The notes below the pieces were generated by a model. It saw only the letters and a list, made by a program, of their open reading frames with translations. It made no database searches and was not told the origin of the DNA. A DNA stretch of 64,000 bases from Tsukamurella paurometabola. Its GTDB lineage: Bacteria > Actinomycetota > Actinomycetes > Mycobacteriales > Mycobacteriaceae. The translations under genes and the position numbers were made by a program. The stretch lies in the NCBI RefSeq assembly GCF_900631615.1, contig NZ_LR131273.1:868001-932000 (forward strand). The letters run 5' to 3'. Below are positions 1-64,000 of this stretch, in pieces (positions within the stretch are counted from its first letter, which is position 1; every line of letters begins with the position of its first letter).

Positions 1-382
1 GTCGCTGCGGATCGCGCAGGCGCACGCCAAGCACGCGCCGACATACTTCTACCGCTACGACTTCTCCCCGAAGACGCTGGATCTCCTGGGCTACGGCGCC
101 ACGCACGCCTCCGAGCTGATGGCCGTCTTCGGCGTCTACCACGGCACCACGGGGTGGGTGCTCGGCGCGCTCGGCGACCGCCGCATCGCGATGCGCGTCT
201 CCGACGGCATGCAGCGCGACTGGATCACGTTCGCCCGCACCGGCCGCCCGGCCGGCGAGTGGCCCACGTACAACGGCACCTCCCGCGCGACGCTGGTGAT
301 CGACGACCGGAACCGCATCGTGTACGACCCGTCGCCCGAGATCCGCCGCGCGTGGGACGCGTTCGAGGCCGCCCGCCGCTGA
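1..382 (+). CDS. Carboxylesterase type B family, C-terminal fragment
   Basis: Only the last 126 codons are inside the window; the gene enters from the left edge with its frame starting at base 2. The fragment carries two marks of the type B carboxylesterase (alpha/beta hydrolase) tail: THASELMAVFG near 100-135, whose histidine sits where the catalytic His of the Ser-Glu-His triad is expected, and WITFARTGRP followed by EWPTYN at about 220-275, the conserved C-terminal block. The nucleophilic Ser and the Glu lie outside the window. It should hydrolyse carboxylic esters; the substrate cannot be told. It ends about 100 bp before the PhoD gene on the same strand. Confidence 0.8.
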   Translation, partial: SLRIAQAHAKHAPTYFYRYDFSPKTLDLLGYGATHASELMAVFGVYHGTTGWVLGALGDRRIAMRVSDGMQRDWITFARTGRPAGEWPTYNGTSRATLVIDDRNRIVYDPSPEIRRAWDAFEAARR

Positions 383-422
383 GTCGGGTCCCGGCGTCCC
401 GGCGCCGCACCGCCGGCGGTGC

Positions 423-440
423 GTTCACCGGGTGCTCATG
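423..440 (+). promoter_or_regulatory. PHO-box-like direct repeat upstream of phoD
   Basis: GTTCACC at 423-429 is followed 11 bp later by GCTCATG at 434-440, matching the two-heptamer, 11-bp-period layout of actinobacterial phosphate boxes. The second half is degenerate. It lies about 45 bp before the phosphatase start. The window also encodes SenX3-RegX3, the phosphate regulators expected to use such a site. Binding is inferred. Confidence 0.5.
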
Positions 441-483
441 TCGGCGACGCGCCCGCGTCACCCCGGGCGGGCACGGTGCAGGT

Positions 484-2058
484 ATGCCCTCGCCTTTCGT
501 TTCCCGTCGTACGTTCCTCCTCGGCGCCGCGGGAGCCGCGGCCCTGGCCGGCGCCGGCTGCGCGCCGGGCGGCCCGGCCGCGCCGAGCGCCTCGCGGAGC
601 GCCACGCCCCGCGGCGACCTCTTCGCCCTGGGCGTCGCCTCGGGCGATCCCGCCCCCGACGGTGCGGTGCTCTGGACCCGCCTGGCCCGCGATCCCCTCG
701 CCGACGACGGCATGGGCGGGATCCCGGCGCGGGCCTTCCCCGTGCAGTGGGAGGTGGCCGAGGACGAGCGGTTCGCGAAGGTCGTGCAGCGCGGCGACGC
801 GACGGCGGCGCCCGAGGCCGGGCACAGCGTCCACGTCGAGCTGGCGGGCCTGCAGCCCGGGCGGGAGTACTTCTACCGCTTCCGCGCCGAGGGCGCGCTG
901 TCGCCGACGGGGCGCACGCACACCACCCCGGAGCCCGGCGCCATGACGCCGCTGGCGATGGCCTTCGCCAGCTGCGCGCAGTACGAGCACGGCTATTTCA
1001 CCGCGTACCGGCACATGGCGGAGGAGCGGCCGCAGCTGATCCTGCACCTCGGCGACTACCAGTACGAGTACGAGGCCGGCGGGTACGAGCTCAAGACCGG
1101 GAACGTGCGCGACCACCGCGGCCCGGAGACCGTCACGCTGGCGAACTACCGGCAGCGGTACGCGCAGTACAAGTCCGATCCGGATCTGCAGCTGGCGCAC
1201 GCGGCGGCGCCGTGGGTGGCGGTGTGGGACGACCACGAGGTCGACAACAACTGGGCCGGCGAGGTCTACGAGAAGCCGGAGAAGCCGCAGCCGGACTTCC
1301 TGGAGCGGCGCCGCGCGGCGTTCCAGGCGTACTACGAGAACATGCCGCTCCGGCGGGCGCAGGTGCCGAACGGGTTGTCGCTGCGCCTGTACCGCCGCGT
1401 GCAGTGGGGCGACCTCGCCACCTTCCACATGCTGGACACCCGCCAGTACCGCGACGATCAGGTCGGGAACGACAAGGTGCCGGCCACCGACCCCGAGAAC
1501 CGCAACCCCGCCCGCAGTCTCACGGGCGCGGAGCAGGAGCGCTGGCTGCTCGACGGGTTGCACGCGTCCCGCGCCCGCTGGGACGTGCTCGGCCAGCAGG
1601 TGATGTTCGCCCCGATCGATTACGACCCCACCGACGCCGCCGGCTACAACCCCGACGCGTGGGACGGCTACGTCGGGTCGCGCGACCGCGTGATCGACGG
1701 CTGGCAGGCGGCGGGCACACGCAATCCGGTGGTGCTCACCGGCGACGTGCACACCCACTACGCCAACGACATCCGGCGCGGCGACGCCGTGGTGGCCTCC
1801 GAGCTGACGGCCACGTCGATCACCAGTGGCGGCGACGGCTCCGCGGAGCTCGACGAGAAGGGCAAGGCGCAGCTGCGCGACAATCCGCACATCCGGCTGC
1901 TGCGCAACCAGCGCGGCTACATCAGCACCCGGATCACGCCGGAGACCGTCCGCGCGGATTACCGTGTGCTGCCGTACGTCTCGAAGCCGGGTGCACCGGT
2001 GGAGACGGCGGCGTCCTTCGACATCCGCGACGGGGTGCGCGGACTGCAGCGGGTCTGA
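484..2058 (+). CDS. phoD: PhoD-family alkaline phosphatase/phosphodiesterase, Tat-exported
   Basis: A 524-residue PhoD-type metallophosphatase that releases phosphate from phosphomono- or diesters outside the membrane. The N-terminus SRRTFLLGAAGAAALAGAGC is a twin-arginine signal; the Cys at its end may be lipidated, though the residues before it are not an ideal lipobox. An Ig-like PhoD N-domain follows (FALGVASGDPAPDGAVLWTR). Metal and catalytic motifs are HLGDYQYEY (Asp191), WDDHEVDNNW (about 248-257) and LTGDVHTHYAN (Asp421), in family order and spacing. The start is the ATG just before the Tat motif; the open frame extends upstream but has no better start. Its stop lies 5 bp from the converging MocR gene, within a CTGACGGCGTCAG palindrome. 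The upstream PHO-box-like site suggests induction by phosphate starvation. Confidence 0.9.
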   Translation: MPSPFVSRRTFLLGAAGAAALAGAGCAPGGPAAPSASRSATPRGDLFALGVASGDPAPDGAVLWTRLARDPLADDGMGGIPARAFPVQWEVAEDERFAKVVQRGDATAAPEAGHSVHVELAGLQPGREYFYRFRAEGALSPTGRTHTTPEPGAMTPLAMAFASCAQYEHGYFTAYRHMAEERPQLILHLGDYQYEYEAGGYELKTGNVRDHRGPETVTLANYRQRYAQYKSDPDLQLAHAAAPWVAVWDDHEVDNNWAGEVYEKPEKPQPDFLERRRAAFQAYYENMPLRRAQVPNGLSLRLYRRVQWGDLATFHMLDTRQYRDDQVGNDKVPATDPENRNPARSLTGAEQERWLLDGLHASRARWDVLGQQVMFAPIDYDPTDAAGYNPDAWDGYVGSRDRVIDGWQAAGTRNPVVLTGDVHTHYANDIRRGDAVVASELTATSITSGGDGSAELDEKGKAQLRDNPHIRLLRNQRGYISTRITPETVRADYRVLPYVSKPGAPVETAASFDIRDGVRGLQRV

Positions 2059-2063
2059 CGGCG

Positions 2064-3449
2064 TCAGGCGCGCAGCAGCGCGATGATCGCGTCGGCGCGG
2101 GTCTCGGGGATCAGCGCGTAGGACAGCAGCATCGCCGTGTCGGCGACGTCGCCGGCGGCGAGCGCGTGGGCGGCGAGCGTCGAAACGCGGTAGCCGTGCC
2201 GGGCCAGCGCCGCCACGGCCGCGCGGAGAGCAACCTCCGAGCCCAGGTCGACGGTGAGATGCAGCCCGGCATCGGCGCCCAGCACGAGCGCGTCCGGGAG
2301 GTGGTGCGCGAGGGCGCGCCGGACGGCCGCACGCCGCGCGCCGTAGGTGCGGGCGGCCCGCGCGACGTGGGCGTCCCAGGCGCCGGAGTCGAGGAAGTGC
2401 GCCAGCATCGAGGCCGCGGCGCCGTCGACGCCCGCGCTCGATCCGTGCCCCGCGTGCGGCAGCCCGCGCAGCGACGCGGGGACCGCCGCCCACGCGAGCC
2501 GCAGCTGCGGGGTCAGCGCCTTCGAGGCGGTGCCGAGGTAGACCACGTGATCGGGCGCCAGGGTCTGCAGCGCCGGCAGGGGCGCCACGTCGTAGGAGAA
2601 CTCGCCGTCGTAGTCGTCCTCGACGATCACGCTGTCGGTCGCCCGCGCCCAGTCGACGAGGTCGAGCCGCCGCGCCATGGAGAGCCGCACGCCAGTCGGG
2701 TACTGGTGCGCCGGCGTGGTGTAAACGAGGCACCGGCGGCGCGGCAGCCGGTCGACGACGAGGCCGTCGCCGTCGACGGGCACGCCCACGACCTCGTTCC
2801 CGGTGGCGCGGAAGGCGTCGAAGGCCCGCCGGTAGCCGGGCGTCTCCACCGCGATCAGAGCGCCGAGCTCACCGGCGATGGCGGACAGCGCGGGGTTGAC
2901 GCCGGGGAACAGCCGCAGGTCGCCGGGCGCGGCGCGGACGGCGCGCCGCCGCCGCAGGTGCACGGCGAGGGCCTCCTGCAGGGCCGCGACGTGCGGCGCG
3001 GGCGAGGCCGTGGGCGGGAGCGAGACGGCGTGCCGCCAGGAACTGCGCCACCGGCGCTGGTCGATGAGGGTCACGTCGGGCACGCCCGGCTCCAGGCTCA
3101 CGACGCCCGGGTCCGACGGTGCGGCCGCGGCGCGGCGCGGCGCGGGAGCGGCGTGGAGGGCGTGCGCGAATCGGTCCGTGCCGGGCGCGATGCGGGTGCC
3201 GCTGCCGGGTACGGCCGTCGTCACACCCATCGCGGCCAGCGTGTCGTACGCGGCGATCACGGTGTTCCGGGCGACGCCCAGCCCGGCGGCGAGCGCCCGC
3301 GACGACGGCAGCGCATCGCCGGGGTGCAGGGCGCCGCGGTCGAGCCCGTCGAGGACGGCCTCGGCGATCGCCGTGCTGGAGCGCGCGCCGGGGCCGGCGT
3401 GCGCGCGGGTGGTCCAGAAGTCGGGCAGCGACGCGGGCGGGCGGGGCAC
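2064..3449 (-). CDS. MocR/PdxR-type GntR regulator with aminotransferase-like domain
   Basis: A 461-residue MocR-subfamily regulator: an N-terminal GntR winged helix (about residues 15-85, with SSRALAAGLGVARNTVIAAY) joined to a fold-type I aminotransferase domain. The PLP-lysine motif GTASKALTPQLRLAW is present, as are ETPGYRRAFDAF, TPAHQYPTGVRLSMARR and VEDDYDGEFSYD. Such proteins sense pyridoxal phosphate or related aldehydes and usually control a neighbouring vitamin B6 or amine gene. It is divergent from a PNPOx-like gene 69 bp away, the usual partner arrangement. The GTG start at 3449 was chosen because it opens the conserved region; no ATG lies nearby. Confidence 0.88.
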   Translation of the reverse strand: MPRPPASLPDFWTTRAHAGPGARSSTAIAEAVLDGLDRGALHPGDALPSSRALAAGLGVARNTVIAAYDTLAAMGVTTAVPGSGTRIAPGTDRFAHALHAAPAPRRAAAAPSDPGVVSLEPGVPDVTLIDQRRWRSSWRHAVSLPPTASPAPHVAALQEALAVHLRRRRAVRAAPGDLRLFPGVNPALSAIAGELGALIAVETPGYRRAFDAFRATGNEVVGVPVDGDGLVVDRLPRRRCLVYTTPAHQYPTGVRLSMARRLDLVDWARATDSVIVEDDYDGEFSYDVAPLPALQTLAPDHVVYLGTASKALTPQLRLAWAAVPASLRGLPHAGHGSSAGVDGAAASMLAHFLDSGAWDAHVARAARTYGARRAAVRRALAHHLPDALVLGADAGLHLTVDLGSEVALRAAVAALARHGYRVSTLAAHALAAGDVADTAMLLSYALIPETRADAIIALLRA

Positions 3450-3461
3450 TCGACCACAATA

Positions 3462-3492
3462 CTGGTTCTCGAAAGTTACAGATTCTGGATCT
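3462..3492. promoter_or_regulatory. Candidate MocR binding region, direct repeats
   Basis: The 69-bp divergent gap is clearly richer in A/T than its surroundings. It holds two similar octamers in the same orientation, CTGGTTCT at 3462 and CTGGATCT at 3485, 23 bp apart. MocR/PdxR proteins often bind paired direct repeats in such gaps. The match is short, so this is only a candidate. Confidence 0.3.
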
Positions 3493-3518
3493 TCTGCTGA
3501 TCCGGTATCGCCCGCAGG

Positions 3519-4166
3519 ATGGATCGCATGGACCAGCTCACGCGATACCCCCAGCGCGGCGGCGACCGCCGCCTCCTCGACGAGATCCTCGACGAGGGCG
3601 TCGTCGCCGTGCTGTCGACGGTGGCCGACGGCCTGCCGTGGTCGATCCCGATCGCCTACGCCCGCGTCGGCGAGCGGATCGTGCTCCACGGTTCGACGGG
3701 CGCCGGCGCCCTGCGGCACGTGGCCGCGGGCGCCCCGGCCACGGTGACGGTGACCCACCTCGACGCGCTGGTGGTGGCCGACACCGCCTTCGACCACTCG
3801 ATGAACTACCGCTCGGCGGTGCTGCGGGGCGTCCTCGAGCCCGTGACGGTCGACGGCACGGAGCTGCTCGACGCGTTCACGGACGCGCTGCTGCCCGGCC
3901 GCAGCGGCGAGCTCCGCGCCCACACCCGCAAGGAGCTCGCGGCGACCACGGTGCTCACCCTCCCGATCACGGAGGACAACTGGATCGCGAAGGCGCGCAC
4001 CGGCGGAGCGTCGTCGAGCGAGGGCGGCTGGTCGGGTGTGCTGCCGCTGCGGAAGGGCTACGCACGCATCGAGCCCACCCCCGGGCAGGACCTGCCGGTG
4101 CCCGCCTCGGTCCGGGCCGCGGTCGACGGCGGCCGGGCGGAGGACCGCCGTGCGTACGCCTCGTGA
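3519..4166 (+). CDS. Pyridoxamine 5'-phosphate oxidase-like flavoprotein
   Basis: A 215-residue protein of the PNPOx-like split-barrel superfamily (flavin-nucleotide-binding type). The motif LLDEILDEGVVAVLSTVADGLPWSIPIAYARVG near the N-terminus and the following strand pair around residues 48-75 are typical of the FMN-binding half-barrel. These proteins bind FMN or F420 and act as oxidoreductases or haem-degrading enzymes; true vitamin B6 oxidase activity is not implied. The divergent MocR regulator suggests a B6 or amine link. The start is ATG 3519 or, equally possible, ATG 3528 (MDQLTRYPQ); neither has a strong ribosome site. Confidence 0.75.
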   Translation: MDRMDQLTRYPQRGGDRRLLDEILDEGVVAVLSTVADGLPWSIPIAYARVGERIVLHGSTGAGALRHVAAGAPATVTVTHLDALVVADTAFDHSMNYRSAVLRGVLEPVTVDGTELLDAFTDALLPGRSGELRAHTRKELAATTVLTLPITEDNWIAKARTGGASSSEGGWSGVLPLRKGYARIEPTPGQDLPVPASVRAAVDGGRAEDRRAYAS

Positions 4167-4217
4167 TCCCCCTCTCGGAATCGGCATGAATCGCCCCCGC
4201 TCGGTACGGTTGGGGGC

Positions 4218-6191
4218 ATGAGTGCTCCGACCTCGCCGGCATCGTCGCCCGAACTGACCGCAGCGCTGCGCGCCATCCTCGACGGCCGGTGGGCCGCCAC
4301 CCGGGACGTCGTGCGCGCCCAGATCCAGGACGGGAACGTGGTCCCCAAGACGGGGCTGAGCCTGGACGAGTACCGCGAGCTGATGCTCTCGCAGATGAAG
4401 GACATGGTGCCGCTGGGCTTCCCGGCCGACGGCTTCAAGGCCGAGCACGGCGGCACCGGTGACGTGGGCGCCGCGGTCACCGCGATCGAGACGCTCGGCT
4501 ACGGCGACCTCTCGCTCATGGTCAAGGCGGGCGTGCAGTGGGGCCTGTTCGGCGGCGCGGTGGAGAATCTGGGCACGCAGTACCACCACGACACCTACGT
4601 CAAGGGCCTGATCGACCTCGACGTGCTCGGCTGCTTCGCCATGACGGAGACGGGCCACGGCTCCAACGTGCAGGAACTCGAGACCACCGCCACGTACCTC
4701 CCGGAGACGGACGAGTTCGAGATCCACTCCCCCACGTCCAGCGCACGCAAGGACTACATCGGCGGCGCCGGCAAGCACGCGCGCTGGGCCACGGTCTTCG
4801 CGCAGCTCATCACCGGCGGCCCGGGCGAGGAGCCCACGGGCCGCGGCGTGCACTGCTTCGTGGTGCCGATCCGCGACGAGAACGGCGACGACCTGCCCGG
4901 CGTCACCACCTCCGACTGCGGCTACAAGGGCGGCCTGCCCGGTGTGGACAACGGCCGCATCGTCTTCGACCACGTGCGCATCCCGCGCCGCGAGCTGCTC
5001 AACCGCTACGCGGACGTCGCGGAGGACGGCACGTACTCCAGCCCCATCGAGTCCGACAACAAGCGCTTCTTCACGATGCTCGGCACGCTGATCCGCGGCC
5101 GCGTCACCGTCGGCGCTGCGGCGGGCGCCGCGGGCCGCCTCGGCATCACCCTCGCTACCAAGTACGCGCTGGTGCGCCGCCAGTTCGACGCGCCGGGCGG
5201 CGAGAACGAACTGCTGCTGCTCGACTACCGCACGCATCAGCGCCGCCTGCTGCCGCTGGTCGCCCGCGCCTACGCCTTCGCGATCGCCCAGAACGAGCTC
5301 ACCGCGGAGCTGCACGAGCTGCAGACCGCCGACCCCGACTCCGTCGATCCCGACTACGCCCGCGAGATCGAGGGCAAGGCCGCGGCGATCAAGGCCGGCC
5401 ACACCCGGCTCGCCTCGGACGCGATCAGCGCGGCCCGCGAGGCCTGCGGCGGCGCCGGCTACCTGTCCGAGAACCGGCTCCCGCTGCTGCGCGGCGACAT
5501 CGACGTCTTCACCACCTTCGAGGGTGACAACCTCGTGCTCACGCAGCTCGTCGCCAAGGAGCAGCTGACGGCCTACGCCGCCGACGTCCAGGGCCTCGAC
5601 GCCGTGGGCTGGGTGCGCTTCGTCGCCGAGATGGCGCGCGACGTGGTGCTCGAGAAGACCGCCGCCCGCCAGGTGGTGCAGACGCTGCTCGACGACTCCG
5701 ACGAGGACACCGAGGAGAGCGAGCTCACCCACCCCGGCACGCAGCTGCGCCTGCTCCGGAACCGCGAGGACCACCTGCTGCGCACCGCGGCCGCCCGCAT
5801 GCGCCGCGCGAAGGAGGAGGACGCCGACCCGCTCGAGGTCTTCACCGAGACCCAGGACCACCTGATCAAGGTGGGCGAGGCGCACATCGAGCGCATCGTG
5901 CTCGAGTCCTTCGTCGACGCGATCACCGACGTCACGGACCGTGAGACCCGCGACGCCCTCAAGCTGATGCGCAACCTGTACGTCTACTCGCTGCTCGAGC
6001 GCGACCTCGGGTGGTACCTCATGCACCGCCACGTGTCGGTGGAGCGGGCCAAGGCCATCCGCCGCGGCGTGAACGAGCTGTGCGGGAAGGCCCGCCCGCT
6101 CGCCGAGTCGCTGGTGGACGCCTTCGGCATCCCCGCCGCCGCCCTCGACGTGCCCATGCTGGACCCCGCCAACAGCGTCGCCGTCCGCTAG
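4218..6191 (+). CDS. Acyl-CoA dehydrogenase/oxidase family protein (acyl-CoA oxidase-like)
   Basis: A 657-residue flavoprotein closer in length and motifs to peroxisomal-type acyl-CoA oxidases than to the 380-residue acyl-CoA dehydrogenases. It carries FAMTETGHGSNVQELETTA (FAD-contact motif), YIGGAGKHARWATVFAQL, GVHCFVVPIRD and a C-terminal oxidase-type helical extension. It should introduce the trans-2 double bond into acyl-CoA in beta-oxidation, passing electrons to oxygen or an electron-transfer flavoprotein; which of these cannot be settled from sequence. ATG 4218 follows a GGGGG stretch. It stands alone and ends at a strong hairpin shared with the converging metQ gene. Confidence 0.85.
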   Translation: MSAPTSPASSPELTAALRAILDGRWAATRDVVRAQIQDGNVVPKTGLSLDEYRELMLSQMKDMVPLGFPADGFKAEHGGTGDVGAAVTAIETLGYGDLSLMVKAGVQWGLFGGAVENLGTQYHHDTYVKGLIDLDVLGCFAMTETGHGSNVQELETTATYLPETDEFEIHSPTSSARKDYIGGAGKHARWATVFAQLITGGPGEEPTGRGVHCFVVPIRDENGDDLPGVTTSDCGYKGGLPGVDNGRIVFDHVRIPRRELLNRYADVAEDGTYSSPIESDNKRFFTMLGTLIRGRVTVGAAAGAAGRLGITLATKYALVRRQFDAPGGENELLLLDYRTHQRRLLPLVARAYAFAIAQNELTAELHELQTADPDSVDPDYAREIEGKAAAIKAGHTRLASDAISAAREACGGAGYLSENRLPLLRGDIDVFTTFEGDNLVLTQLVAKEQLTAYAADVQGLDAVGWVRFVAEMARDVVLEKTAARQVVQTLLDDSDEDTEESELTHPGTQLRLLRNREDHLLRTAAARMRRAKEEDADPLEVFTETQDHLIKVGEAHIERIVLESFVDAITDVTDRETRDALKLMRNLYVYSLLERDLGWYLMHRHVSVERAKAIRRGVNELCGKARPLAESLVDAFGIPAAALDVPMLDPANSVAVR

Positions 6192-6192
6192 C

Positions 6193-6228
6193 CCGGTGCC
6201 GCCCCGCGCTGGTGCGGGGCGGCACCGG
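6193..6228. terminator. Bidirectional hairpin terminator between acyl-CoA oxidase and metQ
   Basis: A perfect 15-bp stem (6193-6207 pairing with 6214-6228) closes a 6-nt loop. It begins two bases after the acyl-CoA oxidase stop and ends ten bases before the metQ stop on the other strand, so it can serve both converging genes. There is no T-run, as is common in high-GC actinobacteria. Confidence 0.8.
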
Positions 6229-6238
6229 AGCCGCTGTC

Positions 6239-7159
6239 CTACAGCGGCAGCAGGATTTTCTTCACGCGCGGGTCGGTGCGCAGGAACTCCTGCACCGCAG
6301 GGTCCTTGAAGGCGGCGACGAGGTTCTTGATGTTCTCGCTGTCCTTCCACCTGCTGCCGATGGTCAGCTGGCCGGCGAACTCGTCGGGCGCGGGCGGGGC
6401 GAAGATCTCCTTCTCGATGCTCACGCCCGCGGCGAGGTAGTACTCCGTGTAGCCGACGGCGGCGTCGAGGTCCGGGAGGGCACGGGTCTGCGCGGCGAAA
6501 TCGAGCAGGGTGAACTGCAGGTTCTTCGGGTTCGACGCGATGTCCTTGACGGTGGCCTGCCACTTGTTCACGCCCGGCTTGAGGGTGATGAGCCCGGCGC
6601 GCTCGAGGAACCACAGCCCCTGGGCCTCGTTGGCCGGGTCGGAGTACAGCGAGACCTTCGCGTTCTGCGGCAGCTGTCGCGGGTCGGTGTACTTGTCGGA
6701 GAACAGCCCGAAGCCCCACCGGAAGACGGGCGTCGCGGCCTCCTCCCGGAAGTCCGGGTTGGCCTGCAGCACCTGGCCGAGCCACAGCTTGTGCTGGTAG
6801 ACGGTGGCGGCCACCTCGCCCTCGCTGACGGCGCGGTTGATCGTGGTGGAATCGGCGAGTCCCTTGAACGCGACGGTGATCCCGTGCCTGGGGGCGACGT
6901 CCTTCGCCACGAACTCGATGAGCGCCTGCTCCGCCGCGTTGCCCTCCGTGGTGGCGACCAGCAGGGTGGCGCCGGCGGTCTCGTTCGCGGTCTTCGCGTC
7001 GGACCCGCCGAAAGCGCGCCAGCCGACGAGCCCGGCCACCACGAGCACGACAATGATCACCGCGCCGATGACGAGGGGGCGGCGCGAGCCGCGCGTGGTG
7101 AAGCCGTGATCGTCGTCGGCGGGAGGCGCGGCGGGCGTGGGGGTTTCGGTGTCGCTCAT
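6239..7159 (-). CDS. metQ: Methionine ABC transporter substrate-binding protein, membrane-anchored
   Basis: A 306-residue NlpA/MetQ-family binding protein. The mature part matches the family: LLVATTEGNAAEQALIEFVA, GITVAFKGLADSTTINRAVSEGEVAATVYQH, SLYSDPANEAQGLWFLERAGLI, VGYTEYYLAAG. It presents methionine to the MetI-MetN transporter. Unusually, the N-terminus has a cytoplasmic Pro/Asp-rich leader (about 30 residues) and then one membrane segment (PLVIGAVIIVVLVVAGLVGW) without a lipobox cysteine, so the protein looks anchored by a signal-anchor helix rather than by lipid. The ATG overlaps the metI stop (ATGA). Confidence 0.88.
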   Translation of the reverse strand: MSDTETPTPAAPPADDDHGFTTRGSRRPLVIGAVIIVVLVVAGLVGWRAFGGSDAKTANETAGATLLVATTEGNAAEQALIEFVAKDVAPRHGITVAFKGLADSTTINRAVSEGEVAATVYQHKLWLGQVLQANPDFREEAATPVFRWGFGLFSDKYTDPRQLPQNAKVSLYSDPANEAQGLWFLERAGLITLKPGVNKWQATVKDIASNPKNLQFTLLDFAAQTRALPDLDAAVGYTEYYLAAGVSIEKEIFAPPAPDEFAGQLTIGSRWKDSENIKNLVAAFKDPAVQEFLRTDPRVKKILLPL

Positions 7160-7866
7160 GCGAGGGCCTTTCGGAGGACGGTCTGTTCGGGGGTGAGGTG
7201 CCGCACGAGCGCGTCGCCGGCGAGTTGGATCGCGGTGACCACCACGATGAGGACGACGATGGTGGCGATCATGACGCCGTGGTCGAAGCGCTGGTAGCCG
7301 TAGGTCACGGCGACGTAGCCGAGGCCGCCGGCACCGATCGTGCCGGCGATCGTGGAGTACTCGATCATGGCGATGGTGTTGATGGTGAGGCCGCCGACGA
7401 TGCCCGGCAGTGCCTCGGGGATCTGTGCGCCCCAGATGATCTGGGCGTTGGATCCGCCGGAGGCCTTGGCGACGGTCACCACGTCGGGCGGCAGGGCGCG
7501 CAGGCTGTTCTCGACGATGCGGGCGAAGAAGGCGATGCCCGCGATGGACATCGGGACGACGGCCGCGGCGATGCCGATGTTGGTGCCGGTGAGCAAGCGG
7601 GTGAACGGAATGATCGCCGTCATGAGCACGAGGAACGGCAGCGACCGGCCGATGCTGATGACCCACGTGAGCGGTTGGTGCAGAGCGGGTCTCGCGAGCA
7701 GACCGCCGGGCGCGAGGTTGTGCACCAGGGCTCCGAGCGGCACGCCGACGACGAGCACGATCACCATGACGAGGCCGACCATGACCACCGTGTCGCGCAG
7801 AGCGGGCAGCACGAGGTCGGGGATCTCGGCGAGCGGCACCGTGATCCCGGAGGCGAGGTGGGTCAT
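7156..7866 (-). CDS. metI: Methionine ABC transporter permease
   Basis: A 236-residue inner-membrane permease with about five hydrophobic segments and the binding-protein-dependent transport EAA-type loop (VAKASGGSNAQIIWGAQIPEALPGI), the contact with the MetN ATPase. Length and motif order fit MetI. It lies between metN and metQ with 4-bp overlaps on both sides, so the three are translationally coupled. Confidence 0.92.
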   Translation of the reverse strand: MTHLASGITVPLAEIPDLVLPALRDTVVMVGLVMVIVLVVGVPLGALVHNLAPGGLLARPALHQPLTWVISIGRSLPFLVLMTAIIPFTRLLTGTNIGIAAAVVPMSIAGIAFFARIVENSLRALPPDVVTVAKASGGSNAQIIWGAQIPEALPGIVGGLTINTIAMIEYSTIAGTIGAGGLGYVAVTYGYQRFDHGVMIATIVVLIVVVTAIQLAGDALVRHLTPEQTVLRKALA

Positions 7867-8858
7867 GCCGGCACCGCCTCGCGGGTGTCGGCCCCGGTGC
7901 GCAGCCCGAGGCCGCGCGCGGCGTCGAGGACGCGCCCGAGGTCACCGTCGTCCACGCCGATCGTGACGGTGCCGATCGTCACGCTCCCGACGGCCTGCAC
8001 GGACGCCGAGAGCAGTGCCACCGCGGCACCCGTCTCGAGGGTGATCCGGCTGAGCCAATCGGCCGGCACGGCGGTGTCGTAGGTCAGGCGCACCGTCGTC
8101 TGGCCCGACGGTGCCGGCGCCGCCGGTCCGGTGGCCCGCAGCGCCTCGCCGAGCACTGATGCCGGGTCGGTGAGCAGGTCGACGAGGGCACCCTGTTCGG
8201 CGAGGACGCCGTGATCGAGACGGGCGGCGCTGTCGGCGACGCGGACGATGGTGTCCATCTCGTGGGTGATGAGCACGACGGCGGGGTTCAGCTCGTCGCG
8301 CACGTCCCGCAGCAGGTCGAGGTACTGCGCGGTGGCCTCCGGGTCGAGGCCCGACGTGGCCTCGTCGGAGAGCAGGACCTTGGGCCGCAGCGCCAGCGCG
8401 CGGGCGATGCCGACGCGTTGGCGTTGGCCCCCGGACAGCTGGTGCGGGTAGTGGCCGGCCTTGTCCGCCAGGCCGACCCGGTCGAGGAGTTCGGCGACGC
8501 GGGCCCGCGTCTCGCCCTTGGTGACGCCGAGGTACTCCAGCGGCAGCGCGACGTTCTCGGCCGCGGTGCGCCGCCGCAGCAGGCTCGAGGCCTGGAAGAC
8601 GGTGCCGATCCTCCTCCGGGCGGCCCGCAGCTGCGATTCGGGCAGCGCGGTGAGGTCCTGCCCACCGATCGCGACGGTGCCGCTCGTCGGCCGTTCCAGC
8701 AGGCCCAGGCACTGCGCGAGCGTCGACTTCCCGGCACCGCTGGGGCCGACGACCGCGAAGATCTCGCCCGCGGCCACGGTGAAGCCCACGTCCCGGAGCA
8801 CGGGCGTCGCCGCCGCGCCGGACCCGTAGGTCTTGGTGAGGTTCCGCACCTCGATCAT
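7863..8858 (-). CDS. metN: Methionine ABC transporter ATP-binding protein with NIL domain
   Basis: A 331-residue ATPase of the methionine importer. Walker A is GPSGAGKST, the signature LSGGQRQRVGIARAL, and the Walker B region VLLSDEATSGLDP. The last 70 residues form the NIL domain, which binds methionine and inhibits transport when the cell is replete. The start is ATG 8858 (MIEVRNLTKTYGS): it has AGGAGG six bases upstream, whereas the in-frame upstream ATG at 8885 adds eight residues before the conserved beginning. First gene of metN-metI-metQ; the tetR gene lies 63 bp upstream on the same strand. Confidence 0.93.
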   Translation of the reverse strand: MIEVRNLTKTYGSGAAATPVLRDVGFTVAAGEIFAVVGPSGAGKSTLAQCLGLLERPTSGTVAIGGQDLTALPESQLRAARRRIGTVFQASSLLRRRTAAENVALPLEYLGVTKGETRARVAELLDRVGLADKAGHYPHQLSGGQRQRVGIARALALRPKVLLSDEATSGLDPEATAQYLDLLRDVRDELNPAVVLITHEMDTIVRVADSAARLDHGVLAEQGALVDLLTDPASVLGEALRATGPAAPAPSGQTTVRLTYDTAVPADWLSRITLETGAAVALLSASVQAVGSVTIGTVTIGVDDGDLGRVLDAARGLGLRTGADTREAVPA

Positions 8859-8921
8859 CTGTCCTCCTCGGGATGTGAGGAACACAGTGCGGCACGACGG
8901 GCCGCCGCGCAGCGGTTGCGG

Positions 8922-9617
8922 TCAGCCTGATCCGAGCGGGCCCTGGCCGCGGAGCTCGCGGACCAAGCGAAGCGCACCGGCACCGTCGGGCAGCTCATCC
9001 ATCCCTGCGGTCAGCGCCATCCCGAGGCAGGCACCGCTGATCACGCGGTCGGCGTACTCCAGCGGATCGCCCCACGGCAGGAAGGGCTTCGCGACGAGAA
9101 GGGACGCGACGCCGTGCACAACGGTGAGCATCCGCAGCGCGATGGGCTGGGGGTCCCCAGGCGGGTAGTACCCCAGCTCCTGCAAGTCGCGGACGTTCTG
9201 CTCGAGGTGTGCGAAGGCCGCGGTGTTCAACACCACGTCGACATCGGAGGCGTAGTCCGATGGGGTCATCGCCGCGAGCCGGTACAGCTCAGGCGTGGCG
9301 AGCGCGAACCGGACGAAGGCGAGTCCCTGCGCTCGCGCCGCGTCGAGCGGGGTGGGTGCGCCGGCCTCGGCCTCAGACAGGGCATCATCGAGCTGCCCGA
9401 GGTACCGGGCAACGACCGCCGTGAGGAGGGCATCCTTGTCCGGGTAGTGCAGGTAGATCGACGGCGGGGTGACCCCGGCGCGCTGCGCCACGGCCCGGAT
9501 CGACACGGCCTCGGCGCTGCCCGTCTCGATGAGCAGGTCCGTGGCGGCGTCGAGGATCTCGGCCGCCAGCCGCTCCCCGTCGCCGCGTTTGTTCCGCCGC
9601 CGTCGTGCCTGCTCCAT
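8922..9617 (-). CDS. TetR/AcrR-family repressor, probably of the MMPL operon
   Basis: A 231-residue TetR-family protein. The N-terminal helix-turn-helix (about residues 15-62: AAEILDAATDLLIETG, then VAQRAGVTPPSIYLHYPDKDALL) is canonical; the C-terminal ligand domain resembles the WHG-type TetR domain. It starts 4 bp after the MMPL transporter stop, so the two form one operon. The double palindrome before the transporter is its likely operator, giving autoregulation of repressor and exporter together. Confidence 0.88.
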   Translation of the reverse strand: MEQARRRRNKRGDGERLAAEILDAATDLLIETGSAEAVSIRAVAQRAGVTPPSIYLHYPDKDALLTAVVARYLGQLDDALSEAEAGAPTPLDAARAQGLAFVRFALATPELYRLAAMTPSDYASDVDVVLNTAAFAHLEQNVRDLQELGYYPPGDPQPIALRMLTVVHGVASLLVAKPFLPWGDPLEYADRVISGACLGMALTAGMDELPDGAGALRLVRELRGQGPLGSG

Positions 9618-9621
9618 AGCT

Positions 9622-11787
9622 TCAGGATTCTCGCAGACCCACGCGGTCGTACAGCCGCTTCATCGGCGCGGGCGCCCACCAGTTCCACACGCCGGCCACC
9701 CGCATGAAGGCGGGGACGAGCAGCATCCGGATCAGGGTGGCGTCCAGCAGCACCGCGATCATCATGCCCACGCCGAACATCTTCATGAACGAGACGCCTG
9801 CGAATCCGATGGCGGCGAAGACGATCGCCATGAGCAGCGCCGCGGCGGTCACCACGCGGCCGGTGCGGGTGATGCCCATAGCGACGGCCTCGTCGTTGGC
9901 CGCGTGGTCCTTGGCCGGGGCGTGGTCCCAGAACTCCTTGATCCGCGACAGCAGGAACACCTCGTAGTCCATGGAGAGACCGAAGGCGATGCAGAACATG
10001 AGGACGGGCATGTTCGCGATGATCGCGCCGGTCACCGTGGTGTCGAGCCCGCCGAGCCAGCCCCACTGGAAGATCGCCACCAGCGCGCCGAACACCGCCG
10101 ACAGCGAGATCACGTTCATCACCAGGGCCTTGAGCGGCAGTACCAGCGAGCCCGTGAGGAGGAACAGCAGCAGGAAGGTGGTCACCGCGATCACGATGAG
10201 CACCGTCGGCAGGGTGTCGAGGATCGACTGCACGGAGTCCCGGTTGAGCTGCGCGGAACCGCCGAAGGTCGGGGGCGCGGGCGCCTGCACCTCGTGCAGC
10301 CGGTCGAGCTGGTCGGAGGCCGCCTGGGAGAGCGGGTCGAGCGTCGACGAGACCAGCAGCAGTGCGGTCCCGTTCGCCGCCCGGGCGGTCGGGTCACCGT
10401 CGGCCACGCGCTGCCCGGCGAGGTACGTGCCCGACGGTGCCACCACCGCCCCGGTGTCCGGCACCTGCGAGAGGCGCACGGCGTAGTCGGCCACGGCACC
10501 GTCGTCGACGGGGTCGGTGAGGACGATGCTGACCTGGCCGGAGGCGTCCTCGGCGAAGTCGGAGCGGATGGTGTCGCCGACCTGGTGCGAGGTCGCGGTC
10601 TTCGGCAGCACGCGGTCGTCCGGGAAGCCGAAATGGATGCTCAGGAATGGAGTCCCGAGGATCAGCAGCAGTGCGATGAGCGCCAGGCCGATGGGTACGG
10701 CGCGCCGCAGCACGGCCCGGGTGAGCCGGTAGAAGTGGCTGTCCTGCGGTGCGGGTTCCGCGCGGCGGCGGCCGATCTTCAGGGCGTCCACCCGGTCGCC
10801 GAGCACCGTGAGGATCGCGGGCGTGAGGATCAGCGTGGCGAGCGCGGCGAAGGCGACCACGGCGACGCCGGCGTAGGCGAAGGAGCGCAGGAAGTACATC
10901 GGGAAGATCGCCATCGCGGCCAGCGACAGGCCGACGATGACCGCGGAGAACAGCACGGTGCGGCCGGCGGTGTTCATGGTGCGGCGCAGGGCCTCCGGGC
11001 GGTCGCTGCCCGCGGCCACCTCTTCGCGGTAGCGGGAGATCACCAGCAGCGTGTAGTCGATCGCCAGCGCGAGCCCCATCGCGGTGGTGAGGTTGAGCGC
11101 GAAGATCGAGACGTCCGTGAACGTGGTGAAGGCACGCAGGATGCCGGTGGTGGCGATGATCGCCGCGATGCCGATGAGGACCGGGATGGCCGCCGCGATC
11201 AGCCCGCCGAACACCCACACCAGGACCAGGAAGGTGATGGGGATGGCCACGGCCTCGGCGAGCAGCAGATCACTCGAGGACTGGTCGTTGATCTGGGCGT
11301 AGCTGTACGCCTGGCCGCCGGGCGTCATGGTGACCGGCGCGGGCGGCGCCGGGAGCTCCCCGACGATGGCCTTCGCGTTGAGCGGGGCCCGGGACTCGCC
11401 GCCGGCGATGGCGGCGACGATGAGCGCGGTGCGCTTGTCCTCGCTGAGCAGCATCGGGGTGGGCGTGGAGAAGCCGTCGACGACGCTCTCGACGCGGCCG
11501 TCGGCCTTGAGGCGGTCGACCAGGCCGCGGCCGTACGCGCCCGCGGCGGCCTCCTGCCCCTCGGGGATCGAGACGGCGAGGACGAGCGGCAGCCCGCCGC
11601 GGTGGAAGTCGTCGGCCATGCGGTTGTAGGTCTGCATGGCCTCGGCCTGCGGGTCGACGTAGCCGCCGGCCTGCAGCTTGTCGGCGACGCCGGCTCCCGC
11701 GAAGCCCAGCGCGGCGAGCAGGATCACGGCCAGCAGCAGGACGGCCTTCGCGCGGCGCGCGACGAAGCGGGTGAGTGCGTCGATCAT
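9622..11787 (-). CDS. MMPL-family RND transporter
   Basis: A 721-residue exporter of the MMPL/RND type, the family that moves lipids, siderophores or drugs across the mycolate envelope. It has an N-terminal membrane helix, a periplasmic loop (about residues 35-170), a membrane block, a second periplasmic loop (about 390-530) and a final membrane block. Proton-relay region signs include GLALAIDYTLLVISRYREE (about residues 225-245) and, in the second half, FGLSMDYEVFLLSRIKE. At 721 residues it is on the short side for mycobacterial MmpL proteins. First gene of the operon with tetR; controlled by the tandem palindromes upstream. Confidence 0.9.
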   Translation of the reverse strand: MIDALTRFVARRAKAVLLLAVILLAALGFAGAGVADKLQAGGYVDPQAEAMQTYNRMADDFHRGGLPLVLAVSIPEGQEAAAGAYGRGLVDRLKADGRVESVVDGFSTPTPMLLSEDKRTALIVAAIAGGESRAPLNAKAIVGELPAPPAPVTMTPGGQAYSYAQINDQSSSDLLLAEAVAIPITFLVLVWVFGGLIAAAIPVLIGIAAIIATTGILRAFTTFTDVSIFALNLTTAMGLALAIDYTLLVISRYREEVAAGSDRPEALRRTMNTAGRTVLFSAVIVGLSLAAMAIFPMYFLRSFAYAGVAVVAFAALATLILTPAILTVLGDRVDALKIGRRRAEPAPQDSHFYRLTRAVLRRAVPIGLALIALLLILGTPFLSIHFGFPDDRVLPKTATSHQVGDTIRSDFAEDASGQVSIVLTDPVDDGAVADYAVRLSQVPDTGAVVAPSGTYLAGQRVADGDPTARAANGTALLLVSSTLDPLSQAASDQLDRLHEVQAPAPPTFGGSAQLNRDSVQSILDTLPTVLIVIAVTTFLLLFLLTGSLVLPLKALVMNVISLSAVFGALVAIFQWGWLGGLDTTVTGAIIANMPVLMFCIAFGLSMDYEVFLLSRIKEFWDHAPAKDHAANDEAVAMGITRTGRVVTAAALLMAIVFAAIGFAGVSFMKMFGVGMMIAVLLDATLIRMLLVPAFMRVAGVWNWWAPAPMKRLYDRVGLRES

Positions 11788-11805
11788 CGTGCGTCCCCTT
11801 CCAAA

Positions 11806-11840
11806 TGTATTAACGACGTTAAGTTAACAGTGTTAATACA
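11806..11840. promoter_or_regulatory. Tandem TetR operators before the MMPL-tetR operon
   Basis: Two perfect 13-bp palindromes, TTAACGACGTTAA (11810-11822) and TTAACAGTGTTAA (11824-11836), lie 14 bp apart centre to centre. They are wrapped in an outer inverted repeat TGTATTAAC...GTTAATACA (11806-11840). The block is A/T-rich in a G/C-rich region and ends 19 bp before the transporter start. The arrangement fits two repressor dimers binding side by side. Confidence 0.85.
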
Positions 11841-11899
11841 GGGGACGTCAACCGACCACGGGCGGAGATCGATCTCCGCCGCCGAGGGAACGAGGGACC

Positions 11900-12523
11900 T
11901 CAGACGCCGCCGAGGCGGTTCTCGCCGAGGGAGTGCACGAAGCGCGGGCCGAGAAGGGCCAGCTCGCGGGCGTAGGCGTCCGCCCAGCCGCCGAACGGGA
12001 TGTGCGCCAGGTACTCGTTGCGGAAGCGGTCGTCCTCGGACACCTCGGTGGCGCAGAAGTCGGGGATCGCGAGGTCGGTCACGGGACCGCCGCGCTCCAC
12101 CTCCGCCATCACGAGCGGGGCGTTCGCGCCCAGGAAGTCGTCGATGACCCAGCCGTCCTCGCCGAGCCACATGGAGTAGCGCACCTTGGCGACGACGTGC
12201 TCGGCGCGGCGCACGATCTGGCCGGCGACCAGGGCGTCGAGCTCGCGTTCGGCCTCGTAGCGGGTGCCGCTCACGGCCGGCCCCTTGGCCGTCATCGTCC
12301 CGGTGGTCACGCCGTCGAGCGCATCGACGAGGGCCCCGGGATCGTCGGCGAGTTCCGCCGGCGCCGGCCCCTGCACGCGAACGCGGACGGCGTAGCCGTC
12401 GGCGGCGAACAGGTACGCCTGCACGATGAGGGTCGGAGCGGGGTCGAGCGCAGCGGCCTCGGGGACCTCGCGCACGAAGAACTTGCGCTCGAACTCGAAG
12501 TCCCCGAAACCCTGCTCAGACAT
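11900..12523 (-). CDS. CYTH-domain protein (triphosphate tunnel metalloenzyme type)
   Basis: A 207-residue CYTH protein. Near the N-terminus EFERKF supplies the ExExK signature that binds the triphosphate with its metal ions; later strands carry alternating charged residues (VRVRVQG, ERELDALV, YSMWLGEDGWVIDDF, AEVERGG), as in the tunnel fold. Family members hydrolyse inorganic tripolyphosphate or nucleoside triphosphates, or cyclise ATP; the reaction here cannot be told. It is a single-gene unit with no obvious operon partner. Confidence 0.82.
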   Translation of the reverse strand: MSEQGFGDFEFERKFFVREVPEAAALDPAPTLIVQAYLFAADGYAVRVRVQGPAPAELADDPGALVDALDGVTTGTMTAKGPAVSGTRYEAERELDALVAGQIVRRAEHVVAKVRYSMWLGEDGWVIDDFLGANAPLVMAEVERGGPVTDLAIPDFCATEVSEDDRFRNEYLAHIPFGGWADAYARELALLGPRFVHSLGENRLGGV

Positions 12524-12572
12524 GCCCCCACCGTAACCGGTCGGGGCGGCGATCCGCGCGAAGCGGGACCGC

Positions 12573-12779
12573 TCAGACCAGCGTGTAGCCGGCTTCCTTC
12601 ACGGCTGCCTCCACCGCGTCGCGCGCCAGCTCGGCCTCGCTCGCCACGGTCACGGCGCCGGTCTCGACGTTCACCTCGACGCCGGTCACGCCGCCGAGCT
12701 CCGAGATCTCCTCGCGCACCGACGACGCGCAGTGCCCGCAGGTCATGCCGGTCACGGTGTACGTGGTCTCCACTGCCAT
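12573..12779 (-). CDS. CopZ-like heavy-metal-associated (HMA) chaperone
   Basis: A 68-residue HMA-domain protein, MAVETTYTVTGMTCGHCASSV..., with the metal-binding loop MTCGHC that carries Cu(I). Length fits a stand-alone copper chaperone that buffers copper and passes it to a P-type ATPase; no such ATPase is in the window. The ATG at 12779 follows a GGAG ribosome site; the longer open frame upstream is unrelated. A CsoR-type palindrome lies about 47 bp upstream, which supports copper induction. Confidence 0.9.
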   Translation of the reverse strand: MAVETTYTVTGMTCGHCASSVREEISELGGVTGVEVNVETGAVTVASEAELARDAVEAAVKEAGYTLV

Positions 12780-12825
12780 ATCTCGCTCCTTCACCACTGG
12801 CGCGATCGTCGCGCACCTCGAATGG

Positions 12826-12840
12826 TACCCCCTAGGGGTA
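12826..12840. promoter_or_regulatory. CsoR-type copper operator
   Basis: TACCCCCTAGGGGTA: a perfect inverted repeat TACCCC-CTA-GGGGTA in the divergent gap between the copper chaperone and the Nudix gene. It closely resembles the GC-flanked palindromes bound by the copper sensor CsoR. No csoR gene is in the window, so the regulator would act from elsewhere. Confidence 0.65.
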
Positions 12841-12924
12841 TCGGGCCGCCACCGCGGCCGCACCACCACCGTGCCCCACCTCGCGGCGCGCGTCTCCCCG
12901 CGGATCGGTTCGTACTCTAGAAGC

Positions 12925-13401
12925 ATGCCCATTCCCGAGTACGTGCGCCGCGTCCGCACGAAGATCGGCACCGACCTGCTGTGGCTGCCCGGCGTCGCCG
13001 CGGTGGTCGTCAACGAGACCGGCGAGGTCCTGCTCGGCCGCCGCGCCGACACCGGGGAGTGGGCGTCGATCGCCGGCATCCTCGAACCCGGCGAGCAGCC
13101 CGCCGAGGCCATCGTCCGCGAGATCCGCGAGGAGGCCGGCGTCGAGGCGGAGGTGCTCGACCTGCTGTCGATCCGCACCGACGAGCCCGTCCACTACCCG
13201 AACGGCGATGTCGCGCAGTACCTCACGCTGCTGTTCCTGTGCCGGTACGTCGACGGCGAGGCACACGTCGCCGACGACGAGTCGCTCGAGATCGCCTGGT
13301 TCCGCCCCGAGTCGCTGCCGCCGATGCCGCCGCGGCAGACCGAGCGGATCCGCCGCGGCCTCGCCGCCCTCCGCGGCGACACCCGCCCGGCCTGGCAGTA
13401 G
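12925..13401 (+). CDS. Nudix hydrolase
   Basis: A 158-residue Nudix protein. The box G-x5-E-x7-REIREEAGV is complete (GILEPGE then QPAEAIV then REIREEAGV, about residues 50-72). It cleaves a nucleoside diphosphate linked to another moiety, using the box glutamates to hold divalent metal; the substrate is open. ATG 12925 (MPIPEYVRRVRTKIG) is chosen because it begins the conserved region; the frame upstream overlaps the CopZ promoter and is not coding. Confidence 0.88.
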   Translation: MPIPEYVRRVRTKIGTDLLWLPGVAAVVVNETGEVLLGRRADTGEWASIAGILEPGEQPAEAIVREIREEAGVEAEVLDLLSIRTDEPVHYPNGDVAQYLTLLFLCRYVDGEAHVADDESLEIAWFRPESLPPMPPRQTERIRRGLAALRGDTRPAWQ

Positions 13402-13404
13402 CCG

Positions 13405-13475
13405 TTCCGAAAGTCGAATCGAGCGCGGCGGGACGGCGATACATGCCGCCCCACCTCGCTCGATGGAAGTTTCGG
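13405..13475 (+). repeat. 71-bp palindromic element, left copy
   Basis: An imperfect hairpin: 13407-13425 can pair with 13457-13475, with further pairing inward around a GATACAT loop. It begins with TTCCGAAAGTCGA and ends with GAAGTTTCGG. The reverse complement of 14428-14498 has the same length, the same first 13 bases, a similar core and nearly the same end, so these are two members of one repeat family in inverted orientation around the DUF559-type gene. Confidence 0.7.
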
Positions 13476-13484
13476 GAGCGGCTC

Positions 13485-13524
13485 CGTCCACAGGTGTGCG
13501 TACGAAACCTTTTTCGTCCACAGG
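13485..13524 (+). repeat. Direct repeat CGTCCACAGG x2 before the DUF559-type gene
   Basis: CGTCCACAGG occurs at 13485-13494 and again at 13515-13524, 30 bp apart, between the left palindromic element and the start codon. The word resembles the TTGTCCACA DnaA-box core but lacks its first bases. It may be a promoter-region motif of this gene family; the role is unknown. Confidence 0.4.
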
Positions 13525-13574
13525 CGAGCGGTTTTCCGGCCCGACGCGGCGTCGGCTGCGACGACGATCTGAGC

Positions 13575-14431
13575 GTGAACGAACTGATCGCGGAGGTCGC
13601 CGCGCAGAACGGCGGTGTCGTCGGCCGCCGCCACCTGGTCGGGCTCGGCGTCGATCCGGCCGACGTCGCCGAGCTCGTGCGGGCCCGTGTCCTGATCCCG
13701 ATCCGGCGCGGTTGGTACGCGACCGCGACCGCGAGCCCGGAGGTCGTCACGGCGGTCGAGGCCGGGGCGACACTGACCTGCCTCTCGGCGCTGGCTCGCA
13801 CACCCGGGATCTGGATACCACCGGTCGCCAAGCGCACCCACGTGCGGTGGCCGGCGCACCGCCGCACGCCGCTCAGAACACAGAAGGGGTGCCGCGGCCA
13901 GTCTCGCTGGGGACCTCGTTGCGGGCTGTCGATCCGCTGCACCTCGCTCTGCAGTGCGCCGTCAACTGCATCGACGAGGACTACGTCGTGGCCGTCCTGG
14001 ATTCGCTTCTCCGATCGCCCGACCCGCACACCGTGCAGGAGGTGCGCGACGTCTTCGAGGGTGCACCGTTGCGGATCCAGCGGCTGCTCGGCGATCTGGA
14101 TCCGGCCGCGCAGTCGGGCACCGAGTCCGTGACGCGCCATCGACTCCGGTCGGCGAACATCCGCGTGCGCAGCCAAGTGACGATTCCCACGGTGGGACGA
14201 GTGGATCTGCTCGTCGGCGACCGGCTGATCATCGAGTGCGACAGCAGGGGATTCCACGACGACGCACACCAGCGCAGAGAGGACGCGCGGCGCGACCGGA
14301 AGTCGACCGTCGGCGGCTACCACGTTCTGCGTATCGACTACGCCGACGTCATGTTCGGCTGGGACAGCGTGTTCGCCGACATCACCGACATGGCGTGCTC
14401 CCGGCGACACCTCGGAGCGGTCCGGATCTGA
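13575..14431 (+). pseudogene. DUF559-type nuclease-like protein with AbiEi-like N-domain, frameshifted
   Basis: The gene reads in two frames. From GTG 13575 the first encodes a winged-helix-like N-domain (NELIAEVAAQNGGVVGRRHL, LIPIRRGWYAT, LTCLSALA), as in AbiEi-like or DUF559 proteins. Near 13870-13900 (a GGGG at 13886-13889) the coding signal moves to the minus-one frame and gives LGTSLRAVDPLHLALQCA and then a Vsr/DUF559 endonuclease-like core: VGRVDLLVGDRLIIECDSRGFH, EDARRDRKS, GYHVLRIDY. Those acidic residues suit a PD-(D/E)xK nuclease. A single missing base would restore one protein of about 285 residues. Either a real mutation or a sequencing error is possible. It is bracketed by inverted palindromic elements. 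Confidence 0.72.
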
Positions 14432-14498
14432 AACTCCACTCCATCGGGGCGGGGCGAAGAATATCGTCGCCCCGGCCCGATGGAGTCGACTTTCGGAA
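14428..14498 (-). repeat. 71-bp palindromic element, right copy (inverted)
   Basis: The hairpin arms are 14428-14448 and 14476-14496 around an AAGAATATCG-like loop. Read on the minus strand it aligns end to end with the copy at 13405-13475. It overlaps the stop codon of the DUF559-type gene, so it may also act as its terminator. Confidence 0.7.
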
Positions 14499-14558
14499 CT
14501 CAGACCACGTACAACGGCAGGCGCAGGGCGCACGGCCGCCGCGCTCATCGGCTGAGGC

Positions 14559-15056
14559 TCAGTTCCCGGGCCGCGCCGCCAGCAGCGGTTCCAGAGCCGC
14601 GCGCAGGGCGTAATCGTTGCGGGCCCAGGCCTGGACGACGGAGCCGTCGGTGAGCTGGATCCCCATGCCGTACCGGCGCCGCGGCACGGTGCGCAGCCGC
14701 CCCATGGCGCGGGCTGTGGACCAGGCCGGGAAGTCCTCGGGCTTCGCCTTACGGGGATGATCGGGCGCCTTCCCGGGGAGGATCCGGGCGATCTCGGCGA
14801 CGGGGATCGTCTCCTCGCCGCAGCGCAGCTCCTCGGGCGTGATCGCCATCGAGACGTGAGTGCGGCCGGCCGTGACCTGCAGCCACACGAAGGCCTGGGT
14901 GGCGAGACCCAGCAGCAGCCAGATCCACCACTCGGAGGTGCGGCCGGCCAGCAGCCATTGCGTGAGGATCATCCCCACCGTCGCCACGGGCACGATCAGC
15001 AGCCACACGCGCGAGAGCCCCCGCTCGGCGTAGAGCGGTGCCGCGGACCCGCTCAC
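14559..15056 (-). CDS. DUF3093-family membrane protein
   Basis: A 165-residue protein with two membrane helices near the N-terminus (LSRVWLLIVPVATVGMILTQ and WWIWLLLGLATQAFVWLQV) and a soluble C-terminal part with MAITPEELRCGEETIPVAEIARI and VVQAWARNDYALRAALEPLL, the pattern I associate with DUF3093. Function unknown. The GTG start at 15056 overlaps the stop of the preceding gene (GTGA), which decides it against longer versions. It is the last gene of the haem operon. Confidence 0.72.
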   Translation of the reverse strand: MSGSAAPLYAERGLSRVWLLIVPVATVGMILTQWLLAGRTSEWWIWLLLGLATQAFVWLQVTAGRTHVSMAITPEELRCGEETIPVAEIARILPGKAPDHPRKAKPEDFPAWSTARAMGRLRTVPRRRYGMGIQLTDGSVVQAWARNDYALRAALEPLLAARPGN

Positions 15057-15658
15057 CGGCGAGCCGCCGTCACGCCCGGATTGCAGTACTCGAGCGATTC
15101 GCGGCTGTTCGCGCAGATGATCGCCCCCACCACCGCGATCGCCGCGAGGATCGCCGGGATCGCGACTGTGGCGTTGTGCGAGAAGAAGGCCATCACGCCC
15201 TGCACGAGGACGAACGCGGCGACGAACTGCAGCGCGAGCCGCGCCCAGTTCTGCCCGCGCCACAGGAAGTACACGAGGACCGCGGCCACAGCGACGCCGA
15301 CGACGACCGTGACGATCGCGAGAACGAAGGTCGCGGTGTCGTACTGCTCGAAGGTCTTGTACTGCTCGCGTGAGGTCCGCGCGAGGAAGCCGTCGCCCTC
15401 ACGCATGGCATCGAACTGCTCTCGCAGCTCCTTCGAGCCGCGCGTCGAGATCGCCTGCGCGACGCGGGAGATCGCCGCCGCGAGGATCACGAAGATCCAC
15501 AGCTGCACGGAGAGTTTCACATCGTCGGGCCGGGGCCCGCGCTCGGGCTTGGGCACGGGCGGCGGCGCGGGCCAGGTGGGCGGCTGCGGGCCGGGACCGG
15601 GCCAGACGGGGCCCTGGTGGTGGAATCCTCCGCTCACCAGGTTCCCCTGTTCAGCCAT
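15053..15658 (-). CDS. Proline-rich membrane protein of the hem operon (Rv0513-like position)
   Basis: A 201-residue protein: a cytoplasmic Pro/Gly-rich head (about 45 residues), a membrane segment ([20 protein letters not shown]), a polar stretch with charged residues, then three further hydrophobic segments. No catalytic motif is visible. It starts 25 bp inside the end of hemB, so it is translated with the haem operon; a membrane protein occupies the same place after hemB in mycobacteria. Role unknown. Confidence 0.72.
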
Positions 15659-16626
15659 CCCGCCGCCTCGGTCGCCCAGTACGTGAGCACGATGTCGGCG
15701 CCGGCGCGACGGATCGACAGCAACGACTCCCGGATCGCGGCGTCACGGTCGATCCAGCCGTTCTGCGCCGCGGCGGTGATCATCGCGTACTCCCCCGAGA
15801 TCTGGTACGCGGCAACGGGGACCGGCGACGCGGCGGCCACGTCGGCCAGCACGTCGAGGTAGCTCATGGCGGGCTTGACCATCACGATGTCGGCGCCCTC
15901 GGCGAGGTCGAGCTCCAGCTCGCGCAGCGACTCCCGCCGGTTCGCGGAATCCTGCTGGTACGTCCGGCGGTCGCCCTGCAGCGACGAGCCGACGGCCTCG
16001 CGGAACGGGCCGTAGAACGGCGAGGCGTACTTCGCGGTGTACGCGAGCAGCGAGACGTCCTGGTGGCCGGCGGCATCCAGCGCGGAGCGCAGGACGCCGA
16101 TCTGGCCGTCCATCATCCCCGACGGTCCCAGCATGTGCGCGCCCGCATCGGCCTGCGCGACACCCATCAGCACGTAGCGCTCCAGGGTGGCGTCGTTGTC
16201 GACGCGCCCGGCACCGTCGAGCACGCCGCAGTGGCCGTGCGAGGTGAACTCGTCCAGGCACGTGTCCGCCATGACCACGGTCGCGTCGCCGAGGTCGTCC
16301 CGCAGGGCCCGCAGGCCGCGGTTGAGGATCCCGTCGGGGTTCCACGACGCGCTGCCCTCGGCGTCCTTGTCGGCGTCGTCGGGGACGCCGAACAGCATGA
16401 TCCCGCCGATGCCCTCGCGCACGGCCTCCTCCGCGGCGGCGCGCAGCGAGTCGACGGTGTGCTGGACGACGCCCGGCATCGACGAGATCGGCAGCGGCGC
16501 GTCGATCCCGTCGCGCACGAACATCGGCAGGACGAGCTGCCGGGGCTCCACCGAGACCTCGGCGACGAGCCGCCGGACGGCGGGCGTGCTGCGCAGCCTG
16601 CGGGGACGGACCTGAGGAAAACTCAT
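15634..16626 (-). CDS. hemB: Delta-aminolevulinic acid dehydratase (porphobilinogen synthase)
   Basis: A 330-residue HemB that joins two 5-aminolevulinates into porphobilinogen in the cytoplasm. Both active-site lysines are visible, in [16 protein letters not shown] and [11 protein letters not shown]. The metal loop reads [14 protein letters not shown]: one of the cysteines of the zinc-dependent type is replaced by Asp, so this looks like the magnesium/potassium-type enzyme. Fourth gene of hemA-hemC-cobA/hemD-hemB, 46 bp after the fusion gene. Confidence 0.96.
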
Positions 16627-16672
16627 GGTTCCAGCCTACGGACGGCGCCGGGAGCGCAGCCAGCGGGCCGCA

Positions 16673-18382
16673 TCAGCTCCGCGAGCGGCGCGGCTTCTTC
16701 CGCGGCGGGGGCAGGGCGCCCTCCGCACGGAGCCGGGACGCGTGGGCGGCCAGGGCCTCCACGAGGTCCTCGACCGACGCGGTCTCGGGCTGCACGTCCA
16801 CCCGCAGGCCGAACTCGATCGCGGTCTCGGCCGTCTTCGGGCCGATGCACGCGACGATGGTGCGGGCGTGCGGCTTCCCGGCGATGCCGACGAGGTTGCG
16901 CACCGTCGAGCTGGAGGTGAAGCACACCGCGTCGAAGTCGCCGGACTTGATCATCTCGCGGGTCGAGGCGGGCGGCGGCGCGGCGCGCACCGTGCGGTAC
17001 GCGGTCACGTCGTCGATCTCCCAGCCGCGGTCGCGCAGCCCCTCGGCGAGGGTCTCGGTGGCGATGTCGGCGCGCGGCAGCAGGACGCGGTTGACCGGGT
17101 CGAAGACGTCGTCGAAGGGCGGGAACACCTCGAGCATGCCCAGGCTGGACTGCTCGCCCGTGGGCAGCAGCTCCGGCTCGATGCCGAAGGCGCGGACCTT
17201 GGCGGCGGTCTGCTCGCCGACGCAGGCGATCTTCACGCCGGAGAAGGCGCGGGCGTCCAGGCCGAACTCGGTGAACTTCTCCCAGACGGCGCGCACGGCG
17301 TTCGTGGAGGTGAACACCACCCACTGGTACCGGCCGTCGACGAGGCCCTTGACCGCGCGCTCCATCTGCGCGGGGCTGCGGGGCGGCTCGACGGCGATGG
17401 TCGGGACCTCCATCGGAATGGATCCGTGGGCGCGCAGCCGGTTCGACATCTCGGCGGCCTGATCCTTGGTGCGGGGCACGAGCACGGTCCAGCCGTACAG
17501 CGCGCGCGACTCCCACCAGGAGAGCTTGTTCCGCTGGCCCACGACCTTGCCGACGGTGACCACGAGCGGACCCGTCAGGCCCGCCGCGGTGTCCCCGAGC
17601 GTGGCCAGGGTGGCCTCCAGGGTCTTCTGCTTGCAGGTCGAGCCCTGCGCGGTCACCGCGACCGGCGTCTGCGGCGCGAGGCCGTTCTCGACCAGCGCGG
17701 AGGCGGTGTCGGCGAGGTGCTCGGCGGTCGCGCTCAGCACGAGGGGCGACGGTGCGGCGGCCAGGGCCGCCCAGTCGACCTCACCGCGCACGTCGGCCTC
17801 GGTGTGCGACGAGCCCAGCGCCATGCCGGCGTAGGTGGGGACGGCGGTCGCGGGCGCCAGGCCCGGGACGATCTCGAAGGCGATCTGGGTGCGGGCGACG
17901 GCGTTGACCTCGGCCAGCACGGCGTCGGACGACAGCGGGTCGCCGGCGACGAGGCGCACGACGTCCTGGCCGTGCCGGGCCTGCGTCAGCAGGGTCTTGG
18001 CGACCTCGGCGGGCTCGCCCAGCGCGGGCAGCACGGTGGCGGGGTTGCGCACGGCGGGCTCGCCCTTGCGGCCCTTCGCGGCGGTCGTGTCGGCGGCGTC
18101 CTCGGCCTCGACGGGCTCGACCGGCAGCGCGGTGCCCACCATGTCGACGACGGTCTGCGGAACGTCGGGGTCGGTGTAGACCGTCCGGGCGCCCGCGATA
18201 GTCTGCTCAGCACGCAGGGTGAGGAGCCCCGGATCGCCCGGGCCCGACCCCACGAAGGTGATGCGGCCCGGTGCCACCGCCCGGCCCCGGGCGGGCTTGT
18301 TCGTCTTCGCGGCGACGCGGGTGGACACCGTGTCGGTGTCGGCTGCCGTGTCGGCCTTCGCGGACTGTGCAGTGCGGCTCAT
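16673..18382 (-). CDS. Uroporphyrinogen-III C-methyltransferase / uroporphyrinogen-III synthase fusion
   Basis: A 569-residue two-domain enzyme. The first half is a CobA/SUMT-type methyltransferase (VGSGPGDPGLLTLRA near residue 43, VRLVAGDPLSSDA, VPGLAPATAVPTYAGM); the second, from about residue 315 (YGWTVLVPRTKDQA), is a HemD synthase with VVFTSTNAVRAVW, FTSSSTVRNL and ACIGPKTAETA. It closes hydroxymethylbilane to uroporphyrinogen III and can methylate it toward sirohaem or cobalamin. An Ala/Asp/Lys-rich insert (about residues 80-105) interrupts the methyltransferase domain. ATG 18382 lies 26 bp after hemC. Confidence 0.93.
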   Translation of the reverse strand: MSRTAQSAKADTAADTDTVSTRVAAKTNKPARGRAVAPGRITFVGSGPGDPGLLTLRAEQTIAGARTVYTDPDVPQTVVDMVGTALPVEPVEAEDAADTTAAKGRKGEPAVRNPATVLPALGEPAEVAKTLLTQARHGQDVVRLVAGDPLSSDAVLAEVNAVARTQIAFEIVPGLAPATAVPTYAGMALGSSHTEADVRGEVDWAALAAAPSPLVLSATAEHLADTASALVENGLAPQTPVAVTAQGSTCKQKTLEATLATLGDTAAGLTGPLVVTVGKVVGQRNKLSWWESRALYGWTVLVPRTKDQAAEMSNRLRAHGSIPMEVPTIAVEPPRSPAQMERAVKGLVDGRYQWVVFTSTNAVRAVWEKFTEFGLDARAFSGVKIACVGEQTAAKVRAFGIEPELLPTGEQSSLGMLEVFPPFDDVFDPVNRVLLPRADIATETLAEGLRDRGWEIDDVTAYRTVRAAPPPASTREMIKSGDFDAVCFTSSSTVRNLVGIAGKPHARTIVACIGPKTAETAIEFGLRVDVQPETASVEDLVEALAAHASRLRAEGALPPPRKKPRRSRS

Positions 18383-18408
18383 GTATCGGCTCCCAGTAGT
18401 TGCGGGTG

Positions 18409-19359
18409 CTACGCGAGCAGGTCGCGTGCGCCCAGGTCGAGCAGCTCCCGTGCCAGCGCGATGCCCAGCGCGCCGGCGTCGCCCACCGGACCGACCACGG
18501 AGGCGCGGACCGAGTCGGAGCCGTCCGCCGCCAGCGCGATGCCGCGCAACGACAGCTCCTCGAAGATCCGACCGTCGTCGTCGAGGGACTCGACGACTTC
18601 CGCGATCGCACCGACGGGCGCGGTACACCCGGCCTCCAGCTCGGCGAGGAGGGCGCGCTCGGCGGTGACCGCCGCGCGCGTGACCGGATCGTCCAGGCCG
18701 GAGAGCACGGAATGCAGTTCCGCATCGTCGCGTCGGCACTCCACCGCGAGTGCGCCCTGTGCGGGCGCCGGCAGCATCTGCACCGGATCCAGCGCCTCCG
18801 TCACCTCGTTGTGGCGACCGATCCGCTTGAGTCCGGCGAGGGCGACCACGATCGCGTCGAGTTCGCCGTCCGCTACTTTGCGTAACCGAGAGTCAAGGTT
18901 GCCTCGTAGGGGGCGGATTTCCAAACCCAGACCCAGTGCGGTAAGCTGACTGGCTCGCCGCGGGCTCGAGGTGCCGACCACGGACCCCGCGGGCAGCTCC
19001 CCCAGCACCAGACCGTCGCGCGCCACCAGGGCGTCGCGCGAGTCCTCGCGGGGCGGCACGGCGGGCATCGACAGCCGCTCGTCGGGTGCGGTGGGCAGGT
19101 CCTTGAACGAGTGCACGGCCACGTCGACCTCGCCGTTCGCGAGGGCGTCCCGCAGCGCGGAGGTGAAGACGCCGACACCGATCTTCTCGACCGGGTCGGA
19201 ACTGAGGTCGCCCGGCGTGGTCACGATGACCAGCTCGGCGGGGTGGCCCGCCGCGATCAGGGCGTCGCGCACGGTGCCCGCCTGCGTGGTCGCCAGGAGC
19301 GAGCCGCGGGTGCCGATGCGGATGGGGTCGGGAATCGGGGTGGCGGTCACGTCAGACAC
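18409..19359 (-). CDS. hemC: Porphobilinogen deaminase (hydroxymethylbilane synthase)
   Basis: A 316-residue HemC that polymerises four porphobilinogens on its dipyrromethane cofactor. The cofactor cysteine sits in [11 protein letters not shown] (about Cys245). [21 protein letters not shown] and [11 protein letters not shown] are family motifs. Its start overlaps the hemA stop by 8 bp, so translation is coupled. Confidence 0.96.
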
Positions 19360-20689
19360 TTCGGTCGTCGGATCCTTCGGTCGCGGAGACGGCGCCCGTG
19401 GCGCCCGGCTTGAGTTCGAACAGCTCGCGCAGCGCCTCCGCGTAGGAGTCGCCGCCCGGGGTGGCGGCCAGTTGTTTGACGCGCACCGTCGGGGCGTGCA
19501 GGAGCTTGTCGACGACGCGGCGCACCGTCTGCGCCACCTCGTCCCGGTCCGCGCCCTCGAGACCCGGGAGACGCGAATCCAGCCGCAGCAGTTCGGCTTC
19601 CACCACCTCGGCGGCGCGGCGCCGCAGCGCCGTCACCGTCGGGGTGACCTCGGCCGAGCGCTGCGCGGAGAGGTATTCGGCCAGCTCGTCGGAGACGATG
19701 CGGCGGGCCTTCTCGGCGTCCTCCTCCGCGGCCTGCGTGCCCGGCTCGCGCGAGAGCGCGTCGATGTCGATGACCGTGACGCCCGGCAGGCCGGCGACGG
19801 CCGGGTCCACGTCGCGGGGCAGGCCCAGGTCGCAGACCACGAGATCGGTGTCGACGGTGCGCTGCGCCAGCGCGGAGTGCACGTCGGCGAGGCTCACGAC
19901 GCTGCCGACGGCGCCGGTGCAGGCGATGAGGACGTCGGCGTCGGCGAGGGCGGCCACCAGGTCGTCCATGTCCACCCCGCGCGCGGCGGCGACGCCCGCG
20001 TCGAGCGCGGCCTGCGCGAGGCGGTCCGCCTTCTCGGGGGTCCGATTGGCGACCGAGACGTCGACCGCGCCGGCGCGGGCCAGGTGGGCCACCGCGAGGC
20101 CGCCCATGGCGCCGGCACCCACGACCACGGCACGGCGCACTTCGCCCCCCTGCGGCGCGAGCACCGCCTGCGCGCGATCCAGCGCGACCGACACGACGGA
20201 GGCGCCGGCCTTGTCGATGCCGGTGTCGGTGTGCACCCGCTTGCCCACGTGCAGGGCGCGCTGCGCCAGGTCGTGAACCACGCGCCCGGCGACCTGGTGC
20301 TCGTCGGAGGCGGCGTAGGCGCCCCGGATCTGGCCGAGGATCTGCTGCTCGCCGACGACCATCGAGTCGAGGCCGGAGGCCACGGAGAAGAGGTGCTGGA
20401 CGGCGGCCTCGGAGTAGCGCACGAAGGCGTGCTTGCTGAGCTCGTTGATGGTGAGGCCGGAGCGGGCGGAGAGGACGTCGGAGACGGCTTCCAGGGCGGG
20501 GTGGAAGGCCTCGACGACGGCGTAGATCTCGACCCGGTTGCAGGTGGTGACGACCATGACCTCGTCGATGTGGGGCGACTCCATGAGCTGCGCCAGCACC
20601 TTGGGACGATCGGTCTCGGTGATCGCCAGTTTCTCGAGGACCGACACCGGCGCGCTGCGGTGCGACGCGCCGAACAGCAGAACCGACAC
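19352..20689 (-). CDS. hemA: Glutamyl-tRNA reductase
   Basis: A 445-residue HemA, the first committed step of C5-pathway haem synthesis: it reduces glutamyl-tRNA to glutamate-1-semialdehyde. The catalytic Cys is in [26 protein letters not shown] and the NADPH Rossmann motif [16 protein letters not shown] follow; the C-terminal dimer helix ends with the arginine-rich and acidic region. GTG 20689 ([11 protein letters not shown]) is preferred to ATG 20713 because it follows GGAG by 8 bases and begins the conserved sequence. First gene of the haem operon. Confidence 0.95.
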
Positions 20690-20721
20690 CCTCGCTGCTC
20701 CTTCGAAGATCATGACGGGTG

Positions 20722-20738
20722 AACTACAGTCCGTAGTT
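20722..20738. promoter_or_regulatory. Palindrome in the hemA leader
   Basis: AACTAC-AGTCC-GTAGTT is a perfect 6-bp-arm inverted repeat 33 bp before the hemA start, in the otherwise featureless gap before the haem operon. It could be an operator or a small RNA hairpin. No regulator can be named. Confidence 0.4.
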
Positions 20739-20895
20739 TCCCGTTAAGGCACGGTACCCCGCATCCCCTGAAATGGGAAAACGCGCACAGCCTCACCTCA
20801 CCCGTGCAGGTGACGGCGGGTCACCCGCGAGGGCCGCTCACCCGAGGATATCCGCCGGCAGCCGCGGAATGTCCGCTTCGCGCCGCCGCGGGCGT

Positions 20896-21153
20896 TCACG
20901 GGCCGAGTTCCGCGCGCAGCCCCACGGTGTCCACATCCCAGTAGCTGTGCATCGCACCGTCGAGCAGGACCACCGGCAGCATGTCGCCGTACTCGCCGCG
21001 GTACTCGGTGTTGCCGGGCGCGTCGACGTCCAGTTGCCGGTAGTCGACGGGGCGGCCGGCGGCGCGGAGTTCGCCGACCAGAGCGGTGAGCTCGTCGTGG
21101 GCGCGGGCGCACATCCCGCACCCCTGCCTGGTGAGCAGAGTGATCACGGACAT
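20896..21153 (-). CDS. Glutaredoxin-like thiol protein
   Basis: An 85-residue thioredoxin-fold protein of the DUF836/glutaredoxin-like group: [23 protein letters not shown] carries the redox pair CGMC (about residues 12-15), and [10 protein letters not shown] supplies the cis-proline region. It sits directly upstream of hemA on the same strand, as Rv0508 does in mycobacteria, with a 206-bp gap. It probably reduces a disulfide on a partner; the partner is unknown. Confidence 0.83.
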
Positions 21154-21236
21154 GTGCCGAGTGTCCCACCCCCGCCGCCGCGCGCGCCGCTAAGGTTGAG
21201 GGGAGATCACGCACGTGGGATCACGCGAGTGGGGAG

Positions 21237-22130
21237 GTGCCCTTGTCCGACCAGGCCAGCGCCGACGAACGCCGGCAGAGCGCGGCGGGCGAGGCGAGTG
21301 CGGACGCCGCCCATTCGCTCCTGCTCGAGAAGGAGGGCCGCGAGGACGGCCAGGTGCCGCCCGACCTCACCGCGGCGGCCTTCTTCGACGTCGACAACAC
21401 GATGGTGCAGGGCGCCTCGATCGTCCACTTCGCCCGCGGCCTCGCCGCGCGCAACTACTTCTCGTACTCCGACCTGGCCTCGGCCGTGTGGGCGCAGGCC
21501 AAGTTCCGGCTCACGGGCAAGGAGAACAGCGACGACGTGGCCGCCGGGCGCGAGAAGGCGCTCTCCTTCATCGCCGGGCGGTCCACCGAGGAACTCAAGG
21601 CCGTCGGCGAGGAGATCTACGACGAGATCATCGCCGACAAGATCTGGCCGGGCACCCGCGCGCTGGCGCAGATGCACCTCGATGCCGGTCAGCAGGTGTG
21701 GCTCGTGACCGCCACCCCCGTGGAACTGGCGCAGACCATCGCCGACCGGCTGGGCCTGACGGGCGCGCTCGGCACCGTGGCGGAATCGCAGGACGGGGTG
21801 TTCACCGGCAAGCTCGTCGGCGACATCCTGCACGGCCTGGGCAAGGCGCACGCCGTGCGGTCGCTCGCGATCCGCGAGGGCCTGAATCTCAAGCGCTGCA
21901 CCGCGTACAGCGACTCCCACAACGACGTGCCGATGCTCTCCCTGGTGGGCACCGCGGTCGCCATCAACCCGGACTCCGACCTGCGCGACGTGGCGCGGGT
22001 GCGCGGCTGGGAGATCCGCGACTACCGCACCGGGCGCAAGGCAGCCAAGATCGGCGTGCCCACCGCCATCGGTGTCGGCGCCGCGATCGGCGGTGCGGCC
22101 GCACTCATCAAGCACTTCAGCGACGACTGA
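21237..22130 (+). CDS. HAD-IB family phosphatase (SerB1-like)
   Basis: A 297-residue haloacid-dehalogenase hydrolase. The nucleophile motif is [13 protein letters not shown], motif II VTATP, and the metal motif [13 protein letters not shown]-terminal glycine/alanine-rich hydrophobic helix (about 275-292) may touch the membrane. The family includes phosphoserine phosphatase and glycerol-phosphate phosphatase types; substrate unsettled. GTG 21237 is given, but TTG 21243 ([11 protein letters not shown]), placed 5 bases after GGGGAGG, may be the real start. Mycobacteria have serB1 at this position. Confidence 0.85.
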
Positions 22131-22148
22131 TCCCGCGATGTCCGTTAT

Positions 22149-22184
22149 GGGGCGATGACGGAGTATTCCTCCGATGTCCGCCCC
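22149..22184 (+). terminator. Candidate hairpin after the HAD phosphatase
   Basis: GGGGCG (22149-22154) pairs with CGCCCC (22179-22184) and CGGAG (22159-22163) with CTCCG (22169-22173) around a TATTC loop; the two stems are separated by unpaired bases. It lies 18 bp after the phosphatase stop and has no T-run. Confidence 0.4.
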
Positions 22185-22266
22185 GGTGCGGGCTCGTGCC
22201 CCCACTGTCCTGCGGCGTGTTTTTCCGGAGCTGAACGTCACTCCGACCTGCGGAGATGGCGATCGT

Positions 22267-23460
22267 GTGAACCCCCTGCCGGCGAGGTCACCCGCGGCCA
22301 CTCTTCCCGCCGTGCTCCGATCGATGTTCGCCCGCGTCCCCGTTCTGCTCAGCGCCGCCTGGGCCCTGTCGGGGACCGCGCTCTTCGCCGTCCTCGTCGC
22401 GCTCGCCGCGGGCGGCGGCGCTTTCCTGGCCGCCGGTCCCTCGGCCGCCGACGCCGCCTCCGGCGCGGTGGGCCGCGACCCGTCGTCGGCGGTGGCGCTC
22501 AAGGCCGCGGACGACTCCCGGACGATGTTCACCCTGCTGTCCGACGCCCTCACGTCGTCGGCGTCGGGGCTCACGTCCGCCACCTCGGCGGTGCCGCAGA
22601 TCTTCGACAGCATCGACACGGCACGGGCGGGAGCCGAATCCCTCTCCGCCTCCCTCGAGTCGACCGGGACCGCGTCGGCCACCCTCGCGCGGGTCTCGCA
22701 GACCACGTCCGGCTGGAGCACGACGTTCGATCAGGCCTCGGCGATGGCGAGTACGGTCGGCTCCGTCCGCGCCTCCCTGCGCGGGCTCCGCACCAGCGTC
22801 GCCACCAGCACCGACCCCGCGGACGTCGAGCTGCGGTCGCGGATCGACGCGGTGCTCGCCCGCACCGGCCCGCTCTCCGCGCTCGAGACCGTGCCGTCGC
22901 TCGACCGGGCGCTCGGGGACCTCGCCGCCGCCGCGGCCCGGGGCAGCGCCGGCCTCACCTCCGCACGCACGGCCGCGCGCGAACTGCGCGACGGCCTGAC
23001 CACCCTCGCCCGTGCCCGGCCGGGCGCCCAGGCGGCGGTGGCCTCGCTCGACAAGGGCGTCACGCAACTGGGCATCGCGCTCAAGTCCATCGACGCGCAG
23101 CTGGCGCTGGTGCAGAGCGAGCTCCGCGCTCAGTCCCCCGCAGCCACCGGCGACGTGGCCCTGACCGCCACCACCGCGCCGGCCGACCGCGCCGCGTACG
23201 CGCTGGTGGCCGGCGGCGTCGCCGGCGCGATCGCGTACCTCCTCGCCGCGGCGTTCAGCCACCGCTTCCGCCGCCCGGAGGTCGTCCACGCCGCGGCGCC
23301 GCTCGCGAACCTGACCCGCGAGCTGCCCATCGGCGTCACCGGAACGGACGGCGACCCCGGAACGGACGGAGGTACCGGGACGACCGGCGGCGCGGCGGAC
23401 ACCCTCGACGGCTTCCCCGTGATCCCGTGGTCGCTCACCACCGGCCCCGTCCGCGTCTGA
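22267..23460 (+). CDS. Membrane protein with long helical extracytoplasmic domain, unknown
   Basis: A 397-residue protein from GTG 22267 (VNPLPARSPAATLPAVLRSMF), with GGAG 11 bases upstream. A first membrane helix (about residues 20-50, LLSAAWALSGTALFAVLVALAAG) is followed by about 240 residues rich in Ser, Thr, Ala and Leu in heptad-like order, a second helix (YALVAGGVAGAIAYLLAAAF) and a Gly/Thr/Asp-rich tail (TGTDGDPGTDGGTGTTGG). The layout is of a coiled-coil domain held between two membrane anchors. No family recognised. An ATG further upstream (22174) would add 31 unconserved-looking residues. Confidence 0.65.
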   Translation: MNPLPARSPAATLPAVLRSMFARVPVLLSAAWALSGTALFAVLVALAAGGGAFLAAGPSAADAASGAVGRDPSSAVALKAADDSRTMFTLLSDALTSSASGLTSATSAVPQIFDSIDTARAGAESLSASLESTGTASATLARVSQTTSGWSTTFDQASAMASTVGSVRASLRGLRTSVATSTDPADVELRSRIDAVLARTGPLSALETVPSLDRALGDLAAAAARGSAGLTSARTAARELRDGLTTLARARPGAQAAVASLDKGVTQLGIALKSIDAQLALVQSELRAQSPAATGDVALTATTAPADRAAYALVAGGVAGAIAYLLAAAFSHRFRRPEVVHAAAPLANLTRELPIGVTGTDGDPGTDGGTGTTGGAADTLDGFPVIPWSLTTGPVRV

Positions 23461-23482
23461 GCGGACACCGCGGACCGTCGGC

Positions 23483-24550
23483 CTAGAAGTCCTGGAAGAT
23501 GTTCTTCCGGCGCGCGAGGATGCGGTACAGCGACTGCTGGATGGTCTCGCGCACGTTGTCGGTGAGTTCGAAGACGACCATGGGATCGTCGGCATCGGCC
23601 TCGGTGAAACGGTCGGTCGCGATGGGCTCGCCGAACTCGATGTGCCACTTCGACGGGAGCGGCACCATGCCCAGCGGGCCGAGCCACGGGAACAGCGGCG
23701 TGATCGGCGCGTAGGGCAGGCCCAGCAGCCGGGCGACGGGCTTGACGTCGGCGAGCATCGGGTAGATCTCCTCGGCGCCCACGATGGACACCGGGATGAT
23801 CGGCACCTGTGCGCGGATCGCCGCGGTCACGAAGCCGCCGCGGCCGAAGCGCTGCAGCTTGTACCGGTCGCGGTAGAGCTTGCCGATGCCCTTGAAGCCC
23901 TCGGGCCACACGGCCACCAGCTCGCCACGGGTGAGCAGCGCCTCCGCGTCGGCGTTGCAGGCGACGGTGGCGCCCAGCTTCCGCGCGACCTCCCCGATCA
24001 CCGGGTACTCGAAGGCCAGGTCGGCGGCGAGCAGCCGCAGGTGCCGCTGGTCGGGGTGGTTGTCGTGCACCGCGACGGCCGACATCAGCCCGTCGAGCGG
24101 GATCACGCCGGAGTGGTTCGCGACGAGCAGCGCGCCGCCCTCGCGGGGCAGATTGTCGGCGCCGGTGGTGTCCACGCGGAACCACTTGTCGTAGACGGGG
24201 CGCAGTGCCGGGAGGAACAGCGCGTCGGTCAGGTGCGGGTCGAAGCCGAACGGGTCGATGTCGTAGTCGCCGGTGAGCCGCTCGCGGACGAACGCGGCAC
24301 CGTCGACCACCGATTCCGCGGCGCGCTCGCGCCAGCCGGGGCCGGGCTCGCCCGGCTGCGCGGCGGCGATGTAGTCGGGGTTGAGGGCGTGCACCGTGGC
24401 CTCGCGGCGCGGGGCCGACGGTGCCGGGCCACCGGTCAGCGCGGACGGGTGCCGCTGCTGCGCGCGCTCGCGCCCCTCGGTGCGAGCGGTGTCGATGGAC
24501 ACGGGCAGCTGCAGCACCTTCGCGTGCTGTGAGCCTGAAGCGTTGGTCAT
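23483..24550 (-). CDS. PlsC-type lysophospholipid acyltransferase (Rv0502-like)
   Basis: A 355-residue acyltransferase. Block I is VANHSGVIPLDGLM, block III VWPEGFKGIGKLYRDRYK, and block IV VPIIPVSIVGAEE, as in PlsC acyltransferases that esterify lysophospholipids. The His-to-Asp spacing in block I is longer than the classical HX4D, as I recall for the Rv0502 group. An 80-residue low-complexity N-terminus precedes the domain. It follows the SDR gene by 4 bp, so the two form an operon at the cytoplasmic face of the membrane. Confidence 0.87.
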   Translation of the reverse strand: MTNASGSQHAKVLQLPVSIDTARTEGRERAQQRHPSALTGGPAPSAPRREATVHALNPDYIAAAQPGEPGPGWRERAAESVVDGAAFVRERLTGDYDIDPFGFDPHLTDALFLPALRPVYDKWFRVDTTGADNLPREGGALLVANHSGVIPLDGLMSAVAVHDNHPDQRHLRLLAADLAFEYPVIGEVARKLGATVACNADAEALLTRGELVAVWPEGFKGIGKLYRDRYKLQRFGRGGFVTAAIRAQVPIIPVSIVGAEEIYPMLADVKPVARLLGLPYAPITPLFPWLGPLGMVPLPSKWHIEFGEPIATDRFTEADADDPMVVFELTDNVRETIQQSLYRILARRKNIFQDF

Positions 24551-24554
24551 GTGT

Positions 24555-25637
24555 CTACCGTCCAGCCGTGCCGTACTCGGAACCGATTCCCGCGAGCCGC
24601 CGGGCCAGCGAGGCGACCCGCTGCTCGACGCCCACGATCGAATCCACACCGATTGTAGGTTCTGTGCGGCCGTGGCGTGCGGCGTCTTCCATGGCCTGGC
24701 GCGTGGTGAACCGCGGCTCGAAGCCCAGTTCCCGCCGCATGCGCGTGGTGTCGAAGGCGTTGCCGAAACTCAGGTAGGCGAGCTGCACCTTGTCCGTCGG
24801 GCCGCGGCCCCGGCCGCGGATCGCCGCGACGGCGGGGCCGAACGCGGGCTTGACCACGGGGAGGGGCACCCGGCCCGAGAGGCGGATGGCCTGCGACATG
24901 GAGATCGCGCCGTCACCGGCGATGTTGTACGTCCCGGGCCGCCCGGCCACGACGGCGTGTTCCAGGGCGCCCAGCGCGTCGTCCTGGTGCAGCAACTGCA
25001 GCCGGGCGTCGCGGCCGATGATCGACGGCACGACGGGGCGCTCGAACAGCGAGCCGAGCAGCGTCTCGATGTTCGGCCCGAGGATGGGCGCGAGCCGCAG
25101 GATCGTGAGGTCGATGTCGGTGCGGCGGCGGGCCATGCTGCGGGCGTAGGCCTCGGCGTCGAGCAGGTCGCGCGGGTGGCCGCTGGCCGCGGCGCCGCCG
25201 ACCAGATCCTCGGTGATGAGGGCGGGGTTGCGCGAGCGCGAACCGTAGACCTGCGTGGCCGAGCGCATGACGACCCGCTTGACCGTCTCCGACTTCTGGC
25301 ATGCGGCGAACACCCGCATGGAACCGAAGACGATCGCGTCCTTGGTGGACGCCGACGGGAAGTGGTTGTCGGTGACCGACGTGGAGCAGTGCACCACCGT
25401 GTCGACCTCGTTGGTCGCCATGATCTTGCCGAAGATGTGGCTGCGGTAGTCGACGCGGATGAACTCGGCGGGCTCCATCCGCCGGTGCATGGCCTTGGTC
25501 GGCGGGACGGCGTCCACGCCGATCACGCGCTCGATGTCCGGCCGCTGCGCCAGCCGGCGCACGAGGTAGCCGCCCACGAACGTGGACGCGCCCGTCACCA
25601 TGACGACGCGCGGCGCTGTGACGACCGACTCGCTCAT
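24555..25637 (-). CDS. NAD-dependent epimerase/SDR family protein (Rv0501/GalE2-like)
   Basis: A 360-residue extended short-chain dehydrogenase. The Rossmann motif is VTGASTFVGGYLVRRL (about residues 14-29) and TQVYG follows the SAT strand. The usual catalytic YxxxK is not seen: at residues 164-168 the sequence is YARSM, with Met in place of Lys. Either the catalytic pair is elsewhere or the protein binds NAD without oxidoreductase activity. It sits upstream of the acyltransferase, as in mycobacteria. Confidence 0.82.
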   Translation of the reverse strand: MSESVVTAPRVVMVTGASTFVGGYLVRRLAQRPDIERVIGVDAVPPTKAMHRRMEPAEFIRVDYRSHIFGKIMATNEVDTVVHCSTSVTDNHFPSASTKDAIVFGSMRVFAACQKSETVKRVVMRSATQVYGSRSRNPALITEDLVGGAAASGHPRDLLDAEAYARSMARRRTDIDLTILRLAPILGPNIETLLGSLFERPVVPSIIGRDARLQLLHQDDALGALEHAVVAGRPGTYNIAGDGAISMSQAIRLSGRVPLPVVKPAFGPAVAAIRGRGRGPTDKVQLAYLSFGNAFDTTRMRRELGFEPRFTTRQAMEDAARHGRTEPTIGVDSIVGVEQRVASLARRLAGIGSEYGTAGR

Positions 25638-25663
25638 TACTGAAGAGTAACCGGAAACACGAA

Positions 25664-25688
25664 AGCCCGCCCATGTCCTGGGCGGGCT
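25664..25688 (-). terminator. Intrinsic terminator of the bS22 gene
   Basis: A perfect 10-bp stem AGCCCGCCCA/TGGGCGGGCT with a 5-nt loop. On the minus strand it is followed by TTCGTGTTT, the T-rich tail expected for Rho-independent termination, 24 bp after the bS22 stop. It separates bS22 from the SDR gene. Confidence 0.85.
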
Positions 25689-25712
25689 CTCATGAAAGTG
25701 TGACCAGAAGGC

Positions 25713-25814
25713 CTACTTGCCGAGTTTCCTACGCTGCACCCGGGTGCGGCGGAGCAGCTTGCGGTGCTTCTTCTTCGACATGCGCTTGCGGCGCTTCTTG
25801 ATCACTGAACCCAT
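25713..25814 (-). CDS. 30S ribosomal protein bS22 (AURKAIP1/COX24 domain)
   Basis: A 33-residue, extremely basic peptide: [20 protein letters not shown], then [13 protein letters not shown]. It matches the small actinobacterial ribosomal protein bS22, which binds 16S rRNA near the decoding region. A GAGG-type site lies upstream of ATG 25814. It has its own terminator. Mycobacteria have it at the same place (Rv0500B). Confidence 0.95.
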
Positions 25815-25975
25815 GGGTTCCTCACGTCTCTCTATCGAATTGCCATGTTCGGTGCGCGGCGGCCGGGTACGGAAGAGCCCCCGCGCCCACGCAGCAGGCT
25901 TCTACATTACCCGTCGCGGCGGCCCAGGCGAAATCCGCCCGTGCCGCCGCTGCTGCAGACGCTCTTCCCGCGGGC

Positions 25976-26221
25976 CTAGCCCGCGTCGAAGAACGAGGTC
26001 TGCAGGTAGTCGTGGACGGCCTTCTCGTGGACCCGGAAGGACCGGCCGACGCGCACCGCGGGGAGCTCCCCGTTGTGCACCAGGCGGTAGACCGTCATTT
26101 TCGACACCCGCATGAGGGTGGCGACCTCGGCCACCGTCAGGAACGACGAGCCGGCTGCCGCAGGAGCCTGGGCTCCGGCACCGATCTCGGCGGGCTTGGT
26201 GTTCTTGTTTGCAGACGCCAT
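25976..26221 (-). CDS. Small helix-turn-helix (excisionase-type) DNA-binding protein
   Basis: An 81-residue protein with a MerR/excisionase-type helix-turn-helix: FLTVAEVATLMRVSKMTVYR followed by LVHNGELPAVRVGRSFRVHEKAVHDYL. The first 30 residues are low complexity. ATG 26221 has GGAGG 11 bases upstream. It lies between proC and bS22 as Rv0500A does in mycobacteria. Although the fold is shared with phage excisionases, the conserved chromosomal position argues for a housekeeping regulator. Confidence 0.85.
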   Translation of the reverse strand: MASANKNTKPAEIGAGAQAPAAAGSSFLTVAEVATLMRVSKMTVYRLVHNGELPAVRVGRSFRVHEKAVHDYLQTSFFDAG

Positions 26222-26349
26222 GTAATCCCTAACCTCCGGCACATGTCGCGCCGCCGGCTTCCCCTCCGGCGGACCTGACACGCACGTGCTTCGAGCAGCT
26301 TAGCGGTACCAATGGGAATAATGCGACGGGAGTGAGCTAACCGAACCTT

Positions 26350-27159
26350 CTAAGCGAGGCGACCGAGCTCGGCCGAACGCTCCGCACACGCCCTCGTCGC
26401 CGCGTAAAAGGCAGGTCGGAGGCCGTTTTTCTCCAGCTCGCGGATCGCGGCGGCCGTCGTGCCGCCCGGCGAAGTCACCGCCGCACGGAGCTCGACGGGC
26501 GACGAGGAAGTCTCAACCATTAGTGCACCCGCGCCCGCGATCGTGTGGGTGGCGAGGGTCGTCGCCTGGTCCCGCGTGAGCCCCAGATCGACGCCCGCGT
26601 CGATCATCGCCTCGGCGACGAGGAAGGCGTAGGCGGGCCCGGAGCCGGACAGCGCCGTGAGCGCGTCGAGCTTCGCCTCCGGCACGACGAGGGTCTGCCC
26701 CACCGCGTCCATCACCTCCCGCACGAGCGCCACGTGGGCCTCCGTCGCCTCCCGGCCCCCGGAGATCCCGCTCATCGACCGGCCGACGAGCATCGCCGTG
26801 TTGGGCATGACCCGCACCACGGGCGTCCCGGCGGGCAGGGCGGCCTCGTAGACGGTCGTGGGCACGCCCGCGGCCACCGAGGAGACCACCGCACCCGGGC
26901 GCAGCGCGGCCGCCACGTCCGGCAGGATCGCCCCGACCACATCGGGCTTGACGGCGATCACCACGAGGTCCGCACCGTCGACCGCCTCGGCGACGGTGGT
27001 CACCGTCGACACCCCGTAGCGCTCCGCCAGCTCCCCGCCCCGGCCCGCGTGCGGCTCGGCGACCGTCAGGGACCCCGGCGCGTGCCCGGCCGCGATCAGG
27101 CCGCCCAACAGGGCCTCCCCGATCCGTCCGCCGCCGATCAGTGCGATACGACCATCCAT
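26350..27159 (-). CDS. proC: Pyrroline-5-carboxylate reductase
   Basis: A 269-residue ProC, which makes proline from pyrroline-5-carboxylate with NAD(P)H. The Rossmann motif is IALIGGGRIGEALLGGLI, and the family signature ALSGSGPAYAFLVAEAMIDAGVDLGL lies near residue 165. ATG 27159 follows GAGGAGG. It comes 26 bp after the thioesterase gene on the same strand. Confidence 0.94.
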   Translation of the reverse strand: MDGRIALIGGGRIGEALLGGLIAAGHAPGSLTVAEPHAGRGGELAERYGVSTVTTVAEAVDGADLVVIAVKPDVVGAILPDVAAALRPGAVVSSVAAGVPTTVYEAALPAGTPVVRVMPNTAMLVGRSMSGISGGREATEAHVALVREVMDAVGQTLVVPEAKLDALTALSGSGPAYAFLVAEAMIDAGVDLGLTRDQATTLATHTIAGAGALMVETSSSPVELRAAVTSPGGTTAAAIRELEKNGLRPAFYAATRACAERSAELGRLA

Positions 27160-27185
27160 CTCCGTTCCTCCTCGTTTCTTCGCGT

Positions 27186-28013
27186 TCAGGACTTCGGGGG
27201 CCGCGGCGCCGGCATCATCGCCAGCTGCCGGGACGTGGCGACGACGTGGCCGGACTCGTCGACCAGCACGTGGTCCTCCTCGAACCACCGCTGCCCGACG
27301 ACCGGCGCCGAGGCGCGGAACCGCAGCCAGCCGTCCACGGGCTCGCGCCGCACGGACGCGGTCAGCGTGATCGTGGGCGCCCAGCCGATGCCGCCGAGGT
27401 TGGCGACCACCGGCAGCGAGATGTCGGTGGCGAGCAGTGCGAACAGGCCCGAGACGGGCTCCTCGCGCAGCCGCACCCAGCCGCGCGTCTCGGCGGGACC
27501 GGTGCGCCCCTCGATCACGGGCAGCGTGGAGGCGTCGTAGCGCACCTCGGCCACGCGGCCGACCTTGAAGATCTTGGCCGCCGGATGCTCCGGGTCCCAG
27601 GCCAGTGCATCGGCCGGGGGCGTGGGCGGCATCGCGTCGACGGCGGTCGGCTCGGCGTAGCGCTCGTCGCCCTCGTCGCGGCGCGCGAGGGTCACGGCGG
27701 CCTGCACGTAGACGCGGTCGCCCTGCACCGCCTCGACGTTCACGAACGACGTGGTGCGGCCGCGCTTGCGCACGTCGGTCCGCAGCTCGACGTGGCCGGG
27801 GTCGGGTGCGCCGAGGTACTCCGCGGAGATCACCACGGGCGTCACGTCGGGGTCTCCCCCGTCGTCGAGGTAGGCGGCCTGCGCCGCCGAGGCGATCAGC
27901 GCCAACAGCGCGCCGCCGTGCACCTTGCTGCCCACCGACCAGGTGGGATCGATCTCGGCGGCGTACCCGCCGGGGGCCTTCGCGACGGAGACGAGGTCCG
28001 CGAACAAAGCCAT
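27186..28013 (-). CDS. Acyl-CoA thioesterase family protein (double hot-dog)
   Basis: A 275-residue protein with the two-module hot-dog layout of TesB-like thioesterases: a first half with VHGGALLALIASAAQAAY and VVISAEYLGAPDPGHVELRTDV, and a second with ISLPVVANLGGIGWAPTITLTASV and WLRFRASAPVVGQRWFEEDHVL. It should hydrolyse acyl-CoA; chain length unknown. ATG 28013 precedes MALFADLVSV. A similar gene is next to proC in mycobacteria (Rv0499). Confidence 0.82.
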   Translation of the reverse strand: MALFADLVSVAKAPGGYAAEIDPTWSVGSKVHGGALLALIASAAQAAYLDDGGDPDVTPVVISAEYLGAPDPGHVELRTDVRKRGRTTSFVNVEAVQGDRVYVQAAVTLARRDEGDERYAEPTAVDAMPPTPPADALAWDPEHPAAKIFKVGRVAEVRYDASTLPVIEGRTGPAETRGWVRLREEPVSGLFALLATDISLPVVANLGGIGWAPTITLTASVRREPVDGWLRFRASAPVVGQRWFEEDHVLVDESGHVVATSRQLAMMPAPRPPKS

Positions 28014-28057
28014 CTGTGCGCTCTCCTTACCGGGGCACCCGCTCGGGTGCTTCGACG

Positions 28058-28909
28058 TCAGGCGGCCGGGTCGGCGCGCAGGTGCTCCCGCGCGAATTCC
28101 AGCGCCTCCGTGAGCATCGCACGCCGCTCCTCGGGCGTCTTCGCCGAGCCCGTCGCGATCTCCAGGATCACGTGCCCGTCGAAGCCGGAGGCGGCCAGCC
28201 GGCGGCACACCTCGGCGGCGGGCTGGGTGCCGCGACCGGGCACGAGGTGCTCGTCGACGGCGGCTCCCAGACCGTCGGTGAGGTGCAGGTGCCGCAGGCC
28301 GTCGCCCATGCGGTCCATGAGCTCGAGGGCGTCGACGCCGGCGGTCGCGGTGTGCGAGAGGTCCAGCGTGTAGTTCGCGTAACCCACGTCGGTCGGGTCG
28401 ATCGACGGGGCGAAGGCCGAGACGGCCGTCCCGGGGTGGCCGCGGCGCTTGAGCCGCTCCACGGACTCGCCGCGGCGCCCGAAGAAGGCGTCGAGCCGCA
28501 TGGGGAACATGTTCTCCACGGCGACGGCCACGTCGCTGTCGTCCTCGAGCTCGCTCACCAGGTCGACGAAGTTCTCGGCGTAGCGCCGCTGCCACCGGAA
28601 GGGCGGGTGCACGACGACCGTGCTCGCCCCGAGGTCCTCCGCGGCCGTGACGGCGCGGCCGAGCTTTGCCATGGGGTCGGGCCCCCACACGCGCTGGCTG
28701 ATGAGCAGGCAGGGCGCGTGGACGGACAGCACGGGCACGTCGTACCGCATGGACAGGCCGGCGACGTTCGCGATGTCCTGGCTGGCGCCCTCGTGCCAGA
28801 CCATGAGTTCGACCCCGTCGTAGCCGGTCTCCGCGGCGTACCGGAAGGCGTCCTCGAGCTTCTCGGGGTAGACCGAGGCCGTCGACAGTCCGACCGGTAT
28901 ACCGCTCAC
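28058..28909 (-). CDS. Sugar phosphate isomerase/epimerase family protein
   Basis: A 283-residue AP-endonuclease-2-type TIM barrel: GLSTASVYPEKLEDAFRYAAETGYDGVELMVW, VLSVHAPCLL, VAVENMFP, DLSHTATAG, HLHLTDG and HVILEIATG supply the metal-binding His/Glu/Asp positions. The family includes xylose-isomerase-like and inosose enzymes; substrate unknown. GTG 28909 (VSGIPVGLSTASVY) is the only start near the conserved beginning; it lies 14 bp after the preceding membrane-protein stop. Confidence 0.82.
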   Translation of the reverse strand: MSGIPVGLSTASVYPEKLEDAFRYAAETGYDGVELMVWHEGASQDIANVAGLSMRYDVPVLSVHAPCLLISQRVWGPDPMAKLGRAVTAAEDLGASTVVVHPPFRWQRRYAENFVDLVSELEDDSDVAVAVENMFPMRLDAFFGRRGESVERLKRRGHPGTAVSAFAPSIDPTDVGYANYTLDLSHTATAGVDALELMDRMGDGLRHLHLTDGLGAAVDEHLVPGRGTQPAAEVCRRLAASGFDGHVILEIATGSAKTPEERRAMLTEALEFAREHLRADPAA

Positions 28910-28923
28910 GTCGCCGAGGGTAC

Positions 28924-30228
28924 TCAGTTCGAGCCGAGCGCCATCAGTAGCGGACCGAAGGTGATCACCAGGCCCACGAACAGGGCCAGGCCCAGGGTGA
29001 GGTAGTCGGTGGTCTTCCGCAGGTAGTGCGTGAAGGTGACGATGCCGATGATCACGATGAACGCCAGCACGACGGTCAGCGCGATGGTCGCCTTGCCGCC
29101 GCCCCAGTTCCACAGCTTGAAGAAGCCGTAGAACAGGCCGGCGCCGGCCACGAGGCCGAGCAGGACCTCGCCGGCGAGCAGCAGCCAGCCGCGGCCCTTG
29201 CCGCCCGACTTCTCGTCGGCGTCCTCGTCCACGACGTCGTCGCCGGTCTTGGCGAGGAAGTCGGGAGTCGCCTCGGCGCGGGCGTCGTCGATCTGCTGCG
29301 CGCTCATCGAGGCGGTGTCGGGAGCGGCGGGCGCGTCGACATCGGGAGCGGGCACGGCGACGGGCTTCACGTCCACGGTGTCGTCGGCCTCGACCTCCGC
29401 GAACCGCGACTGCCGCTCGCGGACCTGCGCGGTGTTGAAGTCGGCGGTCGCCATGATCGGCGTCTCGGCCTGGTCCCAGCGCGACCAGGCGTAGTCCTTG
29501 CCGTCGTCCTCCGACGGTGCGTTCTCCGACGGCGCGTTCTCCGACGGTGCGTCGGCCGCCTGCGCGGCGGCGGGGGCCTCGGCGGCGGGTGCGTCGGCGG
29601 GCTGGTCCGCCTCCGCGGGCTCGTCCGACGGTGCGGTCGCCTCCCGCTCCTGCGCCTTCGCGCCACGGTTCCACCGGAGCAGCCCGGAACGGCGGCTCTC
29701 CCGCGCGGCGGGGGCCTCGTCCGGCGCGGGCGTCTCGTCCACGGCCGGAGCCTCGGGTTCCTGCTGCGCGGGCGCCTCGGCCGGGCCGGGATCGGCCACG
29801 GCGGCGGCGAGGAACGAGGAGGTGATCGGCTCGTCGTCGTCCTGGTCGGGCTGCGGGGGAACGTCGGTCCGCGGCGCGGACGCGGGCTCGGCGGCCGGTG
29901 CCGCCGCCTCGGGCTCGACCTCCGGGGTCACGACCTCGGGCTCGGCCGGGGCCTGCTGTGCCTGCGGGGCCGCTTGCGGGGTCGTCGGTGCCTGCGGAGC
30001 CTGCGGGGCGGCCGGCGCGGCCTGGGCCTCGGTCTGCGCGGCGCGCGTGTCGGCGCCCGGCGCGGGGGCGTCGTCGCGGACGACGGGGATCTCGCCGGTC
30101 AGCTCGGCGACGGTGATCGAGTTCTCGCCACCGCGGTGGCGCCGGCGGCGCCCGCCCGTCGGCGCGGGTGCGGGCTCGCCTTCCCTGGCGAGCAGCTCCG
30201 CCAGCGAAATCCTTCGCTCCTCGCTCAT
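28924..30228 (-). CDS. Proline/alanine-rich membrane protein (Rv0497-like)
   Basis: A 434-residue protein. About 350 residues of a disordered, Pro/Ala/Glu-rich cytoplasmic part begin with [27 protein letters not shown]; then come three membrane helices at the C-terminus ([63 protein letters not shown]). Mycobacteria encode a similar membrane protein next to the Ppx gene (Rv0497). No enzymatic motif; a scaffold or envelope-division role is only a guess. It contains a short APSEN peptide repeat. Confidence 0.78.
29507..29551. repeat. 15-bp tandem repeat inside the Rv0497-like gene
   Basis: Three near-identical 15-bp units of the form TCCGACGGTGCGTTC, one with a T-to-C change. They encode repeated APSEN in the disordered part. 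Two of the three units contain the word CCGACGGTGC, which recurs throughout the window. Confidence 0.75.
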
Positions 30229-30398
30229 CACGTCACCGTCCTGTGGCTCGTCGGCCTCGTGGGCCCCGCGCGTGCCGGAATTGTCACACCCGCCACTCAC
30301 GCCCTGTGTGGTCTCAGAAGATTCTACTTGTACACCGCGGCGCAATCGTGACGGCACACGCGGCGGTCCGTTATGTTACTTCGTGCCTTTAATGGGCT

Positions 30399-31349
30399 CT
30401 ACCGGCTGCTCTCCGGCGTGAAGCCCGCCTGCGTGTCCAGATACCGCAGGATCACGCCCTCCCGCAGCGCCCACGGGCAGATGTCCAACTCCTCGACCTT
30501 CATCGCCCGCATGGCGGCCTCGGCGACCAGCGCACCGGCCACGATCTGGCCCGCTCGGTCGGAGCTGAGCCCCTCGAGCTCCTTGCGGTCGGCCACCGTC
30601 ATCCGGCTGATGAAGGCGATCAGCTGCCGCAGCCCGCTCGCGGTGAGCGTGCGCTTGACGCGCGGGCCCGCGGACGAGGGCGCCGCGCCGGTGAGCCGCG
30701 CGAGGGTGCGCATCGTCTTCGACGTGCCGGCGACCAGGTCGGGCGTGCCGGCGGCCTCGAGCCGGGCGGCGGCGGGGGCGATCTCGGCGTCGAGCCAGTC
30801 GCGCAGCATCGCGACGCGGCGGCGGCCGGGCGGGTCGTCGGGAAGCCACTCGCGCGTGATCCGGCCGGCACCCAGCGGCAGGGAGAGCGCGACGTCCGGC
30901 TCCTCGTCGACGCCGTTGCTCATCTCGAGCGAGCCGCCGCCGATGTCGATGTTGAGCACCCGGCCCACGCTCCAGCCGTACCAGCGGCGCACGGCGAGCG
31001 CGGTGAGCCGGGACTCGTCGGCGCCGGAGAGCACCTCGACGTCGACGCCGGTGGCCTGCTTGACGTGCGCGAGCACGGTGTCGGTGTTGCTGGCGTCGCG
31101 GACCGCGGAGGTCGCGAAGGCCATCACCTCGGAGCAGCCGGAGCTGCGCGCGATCTTGGTGAACTCCTCGACGGATTCGACGAGGGCGTCCTCGCCGGCC
31201 TGGCTGAGCCGGCCGCTCGGCTCGATCTTCTCGGCGAGCCGCAGCGTGGCCTTGGTCGAGCTCATCGGCGTCGGGTGCGCACCCCAGTGGGCGTCGACCA
31301 CGAGCAGGTGCACCGTATTGGACCCGATGTCGAGGACTCCCAATCTCAC
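30399..31349 (-). CDS. Ppx/GppA-family exopolyphosphatase
   Basis: A 316-residue member of the actin-like-ATPase phosphatase family: [15 protein letters not shown] at the N-terminus and [13 protein letters not shown] (about residue 140) form the two phosphate loops. It is a short, single-module form as in mycobacteria (Rv0496), where related proteins degrade long-chain polyphosphate or pppGpp. GTG 31349 ([11 protein letters not shown]) is the start nearest the conserved motif. It diverges from the cysteine-rich gene with only 33 bp between start codons. Confidence 0.87.
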
Positions 31350-31382
31350 CCCGCCAATCTAGACCCGACTACCGTGGCCCCT

Positions 31383-32237
31383 GTGACCGACCTTCCGATG
31401 CCCGGCCTGCGGCGGTCCGCCGCTCAGCCGAAGGGGCGCCCCGTGCCCGAGGTCCCCCTGGACTTCCCGCGCGAGTGGCTGGAGTTCACCGATCCCGCCG
31501 ATCCGCAGCACCTCATCGCCGCGGATCTCACCTGGCTGCTCTCGCACTGGACGTGCATGTTCGGCACCCCCTCGTGCCACGGCATCGAGCCGGGCCGCGA
31601 GACGGACGGCTGTTGCAGCCACGGCGCCTTCCTCTCGGACAAGGACGACAGGAAGCGGCTGAAGAAGGCCGTCGCCGAGCTCACCGACGACGACTGGCAG
31701 TTCCGCAGCAAGGGACTGGGGAAGAAGGGGTACCTCGAGGAGGACGACCTCGACGACGAGCCCGCCCTGCGGACCCGCCGGTACGACGGTGCCTGCATCT
31801 TCCTCAACCGTCCGGGCTTCCCCGGCGGTGAGGGCTGCGCCCTGCACGCCATGGCCCTGCGGACCGGGGTGGAGCCGCTCACCGTCAAGCCCGACGTGTG
31901 CTGGCAGCTGCCCGTCCGGCGCACCCAGGAGTGGATCGAGCGCCCCGACGGCGAGCAGATCCTGCGCACCACGATCGGCGAGTACGACCGGCGCGGCTGG
32001 GGAGCGGGCGGCCTGGACCTGCAGTGGTACTGCACGGGCTCGCCGGAGGCGCACGTCGGCGCACAGCAGGTGTGGCAGAGCTACGCCCCGGAGCTGACGG
32101 AGCTGCTGGGCGAGGATGCCTACGCCGCGCTGGCCCGCGAGTGCGAGGCGCGCCAGGACCGCCTGGTCGCCGTGCACCCCGCCACCGCCGCGGCGACGGA
32201 GCGGCAGAACTACGACATGAAGTACGTGGAGCTGTAG
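31383..32237 (+). CDS. Conserved cysteine-rich protein (Rv0495c-like)
   Basis: A 284-residue conserved protein of unknown function. Cysteines and histidines are spread in [44 protein letters not shown] and WYCTG, the distribution seen in proteins binding zinc or an iron-sulfur centre (compare DUF3109/YkgJ types). GTG 31383 is given because it starts just before the first recognisable residues; the frame upstream overlaps ppx. Mycobacteria have an equivalent gene beside ppx. Confidence 0.8.
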
Positions 32238-32253
32238 CTCACCCTGATCGGGT

Positions 32254-33507
32254 CTAGGCCATCCTGGTCATGGCGAGGCGCGCCTGCACCCCGCCCTGGA
32301 TCGGCCCACCGACGGCGATGGGGCGGGGTCCGGAATGGATGAGGCTCAGGAAGATCCGCTGGCCGGCAGTGAGCGGAACGAGGCCGGAGATGACGCTGAC
32401 GTTCTCCCACGTCATGGCGATGTTCGTCGATTCCAGGATCTGCATCCCCTCGGCGTACACCTTGCACATGAGACTCTCACCGCCAGAGGCGCCCTCCCAC
32501 GGCATCTGCGCGGTGACGAGGTACATCCCGGGAACCCGCACCGTCAGCCCCGCGCGAGTGGCCTGAGCCTCACCGTTGGGCGCATGCAGATCCGTCTCGA
32601 CGGACCACGTCGGCATCCACGCGGTGAGCCCGTTCAGATGGTGCACCCCGCACGTGACAGACGCGGTCGGCCTCAGGTCGGCGCACGGACTCGCCACATC
32701 GGGCGCGCTCGGCGCATCGCGCGACCCGGCGGAAGCGGGCGGACCACCCTCGTCGAGCTCGGCGATCGAGGCCGTCAGAACCGTCTCGTAGGCGTCGAGC
32801 CCGGCGGCCAGCACGGGGTCATCGGCGAATTCGGTGCGGGCGCGGTCCAGCCAGGCGAGCATCTCCTCGTGGGAGTGCTGCCCTCCGAAGCCATCGCCGG
32901 CGAGCCCATCCGCATGCGACTGCCAGCGCATGCCGCGCGTGGCGAGGAAGCGGTCGACTGCGGCGAGGGCCGTCAGCTCGGAGCTCGGTGCCCCGCCCCC
33001 GCAGCCGTACAGCGCGCGCGGCAACGGCTCGTCGCCGAAGACAGCGCCGAAGGCGCCGGCGACATCGATCTCCCCTTCTCTGTCAGCGACGATCGCGTCC
33101 CACACGGGGCGGGCGATGAGCGCGAAGACGAGCGGGACGCCGTCGAACGTCGTGCCGGAATCCGAGGGTGGCTCCTCCCCCGCGTACAACCCCAGCCATT
33201 CGCACATGTTGCGAACCAGGTTGCTGATGACCTCATGGATGGACGGATCCCAGCCGCCGGACGGCCACCCGTCGTCCGTCCAATACCTCCCGGACTTCGT
33301 CGCCTGCGCGATTCCGGCCGCGATCAGCTCGGTGTTCCTGCTGCTGTCCTCCGGCGTGATGCCACCGTAGTAGTCGTAGTCTCCGACCATCGGCAGCGCC
33401 GCCGGACGATAGACGCCGCCCGGCTTCCGGCTGAGGACCACCATCGCGGCCTCGGTGTACGTCAGGCTCACGCCGGTGATCGCACAGTTCACGTCGTACA
33501 TCCCCAC
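32254..33507 (-). CDS. Uncharacterised protein with C1q/TNF-like C-terminal domain
   Basis: A 417-residue protein I cannot place in a named family. It begins MGMYDVNCAITGVSLTYTEAA and includes GDYDYYGGI; about 240 residues follow with many Trp and acidic residues but no signal peptide or membrane helix. A low-complexity linker (about 250-290) leads to a C-terminal domain of about 130 residues whose strand pattern (GLTVRVPGMYLVTAQMPW, CKVYAEGMQILES, GLVPLTAGQRIFLSLIHSG, QARLAMTRMA) resembles the C1q/TNF jelly roll, a trimer-forming binding module. It is absent from the mycobacterial order here, between the Rv0495c-like gene and regX3, and looks more A/T-rich than its neighbours. Transfer is possible. 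Confidence 0.65.
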   Translation of the reverse strand: MGMYDVNCAITGVSLTYTEAAMVVLSRKPGGVYRPAALPMVGDYDYYGGITPEDSSRNTELIAAGIAQATKSGRYWTDDGWPSGGWDPSIHEVISNLVRNMCEWLGLYAGEEPPSDSGTTFDGVPLVFALIARPVWDAIVADREGEIDVAGAFGAVFGDEPLPRALYGCGGGAPSSELTALAAVDRFLATRGMRWQSHADGLAGDGFGGQHSHEEMLAWLDRARTEFADDPVLAAGLDAYETVLTASIAELDEGGPPASAGSRDAPSAPDVASPCADLRPTASVTCGVHHLNGLTAWMPTWSVETDLHAPNGEAQATRAGLTVRVPGMYLVTAQMPWEGASGGESLMCKVYAEGMQILESTNIAMTWENVSVISGLVPLTAGQRIFLSLIHSGPRPIAVGGPIQGGVQARLAMTRMA

Positions 33508-33604
33508 GGAGACGAACCTACCGGCGGACCGACTTCGGGCGGCGGCCGCCGACGAGCGTCGGTGCCACGGGGAGCCGCGCCTCCGGCCGTGAGCGGCGCG
33601 GCGC

Positions 33605-34294
33605 CTACGGCTCGAGCTTGTATCCGAGGCCGCGGACGGTGACCAGGTGCTTCGGGTTGGCCGGGTCCGCCTCGATCTTGCTGCGCAGGCGCTTGACGTG
33701 CACGTCGAGGGTCTTGGTGTCGCCCACGTAGTCGGCGCCCCAGACGCGGTCGATGAGCTGCCCGCGGGTGAGGACGCGGCCGCTGTTGCGCAGCAGGTAC
33801 TCCAGGAGGTCGAACTCCTTGAGCGGCAGGGTCACGGCCTCGCCACCGACGGTCACGACGTGCCGCTCGACGTCCATCCGCACGGGGCCGCCCTCGAGCA
33901 CCCCGTCGTCCAGGCCGTCCGCGGCGGCGGTGTCGGCGCCGCGGCGCAGCACCGCGCGGATGCGGGCGATGAGCTCGCGGGCGGAGTAGGGCTTGGTGAC
34001 GTAGTCGTCGGCGCCCAGTTCGAGGCCCACGACCTTGTCGATCTCGCTGTCCCGCGCGGTCACCATGATGACCGGCACGGACGAGCGGGCGCGCAGCTGC
34101 TTGCACACGTCGGTGCCGCTCATGCCGGGCAGCATGAGGTCGAGCAGGACGATGTCGGCGCCGGCGGAGTCGAAGTGCCGCAGGGCCTCGGCACCGTCGG
34201 TCACGACGGTGGTCTCGAAGCCCTCCTTGCGGAGCAGGAAGGCCAGCGGGTCGGCCAGCGATTCCTCGTCCTCGACGATCAGTACGTGTGTCAC
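33605..34294 (-). CDS. regX3: Phosphate-responsive response regulator RegX3
   Basis: A 229-residue OmpR/PhoB-type response regulator. The receiver has the acidic pair in VEDEES, the phospho-acceptor Asp52 in VLLDLMLPGMSG, Thr in VTARDSE and Lys in VTKPYSARELI; the C-terminal winged helix includes LLEYLLRNSGRVLTRGQLIDRVWG and TLDVHVKRLRSKIE. With SenX3 it turns on phosphate-scavenging genes when phosphate is low. Its start overlaps the senX3 stop by 4 bp. Confidence 0.95.
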   Translation of the reverse strand: MTHVLIVEDEESLADPLAFLLRKEGFETTVVTDGAEALRHFDSAGADIVLLDLMLPGMSGTDVCKQLRARSSVPVIMVTARDSEIDKVVGLELGADDYVTKPYSARELIARIRAVLRRGADTAAADGLDDGVLEGGPVRMDVERHVVTVGGEAVTLPLKEFDLLEYLLRNSGRVLTRGQLIDRVWGADYVGDTKTLDVHVKRLRSKIEADPANPKHLVTVRGLGYKLEP

Positions 34295-35487
34295 CGCAGT
34301 ACATCCTCACTGTGGTCGTCGCGCTCTGCAGGGCCCGCGCCCGGCTCGACCGGCGCCGGCAGCACCAGCGTGAAGGTCGAACCCATGCCCGGTTTGCTCC
34401 AGAGCCTAATGGTGCCGCCGTGGTTCGCGGCGACGTGTTTGACGATGGCGAGACCGAGTCCGGTGCCGCCGGTCATCCGGGACCGCGCCTTGTCGACGCG
34501 GAAGAAGCGCTCGAAGACGCGCTCCTGGTCTTCGGGGGCGATGCCGATGCCGCGGTCGGTGACCGCGATCTCGACCGATGCGGCACCGTCGGGCCCGGTG
34601 GCGGGGCGCAGGCGGCGGCTGATCGAGACCTGGGTGTTCTGCGGCGAGTAGGCGATCGCGTTGGAGATGAGGTTGGACAGGGCCGTGAGCAGCAGCGTGT
34701 CGTCGCCGCGGATCTCCAGGCCGGAGGGCTGGTCGACGATGAGCGAGATGTTGTTCGCCTCGGCGGAGACCTGGGCGCGCGCGACGGCCTCGCCGACCAC
34801 GTCGTCGACTTCCACACTGCCGAGGTCGGGGAGCTTCTCCGCGCCCTGCAGGCGGGAGAGGGCGATCAACTCGTTGACCATGTTGCCCATGCGAGTCGAT
34901 TCGACGAGTACGCGGGAACCGAAGTGCCGCACGGCTTCCGGATCGTCGTCGGATTCCAGCAGCGCCTCGGCGAGCAGCCCGATCGCGCCGACCGGGGTCT
35001 TGAGTTCGTGCGAGACGTTCGCCACGAAATCGCGGCGGGTGGCCTCCATGCGCTGGTTCTCGGTGTCGTCGTCGGCGTAGACGACGGCGTACTGCTCGTC
35101 GGGCTCCGCACCCTGGATGAGCTCGACCCGGCAGCGGACGGCGATGCTCGCCCGGTCCGATCGCCGTGAGACCGTCAGTTCGACGGTGCGGGGCGCCCCG
35201 GTCTCGAGGACCCCGGAGGCGGCTTCCCATACCCGGTCGTCGAGGAGTTGCTCGCGGACGAGGGAGAACTCCTCGGCGCGCGCGTTGCACGCGATCACGT
35301 CCCGGAACCGGTCGACGACCACGAGCCCGGTGGGCGATTCGCGGATCACCGCGCGGTGCAGCTCGGCCACGGTCATGCGGGTCGGGCCGGCCGGTTCGGC
35401 GGTGGTCACCCGCTGCCGGACGCGCCGCGCGAGCCATCCGATGAGGGCGCCCACCAGGGCGGACACCACACAGAGGGCCACAGTCAC
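34291..35487 (-). CDS. senX3: Sensor histidine kinase SenX3
   Basis: A 398-residue kinase: one N-terminal membrane helix (ALCVVSALVGALIGWLARR), a PAS domain (about 40-145), the HisKA motif FVANVSHELKTPVGAIGLL with His160, and an ATPase domain ending with TGLGLAIVKHVAANHGG. It phosphorylates RegX3 when phosphate is scarce. GTG 35487 lies where transcription should begin given the -10 at 35494-35499, so the mRNA may be leaderless. The PHO-box repeats upstream suggest autoregulation. Confidence 0.95.
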   Translation of the reverse strand: MTVALCVVSALVGALIGWLARRVRQRVTTAEPAGPTRMTVAELHRAVIRESPTGLVVVDRFRDVIACNARAEEFSLVREQLLDDRVWEAASGVLETGAPRTVELTVSRRSDRASIAVRCRVELIQGAEPDEQYAVVYADDDTENQRMEATRRDFVANVSHELKTPVGAIGLLAEALLESDDDPEAVRHFGSRVLVESTRMGNMVNELIALSRLQGAEKLPDLGSVEVDDVVGEAVARAQVSAEANNISLIVDQPSGLEIRGDDTLLLTALSNLISNAIAYSPQNTQVSISRRLRPATGPDGAASVEIAVTDRGIGIAPEDQERVFERFFRVDKARSRMTGGTGLGLAIVKHVAANHGGTIRLWSKPGMGSTFTLVLPAPVEPGAGPAERDDHSEDVLR

Positions 35488-35493
35488 GCGGTC

Positions 35494-35544
35494 AGTGTAC
35501 CCAGGTCCCCCATCGATTCTTCACATCGGGAACGATTGGTGAAC
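35494..35544 (-). promoter_or_regulatory. senX3-regX3 promoter with PHO-box repeats
   Basis: On the minus strand GTTCACC (35544-35538) and GTTCCCG (35533-35527) repeat with an 11-bp period, the form of a RegX3/PhoP box. A TACACT -10 element (35499-35494) follows 27 bp later and places the transcript start at or next to the GTG start codon. Site and spacing support autoregulation of the operon. Confidence 0.65.
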
Positions 35545-35550
35545 AACGGG

Positions 35551-35847
35551 TTACCGGTCGGCGGCCACCTCGACAACGGCGGCGTACTCGGGGTGCTTCG
35601 TCACGTAGCTCGCGACGTACGAGCACACCGCCCGGGCGGTCTTCCCGGAGGCGACGACGTCGTCGAGGGCGGCCTTGGTCAGCACCGCCGCGTAGCCGTT
35701 GCCGCCGTACTCCGCATCGACCACGGTATGGGTGAGCAGCCGCACGTCCACCTCGTCCACGTAGTCGAGGTAGCCCGCCTGCTCGCCGTCGACGGTGAGC
35801 ACGTAGCGCTCCTGTTCCGGGGAGTGGGTCACAGTCACGTCAGCCAT
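35551..35847 (-). CDS. GNAT-type small N-acetyltransferase (Acetyltransf_CG, YjdJ-like)
   Basis: A 98-residue protein of the short GNAT class: YVLTVDGEQAGYLDYVDEVDVRLLTHTVVDAEYGGNGYAAVLTKAALD, then CSYVASYVTKHPEYAAVV near the end. The class lacks the first strands of full GNATs; acetyl-CoA binding is expected at the EYGGNGYA loop. Substrate unknown. ATG 35847 starts MADVTVTH. It lies between gpm1 and senX3 on the same strand. Confidence 0.83.
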   Translation of the reverse strand: MADVTVTHSPEQERYVLTVDGEQAGYLDYVDEVDVRLLTHTVVDAEYGGNGYAAVLTKAALDDVVASGKTARAVCSYVASYVTKHPEYAAVVEVAADR

Positions 35848-35860
35848 GTGACCCAACCTA

Positions 35861-35890
35861 TCTCCTCGGCGGCCCCGGAGCCTGAGGAGA
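35861..35890 (-). terminator. Candidate hairpin after gpm1
   Basis: TCTCCTC (35861-35867) with the adjacent GGC pairs with GCC-T-GAGGAGA (ending 35890), with one bulged base. It sits between the phosphoglycerate mutase stop and the acetyltransferase start on the minus strand. The tail is only weakly T-rich. Confidence 0.45.
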
Positions 35891-35915
35891 AACTTAAGGG
35901 GCGGTACCGAAACGA

Positions 35916-36662
35916 CTACTTGGCGCCCTGGTTCGCGACCGCAGCGGCGCCGGCGGCGGCGGCCTCGGGATCCAGGTAGGTGCCGCCGGGGTTGGCGACG
36001 GTGCCGTCCTCGGTGAACGTGTAGGTGAGCGGGATCCCGGTGGGGATGTTGAGCTGTGCGATGTCGGCGTCGGAAATGCCGTCGAGGTGCTTGACGAGGG
36101 CGCGCAGCGAGTTGCCGTGCGCCGCCACCAGCACCGTCTTCCCCTGCGCGACCTGCGGCTCGATGACGGCCTGGTAGTAGGGCACGAACCGCTTGACCAC
36201 GTCGAGGAGGCATTCGGTGAGCGGCACCTGCGGGAGGTGGGCGTACCGCGGGTCGTCGGTCTGGCTGTACTCGTCGGCGGGGTCGATCGCGGGCGGCGGG
36301 GTGTCGTAGCTGCGGCGCCACAGCATGAACTGCTCGTCGCCGTACTTGTCCTTGGTCTCGGCCTTGTTCAGGCCCTGCAGCGCGCCGTAGTGCCGCTCGT
36401 TGAGGCGCCAGTCGCGCACGACGGGGATCCAGTGCCGGTCCGCGGCGTCCAGCGCGAGGTTCGCGGTGGTGATCGCGCGGCGCAGCAGCGAGGTGTACAG
36501 GAGGTCCGGCAGCAGGCCGGCCTCCTTGAGCAGCTCACCGCCGCGGACGGCCTCGCCGCGCCCCTTCTCCGTCAGCGCCACATCGACCCAGCCGGTGAAC
36601 TGGTTGGACGCGTTCCACTCGCTCTCGCCGTGACGGAGCAGGATCAGGGTGCCGTAGGTCAT
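35916..36662 (-). CDS. gpm1: 2,3-bisphosphoglycerate-dependent phosphoglycerate mutase
   Basis: A 248-residue d[23 protein letters not shown] carries the phospho-accepting His11; [15 protein letters not shown] and [20 protein letters not shown] give the second active-site histidine region. It interconverts 3- and 2-phosphoglycerate in glycolysis. The C-terminus has an Ala-rich extension. It precedes senX3-regX3, the mycobacterial order. Confidence 0.95.
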
Positions 36663-36788
36663 GCGCCGTAGTTTAACGCTCACAGAAGGAGCTGCAGCCC
36701 GCACTGGTACCGCGCAGTCCTTTAGTATGAGTCCGAATTTTGCGTCCACCGGTGCCGCCGGGGAGCGAGGACCGAGAAAGGGATCGCC

Positions 36789-37670
36789 GTGTCCGACCAG
36801 GATCCCCAGCATTACCACCAGAGCGGACATCCCCACGGGCAGGTGCCGTATCCGCCGCAATTCCAACAGCAGTACCAACCATCGAATGGCGGCTGGGGTG
36901 CGCCTCCTCCGCCCAAGCAGCGGCGCATCCCTGTCCCCTTGCTGGTGTCGCTCATCGCGATCGTCTCGATCGTCGTGATCGCCGTGGTAGCGATCGTCAT
37001 CGCGCAGGCCACCAAGAAGGACGACGAACTCACATTCGGCTCCGCTCCCGCTACGTCCGCCGCCGAGCCCGCGGAAAACGCCGAAGATTCGAGCGTGCTT
37101 CGGATCATCCCTGCATCGGTGCTGCCGTCCGCTCAGCAGATGACAGATGTGACGCTGCAGTCCTTCAAAGCCATCAACTCGCCCTATACCGGGATCGATC
37201 CGGACTCGAAGACAGAGCCCGCCGCTTGCGCCCTGGCGTCGGCACCCTTCAGCCAGTCCGCCATCGGGAAGACCACCAGCGTTGCGGGGCAGCGGTATAC
37301 CGACAACACGGCCGAGATGTACCGTGCGTTCGGCTACGTGCAGGTCGGAGTCTTCCCCTCCGCTGCCGACGCGAACGCCGCGCAGGAGTCGGTCAAGAAC
37401 GTGATCACCACCTGCACCAAGTTCACCCAACTACCCGAGGCGCCCAACAATAGGCCGTACGACCGCACCGTCAGCATCCTCAGCGCCACCGCTCCTCTCG
37501 CCTGGGCCACAACGGTGACCCCCGCGGACGACGGGCCGTGGGTATGCACCCTGACGTTCCAGACCCACAAGAATCTCACCATCGCGACCAACTACTGCCG
37601 TGGCGGGAACACCGACGCCGGCCGCGAGATCGGAAAGATTGTGCTGAAGAACATCGAGGGACAGCGATGA
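36789..37670 (+). CDS. Membrane protein with PknH-sensor-like extracellular domain
   Basis: A 293-residue protein from GTG 36789. A His/Pro/Gln-rich cytoplasmic head (about 45 residues) precedes one membrane helix ([27 protein letters not shown]) and an external domain of about 200 residues with four cysteines ([28 protein letters not shown]). That layout resembles the PknH C-terminal sensor domain, which is held by two disulfides; here it is fused to no kinase. Ligand unknown. Its stop overlaps the next start (ATGA). The two genes look more A/T-rich than their surroundings. Confidence 0.7.
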
Positions 37671-38842
37671 CCAACCCAGAGAATCCGAACGAACGGTTTG
37701 AGCAGCAGTCTCAGCAGCCCGGCGCACCCGGCTTTCCCCCCGCAGGCCCGCCGCCACCGAGCGTCCAGCAGCCTGGAGCGCAGCAGCCTGGCCCTGCAAT
37801 GGCGCACCCCAGCCCACTAGGGTCATATGCCGGCCCACCGGCGGGTACGCCGTTCGGCGGCTTTCCACCGCAAGGACCACCTCCCCGCCCCCAGTCCTTC
37901 GCCGCCCGATATCGGTGGTGGCTCGCGGGCGGCAGCATCGCACTGGTGGCGATCATCGCCGTGGTCACCGTGGTCGCCGTAATGACTGGGGGCTCAGATG
38001 ACACCAGCCCCAAGGCCGTGGTCTCCCGGTATCTCGACGCACTCAATCGCGGCGATGCCGCGACGGCGCTGAGCCTGTCGGATCCCGCCAACGACAAGCG
38101 ATTCCTCACAGATTCCGCACTCAAGGCGCAGTACCAGCGCGACAAGATCACGGGCGTCCAGCTGTCCGAGGGCATGTCTGCGGGCGAGTTCACGACGATC
38201 GCCGCAAACTACAACGTCGGCGATCAGGTGGTCAGCGGGAGCATCAAGGTAAACAAGCGTGCTGATGGTTGGAAGCTGGAGGACGGCGTCCTCACGGTGA
38301 CGCTCGGCACCACGACCCCCGCGGTACTAGGTCTGGCGACATTGTTCGGCACGAAGCTCTCCGAGGGCACGACAAAGATCAACGTCTTCCCAGGCCCTCT
38401 GTACTGGGGTACGACAACGAACAACCTACAGATCACCTCTGACTCATCGGTGGGCAGCACGCTCGCACCGTTCACGCCGTCGACCCGCTACATGACGGTG
38501 CGTACTGCGGTCACTGAATCCGGGGCCGAGGCTGCACGCCAAGCGGTACGTGAGTGGGCCGAGGGCTGTGCGAAGTCACGGAAGTGGGACGCCTCCGACG
38601 TGGCCGGCTGCAAGCAGATGTCATACACCTTGGGTACCGCAGGAGAGGTGACATGGACCGCGCCCACCGACTACACGAAGCTCACGATCACCCCGGATGC
38701 GCTCGGCGCCGCGAAGGCAACTGTGCGGGGCGATCTGAATTGGACAGCGGGTGGCGCTGGTCGCCAGGAATCCGTGCGCCAGATGATTTACGGCACTGTC
38801 GATCTCAGCGCAAATCCAGCAGTGTTCGTTAGTAGCTTCTAA
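37667..38842 (+). CDS. Membrane protein with DUF4878/NTF2-like external domain
   Basis: A 391-residue protein: a Pro/Gln/Gly-rich cytoplasmic head (about 85 residues), one membrane helix (WWLAGGSIALVAIIAVVTVVAVM) and a long external part starting SPKAVVSRYLDALNRGDAATALSLSD, the opening I associate with DUF4878-type NTF2-like domains. A second external region has two cysteines (EGCAKSRKW, AGCKQMSY). Translationally coupled to the preceding PknH-sensor-like gene, so the two probably act together at the cell surface. Its 3' end overlaps the converging tetR by 14 bp. Confidence 0.65.
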   Translation: MTNPENPNERFEQQSQQPGAPGFPPAGPPPPSVQQPGAQQPGPAMAHPSPLGSYAGPPAGTPFGGFPPQGPPPRPQSFAARYRWWLAGGSIALVAIIAVVTVVAVMTGGSDDTSPKAVVSRYLDALNRGDAATALSLSDPANDKRFLTDSALKAQYQRDKITGVQLSEGMSAGEFTTIAANYNVGDQVVSGSIKVNKRADGWKLEDGVLTVTLGTTTPAVLGLATLFGTKLSEGTTKINVFPGPLYWGTTTNNLQITSDSSVGSTLAPFTPSTRYMTVRTAVTESGAEAARQAVREWAEGCAKSRKWDASDVAGCKQMSYTLGTAGEVTWTAPTDYTKLTITPDALGAAKATVRGDLNWTAGGAGRQESVRQMIYGTVDLSANPAVFVSSF

Positions 38843-39398
38843 GAAACAACCGGGCAATCGGCCCACGCAGGTCCGCGATGCTCGCCTCCGGGGTGCGCGG
38901 CGGGGCCAGGGAGCGCGCGCCGTGGAGCCGGTCGAAGAGCAGGCCCTCGAGCAGGCTGACCAGGTCAGCCGCGGCCCGGCCGGGGTCGACGGTGCCGAGC
39001 GCCGTGAACAGGCCGGTCGCGAGCGGCACGGAGAACAGGCAGGTCGCGAGGTCGGCGGCGAGCCCTTCCGCCTCCGCGTCCGGGGCGAGCGCGTACCGCG
39101 CGAGGGCGTCGCGCCGGCGGTCGGTGAGCAACAGGTGCAGTTGGTGCGCCGTCACGTCCGCCGCGACGTCGGGGTCGACGGAGTCCGGTGCCGCCTGCTC
39201 GAACGCGGCGCGGGACCGCTCGCGCAGGCGCCCGATCGCGGCGCGCAGCAGTTCCGAGCGGGTGCGGTAGTAGTACGACGTCGATCCCTTCGGGAGGTTC
39301 AGTCGCTTGTCGACGGCGCCGTGCGTCACCGCCCGGTTGCCGCCCGCGGCCGCGAGGTCCAGGACCGCCTCGCAGATCGCCGTGCGCCGTTCATCCAT
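38829..39398 (-). CDS. TetR-family repressor of the adjacent methyltransferase
   Basis: A 189-residue TetR protein: RTAICEAVLDLAAAGGNRAVTHGAVDKRLNLPKGSTSYYYRTRSELL is the helix-turn-helix region (about residues 4-50), and the rest is a helical ligand domain. It diverges from a SAM methyltransferase gene 66 bp away, and two CTCTA...TAGAG palindromes lie between. Autoregulation with control of the methyltransferase is inferred from position. Confidence 0.85.
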   Translation of the reverse strand: MDERRTAICEAVLDLAAAGGNRAVTHGAVDKRLNLPKGSTSYYYRTRSELLRAAIGRLRERSRAAFEQAAPDSVDPDVAADVTAHQLHLLLTDRRRDALARYALAPDAEAEGLAADLATCLFSVPLATGLFTALGTVDPGRAAADLVSLLEGLLFDRLHGARSLAPPRTPEASIADLRGPIARLFLRSY

Positions 39399-39421
39399 GC
39401 TTGCCCTCCCGGATCCCGATC

Positions 39422-39455
39422 CTCTATAACCATAGAGCACTCTACTTCTATAGAG
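39422..39455. promoter_or_regulatory. Two TetR operators between tetR and the methyltransferase gene
   Basis: CTCTATAACCATAGAG (39422-39437) has perfect 6-bp arms; CTCTACTTCTATAGAG (39440-39455) keeps the CTCTA/TAGAG arms. The two 16-bp sites start 18 bp apart and are A/T-rich. The second reaches to within 10 bp of the methyltransferase start, where a bound repressor would block it. Confidence 0.8.
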
Positions 39456-39464
39456 GGAGGCGAT

Positions 39465-40313
39465 ATGGACGACCGGCTCATCGACACCGTCGACGACACG
39501 GCGCGCTGGGTCGCGCACCACCGCGCGGTCGAATCCGCCCGGGCCGATGCGCTGTTCCGCGATCCGTTCGCCGCGCGCCTCGCCGGTACGACGGGCCGCG
39601 CCATCGCGGAGAGTGCGGCGCCCGCGGCGGGCGGCGGCGACGGCTGGTACCTCACCGCGCGCACGGTCCTGGTCGACGAGGCGGTGGCCACGGCCATCGC
39701 GGACGGCTGCGACACCGTCATCAACCTCGGCGCGGGACTCGATGCCCGTCCCTACCGGCTCGACCTGCCCGCCGACCTGGAGTGGATCGAGGTCGACCTG
39801 CCCACGATCCTGGAGCACAAGGCGGCGGTCCTCGCCGCCGAGGAAGCCCACTGCCGGTTGCGGCGGGTTGCGCTGGACCTGGCCGACGCCGGCGCGCTGG
39901 CTACGCTGCTGAGTGAGCTCGCGGGCCGCCGGGTCCTGGCCCTGTCCGAGGGCGTGGTCATGTACCTCTCCCCCGTTCAGGCCGACGCCCTCGCGGACAC
40001 TCTGCGCGCCGCGGGCGTGGCCCGCTGGTGCCTCGACCTCGGCTCCGCGGGCGTGGGTTCGGTCATGGCGGAACGGAACCGGGGCATCCTGCGGAGCGCA
40101 CCGTGGCGCTTCCTGCCCGCCGACGGCGTGGCTCATTTCGAGAACCGCGGGTGGTGCGCTGAGCGGATCGCCGCCCTGTTCCCGGCCGCCGTGGCGCTCG
40201 GGCGCCTCGACGCTCCCGAGGCGCACCGTCTGGCCGAGGGACCGCAGCCCGACCCCCGCGCCCCCGGCGACGCCCCGTGGAGCGGCGTGGTCACGTTCGT
40301 CCCGGCCCGCTAA
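39465..40313 (+). CDS. Class I SAM-dependent methyltransferase (PPM1/LCMT family)
   Basis: A 282-residue methyltransferase. [18 protein letters not shown] is the SAM-binding motif typical of the mycobacterial PPM/LCMT-type family (with [17 protein letters not shown] and [15 protein letters not shown]). Substrate unknown; family members methylate carboxyl groups of proteins or small acids. ATG 39465 follows GGGAGG. Stop overlaps the converging ctaD stop by 4 bp. Confidence 0.87.
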
Positions 40314-42019
40314 CGCGCGTTGTGCTTCTCCGCCCGCATGCGCTCGACCATGTGCGGGTAGTGCAGCTCGAACGCGGGCCGCTCGGAGCGGATGCGGGGC
40401 AGCTCGGTGAAGTTGTGCCGCGGCGGCGGGCAGCTGGTGGCCCACTCGAGGCTGTTGCCGAAGCCCCACGGATCGTCGACCGTGACCACCTCGCCGTAGC
40501 GGTAGCTCGTGAAGACGTTCCACACGAAGGGCAGCGTCGAGGCGCCCAGGATGAACGCGCCGACCGTCGAGATCCGGTTCAGGCTCGTGAAGCCGTCGCT
40601 CGCCAGGTAGTCCGCGTACCGGCGCGGCATGCCCTCCGCGCCGAGCCAGTGCTGCACCAGGAAGGTGGCGTGGAAGCCGATGAAGGTGAGCCAGAAGTGC
40701 CAGCGCGCGAGCCGCTCGTTCAGGAGGCGCCCCGTCGCCTTCGGGAACCAGAAGTAGACGCCGGCGAACGCCGCGAACACGATGGTGCCGAAGAGCGTGT
40801 AGTGGAAATGGGCGACCACGAAGTACGTGTCGGAGACGTGGAAGTCGAGCGGCGGCGACGCCAGCAGCACGCCGGTCAGGCCGCCGAAGAGGAAGGTCAC
40901 GAGAAAGCCGATCGAGAACAGCATCGGGGACTCGAAGGTCATGTTCCCCTTCCACATGGTGCCGATCCAGTTGAAGAACTTCACGCCCGTGGGCACCGCG
41001 ATGAGGAAGGTCATGAAGCTGAAGAAGGGCAGCAGCACCGCGCCGGTGGCGTACATGTGGTGCGCCCACACCGCCATCGAGATCGCGGCGATGGCCAGCG
41101 TCGCCATCACCAGCCCGCTGTAGCCGAAGATCGGCTTGCGGCTGAACACGGGGAAGATCTCGGAGACGATGCCGAAGAAGGGCAGGGCCAGCACGTACAC
41201 CTCGGGATGCCCGAAGAACCAGAACAGGTGCTGCCACAGGAGCGCCCCGCCGTTCGCCGCATCGAAGAGGTGCGCACCGAACTGCCGGTCCACCTCCAGC
41301 CCGACCAACGCGGACGCCAACAGCGGGAAGATCATCAGCGCGAGGACGCTCACCACGAACATGTTCCACGTGAAGATCGGCATCCGGAACATCGTCATCC
41401 CGGGCGCACGCAGGCAGAGCACGGTGGTCACCATGTTCACCGAAGCGAGGATCGTCCCGAGCCCGCCGACGGTCAGCCCCATCAACCACAGGTCGCCGCC
41501 GACGCCCGGACTGTGCGCGGCGTCGGACAACGGGGTGTATGCGGTCCAACCGAAGTCGGCCGCGCCTCCGGGAACCATGAAGCCCGCGGATGCGGTGAGG
41601 CCGCCGAACAGGTACAGCCAGTAGCCGACGGCGTTGAGCCGGGGGAACGCGACGTCGGGCGCGCCGATCTGCAGGGGCACGAGGTAGTTGGCGAAGCCGA
41701 ACGCGATCGGGGTCGCGTACAGCAGGAGCATCACCGTGCCGTGCATGGTGAACAACTGGTTGAACTGCTCGGTGGAGAGGAACTGCAGGCCGGGCTCCGC
41801 GAGCTCGCCCCGCATGATGAGGGCCATGAGGCCGCCCACGAAGAAGAACAGCATCGACGTGACGATGTACATCACGCCGATCGTCTTGTGATCCGTGGTG
41901 ACCACGAGGTCCCGGATCCATCCGCCGGCGGGCCTGCCGCGCGCGGGTTCGGGGCGCGCGGCGCGCAGCCGCCGCTCGGGTGCCACGTCCGTGGCGGTCG
42001 TCTCGGTTCCACCGTCCAT
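40310..42019 (-). CDS. ctaD: Cytochrome c oxidase subunit I
   Basis: A 569-residue haem-copper oxidase catalytic subunit with about twelve membrane helices. Haem and copper ligands are in [25 protein letters not shown] (with the His-Tyr pair), WAHHMYATG and [10 protein letters not shown]-channel and D-channel regions look normal. It reduces oxygen to water with proton pumping. No other oxidase subunit gene is nearby, so this may be a stand-alone or additional copy. Confidence 0.95.
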
Positions 42020-42086
42020 GGATCGATCGTCGGCCGCGAGCGGCCCCGACGGGAGCGGCGGACGTCCCGATCGATGTCCCGCCGGT

Positions 42087-42500
42087 TCAGGACCAGGTGC
42101 GGCCGAAACCGCGGGCGCTGACCCGTTCGGCGAGGACCTCGACGACCTCGTACTTGCCGTCGTCGATGAACGGCCGCAGCGACAGTGCGTCCGTCACCGA
42201 CAGGGCGGACGAGTCCGTGCGCACGCGCGCGGGTCCGCGCACGATGACGCTCCAGGCCTGGTCCCCACCGACCTCGTCCACCTCGAAGGCCACCTCGTGC
42301 GCCACGACGGCCGAGGCGAGCTTGCTGCCCGGACCGGTCCGGAACAGGACGTTGCAGCCCTCGCCGAGCACGTAATTCACGGGGAAGACCTCGGCCTCAC
42401 CCCCGATCGCGATCACGATGCGCCCGACGTCCTTGCGGCGCAGCAATTCGGCCGCCTCGTCGCGATCGAGGACGGTGGTGCCGGCGGTGAAACGTTCCAT
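42087..42500 (-). CDS. Pyridoxamine 5'-phosphate oxidase-family flavoprotein
   Basis: A 137-residue PNPOx-like split-barrel protein: [47 protein letters not shown] is the flavin-binding half. In Mycobacteriales related proteins bind FMN or F420. The reaction is unknown. It lies between the LLM oxidoreductase and ctaD on the same strand. Confidence 0.82.
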
Positions 42501-42625
42501 GACGCGCTCCTGGGGTCGGGGTGCGGACGGGTGCCCGCCGCCCCACTCTCACCCCGTCCGACGGCACGCCGCCAGGGACCTTCGTCGGGTCGCACGTCCC
42601 GGCCGGCCGGGAACGACGGTGCCGC

Positions 42626-43402
42626 CTACTGCGCGTCGCGCCAGCGCAGGAGGGCCTCGATGATCGTGTAGTCGAAGGCGGGAGCGGAGAGCTCGGCGGT
42701 GAACTGCGTCGCTCCCTCGGCGACGAGCTGATCGGCGAAGGCCAGCGCGTCATCGACACCGCCGCCGCGCGGGATGGCGACGTTGTGCGCGATCTCCTTC
42801 GGGTCGCGACCGATCTTCGCGCACGCCTCGGCGAGCACCGCCGACTTGTGCCGGTAGGTCTCCAGGTCCACGAAGTAGTGCCACACCGAGGCGTACTGCG
42901 CCACCAGGGGCAGCGTCTTCTTCTCGCCGCCACCGCCGATGAGGATCGGGATGTCCCGCGTAGGAGCGGGGTTGAGCTTGCTCCACCGCTCGGTGATCCG
43001 CGGCAGCGCGGCCCCGAGGTCGTCGAGCCGCGATCCGGCGGTACCGAATTCGTAGCCGTACTCGTCGTAGTCGCGCTGGAACCATCCGGAGCCGATGCCC
43101 AGGATCAGGCGGCCCTTCGAGATGTGGTCGACGGTGCGCGCCATGTCGGCGAGCAGATCGGGGTTGCGATAGCTGTTGCAGGTGACCAGGGCGCCGATCT
43201 CGATCCGCGAGGTCTGCTCGGCCCAGGCGGCGAGCATCGTCCAGCACTCGAGGTGCGTGCCGTCGGGGTCGCCGGACAGTGGGAAGAAGTGATCCCAGTT
43301 GTAGACGACGTCGACACCCAGATCCTCGAGCTTGGCGACGGCGTCGCGGAGCTGCTGGTAGTCGGTGAAGTGCTGGGGCTGAAGCTGGACTCCGATGCGC
43401 AT
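42626..43402 (-). CDS. LLM-class (probably F420-dependent) oxidoreductase
   Basis: A 258-residue luciferase-like monooxygenase-family TIM barrel: VYNWDHFFPLSGDPDG, RIEIGALVTCNSYRNPDLLADMARTVDHISKGRLILGIGSGWFQRDYDEYG, PILIGGGGEKKTL. The glycine-rich strand and VDHISKGRLILGIGSGW are typical for F420- or FMN-dependent members in actinobacteria. Substrate unknown. Confidence 0.87.
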   Translation of the reverse strand: MRIGVQLQPQHFTDYQQLRDAVAKLEDLGVDVVYNWDHFFPLSGDPDGTHLECWTMLAAWAEQTSRIEIGALVTCNSYRNPDLLADMARTVDHISKGRLILGIGSGWFQRDYDEYGYEFGTAGSRLDDLGAALPRITERWSKLNPAPTRDIPILIGGGGEKKTLPLVAQYASVWHYFVDLETYRHKSAVLAEACAKIGRDPKEIAHNVAIPRGGGVDDALAFADQLVAEGATQFTAELSAPAFDYTIIEALLRWRDAQ

Positions 43403-43416
43403 GGCGTCGACGCTAC

Positions 43417-44643
43417 TCAGCGCTCCCGGCACGCGCTGGCCGAACCGGGAAGCACTGCGATGACCAGCACGAACGCCGCGGCGACGGCGACCGAGACCGC
43501 GACGACGAGACCCGTCCACCCGAGCGCCGCGAACGCCGCGCCGCCGGACGCCCCGAGCACCGACGAGCCCGCGTAGTAGCAGAACAGGTACCCCGAGGAC
43601 GCCTCCGCGCGGTGTTCGGTCGCGAGCCGCCCCACCCAGCCGCTGGCGACGCTGTGCGCCGCGAAGAAGCCCGCGGTGAAGACGACCATCCCCGCGAGCA
43701 CGGCGGGTGTCGAGTCGGGCAGCGTGACCAGCAGGCCCGCGCCCATCGTCGCGATCGAGCCCAGCAGGACGCGGCGCCGGCCGCGGCGGTCCGCCAGCCG
43801 GCCCGCCGCACCGGAGGAGAACGTCCCCGCGAGGTAGATGAGGAAGACCAGCCCCACGACGCCGGGCGCGAACGCGAAGGGCGCTGCCAGCAGCCGGAAT
43901 CCGAGGAAGTTGTAGACACTGACGAAGCCGCCCATGAGCAGGAAGGCGAGCACGAACAGGGTCGCGAGTTCGGGGCGGCGGAGGTGGCCGAGCATGCCGC
44001 GCACCGTCGTCCCCACCGAGACCGGCGTCGGAACGTGGAAGCGCGATGCCGGGAGCGTGCGGATCATCACCACCGTGAGCACCGCCGCGGCGACGGCGAA
44101 CAACTCCATGGCGCCGCGCCAGGCCATGACGTCGAGGCCCACCGCCGTCACGACGCGGCCGAGGAGCCCACCGATCGTCGTGCCCGCGACGTACCGCCCC
44201 ATCGCCCCGCCGAGGTCGCGCCCGTCCACCTCCTCGGCCAGGTAGGCCATGGCGACGGCGGGGACGCCCGCGAGCGCGATCCCCTGCAGCGCACGGAGAG
44301 TCAGGAGGAGGGGCAGGCTCGGCGCGAGCGGGATCACCAGGCCCAGCAGCACGGCGGCGACGGCCGACACCGTCATCACCCGGGTCCGGCCGAAGCGTTC
44401 GGACAGCGCGCTGACGGGGATGATCGCCAGCGCCAGCAGGCCGGTGGTGACGGAGACCGCGAGCGCGGAGACCGCCGGTGCCGCACCGAAGACCCGCGTC
44501 AGCTCGGGGAGCACGGCCTGCGTCGAGTACATCGAGCCGAAGGTCGTCAGGCCCGCGACGAACAGCGCCAGGGTGGTCCGACGGTACGCGGGTGTCCCGG
44601 CCCGGAGCGGCGCGGTCCCGATGCTGTCGACGGTGGCGGTCAT
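43417..44643 (-). CDS. MFS transporter, LysR-linked
   Basis: A 408-residue major-facilitator protein with twelve predicted helices. The A-motif between helices 2 and 3 reads ALSERFGRTRVM, and the second half has GRLADRRGRRRVLL. It resembles YnfM/arabinose-efflux-type exporters. It diverges from a LysR gene, which likely controls it. ATG 44643 starts MTATVDSIG; substrate unknown. Confidence 0.85.
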   Translation of the reverse strand: MTATVDSIGTAPLRAGTPAYRRTTLALFVAGLTTFGSMYSTQAVLPELTRVFGAAPAVSALAVSVTTGLLALAIIPVSALSERFGRTRVMTVSAVAAVLLGLVIPLAPSLPLLLTLRALQGIALAGVPAVAMAYLAEEVDGRDLGGAMGRYVAGTTIGGLLGRVVTAVGLDVMAWRGAMELFAVAAAVLTVVMIRTLPASRFHVPTPVSVGTTVRGMLGHLRRPELATLFVLAFLLMGGFVSVYNFLGFRLLAAPFAFAPGVVGLVFLIYLAGTFSSGAAGRLADRRGRRRVLLGSIATMGAGLLVTLPDSTPAVLAGMVVFTAGFFAAHSVASGWVGRLATEHRAEASSGYLFCYYAGSSVLGASGGAAFAALGWTGLVVAVSVAVAAAFVLVIAVLPGSASACRER

Positions 44644-44685
44644 GGGACTCACCTTGCTCCGGAACTGACGATGTGTGAAATGCAT

Positions 44686-44699
44686 GGATCAGTCGATCC
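44686..44699. promoter_or_regulatory. Palindrome between the MFS and LysR genes
   Basis: GGATC-AGTC-GATCC is a perfect inverted repeat in the 71-bp divergent gap, where a LysR-type autoregulatory site is expected. It lacks the strict T-N11-A form, so it is only a candidate. Confidence 0.45.
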
Positions 44700-44714
44700 T
44701 GATAGAAATAACGC

Positions 44715-45626
44715 ATGACCGCAGCTGGTAGGCCCGTTCCGAGCACGGCGGACGACCTCGCGCGGTTCATCACACTGGCCGAGACCCAGCACATGACCGA
44801 CGCCGCGGCGGCGCTGCGGATCACGCAGCCCACGCTGTCGCGCACTCTGGCGCGACTCGAAGCGGACATCGGGGCGCCGCTCTTCGACCGGCGGCACGGG
44901 CGGCTCGTGCTCAACGCGAGCGGCGAGATCTACCTCGACCACGCGCGCCGCGCACACGCCGAGCTGGAGGCGGCACGGGCGCAGATCGCGGACCTGCGCA
45001 GCCCGTCGCAGGGCACGATCCGGCTCTCGTTCCTGCACTCCTTCGGCGTCGCGCTGGTGCCGCGACTGGTCTCCGGCTTCCGGGAGCGGGAGCCGCGGGT
45101 GACGTTCGAGCTGTCGCAGTTCGCCGCCGGGACGGTCACCGAGCGGGTGCTCGCCGACGAGGCGGACCTCGCGATCGTCTCGCCCCGCCCCGCGACCAGC
45201 GCCGTCGCCTTCGGGTTGCTCGCGGTGCAACGCCTGGCCCTCGCGGTCCCCGCAGGTCATCCGCTGGCCGAGCGCGCGTCCGTGCACCTGTCCGAGGCGG
45301 CGGACGCGGACTTCATCACGATGCACCCCGAGTTCGGCCTGCGCCGCATCCTCGAGGAGCGCTGCGCCGCCGCGGGGTTCCGGCCGCGGATCGCCTTCGA
45401 GTCCTCCGAGTCGTTCACCGTCGCCGGCCTGGTCGCCGCCGGCCTCGGGGTGGCGCTCCTTCCGGTCGACGAGGACCCCCTCTGGCCGCCCGGCCTCGTG
45501 CTGGTGCCCATGTCCGGACCCGCGCCCACCCGCGAGGTGGGCCTCCTCTGGCGACCCGACACCGCGCTGCCCCGGGCGGTGCGCGCCTTCCGCGACTACG
45601 CCTTCGAGCGCGCAGCGCGGACGTAG
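44715..45626 (+). CDS. LysR-family transcriptional regulator
   Basis: A 303-residue LysR protein: FITLAETQHMTDAAAALRITQPTLSRTLARLEADIGAPLFDRRHGRLVLNASG is the N-terminal winged helix (about residues 15-65), followed by the effector domain (GTIRLSFLHSFGVALVPRLVSGFREREPRVTFELS). It likely activates or represses the divergent exporter. ATG 44715 starts MTAAGRPVPS. Confidence 0.9.
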   Translation: MTAAGRPVPSTADDLARFITLAETQHMTDAAAALRITQPTLSRTLARLEADIGAPLFDRRHGRLVLNASGEIYLDHARRAHAELEAARAQIADLRSPSQGTIRLSFLHSFGVALVPRLVSGFREREPRVTFELSQFAAGTVTERVLADEADLAIVSPRPATSAVAFGLLAVQRLALAVPAGHPLAERASVHLSEAADADFITMHPEFGLRRILEERCAAAGFRPRIAFESSESFTVAGLVAAGLGVALLPVDEDPLWPPGLVLVPMSGPAPTREVGLLWRPDTALPRAVRAFRDYAFERAART

Positions 45627-45629
45627 ACG

Positions 45630-46388
45630 CTACTCCCTGACCGCGACGGCGAAGATCCGTCGGAACGGCAGCACGGTCCCGAATTCCCGTGGCGGGTATG
45701 CGATGTTCAGCTCCGTCTTGTAGCGGGCGACGAAGTCGTCACGCTCGGCACCGTCGAGCCGCGCGAGCACCGGGCGCGCGCCGGTGCCGGAGATCCACTC
45801 GAAGACGGCGTCGGGACCCGGCAGGACGTGCAGGTACGTGGTCTCCCACACGTCGACGGTCCAGCCGGGACGCTGTAGGACGGCGAGGTATTCGGCGGGG
45901 TCGCGCACGTCGACGCGGCGGAAGTCGGTGACGCCGAACTCCTTCGCCGTCTTCGCCAGCAGCGCGTGCGACGGGGCGTCCTGATTGCCCGGCACCTGGA
46001 AGGCGAAGGCCCGGCCGGCACCGTCAGCGGTGGCGGGCAGGAGATCGATGTGCCGGTCGACCCACTGGTACATGGCGTTCGAGACGATCACGTCGGGGAG
46101 TTCGCCGTCGGGACGCCAGGCGGTCGCGTCGCCGGCCTCGAACGTCGCGCGGGGGTCGGCCACGTCCGTGCGGGCGCGCTCGATCATCTCCGCGCTGGAG
46201 TCGACGCCGTGGATCGCCGCCTCGGGCCAGCGCGCGCGGAGCGGCGCGACGTCGTTGCCCGGGCCGCACCCCAGGTCCACGACGGTGCGGGCGTCACCGG
46301 GGATGCGGGCGAGCAGGTCGAGGAACGGCCGTGTGCGCTCGTCGCCGTAACGGAGGTACTGGGATGGATCCCACCGGTGCGAAGTCAT
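45630..46388 (-). CDS. tam: Trans-aconitate 2-methyltransferase
   Basis: A 252-residue SAM methyltransferase, the same length as E. coli Tam. It shows WDPSQYLRYGDERTRPFLDLLARI, VVDLGCGPGNDVAPLRARWPEAAIHGVDSS, FQVPGNQDAPSH and WETTYLHVLPGPDAVFEWISGTGARPVL, all family blocks. It methylates trans-aconitate, which removes this inhibitor of the TCA cycle. ATG 46388 (MTSHRWDPSQY) is preferred to the ATG four codons upstream. Confidence 0.9.
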   Translation of the reverse strand: MTSHRWDPSQYLRYGDERTRPFLDLLARIPGDARTVVDLGCGPGNDVAPLRARWPEAAIHGVDSSAEMIERARTDVADPRATFEAGDATAWRPDGELPDVIVSNAMYQWVDRHIDLLPATADGAGRAFAFQVPGNQDAPSHALLAKTAKEFGVTDFRRVDVRDPAEYLAVLQRPGWTVDVWETTYLHVLPGPDAVFEWISGTGARPVLARLDGAERDDFVARYKTELNIAYPPREFGTVLPFRRIFAVAVRE

Positions 46389-46424
46389 ACAATCATCCAA
46401 TCAATTTGAGTGGAGAGGTGGACA

Positions 46425-47225
46425 GTGACTGAAACCGCGACGAACGAGCCGCACGTGCTGAGCATCGACCACGTGGACCTGGTCCGCACCGGTCGAAACC
46501 TCCTCGACGACGTCTCCCTCACCGTACGCCGGGGCGAGCACTGGGTCCTGCTGGGCGCGAACGGGGCAGGCAAGTCGACGTTGCTCGGACTCTGCGGCGC
46601 GGTGACGCACCCGACGCGCGGCACCGTCGACGTGCTCGGCAAGCGTCTCGGGCGGGTCGACATGCGCGAGCTGCGCACCCATATCGGACACGTCAACCCG
46701 CGCCACCGCCTCGACGCGCCGCTGACGGTGCGCGACGTCGTGATCACCGGCGTGACGAACACGCCGGAGTTCCCGCCGCGCTGGGCACCGACCGAGGCGC
46801 AGCGCACGCGCGCGGAGGAGCTCGTCGACACGCTCGGCATGTCGCGCCACATCGAGTCGCGCTGGCCGACGCTCTCCCAGGGCGAGCGGGGGCGGGCCCT
46901 GATCGCCCGCGCGCTGATGGGAGACCCGGCGCTGCTGCTGTTGGACGAGCCCGCCACCGGACTCGACCTCGCCGCGCGCGAGCGCCTGCTCACCACCGTC
47001 GACGGTGCGCGACGCGCCCACCCCGAGCTCGCCTCGATCCTGGTGACCCACCACCTGGAGGAGATCCCGGTGACCACCACGCACGCCGTCCTGATCCGCG
47101 ACGGCCGGATCACCGCGGCGGGCGCGGTCGACGACGTGCTGACCACCGACGCGATCAGCCACGCCTTCGACCACCCGATCTCGATCACCCGTCAGGACGG
47201 TCGCTGGACGGCGCGCTCCCACTGA
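46425..47225 (+). CDS. ABC transporter ATP-binding protein
   Basis: A 266-residue single ATPase. Walker A is GANGAGKST, signature LSQGERGRALIARAL, Walker B LLLLDEPATGLDL, and H-loop LVTHHLEEIP. It resembles the ModF/YlmA type, whose members often have no dedicated permease; none is adjacent. The start is GTG 46425, 6 bases after GGAGAGG; an ATG five codons upstream would bury the ribosome site. Confidence 0.85.
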   Translation: MTETATNEPHVLSIDHVDLVRTGRNLLDDVSLTVRRGEHWVLLGANGAGKSTLLGLCGAVTHPTRGTVDVLGKRLGRVDMRELRTHIGHVNPRHRLDAPLTVRDVVITGVTNTPEFPPRWAPTEAQRTRAEELVDTLGMSRHIESRWPTLSQGERGRALIARALMGDPALLLLDEPATGLDLAARERLLTTVDGARRAHPELASILVTHHLEEIPVTTTHAVLIRDGRITAAGAVDDVLTTDAISHAFDHPISITRQDGRWTARSH

Positions 47226-47280
47226 CCGATCGAATCGCGTGACCGGGCGGATCGCAGCAGCGATGCTCCATACTGAATAC

Positions 47281-47526
47281 ATGGATGCAGGAGTCGCGGT
47301 CATCATCGCCTTCTTCGTCGCGGTCGCGGTCGTTCCGGTCATCCTGATGGTCGTCGTCCGTCGCCGACAGAAGCGCGGTGAGTTGTCGGGCGGTTTCACC
47401 CCCGCCTTCCGCAAGTGGACGCTCGGCGAGGAGGCCGAGTGGCGAGACGTGCCGCCGTCCAATCACCACATCAGCAGCAGCCGGCACGAGCCTCCGCCGA
47501 CTCTCCGCAGCGACGGGGCCCGATAG
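47281..47526 (+). CDS. Small single-span membrane protein
   Basis: An 81-residue protein: MDAGVAVIIAFFVAVAVVPVILMVVV is one N-terminal membrane helix, followed by a basic stop-transfer stretch RRRQKRG and a hydrophilic tail. No family recognised. No clear ribosome site precedes ATG 47281; a TACTGAATAC element just upstream raises the possibility of a leaderless message. Confidence 0.55.
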   Translation: MDAGVAVIIAFFVAVAVVPVILMVVVRRRQKRGELSGGFTPAFRKWTLGEEAEWRDVPPSNHHISSSRHEPPPTLRSDGAR

Positions 47527-47551
47527 GCGAGTCACTGCGCAGATCCCACCG

Positions 47552-48085
47552 CTACTGCGGCGTGATCAGCGCGTACAGGTGATGATCGCGACGCTCGCCG
47601 CGCACGACTTTGAGGGAACGAAGGGTTCCCTCGCGGACCATCCCGACCTTCTCCAGCACCCGTGCCGACGCCACGTTGTCCACGTCGCACGTCGCTGCGA
47701 TTCGCACGAGCCCGAGCCGATCACGCCCGATCCCGATCAGCAGCTTCGCCGCTTCGGTTGCGTAGCCGTTCCCCCATACGTCAGGGGACAGTGAGTATCC
47801 CATCTCCCCGACCATGTTCGCCGAATCCGTCTGCCACACTGCAGCGCTTCCGACAACCCGACCCCTCACGAGCACAGCGAGCTGGAAGGCATCCGCCGAG
47901 GGCGTCAGTCGCTCGGTGAGAAAACGATGCGTATCGGCAGGACTGTTCGGCCCCCACGTCATGAACTCACTCACGCGCGGATCGGAAGCGAAGGCGTGAA
48001 CAGCGGCGAAATCGTCGGGCAAGAACCATCCCAAGCCCACCCGCTCGCCGCTCGCGACCATGTACCTCTGCCCTACTGCGCCCAT
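47552..48085 (-). CDS. GNAT-family (RimJ/RimL-like) N-acetyltransferase
   Basis: An acetyltransferase of about 177 residues: GLGWFLPDDFAAVHAFASDPRVSEFMTW, LAVLVRGRVVGSAAVW, EMGYSLSPDVWGNGYATEAAKLLIGIGRDRLGLVRIAATCDVDNVASARVLEKVGMVREG. The acetyl-CoA loop is WGNGYATEA. Substrate unknown. ATG 48085 is given; ATG 48061 (MVASGERVG), with AGAGG five bases upstream, is an equal candidate. The region looks slightly A/T-richer than average. Confidence 0.8.
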   Translation of the reverse strand: MGAVGQRYMVASGERVGLGWFLPDDFAAVHAFASDPRVSEFMTWGPNSPADTHRFLTERLTPSADAFQLAVLVRGRVVGSAAVWQTDSANMVGEMGYSLSPDVWGNGYATEAAKLLIGIGRDRLGLVRIAATCDVDNVASARVLEKVGMVREGTLRSLKVVRGERRDHHLYALITPQ

Positions 48086-48170
48086 ACCCTGACTGCCTAC
48101 CAGATCGTGATACCCGCTAATGAAAAGGTCGGGGGGAAGCACGGGTTGCTCTCCTCACTTCCGTCACTGC

Positions 48171-49963
48171 TCAGAAGGGCGGCGGTTGGAGCGGCCGCGT
48201 GTCGTCGTAGGTCACGCCGGCTGCCAGCGCCTCGGCGCGCTCCCGGTCCCGGGCGCGCTCCTCCGCCTCGGCGGTGCGGTGTTCGCGGTGCGCCTCGCGC
48301 AGGAGCTGGTTCTCCGCGCGGAGGGCTCGGCGTGCCTTCGCGCGTCGCTTCGCGGCAGTTGCGAGTCCGTCGGGGTTCTTCGGCTGTGGCGGTATCGGGT
48401 CGGGCGCGTCCCAGATGATCCGTTCGAGCCCGGGCAGTAGGTCTCGGGCGGTGCCAGGTGGGACGGTGTGGACTCCTCCGGCGGGATGGCGCCATTCGAC
48501 GGTGCCGTCGGGTAGGACGTCGGAGAGCCAACCGGTCTCGGTCTTGATCCGGTGGTGGAATCCGCACAGGGGCAGGAGGTTGCCCGGTGAGCCGCGTCCG
48601 GCGACGGTGGTGGTTCCGCCGGCGGCGGGATCGTGGTGGTCGTATTCGGCGACGTGGTCGGCCTGACACCGGTCGGAGGGCGTGCTGCAGCCGGGGAAGA
48701 CACAGGTGGGGTAGGTCAGGCGCATGACGAGCTGCTGATACCAGGTAGGCCGATAGCCTCCGGCGCCGCGGGCGTGCACCTCGCCGGTCGTGGGGTCGCG
48801 GCGGCCGAGGACCCTCCACTGCGTCTGCGCGGCGGCCATCAGCTCCCGCGCCTGTTCGACGGTGACCGGGCCCGTGATCCCCGGATCCCCAGCGAGGACC
48901 ACGGCTCCGCGACCTGCGCCGGCGCCTGCATCGGTGCCGGCGGCTGTGCCGCTCTCGTCGGCGGCACCCTCATCGCATTGCTCGTGCTCGCAGGTAGCGC
49001 CATCGGTGAACAGATCGGGTTCGGAGTCAGGCTCGGCGGCGTCCCCATCAGCAACGTCGGCAACGATGTCGGCGAGGTCGGTTTCGTTGAGGACGATCAC
49101 CGCCAGGGCTCGGATCTCCTGTGACACCGCCCCGGTCCGCGGACGGGCCTCCCGGAGGTCACAGGCATCCTTGCCGCACAGACACGCCAGGCTCCCGTAG
49201 CCCTCGGCCAACGCGACGAGCGCGGCGACCTGCCGCTGCCCCAGGGTACGGCCGTCGTCCCGGCACACCGACTGCGCCACCGGCCCGACCAGTGCCGACA
49301 ACCGCAGCGCCTGCTCCTTCGGCATCACCGCCTCCAGATCCACCAGCCCGTCCGCACGCGCATGGAACTCCAGCCGCTCCCGCGGCCCCGCCGGCGGCGT
49401 CTCCCGTGCCGCCGCGGGGTCCAACCGCACCAGGAGGCTCTTCGCCGCGTCCGCCACCGCCCGCACCGACAGCGACTGTCCGCTCCGGGCGATCAACCAC
49501 TCCGTGATCCGTCCATCGAAGACGACCGCGACCCGATCGTCCAGGACGGCCGCCGATGATCGCAGGACCTCCCGGACCACCGTCGCGCTCACCGTCCCGG
49601 CCGCGAACAACTCGAACAGGCGTGGGCACCTCTCCCGCAGATCCAGCCCACGATGCACCGCCGACGCCGCGCCGTGCGCCCCGCACCCAGCGCGGCACCG
49701 ACCTCCGCGACCAACTCGTCCCAGTCGTCCACGAACCGGCGCGACGACTCCTCCTGCGCCCGCCGGGCGTCATCACGCAGCTCGTAGAGCCTGGTCAACA
49801 CAGCCGACCGCTCCGCCTCCAACCGATTCTGCTCGACAGCCAACACCCGCAGACGCGCCAACGCACCCGCCGCGCTGAGCCCGGACACCGCACCGTCGAA
49901 CACTCGGGGCAGAGGGGTGCACACCCGCCTGCCCAGTGTGAATGCGTCGTCCGAATAGCTCAT
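48171..49963 (-). pseudogene. DUF222/HNH endonuclease (13E12-type), frameshifted
   Basis: A gene of about 595 codons split into two frames. From ATG 49963 the first encodes the N-part (MSYSDDAFTLGRRVC, LRVLAVEQNRLEAERSAVLTRLYEL, WDELVAEVGAALGAGR). Near 49655-49680, in a GCGC-rich run, coding moves to the minus-one frame and continues VHRGLDLRERCPRLFELFAAG through DUF222 and the HNH core (YPTCVFPGCSTPSDRCQADHVAEYDH, NLLPLCGFHHRIKTETGW). One missing base would join them. The family is multi-copy in Mycobacteriales and frequently broken. An A/T-rich promoter (TAAAAT on the minus strand, 49976-49971) lies just upstream. Confidence 0.82.
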
Positions 49964-50100
49964 GTTTTCTATTTTACCACTCTGCTTCGAACACAGATAG
50001 GGCCTGACACCACTGTCGAGGGCGACATCGCCCACCGGCGATCCTTGTCAGGGGTGCGCGGTTGACTGGGGGACACCACCGCCAACCCCAGGAGTTCTTC

Positions 50101-50685
50101 ATGCCCTTCATGGCACCCCCGGCCGGATCCGAGCGGGCGGGTCTCCGCGGCTTCCTCGCGCAGCAGCTCGACGGTCTGCGGCACACCGCGTTCGGTCTCA
50201 CGGAGGAGCAGATCCGCCTCTCCCCCGCTCGCAGCACGCTCACCGTGGGCGGACTGCTCAAGCACGTCACGCTCACCGTCGACGCGTCGTCGGCCCGCGC
50301 CGAGGCGGCACCGGCGCTGTTCAGCGATCCGCGACTCGACGCGATGGCCGAGGGCGACGACTTCCGAGTCGGCGACGACGAGACCCTCACCGCGCTGCTC
50401 GCCGGCTACGACGCGGCGACCGCGCGCGTCCTGGCGGTCGCGGACGGGGCGGACCTCGACGCGGTCGCGCCCGCACGCCCGGCCCCGTGGTTCCCCGAGG
50501 GCTTCGAGGGATGGACGGTGCGCTGGATCCTGCTGCACATCATCGAGGAGGTGGCCCGCCACGCCGGCCACGCCGACATCCTCCGCGAGGAGATCGACGG
50601 TGCCACCGGCTACCCGCTCATCGCCGCCGCCGAAGGCCTGGGCGACCTGGGTTTCGTCCAGCCATGGGCCCCCGACCGGGACTGA
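50101..50685 (+). CDS. DinB/DUF664-family protein
   Basis: A 194-residue four-helix DinB-like protein: GLRGFLAQQLDGLRHTAFGLTEEQ, GLLKHVTLTVD, and VRWILLHIIEEVARHAGHADILREEIDG provide the three spaced histidines that bind a metal. Some family members are mycothiol-dependent S-transferases; the mycothiol gene mshA in this window makes that plausible. ATG 50101 follows CAGGAG by 6 bases. Confidence 0.85.
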   Translation: MPFMAPPAGSERAGLRGFLAQQLDGLRHTAFGLTEEQIRLSPARSTLTVGGLLKHVTLTVDASSARAEAAPALFSDPRLDAMAEGDDFRVGDDETLTALLAGYDAATARVLAVADGADLDAVAPARPAPWFPEGFEGWTVRWILLHIIEEVARHAGHADILREEIDGATGYPLIAAAEGLGDLGFVQPWAPDRD

Positions 50686-50762
50686 CGCTCCGCCGGTGAC
50701 GCCGCGCGCGGCGCAGGAGCGGCGACGCCCGCGCAGGTGAGGCGGTGCCCCGGAGAACTGTG

Positions 50763-50793
50763 TTGACTTCGAGCGCGCTCGAAGGCCTAGCGT
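50763..50793 (+). promoter_or_regulatory. MerR-type promoter-operator with 19-bp spacer
   Basis: TTGACT (50763-50768) and TAGCGT (50788-50793) are separated by 19 bp, the overlong spacer that MerR regulators correct. Between them CTTCGAGCGCGCTCGAAG (50767-50784) is a perfect 18-bp palindrome. Transcription would start about at the GTG start codon 50801. Confidence 0.88.
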
Positions 50794-50800
50794 TGCTCCC

Positions 50801-51322
50801 GTGGTCGCAAGAACAGAGGAACTCGCCAGGATCGTCGGCACGCGTGGGCCGCTGCCGGACGTCGCCGAACTGCTCGCCGGGCCGGCGCAGGACGGCCCGC
50901 TCACCGTCGCGGAACTGGCGGAGCTGGTGGGCGTCTCGGGCCACACCCTGCGCTACTACGAGCGGATAGGGCTGGTCACCGTCGACCGCGACGGTGCCGG
51001 TCACCGCCGCTACGGCCCGCGGGCGATCGCCCGGGTCATCTTCCTGACCCGGCTCCGACTCTCCGGCATGCCGATCTCCGACATCACGGAGTACATCCAC
51101 CTCGTCGACGGCGGGGACGCCACGATCCCCGCCCGGCTCGCGCTGCTCACGGCCCACCGCGCCCGCACGGCCGCGCAGATCGAGGAGCTGCAGTACTCGC
51201 TCGCAGTGATCGACTACAAGATCGCGACCTACGGCGGCGCACTCGGCGACTGCGTCGCCGCCCCGGACGGACCCGCCGGGGCGCCCGGCACCGTCGAACC
51301 CCATGACTCCCAGGAGGACTGA
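50801..51322 (+). CDS. MerR-family regulator
   Basis: A 173-residue MerR protein from GTG 50801: an N-terminal extension of about 35 residues, then LTVAELAELVGVSGHTLRYYERIGLVTVDRDGAGHRRYGPRAIARV (HTH and wing) and a dimer coiled coil. Cysteines typical of metal-sensing MerR proteins are not clustered, so a small-molecule or redox signal is more likely. It forms an operon with the aldo-keto reductase (1-bp gap), as in other actinobacteria. Confidence 0.9.
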   Translation: MVARTEELARIVGTRGPLPDVAELLAGPAQDGPLTVAELAELVGVSGHTLRYYERIGLVTVDRDGAGHRRYGPRAIARVIFLTRLRLSGMPISDITEYIHLVDGGDATIPARLALLTAHRARTAAQIEELQYSLAVIDYKIATYGGALGDCVAAPDGPAGAPGTVEPHDSQED

Positions 51323-51323
51323 C

Positions 51324-52307
51324 ATGCTCCCCACCCGCACCCTCGGTGACCTGCGCGTCTCCGCCCTCGGCCTCGGCTGCATGGGCATGAGCCACGCCTA
51401 CGGCGCCGCCGACCCCGCCGAGTCCCGCGCCACGCTCGAGGCGGCCCTCGCCGCGGGCGTGACGCTCTACGACACCGCCGACATGTACGGCAACGGCGCC
51501 AACGAGGAGTTCCTCGCCCCGTTCGTGCAGGCGCACCGCGACGAGATCGTGCTCGCCACCAAGTTCGGCTTCGTCAACGACGAGAACGCGCGGCCGATCG
51601 GCCTCGACGGCCGGCCGGAGCGGGTGGCCGGGTGCGTCGACGGTTCGCTGCGCCGCCTCGGCGTCGACGTCATCGACCTGTACTACCTGCACCGCGTCGA
51701 CCCACAGGTGCCCGTCGAGGAGACCGTGGGCGCGATGGCCGAGCAGGTCGCGGCGGGCAAGGTCCGCACGCTCGGGCTCTCCGAGGCCTCCGCCGACGAC
51801 ATCCGGAAGGCCGCCGCCGTGCACCCGATCGCCGCGCTGCAATCCGAGTACTCGATCTTCACCCGCGACGTCGAGGACGGCCCGTTGCAGGCCGCGCGCG
51901 AGGTGGGCGCCGGCCTGGTGCCGTTCAGCCCGCTCGGCCGGGGCCTGCTCACGGCCGACCGCAAGGCCGTCGCCGCGGCGCTGGGCGGCGACGACTTCCG
52001 CCAGTCGATCCCGCGGTGGCAGGGCGAGAACCTCGAGGCGAACCTGCGGCTCGTCGACCGGATCGACGCCATCGCCGCCGAGCTCTCGTCGGCGGGTTCG
52101 ACGGTGACCGCCGCCCAGGTCGCGCTCGCGTGGGTGCTGGCGCAGGGCGACGACATCGTCCCGATCCCCGGCACCACGCGACGAAAGCACCTCGGCGACA
52201 ACCTCGGCGCCGCCACCGTCGCACTCACCGCGGAGCAGCTCGCCGAGCTGACCGCGCTCTCCGCCGTCGGTAGCCGACTACCCGAGCGCACTCTCCGGCA
52301 ACGCTGA
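51324..52307 (+). CDS. Aldo-keto reductase
   Basis: A 327-residue AKR. The tetrad is visible: Asp and Tyr in YDTADMYGNGANEEFLAPF, Lys in VLATKFGFV and His in LYYLHRVD. NADPH-binding loops ALQSEYSIFTRD and VPIPGTTRRKHLGDN follow. It reduces aldehydes or ketones. ATG 51324 has AGGAGG seven bases upstream; an in-frame ATG at 51303 overlaps merR. Confidence 0.92.
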   Translation: MLPTRTLGDLRVSALGLGCMGMSHAYGAADPAESRATLEAALAAGVTLYDTADMYGNGANEEFLAPFVQAHRDEIVLATKFGFVNDENARPIGLDGRPERVAGCVDGSLRRLGVDVIDLYYLHRVDPQVPVEETVGAMAEQVAAGKVRTLGLSEASADDIRKAAAVHPIAALQSEYSIFTRDVEDGPLQAAREVGAGLVPFSPLGRGLLTADRKAVAAALGGDDFRQSIPRWQGENLEANLRLVDRIDAIAAELSSAGSTVTAAQVALAWVLAQGDDIVPIPGTTRRKHLGDNLGAATVALTAEQLAELTALSAVGSRLPERTLRQR

Positions 52308-52356
52308 ACCTCAGCGCCAACCGGCGAGCAAGGCGAAGCCAAGCAGTCGCACCGAC

Positions 52357-52395
52357 CCTGGGTATCGGCGAGGAGGCCCCTCGCCGATACCCAGG
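52357..52395 (+). terminator. Strong hairpin after the AKR gene, overlapping the next gene's ribosome site
   Basis: A perfect 17-bp stem (52357-52373 with 52379-52395) and a 5-nt loop, 50 bp after the AKR stop. Its last bases AGG are the first half of the AGGAGG (52393-52398) preceding GTG 52405, so the structure may both end the AKR transcript and mask the following ribosome site. Confidence 0.75.
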
Positions 52396-52404
52396 AGGGA
52401 AACG

Positions 52405-52815
52405 GTGCATCCACAGTCATCGAAAGCCGGGCGCCCGACGGGCCGGATCGTGCTCCACTGCCGACGGGGCCGGCGAGGATTCTGGCAGAGGTTTGACCTC
52501 GTGGACCGCATCGCCGACTTCCTGTGGACCCGCGACCCGACGGATCTCATCAACCTGGGCGGCAACGGTCCGGACGTCTGGGCCACCGTGGACGGCCTCG
52601 TCAAGCAGTGGCCGCCGGCGACGATGTGGAGGACGAACACACTGACGGTGGAGGCGGGCGATCGGCTGCTGCGCGTCGCATGTAACACGGACGACGCCAC
52701 CTTCGCCTGGCTGCACCTCCCCGTCCGCGTGCTCCCGGGTCAGACGGTGACCGCCTACTACACCGCGCCGCGCGCGAAAGGCGTACCCGCGACGCTCGGT
52801 TTCACGCCGTCCTGA
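52405..52815 (+). CDS. Uncharacterised small protein
   Basis: A 136-residue protein from GTG 52405, with AGGAGGG seven bases upstream. The N-terminus is basic (GRIVLHCRRGRRGFWQRFDL). The middle, DLINLGGNGPDVWATVDGLVKQWPPATMW, and the C-terminal part (LTVEAGDRLLRVACNTDDATFAWLHLPVRVLPGQTVTAYYTAP) suggest beta strands. No family, signal peptide or membrane helix recognised. The real start could be GTG 52501 (VDRIADFL), which would remove the basic head. Confidence 0.55.
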   Translation: MHPQSSKAGRPTGRIVLHCRRGRRGFWQRFDLVDRIADFLWTRDPTDLINLGGNGPDVWATVDGLVKQWPPATMWRTNTLTVEAGDRLLRVACNTDDATFAWLHLPVRVLPGQTVTAYYTAPRAKGVPATLGFTPS

Positions 52816-52830
52816 CGCGCCGCTGATCGA

Positions 52831-53340
52831 TCACCCGGCGAGACCGGCGAGGGCGGCGAGGTGGTCCCGCCACCACTGCGCGAAGCGCAGCGAGAAGACC
52901 GGGAGCGGGAAGCCGTGCCGCGCTGCGTTCTCCGGCGGAATCGCGTCCCACCCGAAGTGCTGGACGGTGACGCGCGTGGACGGCGGATCGGCCTGCACCG
53001 CGGCGAAGGACACGTGCAGCTCGGTGTCCTGTCCGGTCTCGAACCCGGCTTGGCGCCAGCCGATCACGAAGCCGTGCGGCGGATCCCAGGCGCGGACCTC
53101 GCCGATCACGAACTCGGTGCCGTCGTCGTACCGCTCCAGCAGCCGGCCCGACGGCCCGGTCTCGAAGACCATCGTCCCGGTGCGTCCGCGGGTGAATTGG
53201 AACAGCCCGTTGTGCACCCACCAGTCGTCGATCCGGTCGGTGAAGGTCGCGAAGGCGCGCTCGGGTGTCGCGGGCACGCGCAGCGCGACCAGCACCCGCG
53301 ACGCGTCCGGGTCCCGGGAGACGCCGTGCGCGGGCGTCAC
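52831..53340 (-). CDS. SRPBCC (START-like, AHSA1) domain protein
   Basis: A 169-residue AHSA1/SRPBCC protein: VALRVPATPERAFATFTDRIDDWWVHN, GEVRAWDPPHGFVIGWRQAG and TRVTVQHFGWDAIP. The helix-grip fold binds hydrophobic ligands. GTG 53340 overlaps the ArsR stop (GTGA). With the ArsR and glyoxalase genes it forms a three-gene operon of a kind repeatedly seen in actinobacteria. Confidence 0.87.
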   Translation of the reverse strand: MTPAHGVSRDPDASRVLVALRVPATPERAFATFTDRIDDWWVHNGLFQFTRGRTGTMVFETGPSGRLLERYDDGTEFVIGEVRAWDPPHGFVIGWRQAGFETGQDTELHVSFAAVQADPPSTRVTVQHFGWDAIPPENAARHGFPLPVFSLRFAQWWRDHLAALAGLAG

Positions 53341-53666
53341 GATTCCTCCGCGAGCAGGTCCTGGAACGCGGTGAGCTGTTGCGCCCAGCCGCGTTCGGTG
53401 GCCTCGAGCCAGCCGCGCAACTCGGTCATCGGCGCCGAGCGCAGCGTGTAGATCCGCACGCGTGCGTCGTGCGCGGGGTGTTCCTCGCTCACCAGTCCGG
53501 ACGTGCGCAGCACCCGGAGGTGCTTGCTCAGGGTCGACGGGCTGGTCCCCGTCTCCGCCGTCAGCTCGCCCGGCCGGCGGGGCCGTTCCGCAAGGAGTTC
53601 GACGACGCGGCGGCGCACGGGATCCGAGAGCGCCGCGAGGGTCGCGTCCAGTTGAGGCGCCGTCAC
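53337..53666 (-). CDS. ArsR-family regulator
   Basis: A 109-residue winged-helix repressor: LDATLAALSDPVRRRVVELLAERPRRPGELTAETGTSPSTLSKHLRVLRTSGLVSEEH. Metal-binding cysteines are absent, so it belongs to the SRPBCC-linked, non-metal group. GTG 53666 overlaps the glyoxalase stop (GTGA) and the gene overlaps the SRPBCC gene on the other side. Confidence 0.88.
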   Translation of the reverse strand: MTAPQLDATLAALSDPVRRRVVELLAERPRRPGELTAETGTSPSTLSKHLRVLRTSGLVSEEHPAHDARVRIYTLRSAPMTELRGWLEATERGWAQQLTAFQDLLAEES

Positions 53667-54124
53667 GACCAGTTCTTCGCCCGGATCGACGTGCCGATGG
53701 CGGCCTCCGCCTCGGCTCGGCCGACGTCGCGGACGTGCTGCGCGAAGGTCCACACGTGACCGTCGAGGTCGGCCGCCCGGTAGGTGCGGTCGCCGTAGAA
53801 CTGGTCCTCGGGCTCTTGAACGATCGTCGCCCCGGCTGCGCGGGCCCGTTCGCAGTGCGCGTCGATGTCGCCGTCGAGCTGGATGTGGAGCGACTGGGTG
53901 TTCACGCCGCCGACGTTGGCGGGGCTGCGCGCGGAGTCGCTCCACTCGGAGCCGACCATGATCCGGCCGCCGCCGCAGTCCATCTCGTAGTGGCCCATCG
54001 TCGGCTGGTCCGGCGGCGGGTCGATCGCCATCGTCGTCTCGAAACCGAACGCCTTCTCGAGCCACTCCAGGGCGGCGGGGGCGTCGCGGTAGATCACTGC
54101 TGCTGCGAGGTTGCTGCCATCCAT
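53663..54124 (-). CDS. Glyoxalase/bleomycin-resistance (VOC) family protein
   Basis: A 153-residue VOC protein: AAVIYRDAPAALEWLEKAFGFETTMAID, GGGRIMVGSEWSD, SLHIQLDGDIDAHCERARAAGATIVQEPEDQFYGDRTYRAADLDGHVWTFAQ. The two beta-alpha-beta-beta-beta modules and metal positions (His, Glu) are seen. Substrate unknown. ATG 54124 starts MDGSNLAAAV. First gene of the glyoxalase-arsR-SRPBCC operon. Confidence 0.87.
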   Translation of the reverse strand: MDGSNLAAAVIYRDAPAALEWLEKAFGFETTMAIDPPPDQPTMGHYEMDCGGGRIMVGSEWSDSARSPANVGGVNTQSLHIQLDGDIDAHCERARAAGATIVQEPEDQFYGDRTYRAADLDGHVWTFAQHVRDVGRAEAEAAIGTSIRAKNWS

Positions 54125-54134
54125 ACCTCGCAAT

Positions 54135-54155
54135 TATTTCCTGTTTTGGAAAATA
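54135..54155. promoter_or_regulatory. Candidate ArsR operator/promoter
   Basis: TATTTCC and GGAAAATA flank TGTTTT: an inverted repeat with one extra A in the right arm, in a strikingly A/T-rich patch between the MFS stop and the glyoxalase start. Location and form fit the operator of the ArsR gene in this operon. Confidence 0.5.
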
Positions 54156-54156
54156 G

Positions 54157-55293
54157 TCAAGCCCCGGCGGCCACCCGATCGGGGGCCGTCCAGCGCGCCA
54201 CCGCGGCCAGGAGCGCCGCGGCCACGAGGACGCCGCCCGCGGTGAGGAACGCGGCGTCGTAGCCGTCCCCGAGCATCGGCGCGACGACCAGCGGGCCCAC
54301 GATCTGCCCCACGCCGTAGCCCGCGGTGAGCACCGCGGCCGAACGCGGAATGCCGATCCGCGCCCCGGCCTCCATCGACAGCATCACCGCGCCGATGAAC
54401 GTGCCGCCGAACAGCACCGCGGAGACCGCCGCGGCCGCAGGCCCGCGCACCAGCGAGGGCAGCACCGCCGAGACCACCTGCAGCAGCAGCGCGATCACCA
54501 GCAGCGATTCGGCGGAGCGGTACCGCCGCAGCCGCGCCCAGATCAGCGGCGAGACGGCGGCGGCGAGCCCGACGATCACCCAGGCCGCGGGGCCCTCCCA
54601 CGACCGCCCGCCCACCGCGACCGCGGCGACGAGGAAGGTGCCGAGCACGATGTAGCCGAGCCCCTCGAGGAAGTAGCTGATCCCCAGCGCCCACCCCGCG
54701 ATCCCGGGCCGGAGCGGGGCGCCCGCGGGGGCGGCACCGTCGGGCCGGTCGACGGTGCCGCCCCCGCCCGGCGGGAGCCGCCACGCGAACGCCCCGAACA
54801 CCGCGGTGGCGAGGGCGGCCACCCACCACAGCGCGCGCCAGCCGACCACCTCGCCGAGCGCGACGACGAGCACGCCCGATGCGGCGATCCCCACGCCGAC
54901 GCCGCAGAAGGCGACGCCGGCCGCCGCGGTCCCGGCGACGGCGCCGGCGCAGTAGACGAAGACGACGGCGCTGGCGAGGCCCGCGATCAGTCGCACCGCG
55001 GACCAGAGCGGCACGTTCACGGCGAGCACCATCGCGATCTCGCTCGCGACCAGGGCGATCAGCGAGGCCCGCAGCAGCACCGTGCTGCGGGCCAGCCGCG
55101 GCCAGAGCGCCAGCGCCAGTGCGCCGAGGAAGTAGCCCAGGTAGTTGAACGTGGCGACGATCGCGGTGGAACCGGGGGAGATCCCGGTCTGCTCCTGCAT
55201 GAGCGGCAGGATCGGCGTGTACACGAACCGGCCGAGTCCCATCGCCGCCGCGAGCCCGGCCAGGGCGCCGAAACCGAGCTGCCGCGTATTCAC
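54157..55293 (-). CDS. YbfB/YjiJ-family MFS transporter
   Basis: A 378-residue major-facilitator protein with about twelve helices: GFGALAGLAAAMGLGRFVYTPILPLMQEQTG at the start and FNYLGYFLGALALALWPR are typical of the YbfB/YjiJ group. Substrate unknown. It lies 32 bp upstream of the glyoxalase gene and 9 bp after the DHA2 transporter, on the same strand, so it may be co-transcribed with either. Confidence 0.83.
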   Translation of the reverse strand: MNTRQLGFGALAGLAAAMGLGRFVYTPILPLMQEQTGISPGSTAIVATFNYLGYFLGALALALWPRLARSTVLLRASLIALVASEIAMVLAVNVPLWSAVRLIAGLASAVVFVYCAGAVAGTAAAGVAFCGVGVGIAASGVLVVALGEVVGWRALWWVAALATAVFGAFAWRLPPGGGGTVDRPDGAAPAGAPLRPGIAGWALGISYFLEGLGYIVLGTFLVAAVAVGGRSWEGPAAWVIVGLAAAVSPLIWARLRRYRSAESLLVIALLLQVVSAVLPSLVRGPAAAAVSAVLFGGTFIGAVMLSMEAGARIGIPRSAAVLTAGYGVGQIVGPLVVAPMLGDGYDAAFLTAGGVLVAAALLAAVARWTAPDRVAAGA

Positions 55294-55302
55294 TACGCCA
55301 TT

Positions 55303-56685
55303 CTAACGAGCCGCCGTTTCCTGCTTCGCGGGCAGGAGCAGGGCGAGGACGAACGCCGCCGCCACGAGGCCGGCACTCACGAGCAGCGCACCGCGGTAGC
55401 CCGGGAGGACGGCGGCACCGTCGTTCAGCGAGGCCGACACCGTGACCAGGATCGCGAGCCCGAGGGCACCGCCCACCTGCCGGAAGGTGTTGAGCACGCC
55501 CGAGACCATGCCCGCCGCGGAGGGCGCCACCGCCGCCGTGGCGACGGCCGGGAGCGGCAGGAAGACCATGCCGATGCCCACCGAGGTCACCAGCGACGGG
55601 ATCAGGACCGCGGTGAGGAACCCGCCATCGGCGGGGAGCGGGGCGAACAGCAGGAAGCCGACCGTCGCCAGCGCTGTGCCGATCGCGACCACCCGCCGGG
55701 CGCCGATCCTCGGCACGAGGCGCGTGGCGATCTGCACGGCGACCACGATGCCGAAGGAGAAGGGCAGGAACATCAGTCCGGTCTTCGTCGCCGAATAGCC
55801 CAGGCCCATCTGCAGATACAGGGAGACGAAGTAGAACGCGCCGAACTGCCCCGCGACCACGAAGGCGAACACCAGGCACGGGACCAGCACCGCGCGCCGG
55901 CCGAGCGTACGGAAGTCGACCAGCGGCACCGTCGTTCGCCGCTCGACCGCGACGAACGCCGCGAGCAGCACCACGGCCACGACGAACCAGCCGAGCGTGC
56001 GCGCGCTACCCCAGCCGTGGTCGGTGGCCGCGACGATCCCGTACGCGAGCACCGTCAGCCCCGCCGTGGCGAGCGCTCCTCCGGCCCAATCGGTCCGACG
56101 GTCCGCCCCCGTCACCGGCCCGGGAGCCGCGGAGGTGAGCGCCAGACCGAGGGCCGAAACCACGGCGCCGCACGCGATCACGGTGCGCCAGCCGAACGCG
56201 TCGGTGAGCACGCCCGAGAGCACCACGCCCACCGCGCCGCCGACCGAGGCGCCGATCGCGATGGCCGCGAAGCCCTTCGCGCGCTGCTCCGGCTCGCGGA
56301 ACGTGAGCGCCACCGAGGTGATCGCCGCAGGCGCGATCGCGGCGGCACCGATCCCCTGCAGGACCCGGACCACGATCACCTGCCACGGCTCGTGGCACGC
56401 GTACGCGGCCAGGGAGGCGACGGTGAACAGTGCGAAGCCGAAGCGCAACAGCGCTCGCGGGCCGAACCGGTCCGACAGCCGGCCGGCGAGGAGGAGGAGC
56501 CCGCCGAAGACGATCGCGTAGGCGTTCACCACCCACGACAGGCCCTGCGGGCTGAAGTGCACATCGTCCCGGATCGCTCGGAGCGCGACGTTGGTGACGG
56601 ACGCGTCGAAGGCCACGAGGAACTGGGACAGCCCCGCCAGGAGTAGCGCCGCCCGCACGGGAGTTTTTTGTGTATCGAGTAACAT
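55303..56685 (-). CDS. DHA2-type MFS drug exporter
   Basis: A 460-residue, 14-helix MFS antiporter: FLVAFDASVTNVALRAIRDDV is the DHA2 motif D1 region, WVVNAYAIVFGGLLLLAGRLSDRFG motif A, and RVLQGIGAAAIAPAAITSV motif C. It exports drugs or metabolites by proton antiport. It diverges from a TetR gene 60 bp away whose product probably represses it. Confidence 0.9.
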   Translation of the reverse strand: MLLDTQKTPVRAALLLAGLSQFLVAFDASVTNVALRAIRDDVHFSPQGLSWVVNAYAIVFGGLLLLAGRLSDRFGPRALLRFGFALFTVASLAAYACHEPWQVIVVRVLQGIGAAAIAPAAITSVALTFREPEQRAKGFAAIAIGASVGGAVGVVLSGVLTDAFGWRTVIACGAVVSALGLALTSAAPGPVTGADRRTDWAGGALATAGLTVLAYGIVAATDHGWGSARTLGWFVVAVVLLAAFVAVERRTTVPLVDFRTLGRRAVLVPCLVFAFVVAGQFGAFYFVSLYLQMGLGYSATKTGLMFLPFSFGIVVAVQIATRLVPRIGARRVVAIGTALATVGFLLFAPLPADGGFLTAVLIPSLVTSVGIGMVFLPLPAVATAAVAPSAAGMVSGVLNTFRQVGGALGLAILVTVSASLNDGAAVLPGYRGALLVSAGLVAAAFVLALLLPAKQETAAR

Positions 56686-56745
56686 AATTTGGAAGGGTAG
56701 CCTCAGTCATCCTCGCTCACAAGCCCCCTCCGACAGAATGGGGAC

Positions 56746-57411
56746 ATGCGCCAGATCACGCCGCGCCGCGGCCGCCCGCCCAGCATCACGCGGGAACGGA
56801 TCGTCGAACGGGCCCTCGCCCGGCTCGACGAGGCCGGCGTCGACGGACTCACGATGAAGGAGCTCGCAGGCGACCTGGGCGTGACCACCATGGCCCTGTA
56901 CCGGCACGTGGACGACAAGGAGAACCTGCTGGCGCTGGCGCTCGACGCGATCGCGGAGCCCTTCGCGGCCATCCCGTTCCCGGACGAGCCGCGCGCATGC
57001 ATCCGGCTGGCGATGACCACCCTCTACAAGGCGCTCACGGCGCACCCGTGGGTGCCCGAGGCGCTCATCCGGCCGCAGCGGATCGGCCGGGGCGCACTCC
57101 TGCTCACCGACGCCGTGATGGGCGCGACGTACGAGCTCACCGGCGACCGCGCCGCAGCGCTCTCGGCCTACCGCGCACTCTGGAGCCTCACGCTCGGGAG
57201 CGTGCTCTCCCACCTGCGGCAGCGCGCGGAGGGGACGCCGCTGACGCACGAGCGCATGGACGAGCTCGTCGGGACGATGCCGGGCGACGCGGTGCCCAAC
57301 CTGCGCGCGAGCGCGGAGCTCGACGCGGAGCCCGCCACCGTCGAGGACTTCGCCGCGAGCCTCGCGGCCCTGATGACGGGCCTGTTCGGCCCCGAGGGGC
57401 CTGAGCCCTAG
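56746..57411 (+). CDS. TetR-family repressor (TetR C-terminal type)
   Basis: A 221-residue protein close to classical Tet[67 protein letters not shown], followed by a TetR_C-like helical domain. It diverges from the DHA2 exporter. The gap (56686-56745) is A/T-rich on the exporter side, with GTATCGAGTAAC as a weak inverted repeat. Stop overlaps the nagB stop by 4 bp. Confidence 0.88.
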
Positions 57412-58187
57412 AAGGGCTGGTTCTCCGGCTTGTTCGCCAGGACGTGCACGTAGTAGTCCCGCAGGCGCAGCTGCGACGCGGCGGCCTCGTCGATCACGAC
57501 GGTGACGTGCGGGTGGAACTGGAGCACCGACGCGGGATTGATCGCGGCGACGGGACCTTCGACGGTGGCCGCGATCGCCTCGGCCTTGCCCTCGCCCGTG
57601 GCGAGGAGCAGGAGGTGCCCCGCCTCGGAGATGGTGCCGAGGCCCTGGGTGAGCACGTGGATCGGCACCTCGTCGATGGACGCGAAGAACCGGGCGTTGT
57701 CCTCGCGGGTCTGCGTGGTGAGGGTCTTGATGCGGGTGCGCGAGGCGAGCGAGGAGACGGGCTCGTTGAAGCCGATGTGCCCGTCGGTGCCGATGCCCAG
57801 CAGCTGCACGTCGACGCCGCCCGCGGCCTTGATCGCCTCCTCGTAGCGCGTGGCCTCGGCGGCGATGTCGGCGGCGGTGCCGTCCGGCCCCTCGACCTTG
57901 GCGTCGGGGATGTCGACGTGCGAGGTGAACTCCTTGCGGATCACCTCGCGGTAGCTCTCGGGGTGCCCCTTCGGCAGCCCGACGTACTCGTCGAGGTTGA
58001 AGGAGACGCAGTCCTTGAAGCTCAGTCCCTCGTCGCGGTGGCGGCGGATCAGCTCCTGGTACGTGGCGAGCGGGGTGGAACCGGTGGCCAGTCCCAGCAC
58101 GGCGGGACCGCGGCGCACGTGGTCGGCCACGATGTCGGCGGCGGTGACGGCAACGTCGGCGGGGGTCGGGCGGATCACGATTTCCAT
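57408..58187 (-). CDS. nagB: Glucosamine-6-phosphate deaminase
   Basis: A 259-residue NagB, which converts glucosamine-6-phosphate to fructose-6-phosphate and ammonia. [46 protein letters not shown] (with catalytic Asp and Glu), [25 protein letters not shown] (with catalytic His) are clear. No nagA or amino-sugar transporter is adjacent. Confidence 0.95.
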
Positions 58188-58252
58188 GGGGCCAGTCTAA
58201 AGGCCCCGCGCACCGAATACCCGCAGATCAGCGAAACTGGTCATAACCAAAA

Positions 58253-58753
58253 TCAGGCGTCTCGTGCGCGACCCCGGAGACCTCCGATGAGGAGCACCAG
58301 GCCCGGCCCGCCCACCAGGAGCGCGAACCCGAAGGCCCCGAAGATCCCGCCCAGCAGGCGCGGCATGTCGGGCCGCTTCCCCAGCACGACCTCCGTGTAG
58401 CCCGGCGTCGGCGGGCACGTCGCCGTGATCGCGCCGGAGCCCGTGTCGAAGACGCGGAGCACCATCCGGTTCTCCACGGTGACACCCCCGGACACCTCGC
58501 GCAGCGGGATCGGCGCACCGTCGGGTCCGGTCAGCGTGCACGACGGTGCGCCCTCCTTCGTCCGCGTCGCCGCGAGCACCGCGTACTCCGCGCCGGCCGG
58601 CAGCTCGACGGTGTGCGGCGCACCGTCGAGCGGGACGGGCCGCGCGTCCAGCCGGAACTGCGGCAGCGTGAGCGTGAGAACCAGGAGGATCGGCACCACG
58701 ATCGCCGCGAGGAGCATCGCGGCGCCGGCGCGGAGCTTCGTCGTGGGGTTCAC
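58253..58753 (-). CDS. Two-span membrane protein with external domain, unknown
   Basis: A 166-residue protein from GTG 58753 (VNPTTKLRAGAAML). A first membrane helix (MLLAAIVVPILLVLTLTLPQF) is followed by about 90 external residues with two cysteines (SCTLTGPDG, ATCPPTPG), probably a disulfide, and a second helix (LLGGIFGAFGFALLVGGPGLVLLIGGL). The layout is common in Mycobacteriales membrane proteins of unknown role. Confidence 0.65.
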   Translation of the reverse strand: MNPTTKLRAGAAMLLAAIVVPILLVLTLTLPQFRLDARPVPLDGAPHTVELPAGAEYAVLAATRTKEGAPSCTLTGPDGAPIPLREVSGGVTVENRMVLRVFDTGSGAITATCPPTPGYTEVVLGKRPDMPRLLGGIFGAFGFALLVGGPGLVLLIGGLRGRARDA

Positions 58754-58863
58754 ACGACAGACCCTAGGGCCGGAAAGCCCGATTCGTGGCGGTTCGCGGC
58801 CCCACATTAATGCACGTCACAATGCCCCCGGCGGGCGTGACGCTCGCCGCACCCGGTTGCTTG

Positions 58864-58880
58864 AGTTGTATTCTGCAACT
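58864..58880. promoter_or_regulatory. AGTTG/CAACT palindrome before the second DHA2 gene
   Basis: AGTTG-TATTCTG-CAACT has perfect 5-bp arms 14 bp before the exporter start. The form resembles MarR-family operators. No MarR gene is adjacent, so the regulator would be encoded elsewhere. Confidence 0.5.
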
Positions 58881-58893
58881 ACCGTCGGACGGC

Positions 58894-60393
58894 ATGACAG
58901 ACATGCTCCGAAAGACCCGTGCCGGGGCCCCGTCGGACGGACTCCTCATCGCCGTCCTGTGCCTCGGCGGACTCCTCGCCTCCCTCATGCAGTCGCTGGT
59001 GGTGCCGCTCGTCGGCCAGCTGCCGCACCTGCTGGACACCACGGCCGACAACGCCTCGTGGGTCATCACCTCCACCCTGCTCGCCTCGTCGGTCGCCATG
59101 CCCATCGCCGGGCGCCTCGGCGACATGTACGGCAAGCGCCTCATCCTGCTCACCAGCCTGCTGAGTCTCATCGCCGGATCGCTGATCTGCGCGCTGTCGC
59201 ACACGCTGCTGCTCACCGTCGTGGGCCGCTCGTTCCAGGGCTTCGCGATGGGCCTGGTGCCGGTGGGCATCTCGCTCATGCGCGACGAGTTGCACGCGCG
59301 CAAGATCCCCGGCGCCGTCGCGCTCATGTCGGCGATGCTCGGCGTGGGCGGCGCGATCGGTATCCCGTTCGGCGCCTACATCTCCGAGCACTTCGACTAC
59401 CACACGCTGTTCTGGTTCTCACTCGCGCTGGGCGTCATCACGCTCGGGCTGGTGTACGTCGTGGTCCCCGAGTCGCCGAACCTCAACCCCGGGAAGTTCG
59501 ACGTGGTCGGCACCGTCGGGCTGAGCGTCGGCCTGGTCTCCGTGCTGCTGTCGATCACCAAGGGGCAGAGCTGGGGGTGGACCTCGGCGGCCACGATCGG
59601 CTGCGCCGTCGGCGGCGTCGTCGTCCTCGTCCTGTGGGGATGGTGGGAGCTGCGCACCCGCGAATCCCTGGTGGATCTGCGGATCTCGGCGCGCCGGCCG
59701 ATCCTGCTGACCAACCTCGCCTCGATCATGGTCGGCTTCGCGATGTTCTCGCTCATGCTGACCATGCCGCAGCTGCTGCAGATCCCCGAGGCCACCGGCT
59801 ACGGCCTCGGCCTGACGATGCTCAACGCGGGCCTGTGGATGGTGCCCGGCGGCCTCGTGATGATGGCGCTCTCCCCCGTCTCCGCGCTGCTCACCAAGCG
59901 GATCGGCGCGCGCCTGACGCTCGCGATCGGCGCCACCATGTCGGCGGCGGGCTACTTCGCCCTGCTCGGTCTCACCGACGCGACGTGGAAGATGTCGCTC
60001 GGCTCGATGATCGTGTTCGGCGGTGTGGGCGTGGCGTACTCGGCGATGCCCGCCCTCATCATGGGCAACGTCCCGGAGACCGAGTCGGCCGCCGCGAACG
60101 GCCTCAACTCGCTCATGCGCTCGATGGGTACCGCGGTCGCCTCGGCCGTGATGGCGACGGTGCTCACCCGCACCACCATCACCCTGGGCGCCGGCACTCC
60201 GCGCGCCGTCGAGCTGCCCGCGGAGTCCGCGTTCACCGAGTCGTTCGTGATCGCCGGCGTCGTCGCCGCGGTCGCCGCCGTGGTGGCCCTGGCCATCCCG
60301 CGCTCGCGCGCCGCCGGCGATGCCGAGGCGGCCGACGAGGTCAGCGCTCCGGGAGCTCCGGAAAATCTGGCAGCAGGTGCTCGAAGGGCTTGA
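58894..60393 (+). CDS. DHA2-type MFS transporter
   Basis: A 499-residue, 14-helix MFS exporter: LGGLLASLMQSLVVPLVGQLPHLLD, NASWVITSTLLASSVAMPIAGRLGDMYGKRLILL (motif A) and VVGRSFQGFAMGLVPVGISLMRDEL (motif C region). ATG 58894 (MTDMLRKTRAG) is preferred because an operator-like palindrome lies just before it; the frame upstream has no matching start. Its last 53 bp overlap the converging YbjN gene. Confidence 0.88.
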   Translation: MTDMLRKTRAGAPSDGLLIAVLCLGGLLASLMQSLVVPLVGQLPHLLDTTADNASWVITSTLLASSVAMPIAGRLGDMYGKRLILLTSLLSLIAGSLICALSHTLLLTVVGRSFQGFAMGLVPVGISLMRDELHARKIPGAVALMSAMLGVGGAIGIPFGAYISEHFDYHTLFWFSLALGVITLGLVYVVVPESPNLNPGKFDVVGTVGLSVGLVSVLLSITKGQSWGWTSAATIGCAVGGVVVLVLWGWWELRTRESLVDLRISARRPILLTNLASIMVGFAMFSLMLTMPQLLQIPEATGYGLGLTMLNAGLWMVPGGLVMMALSPVSALLTKRIGARLTLAIGATMSAAGYFALLGLTDATWKMSLGSMIVFGGVGVAYSAMPALIMGNVPETESAAANGLNSLMRSMGTAVASAVMATVLTRTTITLGAGTPRAVELPAESAFTESFVIAGVVAAVAAVVALAIPRSRAAGDAEAADEVSAPGAPENLAAGARRA

Positions 60394-60856
60394 GGTTCCA
60401 CAACGGTTCGCCGCGGGAGACGCGCCAGTCGAACTCGCGGCGGATCGCGGTGGAGAAGCCGAGCTCGAGCAGGGTGTTGAAGTCGCCGTCGGCGGCCTCG
60501 AGGACCTGCCCCAGGATCCGGTCGAGCTCGTCCTCGGTCAGCTCGGCGAACCGGCCGGTGAGGTAGATGTCGCCCGCCTTGTCGAGGGTGTACGCCACCC
60601 CGTACAGGCGCCGGTTGCGTTGCAGCAGATAGCGGTACACGCCCTCGAAGTTCTCGTCGACGTGCCGGCAGACGAAGGCCTCCACCCGCGCGCCGTGCGT
60701 GCCCAGCGTCAGCAGGGTGGTGGTCTTCAGCTTCTTCTCGCCGGGCAGCTCGATCACGAAGTGGGCGTCGTCCTTGCCCGACTCCTCCTTGCGCGTGAAC
60801 TCGAGCTCCCGATCGGTGAGTGCCTTCTCGATCTGCTCGGGCGTCATCGTGGTCAT
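60341..60856 (-). CDS. YbjN-domain protein (Rv0487-like)
   Basis: A 171-residue YbjN-type protein: [74 protein letters not shown]. The fold resembles type III secretion chaperones; function unknown. The ATG overlaps the mshA stop (ATGA), so the two are coupled, as in mycobacteria where the gene follows mshA. Confidence 0.85.
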
Positions 60857-62175
60857 ACTCGTGCTCCCGTCCGGCGCCGGCGGCGGCGCACCGTCTGCAC
60901 CGCCACGGTTCGCGCCTCGATCGCCTTCGCGTAACTCTCCAGCAGGCCGTCGGCCGTGCGCGCCCAGGAGAACTGCCGGGCGTGGGCGGCGGCACCGTCG
61001 GCGAGCCGCTGCCGCAGCGCGGGATCCGCGGTGAGCTCGTCCAGCACGGCGGTCCACACCGGCGGCTCGTGCCCGTCGACCAGGCGGCCGGAGACCCCGT
61101 CGGCGACGGCGACCGGCAGCCCGCCGACCTGCGCCGCCACGACCGGCGTGCCGCACGCCTGCGCCTCGACGGCGACGAGGCCGAACGACTCGGAGTAGCT
61201 GGGCACGACGACCACGTCGGACGCGCGGTAGACCTCGGCGAGGCCCGCGGGCGGGCGCGGCGGCCCGAAGGTCACCGCGTGCTCGATGCCGAGCTCGCGG
61301 GCCAGCGCGATGAGCGCGTCGGGGCGCTCGAGGCCGGTGCCCGACGGCCCGCCGATCACGAGCACGCGGATGCGCCGCTCGGGGTGCGCGTGGATCAGCG
61401 GCGCGGCGGCGCGCAGCAGCAGGTCCGGGGCCTTGTGCGGCTGAATGCGGCCGACGAACGTGAGCACCAGCTCCTCGGGCGCGAGGCCGAGCCCCCGGCG
61501 GGCCGCAGCGCGGGCGTCGTCCGAGGCCGCGGGCGTGTAGGTGTTCAGGTCGGCGCCGGGGTAGACCACGTCGATCCGGTCGGGCGGGACGTCGTGGATC
61601 CGGGCCAGCTGGCCGGCCTCGACCTCGGTGTTGACGATGAGCCGATCGGCCTCGTCGGAGACCTGCTGCTCGCCGATGAGGCGGGCCTGGGGCTCCGCGG
61701 TGTCACCGACGGCGAGGGCGTCGTTCTTCACCGCGGCCAGGGTGTGCGCGGTGTGCACCAGCGGCACGCCCCAGCGGTCGCGCGCGAGCCAGCCGACCTG
61801 GCCGGAGAGCCAGTAGTGCGAGTGGATGAGGTCGAAGTAGCCGGGCTCCTCGCGGGCCTCGGCCCGCTGCACTCCCGCCGCGAAGGCGCAGAGCTGAGCC
61901 GGCAGGTCCGTCTTGTCGAGTCCCTCGAAGGGGCCGGCGACGATGTTGCGCACCCGGATGCCGGGCGCGGCTTCGACGATCGGCTGATCCGTGGATGCGG
62001 TGGCGCGGGTGAAGATCTCCACCTCGATGCCCCGCTTGGCGAGCTCGAGGGAGGTCTGCCAGATGTAGACGTTCATCCCGCCCGCGTCGCCCGTGCCGGG
62101 CTGCGCCAGCGGCGAGGTGTGCACCGACAGCACCGCGATCCGGCGCGGCACGGCCGCGGACTTCCCAGTAGGCAC
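60853..62175 (-). CDS. mshA: D-inositol-3-phosphate glycosyltransferase (mycothiol synthesis)
   Basis: A 440-residue GT-B enzyme that links GlcNAc to inositol-3-phosphate, the first step of mycothiol. [28 protein letters not shown] is the MshA opening; [41 protein letters not shown] and [24 protein letters not shown] (with the donor-binding Glu) follow. It starts 10 bp after the hydrolase gene and ends in YbjN, so the three form one unit. Confidence 0.95.
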
Positions 62176-62185
62176 GCCCTCCAGC

Positions 62186-63052
62186 CTAACCCTGCAGGGC
62201 CAGGAGCTCGCGGGCGCTGCGAGCCGGATCCACCACGAACGGCGCGTGGCCGCCGCCGTCCCACCACGACAGGGTGGCGTTCGGCAGGATGCGTGCGTGA
62301 TGCTCCGCGGTCGACGGCGCCACCACCTCGTCGTCGCGGCCGTGCTGCACCAGGACCGGGAAGGTCCAGGCCGCGAGGTCGGCGTCGTGGTCGACGGTGC
62401 GCCGGAACAGGCCGCCGCGCACCGCCGGAGGCGTGGACAGCGCGATACCGAACTGCTGCTGGGCGACGGGGCCGAGCGCGTCCTGATCGAAGCCGTGCGG
62501 CAGCATCCGCAGCTTGGCCAGCGCCGTGATCGCCTTACCGGGGTGCGCCGACAGCGCGGCCGGCAGGGCCGCGTTCATCGACGCGCCGGTGACGCCGCCG
62601 GGGAACGGGCCGGTGTCCTTCGCGCCGCCGATGGAGGTGATCGCACCGATGAGGCCCACAGCCTTGACGCCGTCGGTGCCGTGGGTCGCGAGGTGATCGG
62701 CGATGATCAGGCCGCCGTACGACCAGCCGACGAGGATCACGTCGCTCAGGCCGAGGTCGCGGCGGACCACCGCGAGATCGTCGGCGAAGCGCTCCGTGGA
62801 GTACGGGTGCTCGGAATCCGGGACCGAGCTGCGGCCGTGGCCGCGGTTGTCCACGGCGACCACGCGGTGGCCGGCACCGGTCAGCTCGCCGATGAACGGC
62901 GCGCCCCACGAGTCCGAACTCGCCGACCAGCCGTGGACCAGCAGGAACGCCGGCTTGGCCGGGTCCGCTCCCTCCGCGTGGTCGGCGTAGAAGATCTCCG
63001 TGCCGTCGTACGAGACGGCCAAGCCCACTGATCGAGTCACGGCTTCGACCAT
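62186..63052 (-). CDS. Alpha/beta-fold hydrolase
   Basis: A 288-residue alpha/beta hydrolase. The oxyanion strand is [23 protein letters not shown] follows, the nucleophile is Ser in GWSYGG, the acid lies in QHGRDDEVV and the catalytic His in [10 protein letters not shown]. Substrate unknown. ATG 63052 is given; a GTG two codons upstream is possible. It is upstream of mshA by 10 bp. Confidence 0.85.
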
Positions 63053-63161
63053 AGCCACGCGGCCTGCGCCTCGTTCTGCGCAGCCTCGAGTTCGCTGCGG
63101 CGGGAATGACCGATGCGAACGACGATGCCCTCCTTCCAACCCGAGGAACCCGCGAGGAATT

Positions 63162-63181
63162 AATCGGACTACGGTCCGGTT
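63162..63181. promoter_or_regulatory. CGGAC/GTCCG operator-like palindrome before the pirin gene
   Basis: AATCGGACTACGGTCCGGTT: arms AA.CGGAC and GTCCG.TT pair at 7 of 8 positions. It lies in the 173-bp divergent gap, 45 bp before the pirin start. The GGAC...GTCC form is common for TetR-type repressors. No regulator gene is adjacent in the window. Confidence 0.5.
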
Positions 63182-63225
63182 GATGGTAGTGTCAGCTTCA
63201 CCAGCCACTCCACGAGGAGGACGAC

Positions 63226-64000
63226 ATGCCCGCCGTCACAGCAGACACCTTGACCCTGCCCCGCATCACCGCGGCGGCACCGTCGGACACGCAGCGCCCC
63301 GTCCGGAAGATCACCACCGGCCCCCGCGGCCACGAGGGCGAGGGCTTCCCCGTCGTGCGCGCGTTCGCCGGCGTCCACCCGCGCGACCTCGACCCCTTCA
63401 TCCACATGGACCAGATGGGCGAGGTCGAGTACGAGCCGGGCGAGCCGAAGGGCACCAACTGGCACCCGCACCGCGGTTTCGAGACCGTGACCTACATGAT
63501 CGACGGGCTGTTCCAGCATCAGGACAGCCACGGCGGCGGCGGTCTCATCACCGACGGGGCGACCCAGTGGATGACCGCCGGCTCCGGCATCCTGCACATC
63601 GAGACCCCGCCCGCGGAGCTCGTCGAATCGGGCGGCACCTTCCACGGCATCCAGCTGTGGGTGAACCTGCCGAAGTCGGAGAAGTTCACCACGCCCGCCT
63701 ACCAGAACCTCGAGGGCGGGCAGACCACGCTCGTCACCACCCCCGACGGCGGCGCGCTGATCCGCATCGTCGCGGGCGAGGTCGACGGGCACGCCGGCCC
63801 CGGATCCACCCGCACGCCGATCAACTTCGTGCACGCCACCATCGCGCCCGGCGCCGAGGCCTCGCTGCCGTGGAACCGCGACTTCAACGCGCTGGTCTAC
63901 GTGCTCAGCGGCAAGGGCACCGTCGGCCCCGTGGGGCACCCGATCCACCAGGGCCAGCTCGCGCAGCTCGGCCCCGGCGACCGGATCACCGTGGCCGCCG
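63226..64000 (+). CDS. Pirin-family protein, C-terminal end outside the window
   Basis: The first 258 codons of a pirin; the frame is open to the right edge. The cupin metal site is visible: NWHPHRGFETVTYMIDG gives two histidines and ILHIETPPAEL the third His and a Glu, as in pirins with quercetinase-like activity. A second cupin domain begins near VHATIAPGAEASLPW. ATG 63226 follows GAGGAGG by six bases. Confidence 0.92.
   Translation, partial: MPAVTADTLTLPRITAAAPSDTQRPVRKITTGPRGHEGEGFPVVRAFAGVHPRDLDPFIHMDQMGEVEYEPGEPKGTNWHPHRGFETVTYMIDGLFQHQDSHGGGGLITDGATQWMTAGSGILHIETPPAELVESGGTFHGIQLWVNLPKSEKFTTPAYQNLEGGQTTLVTTPDGGALIRIVAGEVDGHAGPGSTRTPINFVHATIAPGAEASLPWNRDFNALVYVLSGKGTVGPVGHPIHQGQLAQLGPGDRITVAA

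Follow-up and report, generated by a model that had tools for sequence, protein, structure and literature searches.

A palindrome-bracketed DUF559-type nuclease gene in Tsukamurella, the probable relic of a REP/RAYT-like unit

The window analysed, a stretch of 64,000 nucleotides (G000:C1:868001-932000) inside a complete 4.70 Mb Tsukamurella genome, contains a nuclease-like gene set between two imperfect palindromes (Table 1). The gene on the left is presumably of the Nudix type and that on the right presumably PH-like, and a gap of 3 nt separates the stop of the left gene (13401) from the left palindrome. When folded as 71-mers, the left and right elements were predicted to reach -38.9 and -50.8 kcal/mol, respectively, which bears out the two palindromes described here in an initial annotation made from the sequence of the window. 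Three further details of that description were also confirmed: both elements begin with the same 13 bases, TTCCGAAAGTCGA; the right element starts inside the stop codon of the nuclease gene, overlapping the stop that ends at 14431; and the left flank carries a direct repeat, CGTCCACAGG, whose two copies are 88% alike and lie 30 nt apart. Covariance-model scores of 80.4 bits (left) and 88.6 bits (right) were obtained with a model built in part from both copies. The opposite orientation that had been claimed for the pair held for this locus only mildly, as the inverted match amounts to 73% over 70 nt and global alignment gave 56/69 inverted against 51/68 direct, a difference that favours the inverted orientation mildly at most because both elements are palindromic. 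The similarity of the pair exceeded that of all 56 mismatched pairs tried for the locus. Four occurrences of the 13-mer TTCCGAAAGTCGA were counted in the 4.7 Mb genome, two of them at the window locus, compared with none of the same pattern read backwards. An Rfam scan of 2.3 kb returned five matches up to E 1, all far under their gathering scores, the best of which (E 0.062) was to a microRNA family, and a known structured RNA was therefore discarded as the identity of the hairpins.

Table 1. Features of the palindrome-bracketed locus, in positions of the window.
Feature	Position	Strand	Evidence
Left neighbour gene	12745..13401	+	Listed ORF; conserved neighbour in related genomes
Left imperfect palindrome (L)	13405..13477	+	Fold; covariance-model match; inverted repeat; 13 end bases common with R
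First CGTCCACAGG copy, upstream motif containing TCCACAG	13485..13500	+	Repeat search
Second CGTCCACAGG copy, upstream motif	13515..13530	+	Repeat search
Nuclease gene	13575..14431	+	Pfam; two-frame tblastn; intact homologues; GTG start at 13575 read from sequence
Right imperfect palindrome (R)	14426..14498	-	Fold; covariance-model match; overlaps nuclease stop codon
Right neighbour gene, convergent	14559..15062	-	Listed ORF; synteny anchor in 15/16 genus genomes

The nuclease gene combines an AbiEi-like N-terminus with a DUF559/MTES_1575 C-terminus of the Vsr-type PD-(D/E)xK class. Its match to PF04480 (22.3 bits, cut-off 20.6) upholds the earlier designation as a DUF559-type nuclease gene, while that to PF18741 (27.7 bits) falls under the cut-off of 38.2 and the AbiEi_4 and AbiEi matches at the N-terminus of homologues are weak. 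What had escaped the initial annotation is that the gene is frameshifted. In a tblastn comparison an intact homologue matched 13587-13901 in frame 3 and then 13919-14428 in frame 2, and as the reading frame is broken between about 13901 and 13919, the unit in the window is, as sequenced, a relic or pseudogene. In the sister G004 the orthologue (L046) also reads in two frames with the break at a different point, and the two frameshifts apparently represent separate decays. Six residues (E184, D211, E221, D223, H228 and D236) were invariant over 69 homologues, of which E184, D211, E221 and D236 would form the acidic catalytic-type set of a PD-(D/E)xK nuclease. An AlphaFold model of one homologue was obtained with a mean pLDDT of 96 and a pTM of 0.91. 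Sequence-profile matches were seen to PDB entries 3hrl (E 5.5e-7) and 3r3p, a 'Mobile intron protein' (E 9.2e-5). Of three homologues scanned with PADLOC, two gave HEase matches (L203, E 3.5e-7; L250, E 0.0036) and one gave none (L189), and NCBIfam returned zero models at E<=0.01 for three homologues. The Pfam matches of the window gene and five homologues included no transposase or recombinase family, PF01797 (HUH/Y1 transposase) among those absent; their other matches, weak and under the cut-offs, were to DUF2726, TY-Chap3 and Tis1_ImmP. Some DUF559/AbiEi homologues are currently annotated as type IV toxin-antitoxin antitoxins. Homologues were also present on three plasmid records, all from Tsukamurella tyrosinosolvens (NZ_LR134468.1, NZ_LR134454.1 and NZ_LR134466.1), and on one phage record, an unannotated faecal phage with 28% identity.

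A search of 16 genomes of the genus with the window protein gave matches in 15, most of which start near residue 110 because about 100 residues at the start of the query are out of frame. At many of these loci palindromes of ~60-85 nt were found upstream of the nuclease gene and at its stop codon, and their sequence differs from locus to locus. A scan of named genomes yielded 184 relatives, and the best 80 of these, which span many actinobacterial genera and in which nearer relatives are over-represented as a result of that selection, showed the same palindrome-gene-palindrome layout at many loci. Three of the 45 genus loci (L106, L115 and L124), 20 Tsukamurella or BOG_194 loci of the best-80 set that duplicated genus loci, and, for short flanks, 4 of the remaining 102 loci were left out, and 98 units (42 from Tsukamurella and 56 others) were scored. 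A palindrome score of >=14 on both sides was reached by 3 of the 42 Tsukamurella units and 18 others, with controls reaching the same score in 1/22 and 10/104 cases downstream and in 24/168 and 53/240 cases upstream. As many copies are degenerate, this score is a weak detector, and the similarity between left and right sides was adopted instead, a repeat being called when the regions upstream and downstream of a gene aligned with a score of >=25. For comparison, each Tsukamurella unit was set against 56 mismatched pairs and each other unit against 97.

By this measure the flanking of DUF559 genes by such elements, which the initial annotation had suggested looking for beyond the window, was found in related and distant genomes alike. 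The left/right repeat was called at 61 of 98 nuclease genes, with 37 below the threshold, compared with 1 of 101 neighbouring long ORFs, so that the bracketing goes with the nuclease gene family. In 59 of the 98 units the own pair scored above all the mismatched pairs tried. Where found, the repeat had a median length of 69 nt, its left copy ending 97 nt short of the gene start and its right copy beginning 12 nt short of the stop-codon end, both as medians (54 of the 61 right repeats start within -75..+15 of that end). Of the 57 first-ranked, untied pairs, 33 aligned better as direct and 24 better as inverted repeats, and a strictly inverted arrangement was therefore rejected as a rule, the orientation claimed for the window being mixed elsewhere. 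Strong co-evolution of protein and palindrome was also considered; when units were compared with one another, similarity of palindromes and similarity of proteins were only weakly correlated (Spearman 0.15, with 14 of 1000 permutations as high).

The motif contained in the CGTCCACAGG repeat of the window was likewise counted across homologues, as TCCACAG or CTGTGGA within 200 nt 5' of the gene. It was present at 69 of 99 nuclease genes (33/42 in Tsukamurella and 36/57 in other units) versus 3 of 111 other ORFs (1/16 and 2/95), and occurred two or more times in 20 Tsukamurella and 9 other units (29/99). The motif might be an operator or a DnaA-box-like site.

Window-type palindromes were searched for in eight genomes with a covariance model built from five copies, 150 first-look candidates being scored per genome. 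Counted over the two strands, matches with E<=10 numbered at least 26 in the window genome (G000), at least 29 in G004, at least 23 in G005, at least 9 in G003, at least 7 in G012, at least 3 in G016 and at least 2 in each of G001 and G020; among the candidates scored, no strong match was seen in G016, G001 or G020. Together with the four occurrences of TTCCGAAAGTCGA, these matches answer in the affirmative the question, raised by the initial annotation, of whether more copies of the element are present genome-wide. Several window-type copies occupy the same sites in G000, G004 and G005 when flanks are compared by eye, and the copies are therefore old. Given these shared sites, recent jumping in the window genome is unsupported, and recent movement there looks rare.

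The relation between dispersed copies and the resident nuclease was addressed by a cognate test, in which a single query made of 12 nuclease-flanking palindromes was run against 10 genomes. Every match listed fell on the segment derived from that genome's own palindrome, the dispersed families thus being specific to their genomes. Dispersed cognate copies were shown, among the matches listed, by seven of the nine non-window genomes. Listed copies away from the nuclease numbered at least 34 in an Agrococcus MAG, at least 17 in Brachybacterium phenoliresistens (which has two further copies just beyond its nuclease), at least 10 in Zimmermannella alba, at least 8 in a Propionibacteriaceae MAG, at least 7 in Gordonia, and at least 5 each in Enemella and B. 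squillarum. Among the matches listed, none lay beyond the flanking palindromes in Herbiconiux (4 matches in all) or in Jongsikchunia (4 of 13 listed), and the window genome had 3 of its 10 matches listed, all of them flanking palindromes that formed part of the query. When 20 dispersed copies were examined (all 10 listed for Zimmermannella, the 5 listed for Enemella and 5 of the at least 34 from Agrococcus), none had a nuclease match within 1.5 kb by tblastn with five nucleases, and 6 possibly lay inside an ORF according to crude ORF calling.

Sites were compared across 16 genus genomes, with one genome per species, and the gene names used for them (5-FTHF cyclo-ligase, AAA-ATPase, Nudix and GMC-type) are those that the genes presumably bear. 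Judging by sequence, the four sites examined appear to be situated where convergent genes end. The 5-FTHF-ligase site, matched in 15 of the 16 genomes, was found in three states: empty, with one palindrome, and with palindrome-nuclease-palindrome. A nuclease was present in eight genomes, in five of them in one orientation and in three in the opposite orientation with different palindromes. One complete palindrome without nuclease was present in G004, G010 and G015, at the place where G005 carries the full palindrome-nuclease-palindrome arrangement, its two palindromes forming a direct repeat (direct 72, inverted 48). The palindrome was absent from the site in G011, and G001, G006 and G007 had neither a nuclease nor, by eye, such a palindrome. 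The AAA-ATPase site, matched in all 16 genomes, held a nuclease in seven and was empty in seven; G010 has the palindromes with the gene between them mostly deleted (by eye), and G008 was unscored, its left gene not being found. Sites without the element, the existence of which in sister strains had been raised by the initial annotation, are therefore found in sister species. No palindrome was present in the seven empty genomes, where 3, 9, 12, 15, 18, 44 and 59 bp (stop codon included) separate the protein matches, and reading of the junctions at this site by eye revealed no clear target-site duplication beyond the palindromes.

At the Nudix site, matched in 15 of the 16 genomes, the nuclease adjoins the anchor gene in five, inverted in one (G012). 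A GMC-type gene adjoins the right-hand anchor in six species (L167, L168, L170 and L174-L176), and in G004 the nuclease lies beyond this GMC-type gene. Half-palindrome remnants were seen by eye in G015 and G008 and were absent from G009 and G007. A fourth site (L340-L352), matched in 13 of the 16 genomes, is occupied by a single palindrome, which is of a TTCCGAAAGTCGA-like type in G000, of a TTCCGAACGTCGG-like type in G002, G010 and G013, of the TCACGAATTCGAG type in G001, G003, G004 and G014, of another type in G008 and truncated in G015; G007 has an unlike 45-nt hairpin, and the palindrome is absent from G009 and G012. Between the sisters G000 and G004 the type differs at this site with its position unchanged.

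A nuclease tree of 46 rows, with groups named by site before tree building, and a three-gene species tree were constructed. In the 46-row tree nucleases that share a site often fall together as a clade, indicating much vertical inheritance. Constraint to one clade was rejected for the nucleases of the 5-FTHF site (p 8e-5) and of the AAA site (p 0.001) and was not rejected for those of the Nudix site (p 0.10). The 5-FTHF and AAA sites have each been occupied repeatedly, by unrelated members.

The window probably holds the relic of a palindrome-nuclease unit belonging to a REP/RAYT-like system, one built on a PD-(D/E)xK nuclease and not on a HUH transposase. The initial annotation had likened the locus to a REP/RAYT pair with a nuclease of the Vsr/PD-(D/E)xK type, a comparison that is supported here, and we infer that the nuclease moves the palindromes. 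In such a system the nuclease would recognise its own palindrome, either as duplex or as extruded cruciform, and would cut or nick the DNA there, whereupon break repair would carry a copy of the palindrome, or of the complete unit, to a different intergenic site. The presence of a second palindrome next to the gene would reflect either duplication of the target or copying of that palindrome along with the unit, and recombination of the pair would leave a single one. Sites with one palindrome may be either targets that have yet to receive a unit or what is left once two copies have recombined. A tentative further reading is structure-guided homing, in which the nuclease would recognise hairpins or cruciforms where convergent genes end, a break-and-copy mode by which short palindromes would spread across Actinobacteria with no transposase. 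A resident hairpin might then be replaced by the nuclease's own palindrome, as the different palindrome types at one site in sister species suggest, or might take up the complete unit, the palindrome being duplicated in the process, as suggested by the single palindrome of G004, G010 and G015 where G005 has a full unit.

It was also considered that the palindromes may be MITE-like or recombination-driven elements moved by another enzyme, with the nuclease as cargo between two copies. This explanation is unlikely, given that a similar repeat was found at only 1 of 101 neighbouring ORFs and that the dispersed family was, in all matches listed, the one beside the genome's own nuclease; it would nevertheless accommodate the palindromes that exist without a nuclease and the differing types at one site in close species, and the link between enzyme and movement is one that we infer. 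At the AAA-ATPase site five species have the same genes 3-18 bp apart without a palindrome, which speaks against the palindromes being host terminators, bidirectional and placed at convergent gene ends. Terminators also leave unexplained why left and right palindromes are alike while their sequence changes from locus to locus, and why families are genome-specific. An origin of this kind, or as autoregulatory sites of the AbiEi-like domain, is thus quite improbable, even though the four Tsukamurella sites appear from sequence to be convergent gene ends, the right palindrome overlaps the stop codon, and the separate TCCACAG motif, found upstream in 69 of 99 units, may serve as an operator. The idea that an ordinary solitary nuclease lies by chance between two terminators, for which the modest identity of the window pair taken alone (73% inverted) might be cited, can hardly be credited and is refuted by the recurrence of the bracket arrangement across the genus and in distant genomes.

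REP/RAYT is the classic example of a single enzyme linked to a palindrome family found throughout the genome. In passages of Nunvar et al. 2010 (PMC2817692), a RAYT is an IS200/IS605-related enzyme (Pfam01797) flanked by inverted REPs and accompanied by abundant cognate REPs; RAYTs under these criteria are confined to gammaproteobacteria, the flanking REPs are always inverted, and REP copy number is >100. A REP length of 20-40 bp is given in PMC3733652. Set beside these passages, the present units are alike in that a single gene is bracketed by two cognate imperfect palindromes and in that the same palindromes are dispersed in the genome, the family being specific to the genome's own enzyme. 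They differ in the enzyme (DUF559/Vsr-type instead of IS200/IS605-type, Pfam01797), in their hosts (Actinobacteria instead of gammaproteobacteria under the criteria of PMC2817692), in palindrome length (~70 bp instead of 20-40 bp), in flanking orientation (mixed instead of always inverted) and in listed copies, the highest count of which (at least 34) is lower than the >100 of REPs. As the organisation is the same in kind and enzyme, phylum, repeat length and orientation differ, the system is not a member of REP/RAYT but would work like one.

Vsr-like homing endonucleases of mobile introns (3r3p) are by profile of the same nuclease family (E 9.2e-5), but here the gene is free-standing, intergenic and bracketed by palindromes, and no intron or intein was noticed. 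IS200/IS605 elements and MITEs have hairpin ends and non-autonomous copies, as do the present units, in which, however, no transposase or recombinase family was found among the Pfam matches of the window gene and five homologues. The weak AbiEi_4 and AbiEi N-terminal matches recall AbiE toxin-antitoxin systems, from which the present proteins differ in the fusion of the AbiEi-like domain to a nuclease. The same nuclease domain families are found in MTES_1575 Vsr-REase proteins, described in passages of PMC3710099 as multidomain HEPN fusions, and in Caulobacter VsrA with DUF559, described in passages of PMC12907096 as a methylation-linked Vsr-like protein; those passages of PMC3710099 do not mention palindromes of this kind, and 'palindrom' is absent from the main text of PMC12907096.

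No description of a palindrome-bracketed DUF559 system was found in a literature search that mostly left out subscription papers and left out preprints. The bracketed nuclease with its scattered hairpins would appear to be a hitherto undescribed type of mobile DNA, with an enzyme unlike those of known hairpin-spreading systems. If this is true, it would represent a second solution, unrelated to the first, from a different phylum and with a hydrolytic nuclease, implying that such systems arise repeatedly. A class of orphan DUF559/AbiEi genes would also gain a function, the intergenic palindrome families of Actinobacteria would be explained, and a small single-gene system would become available for testing the copying of short DNA into gene ends. 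As a separate observation, the strongest MTES_1575 domain of the window genome (G000:C1:119757-120038; L010, L125), at 91.9 bits, sits in a 1410-aa open frame, unlike the small bracketed nucleases.
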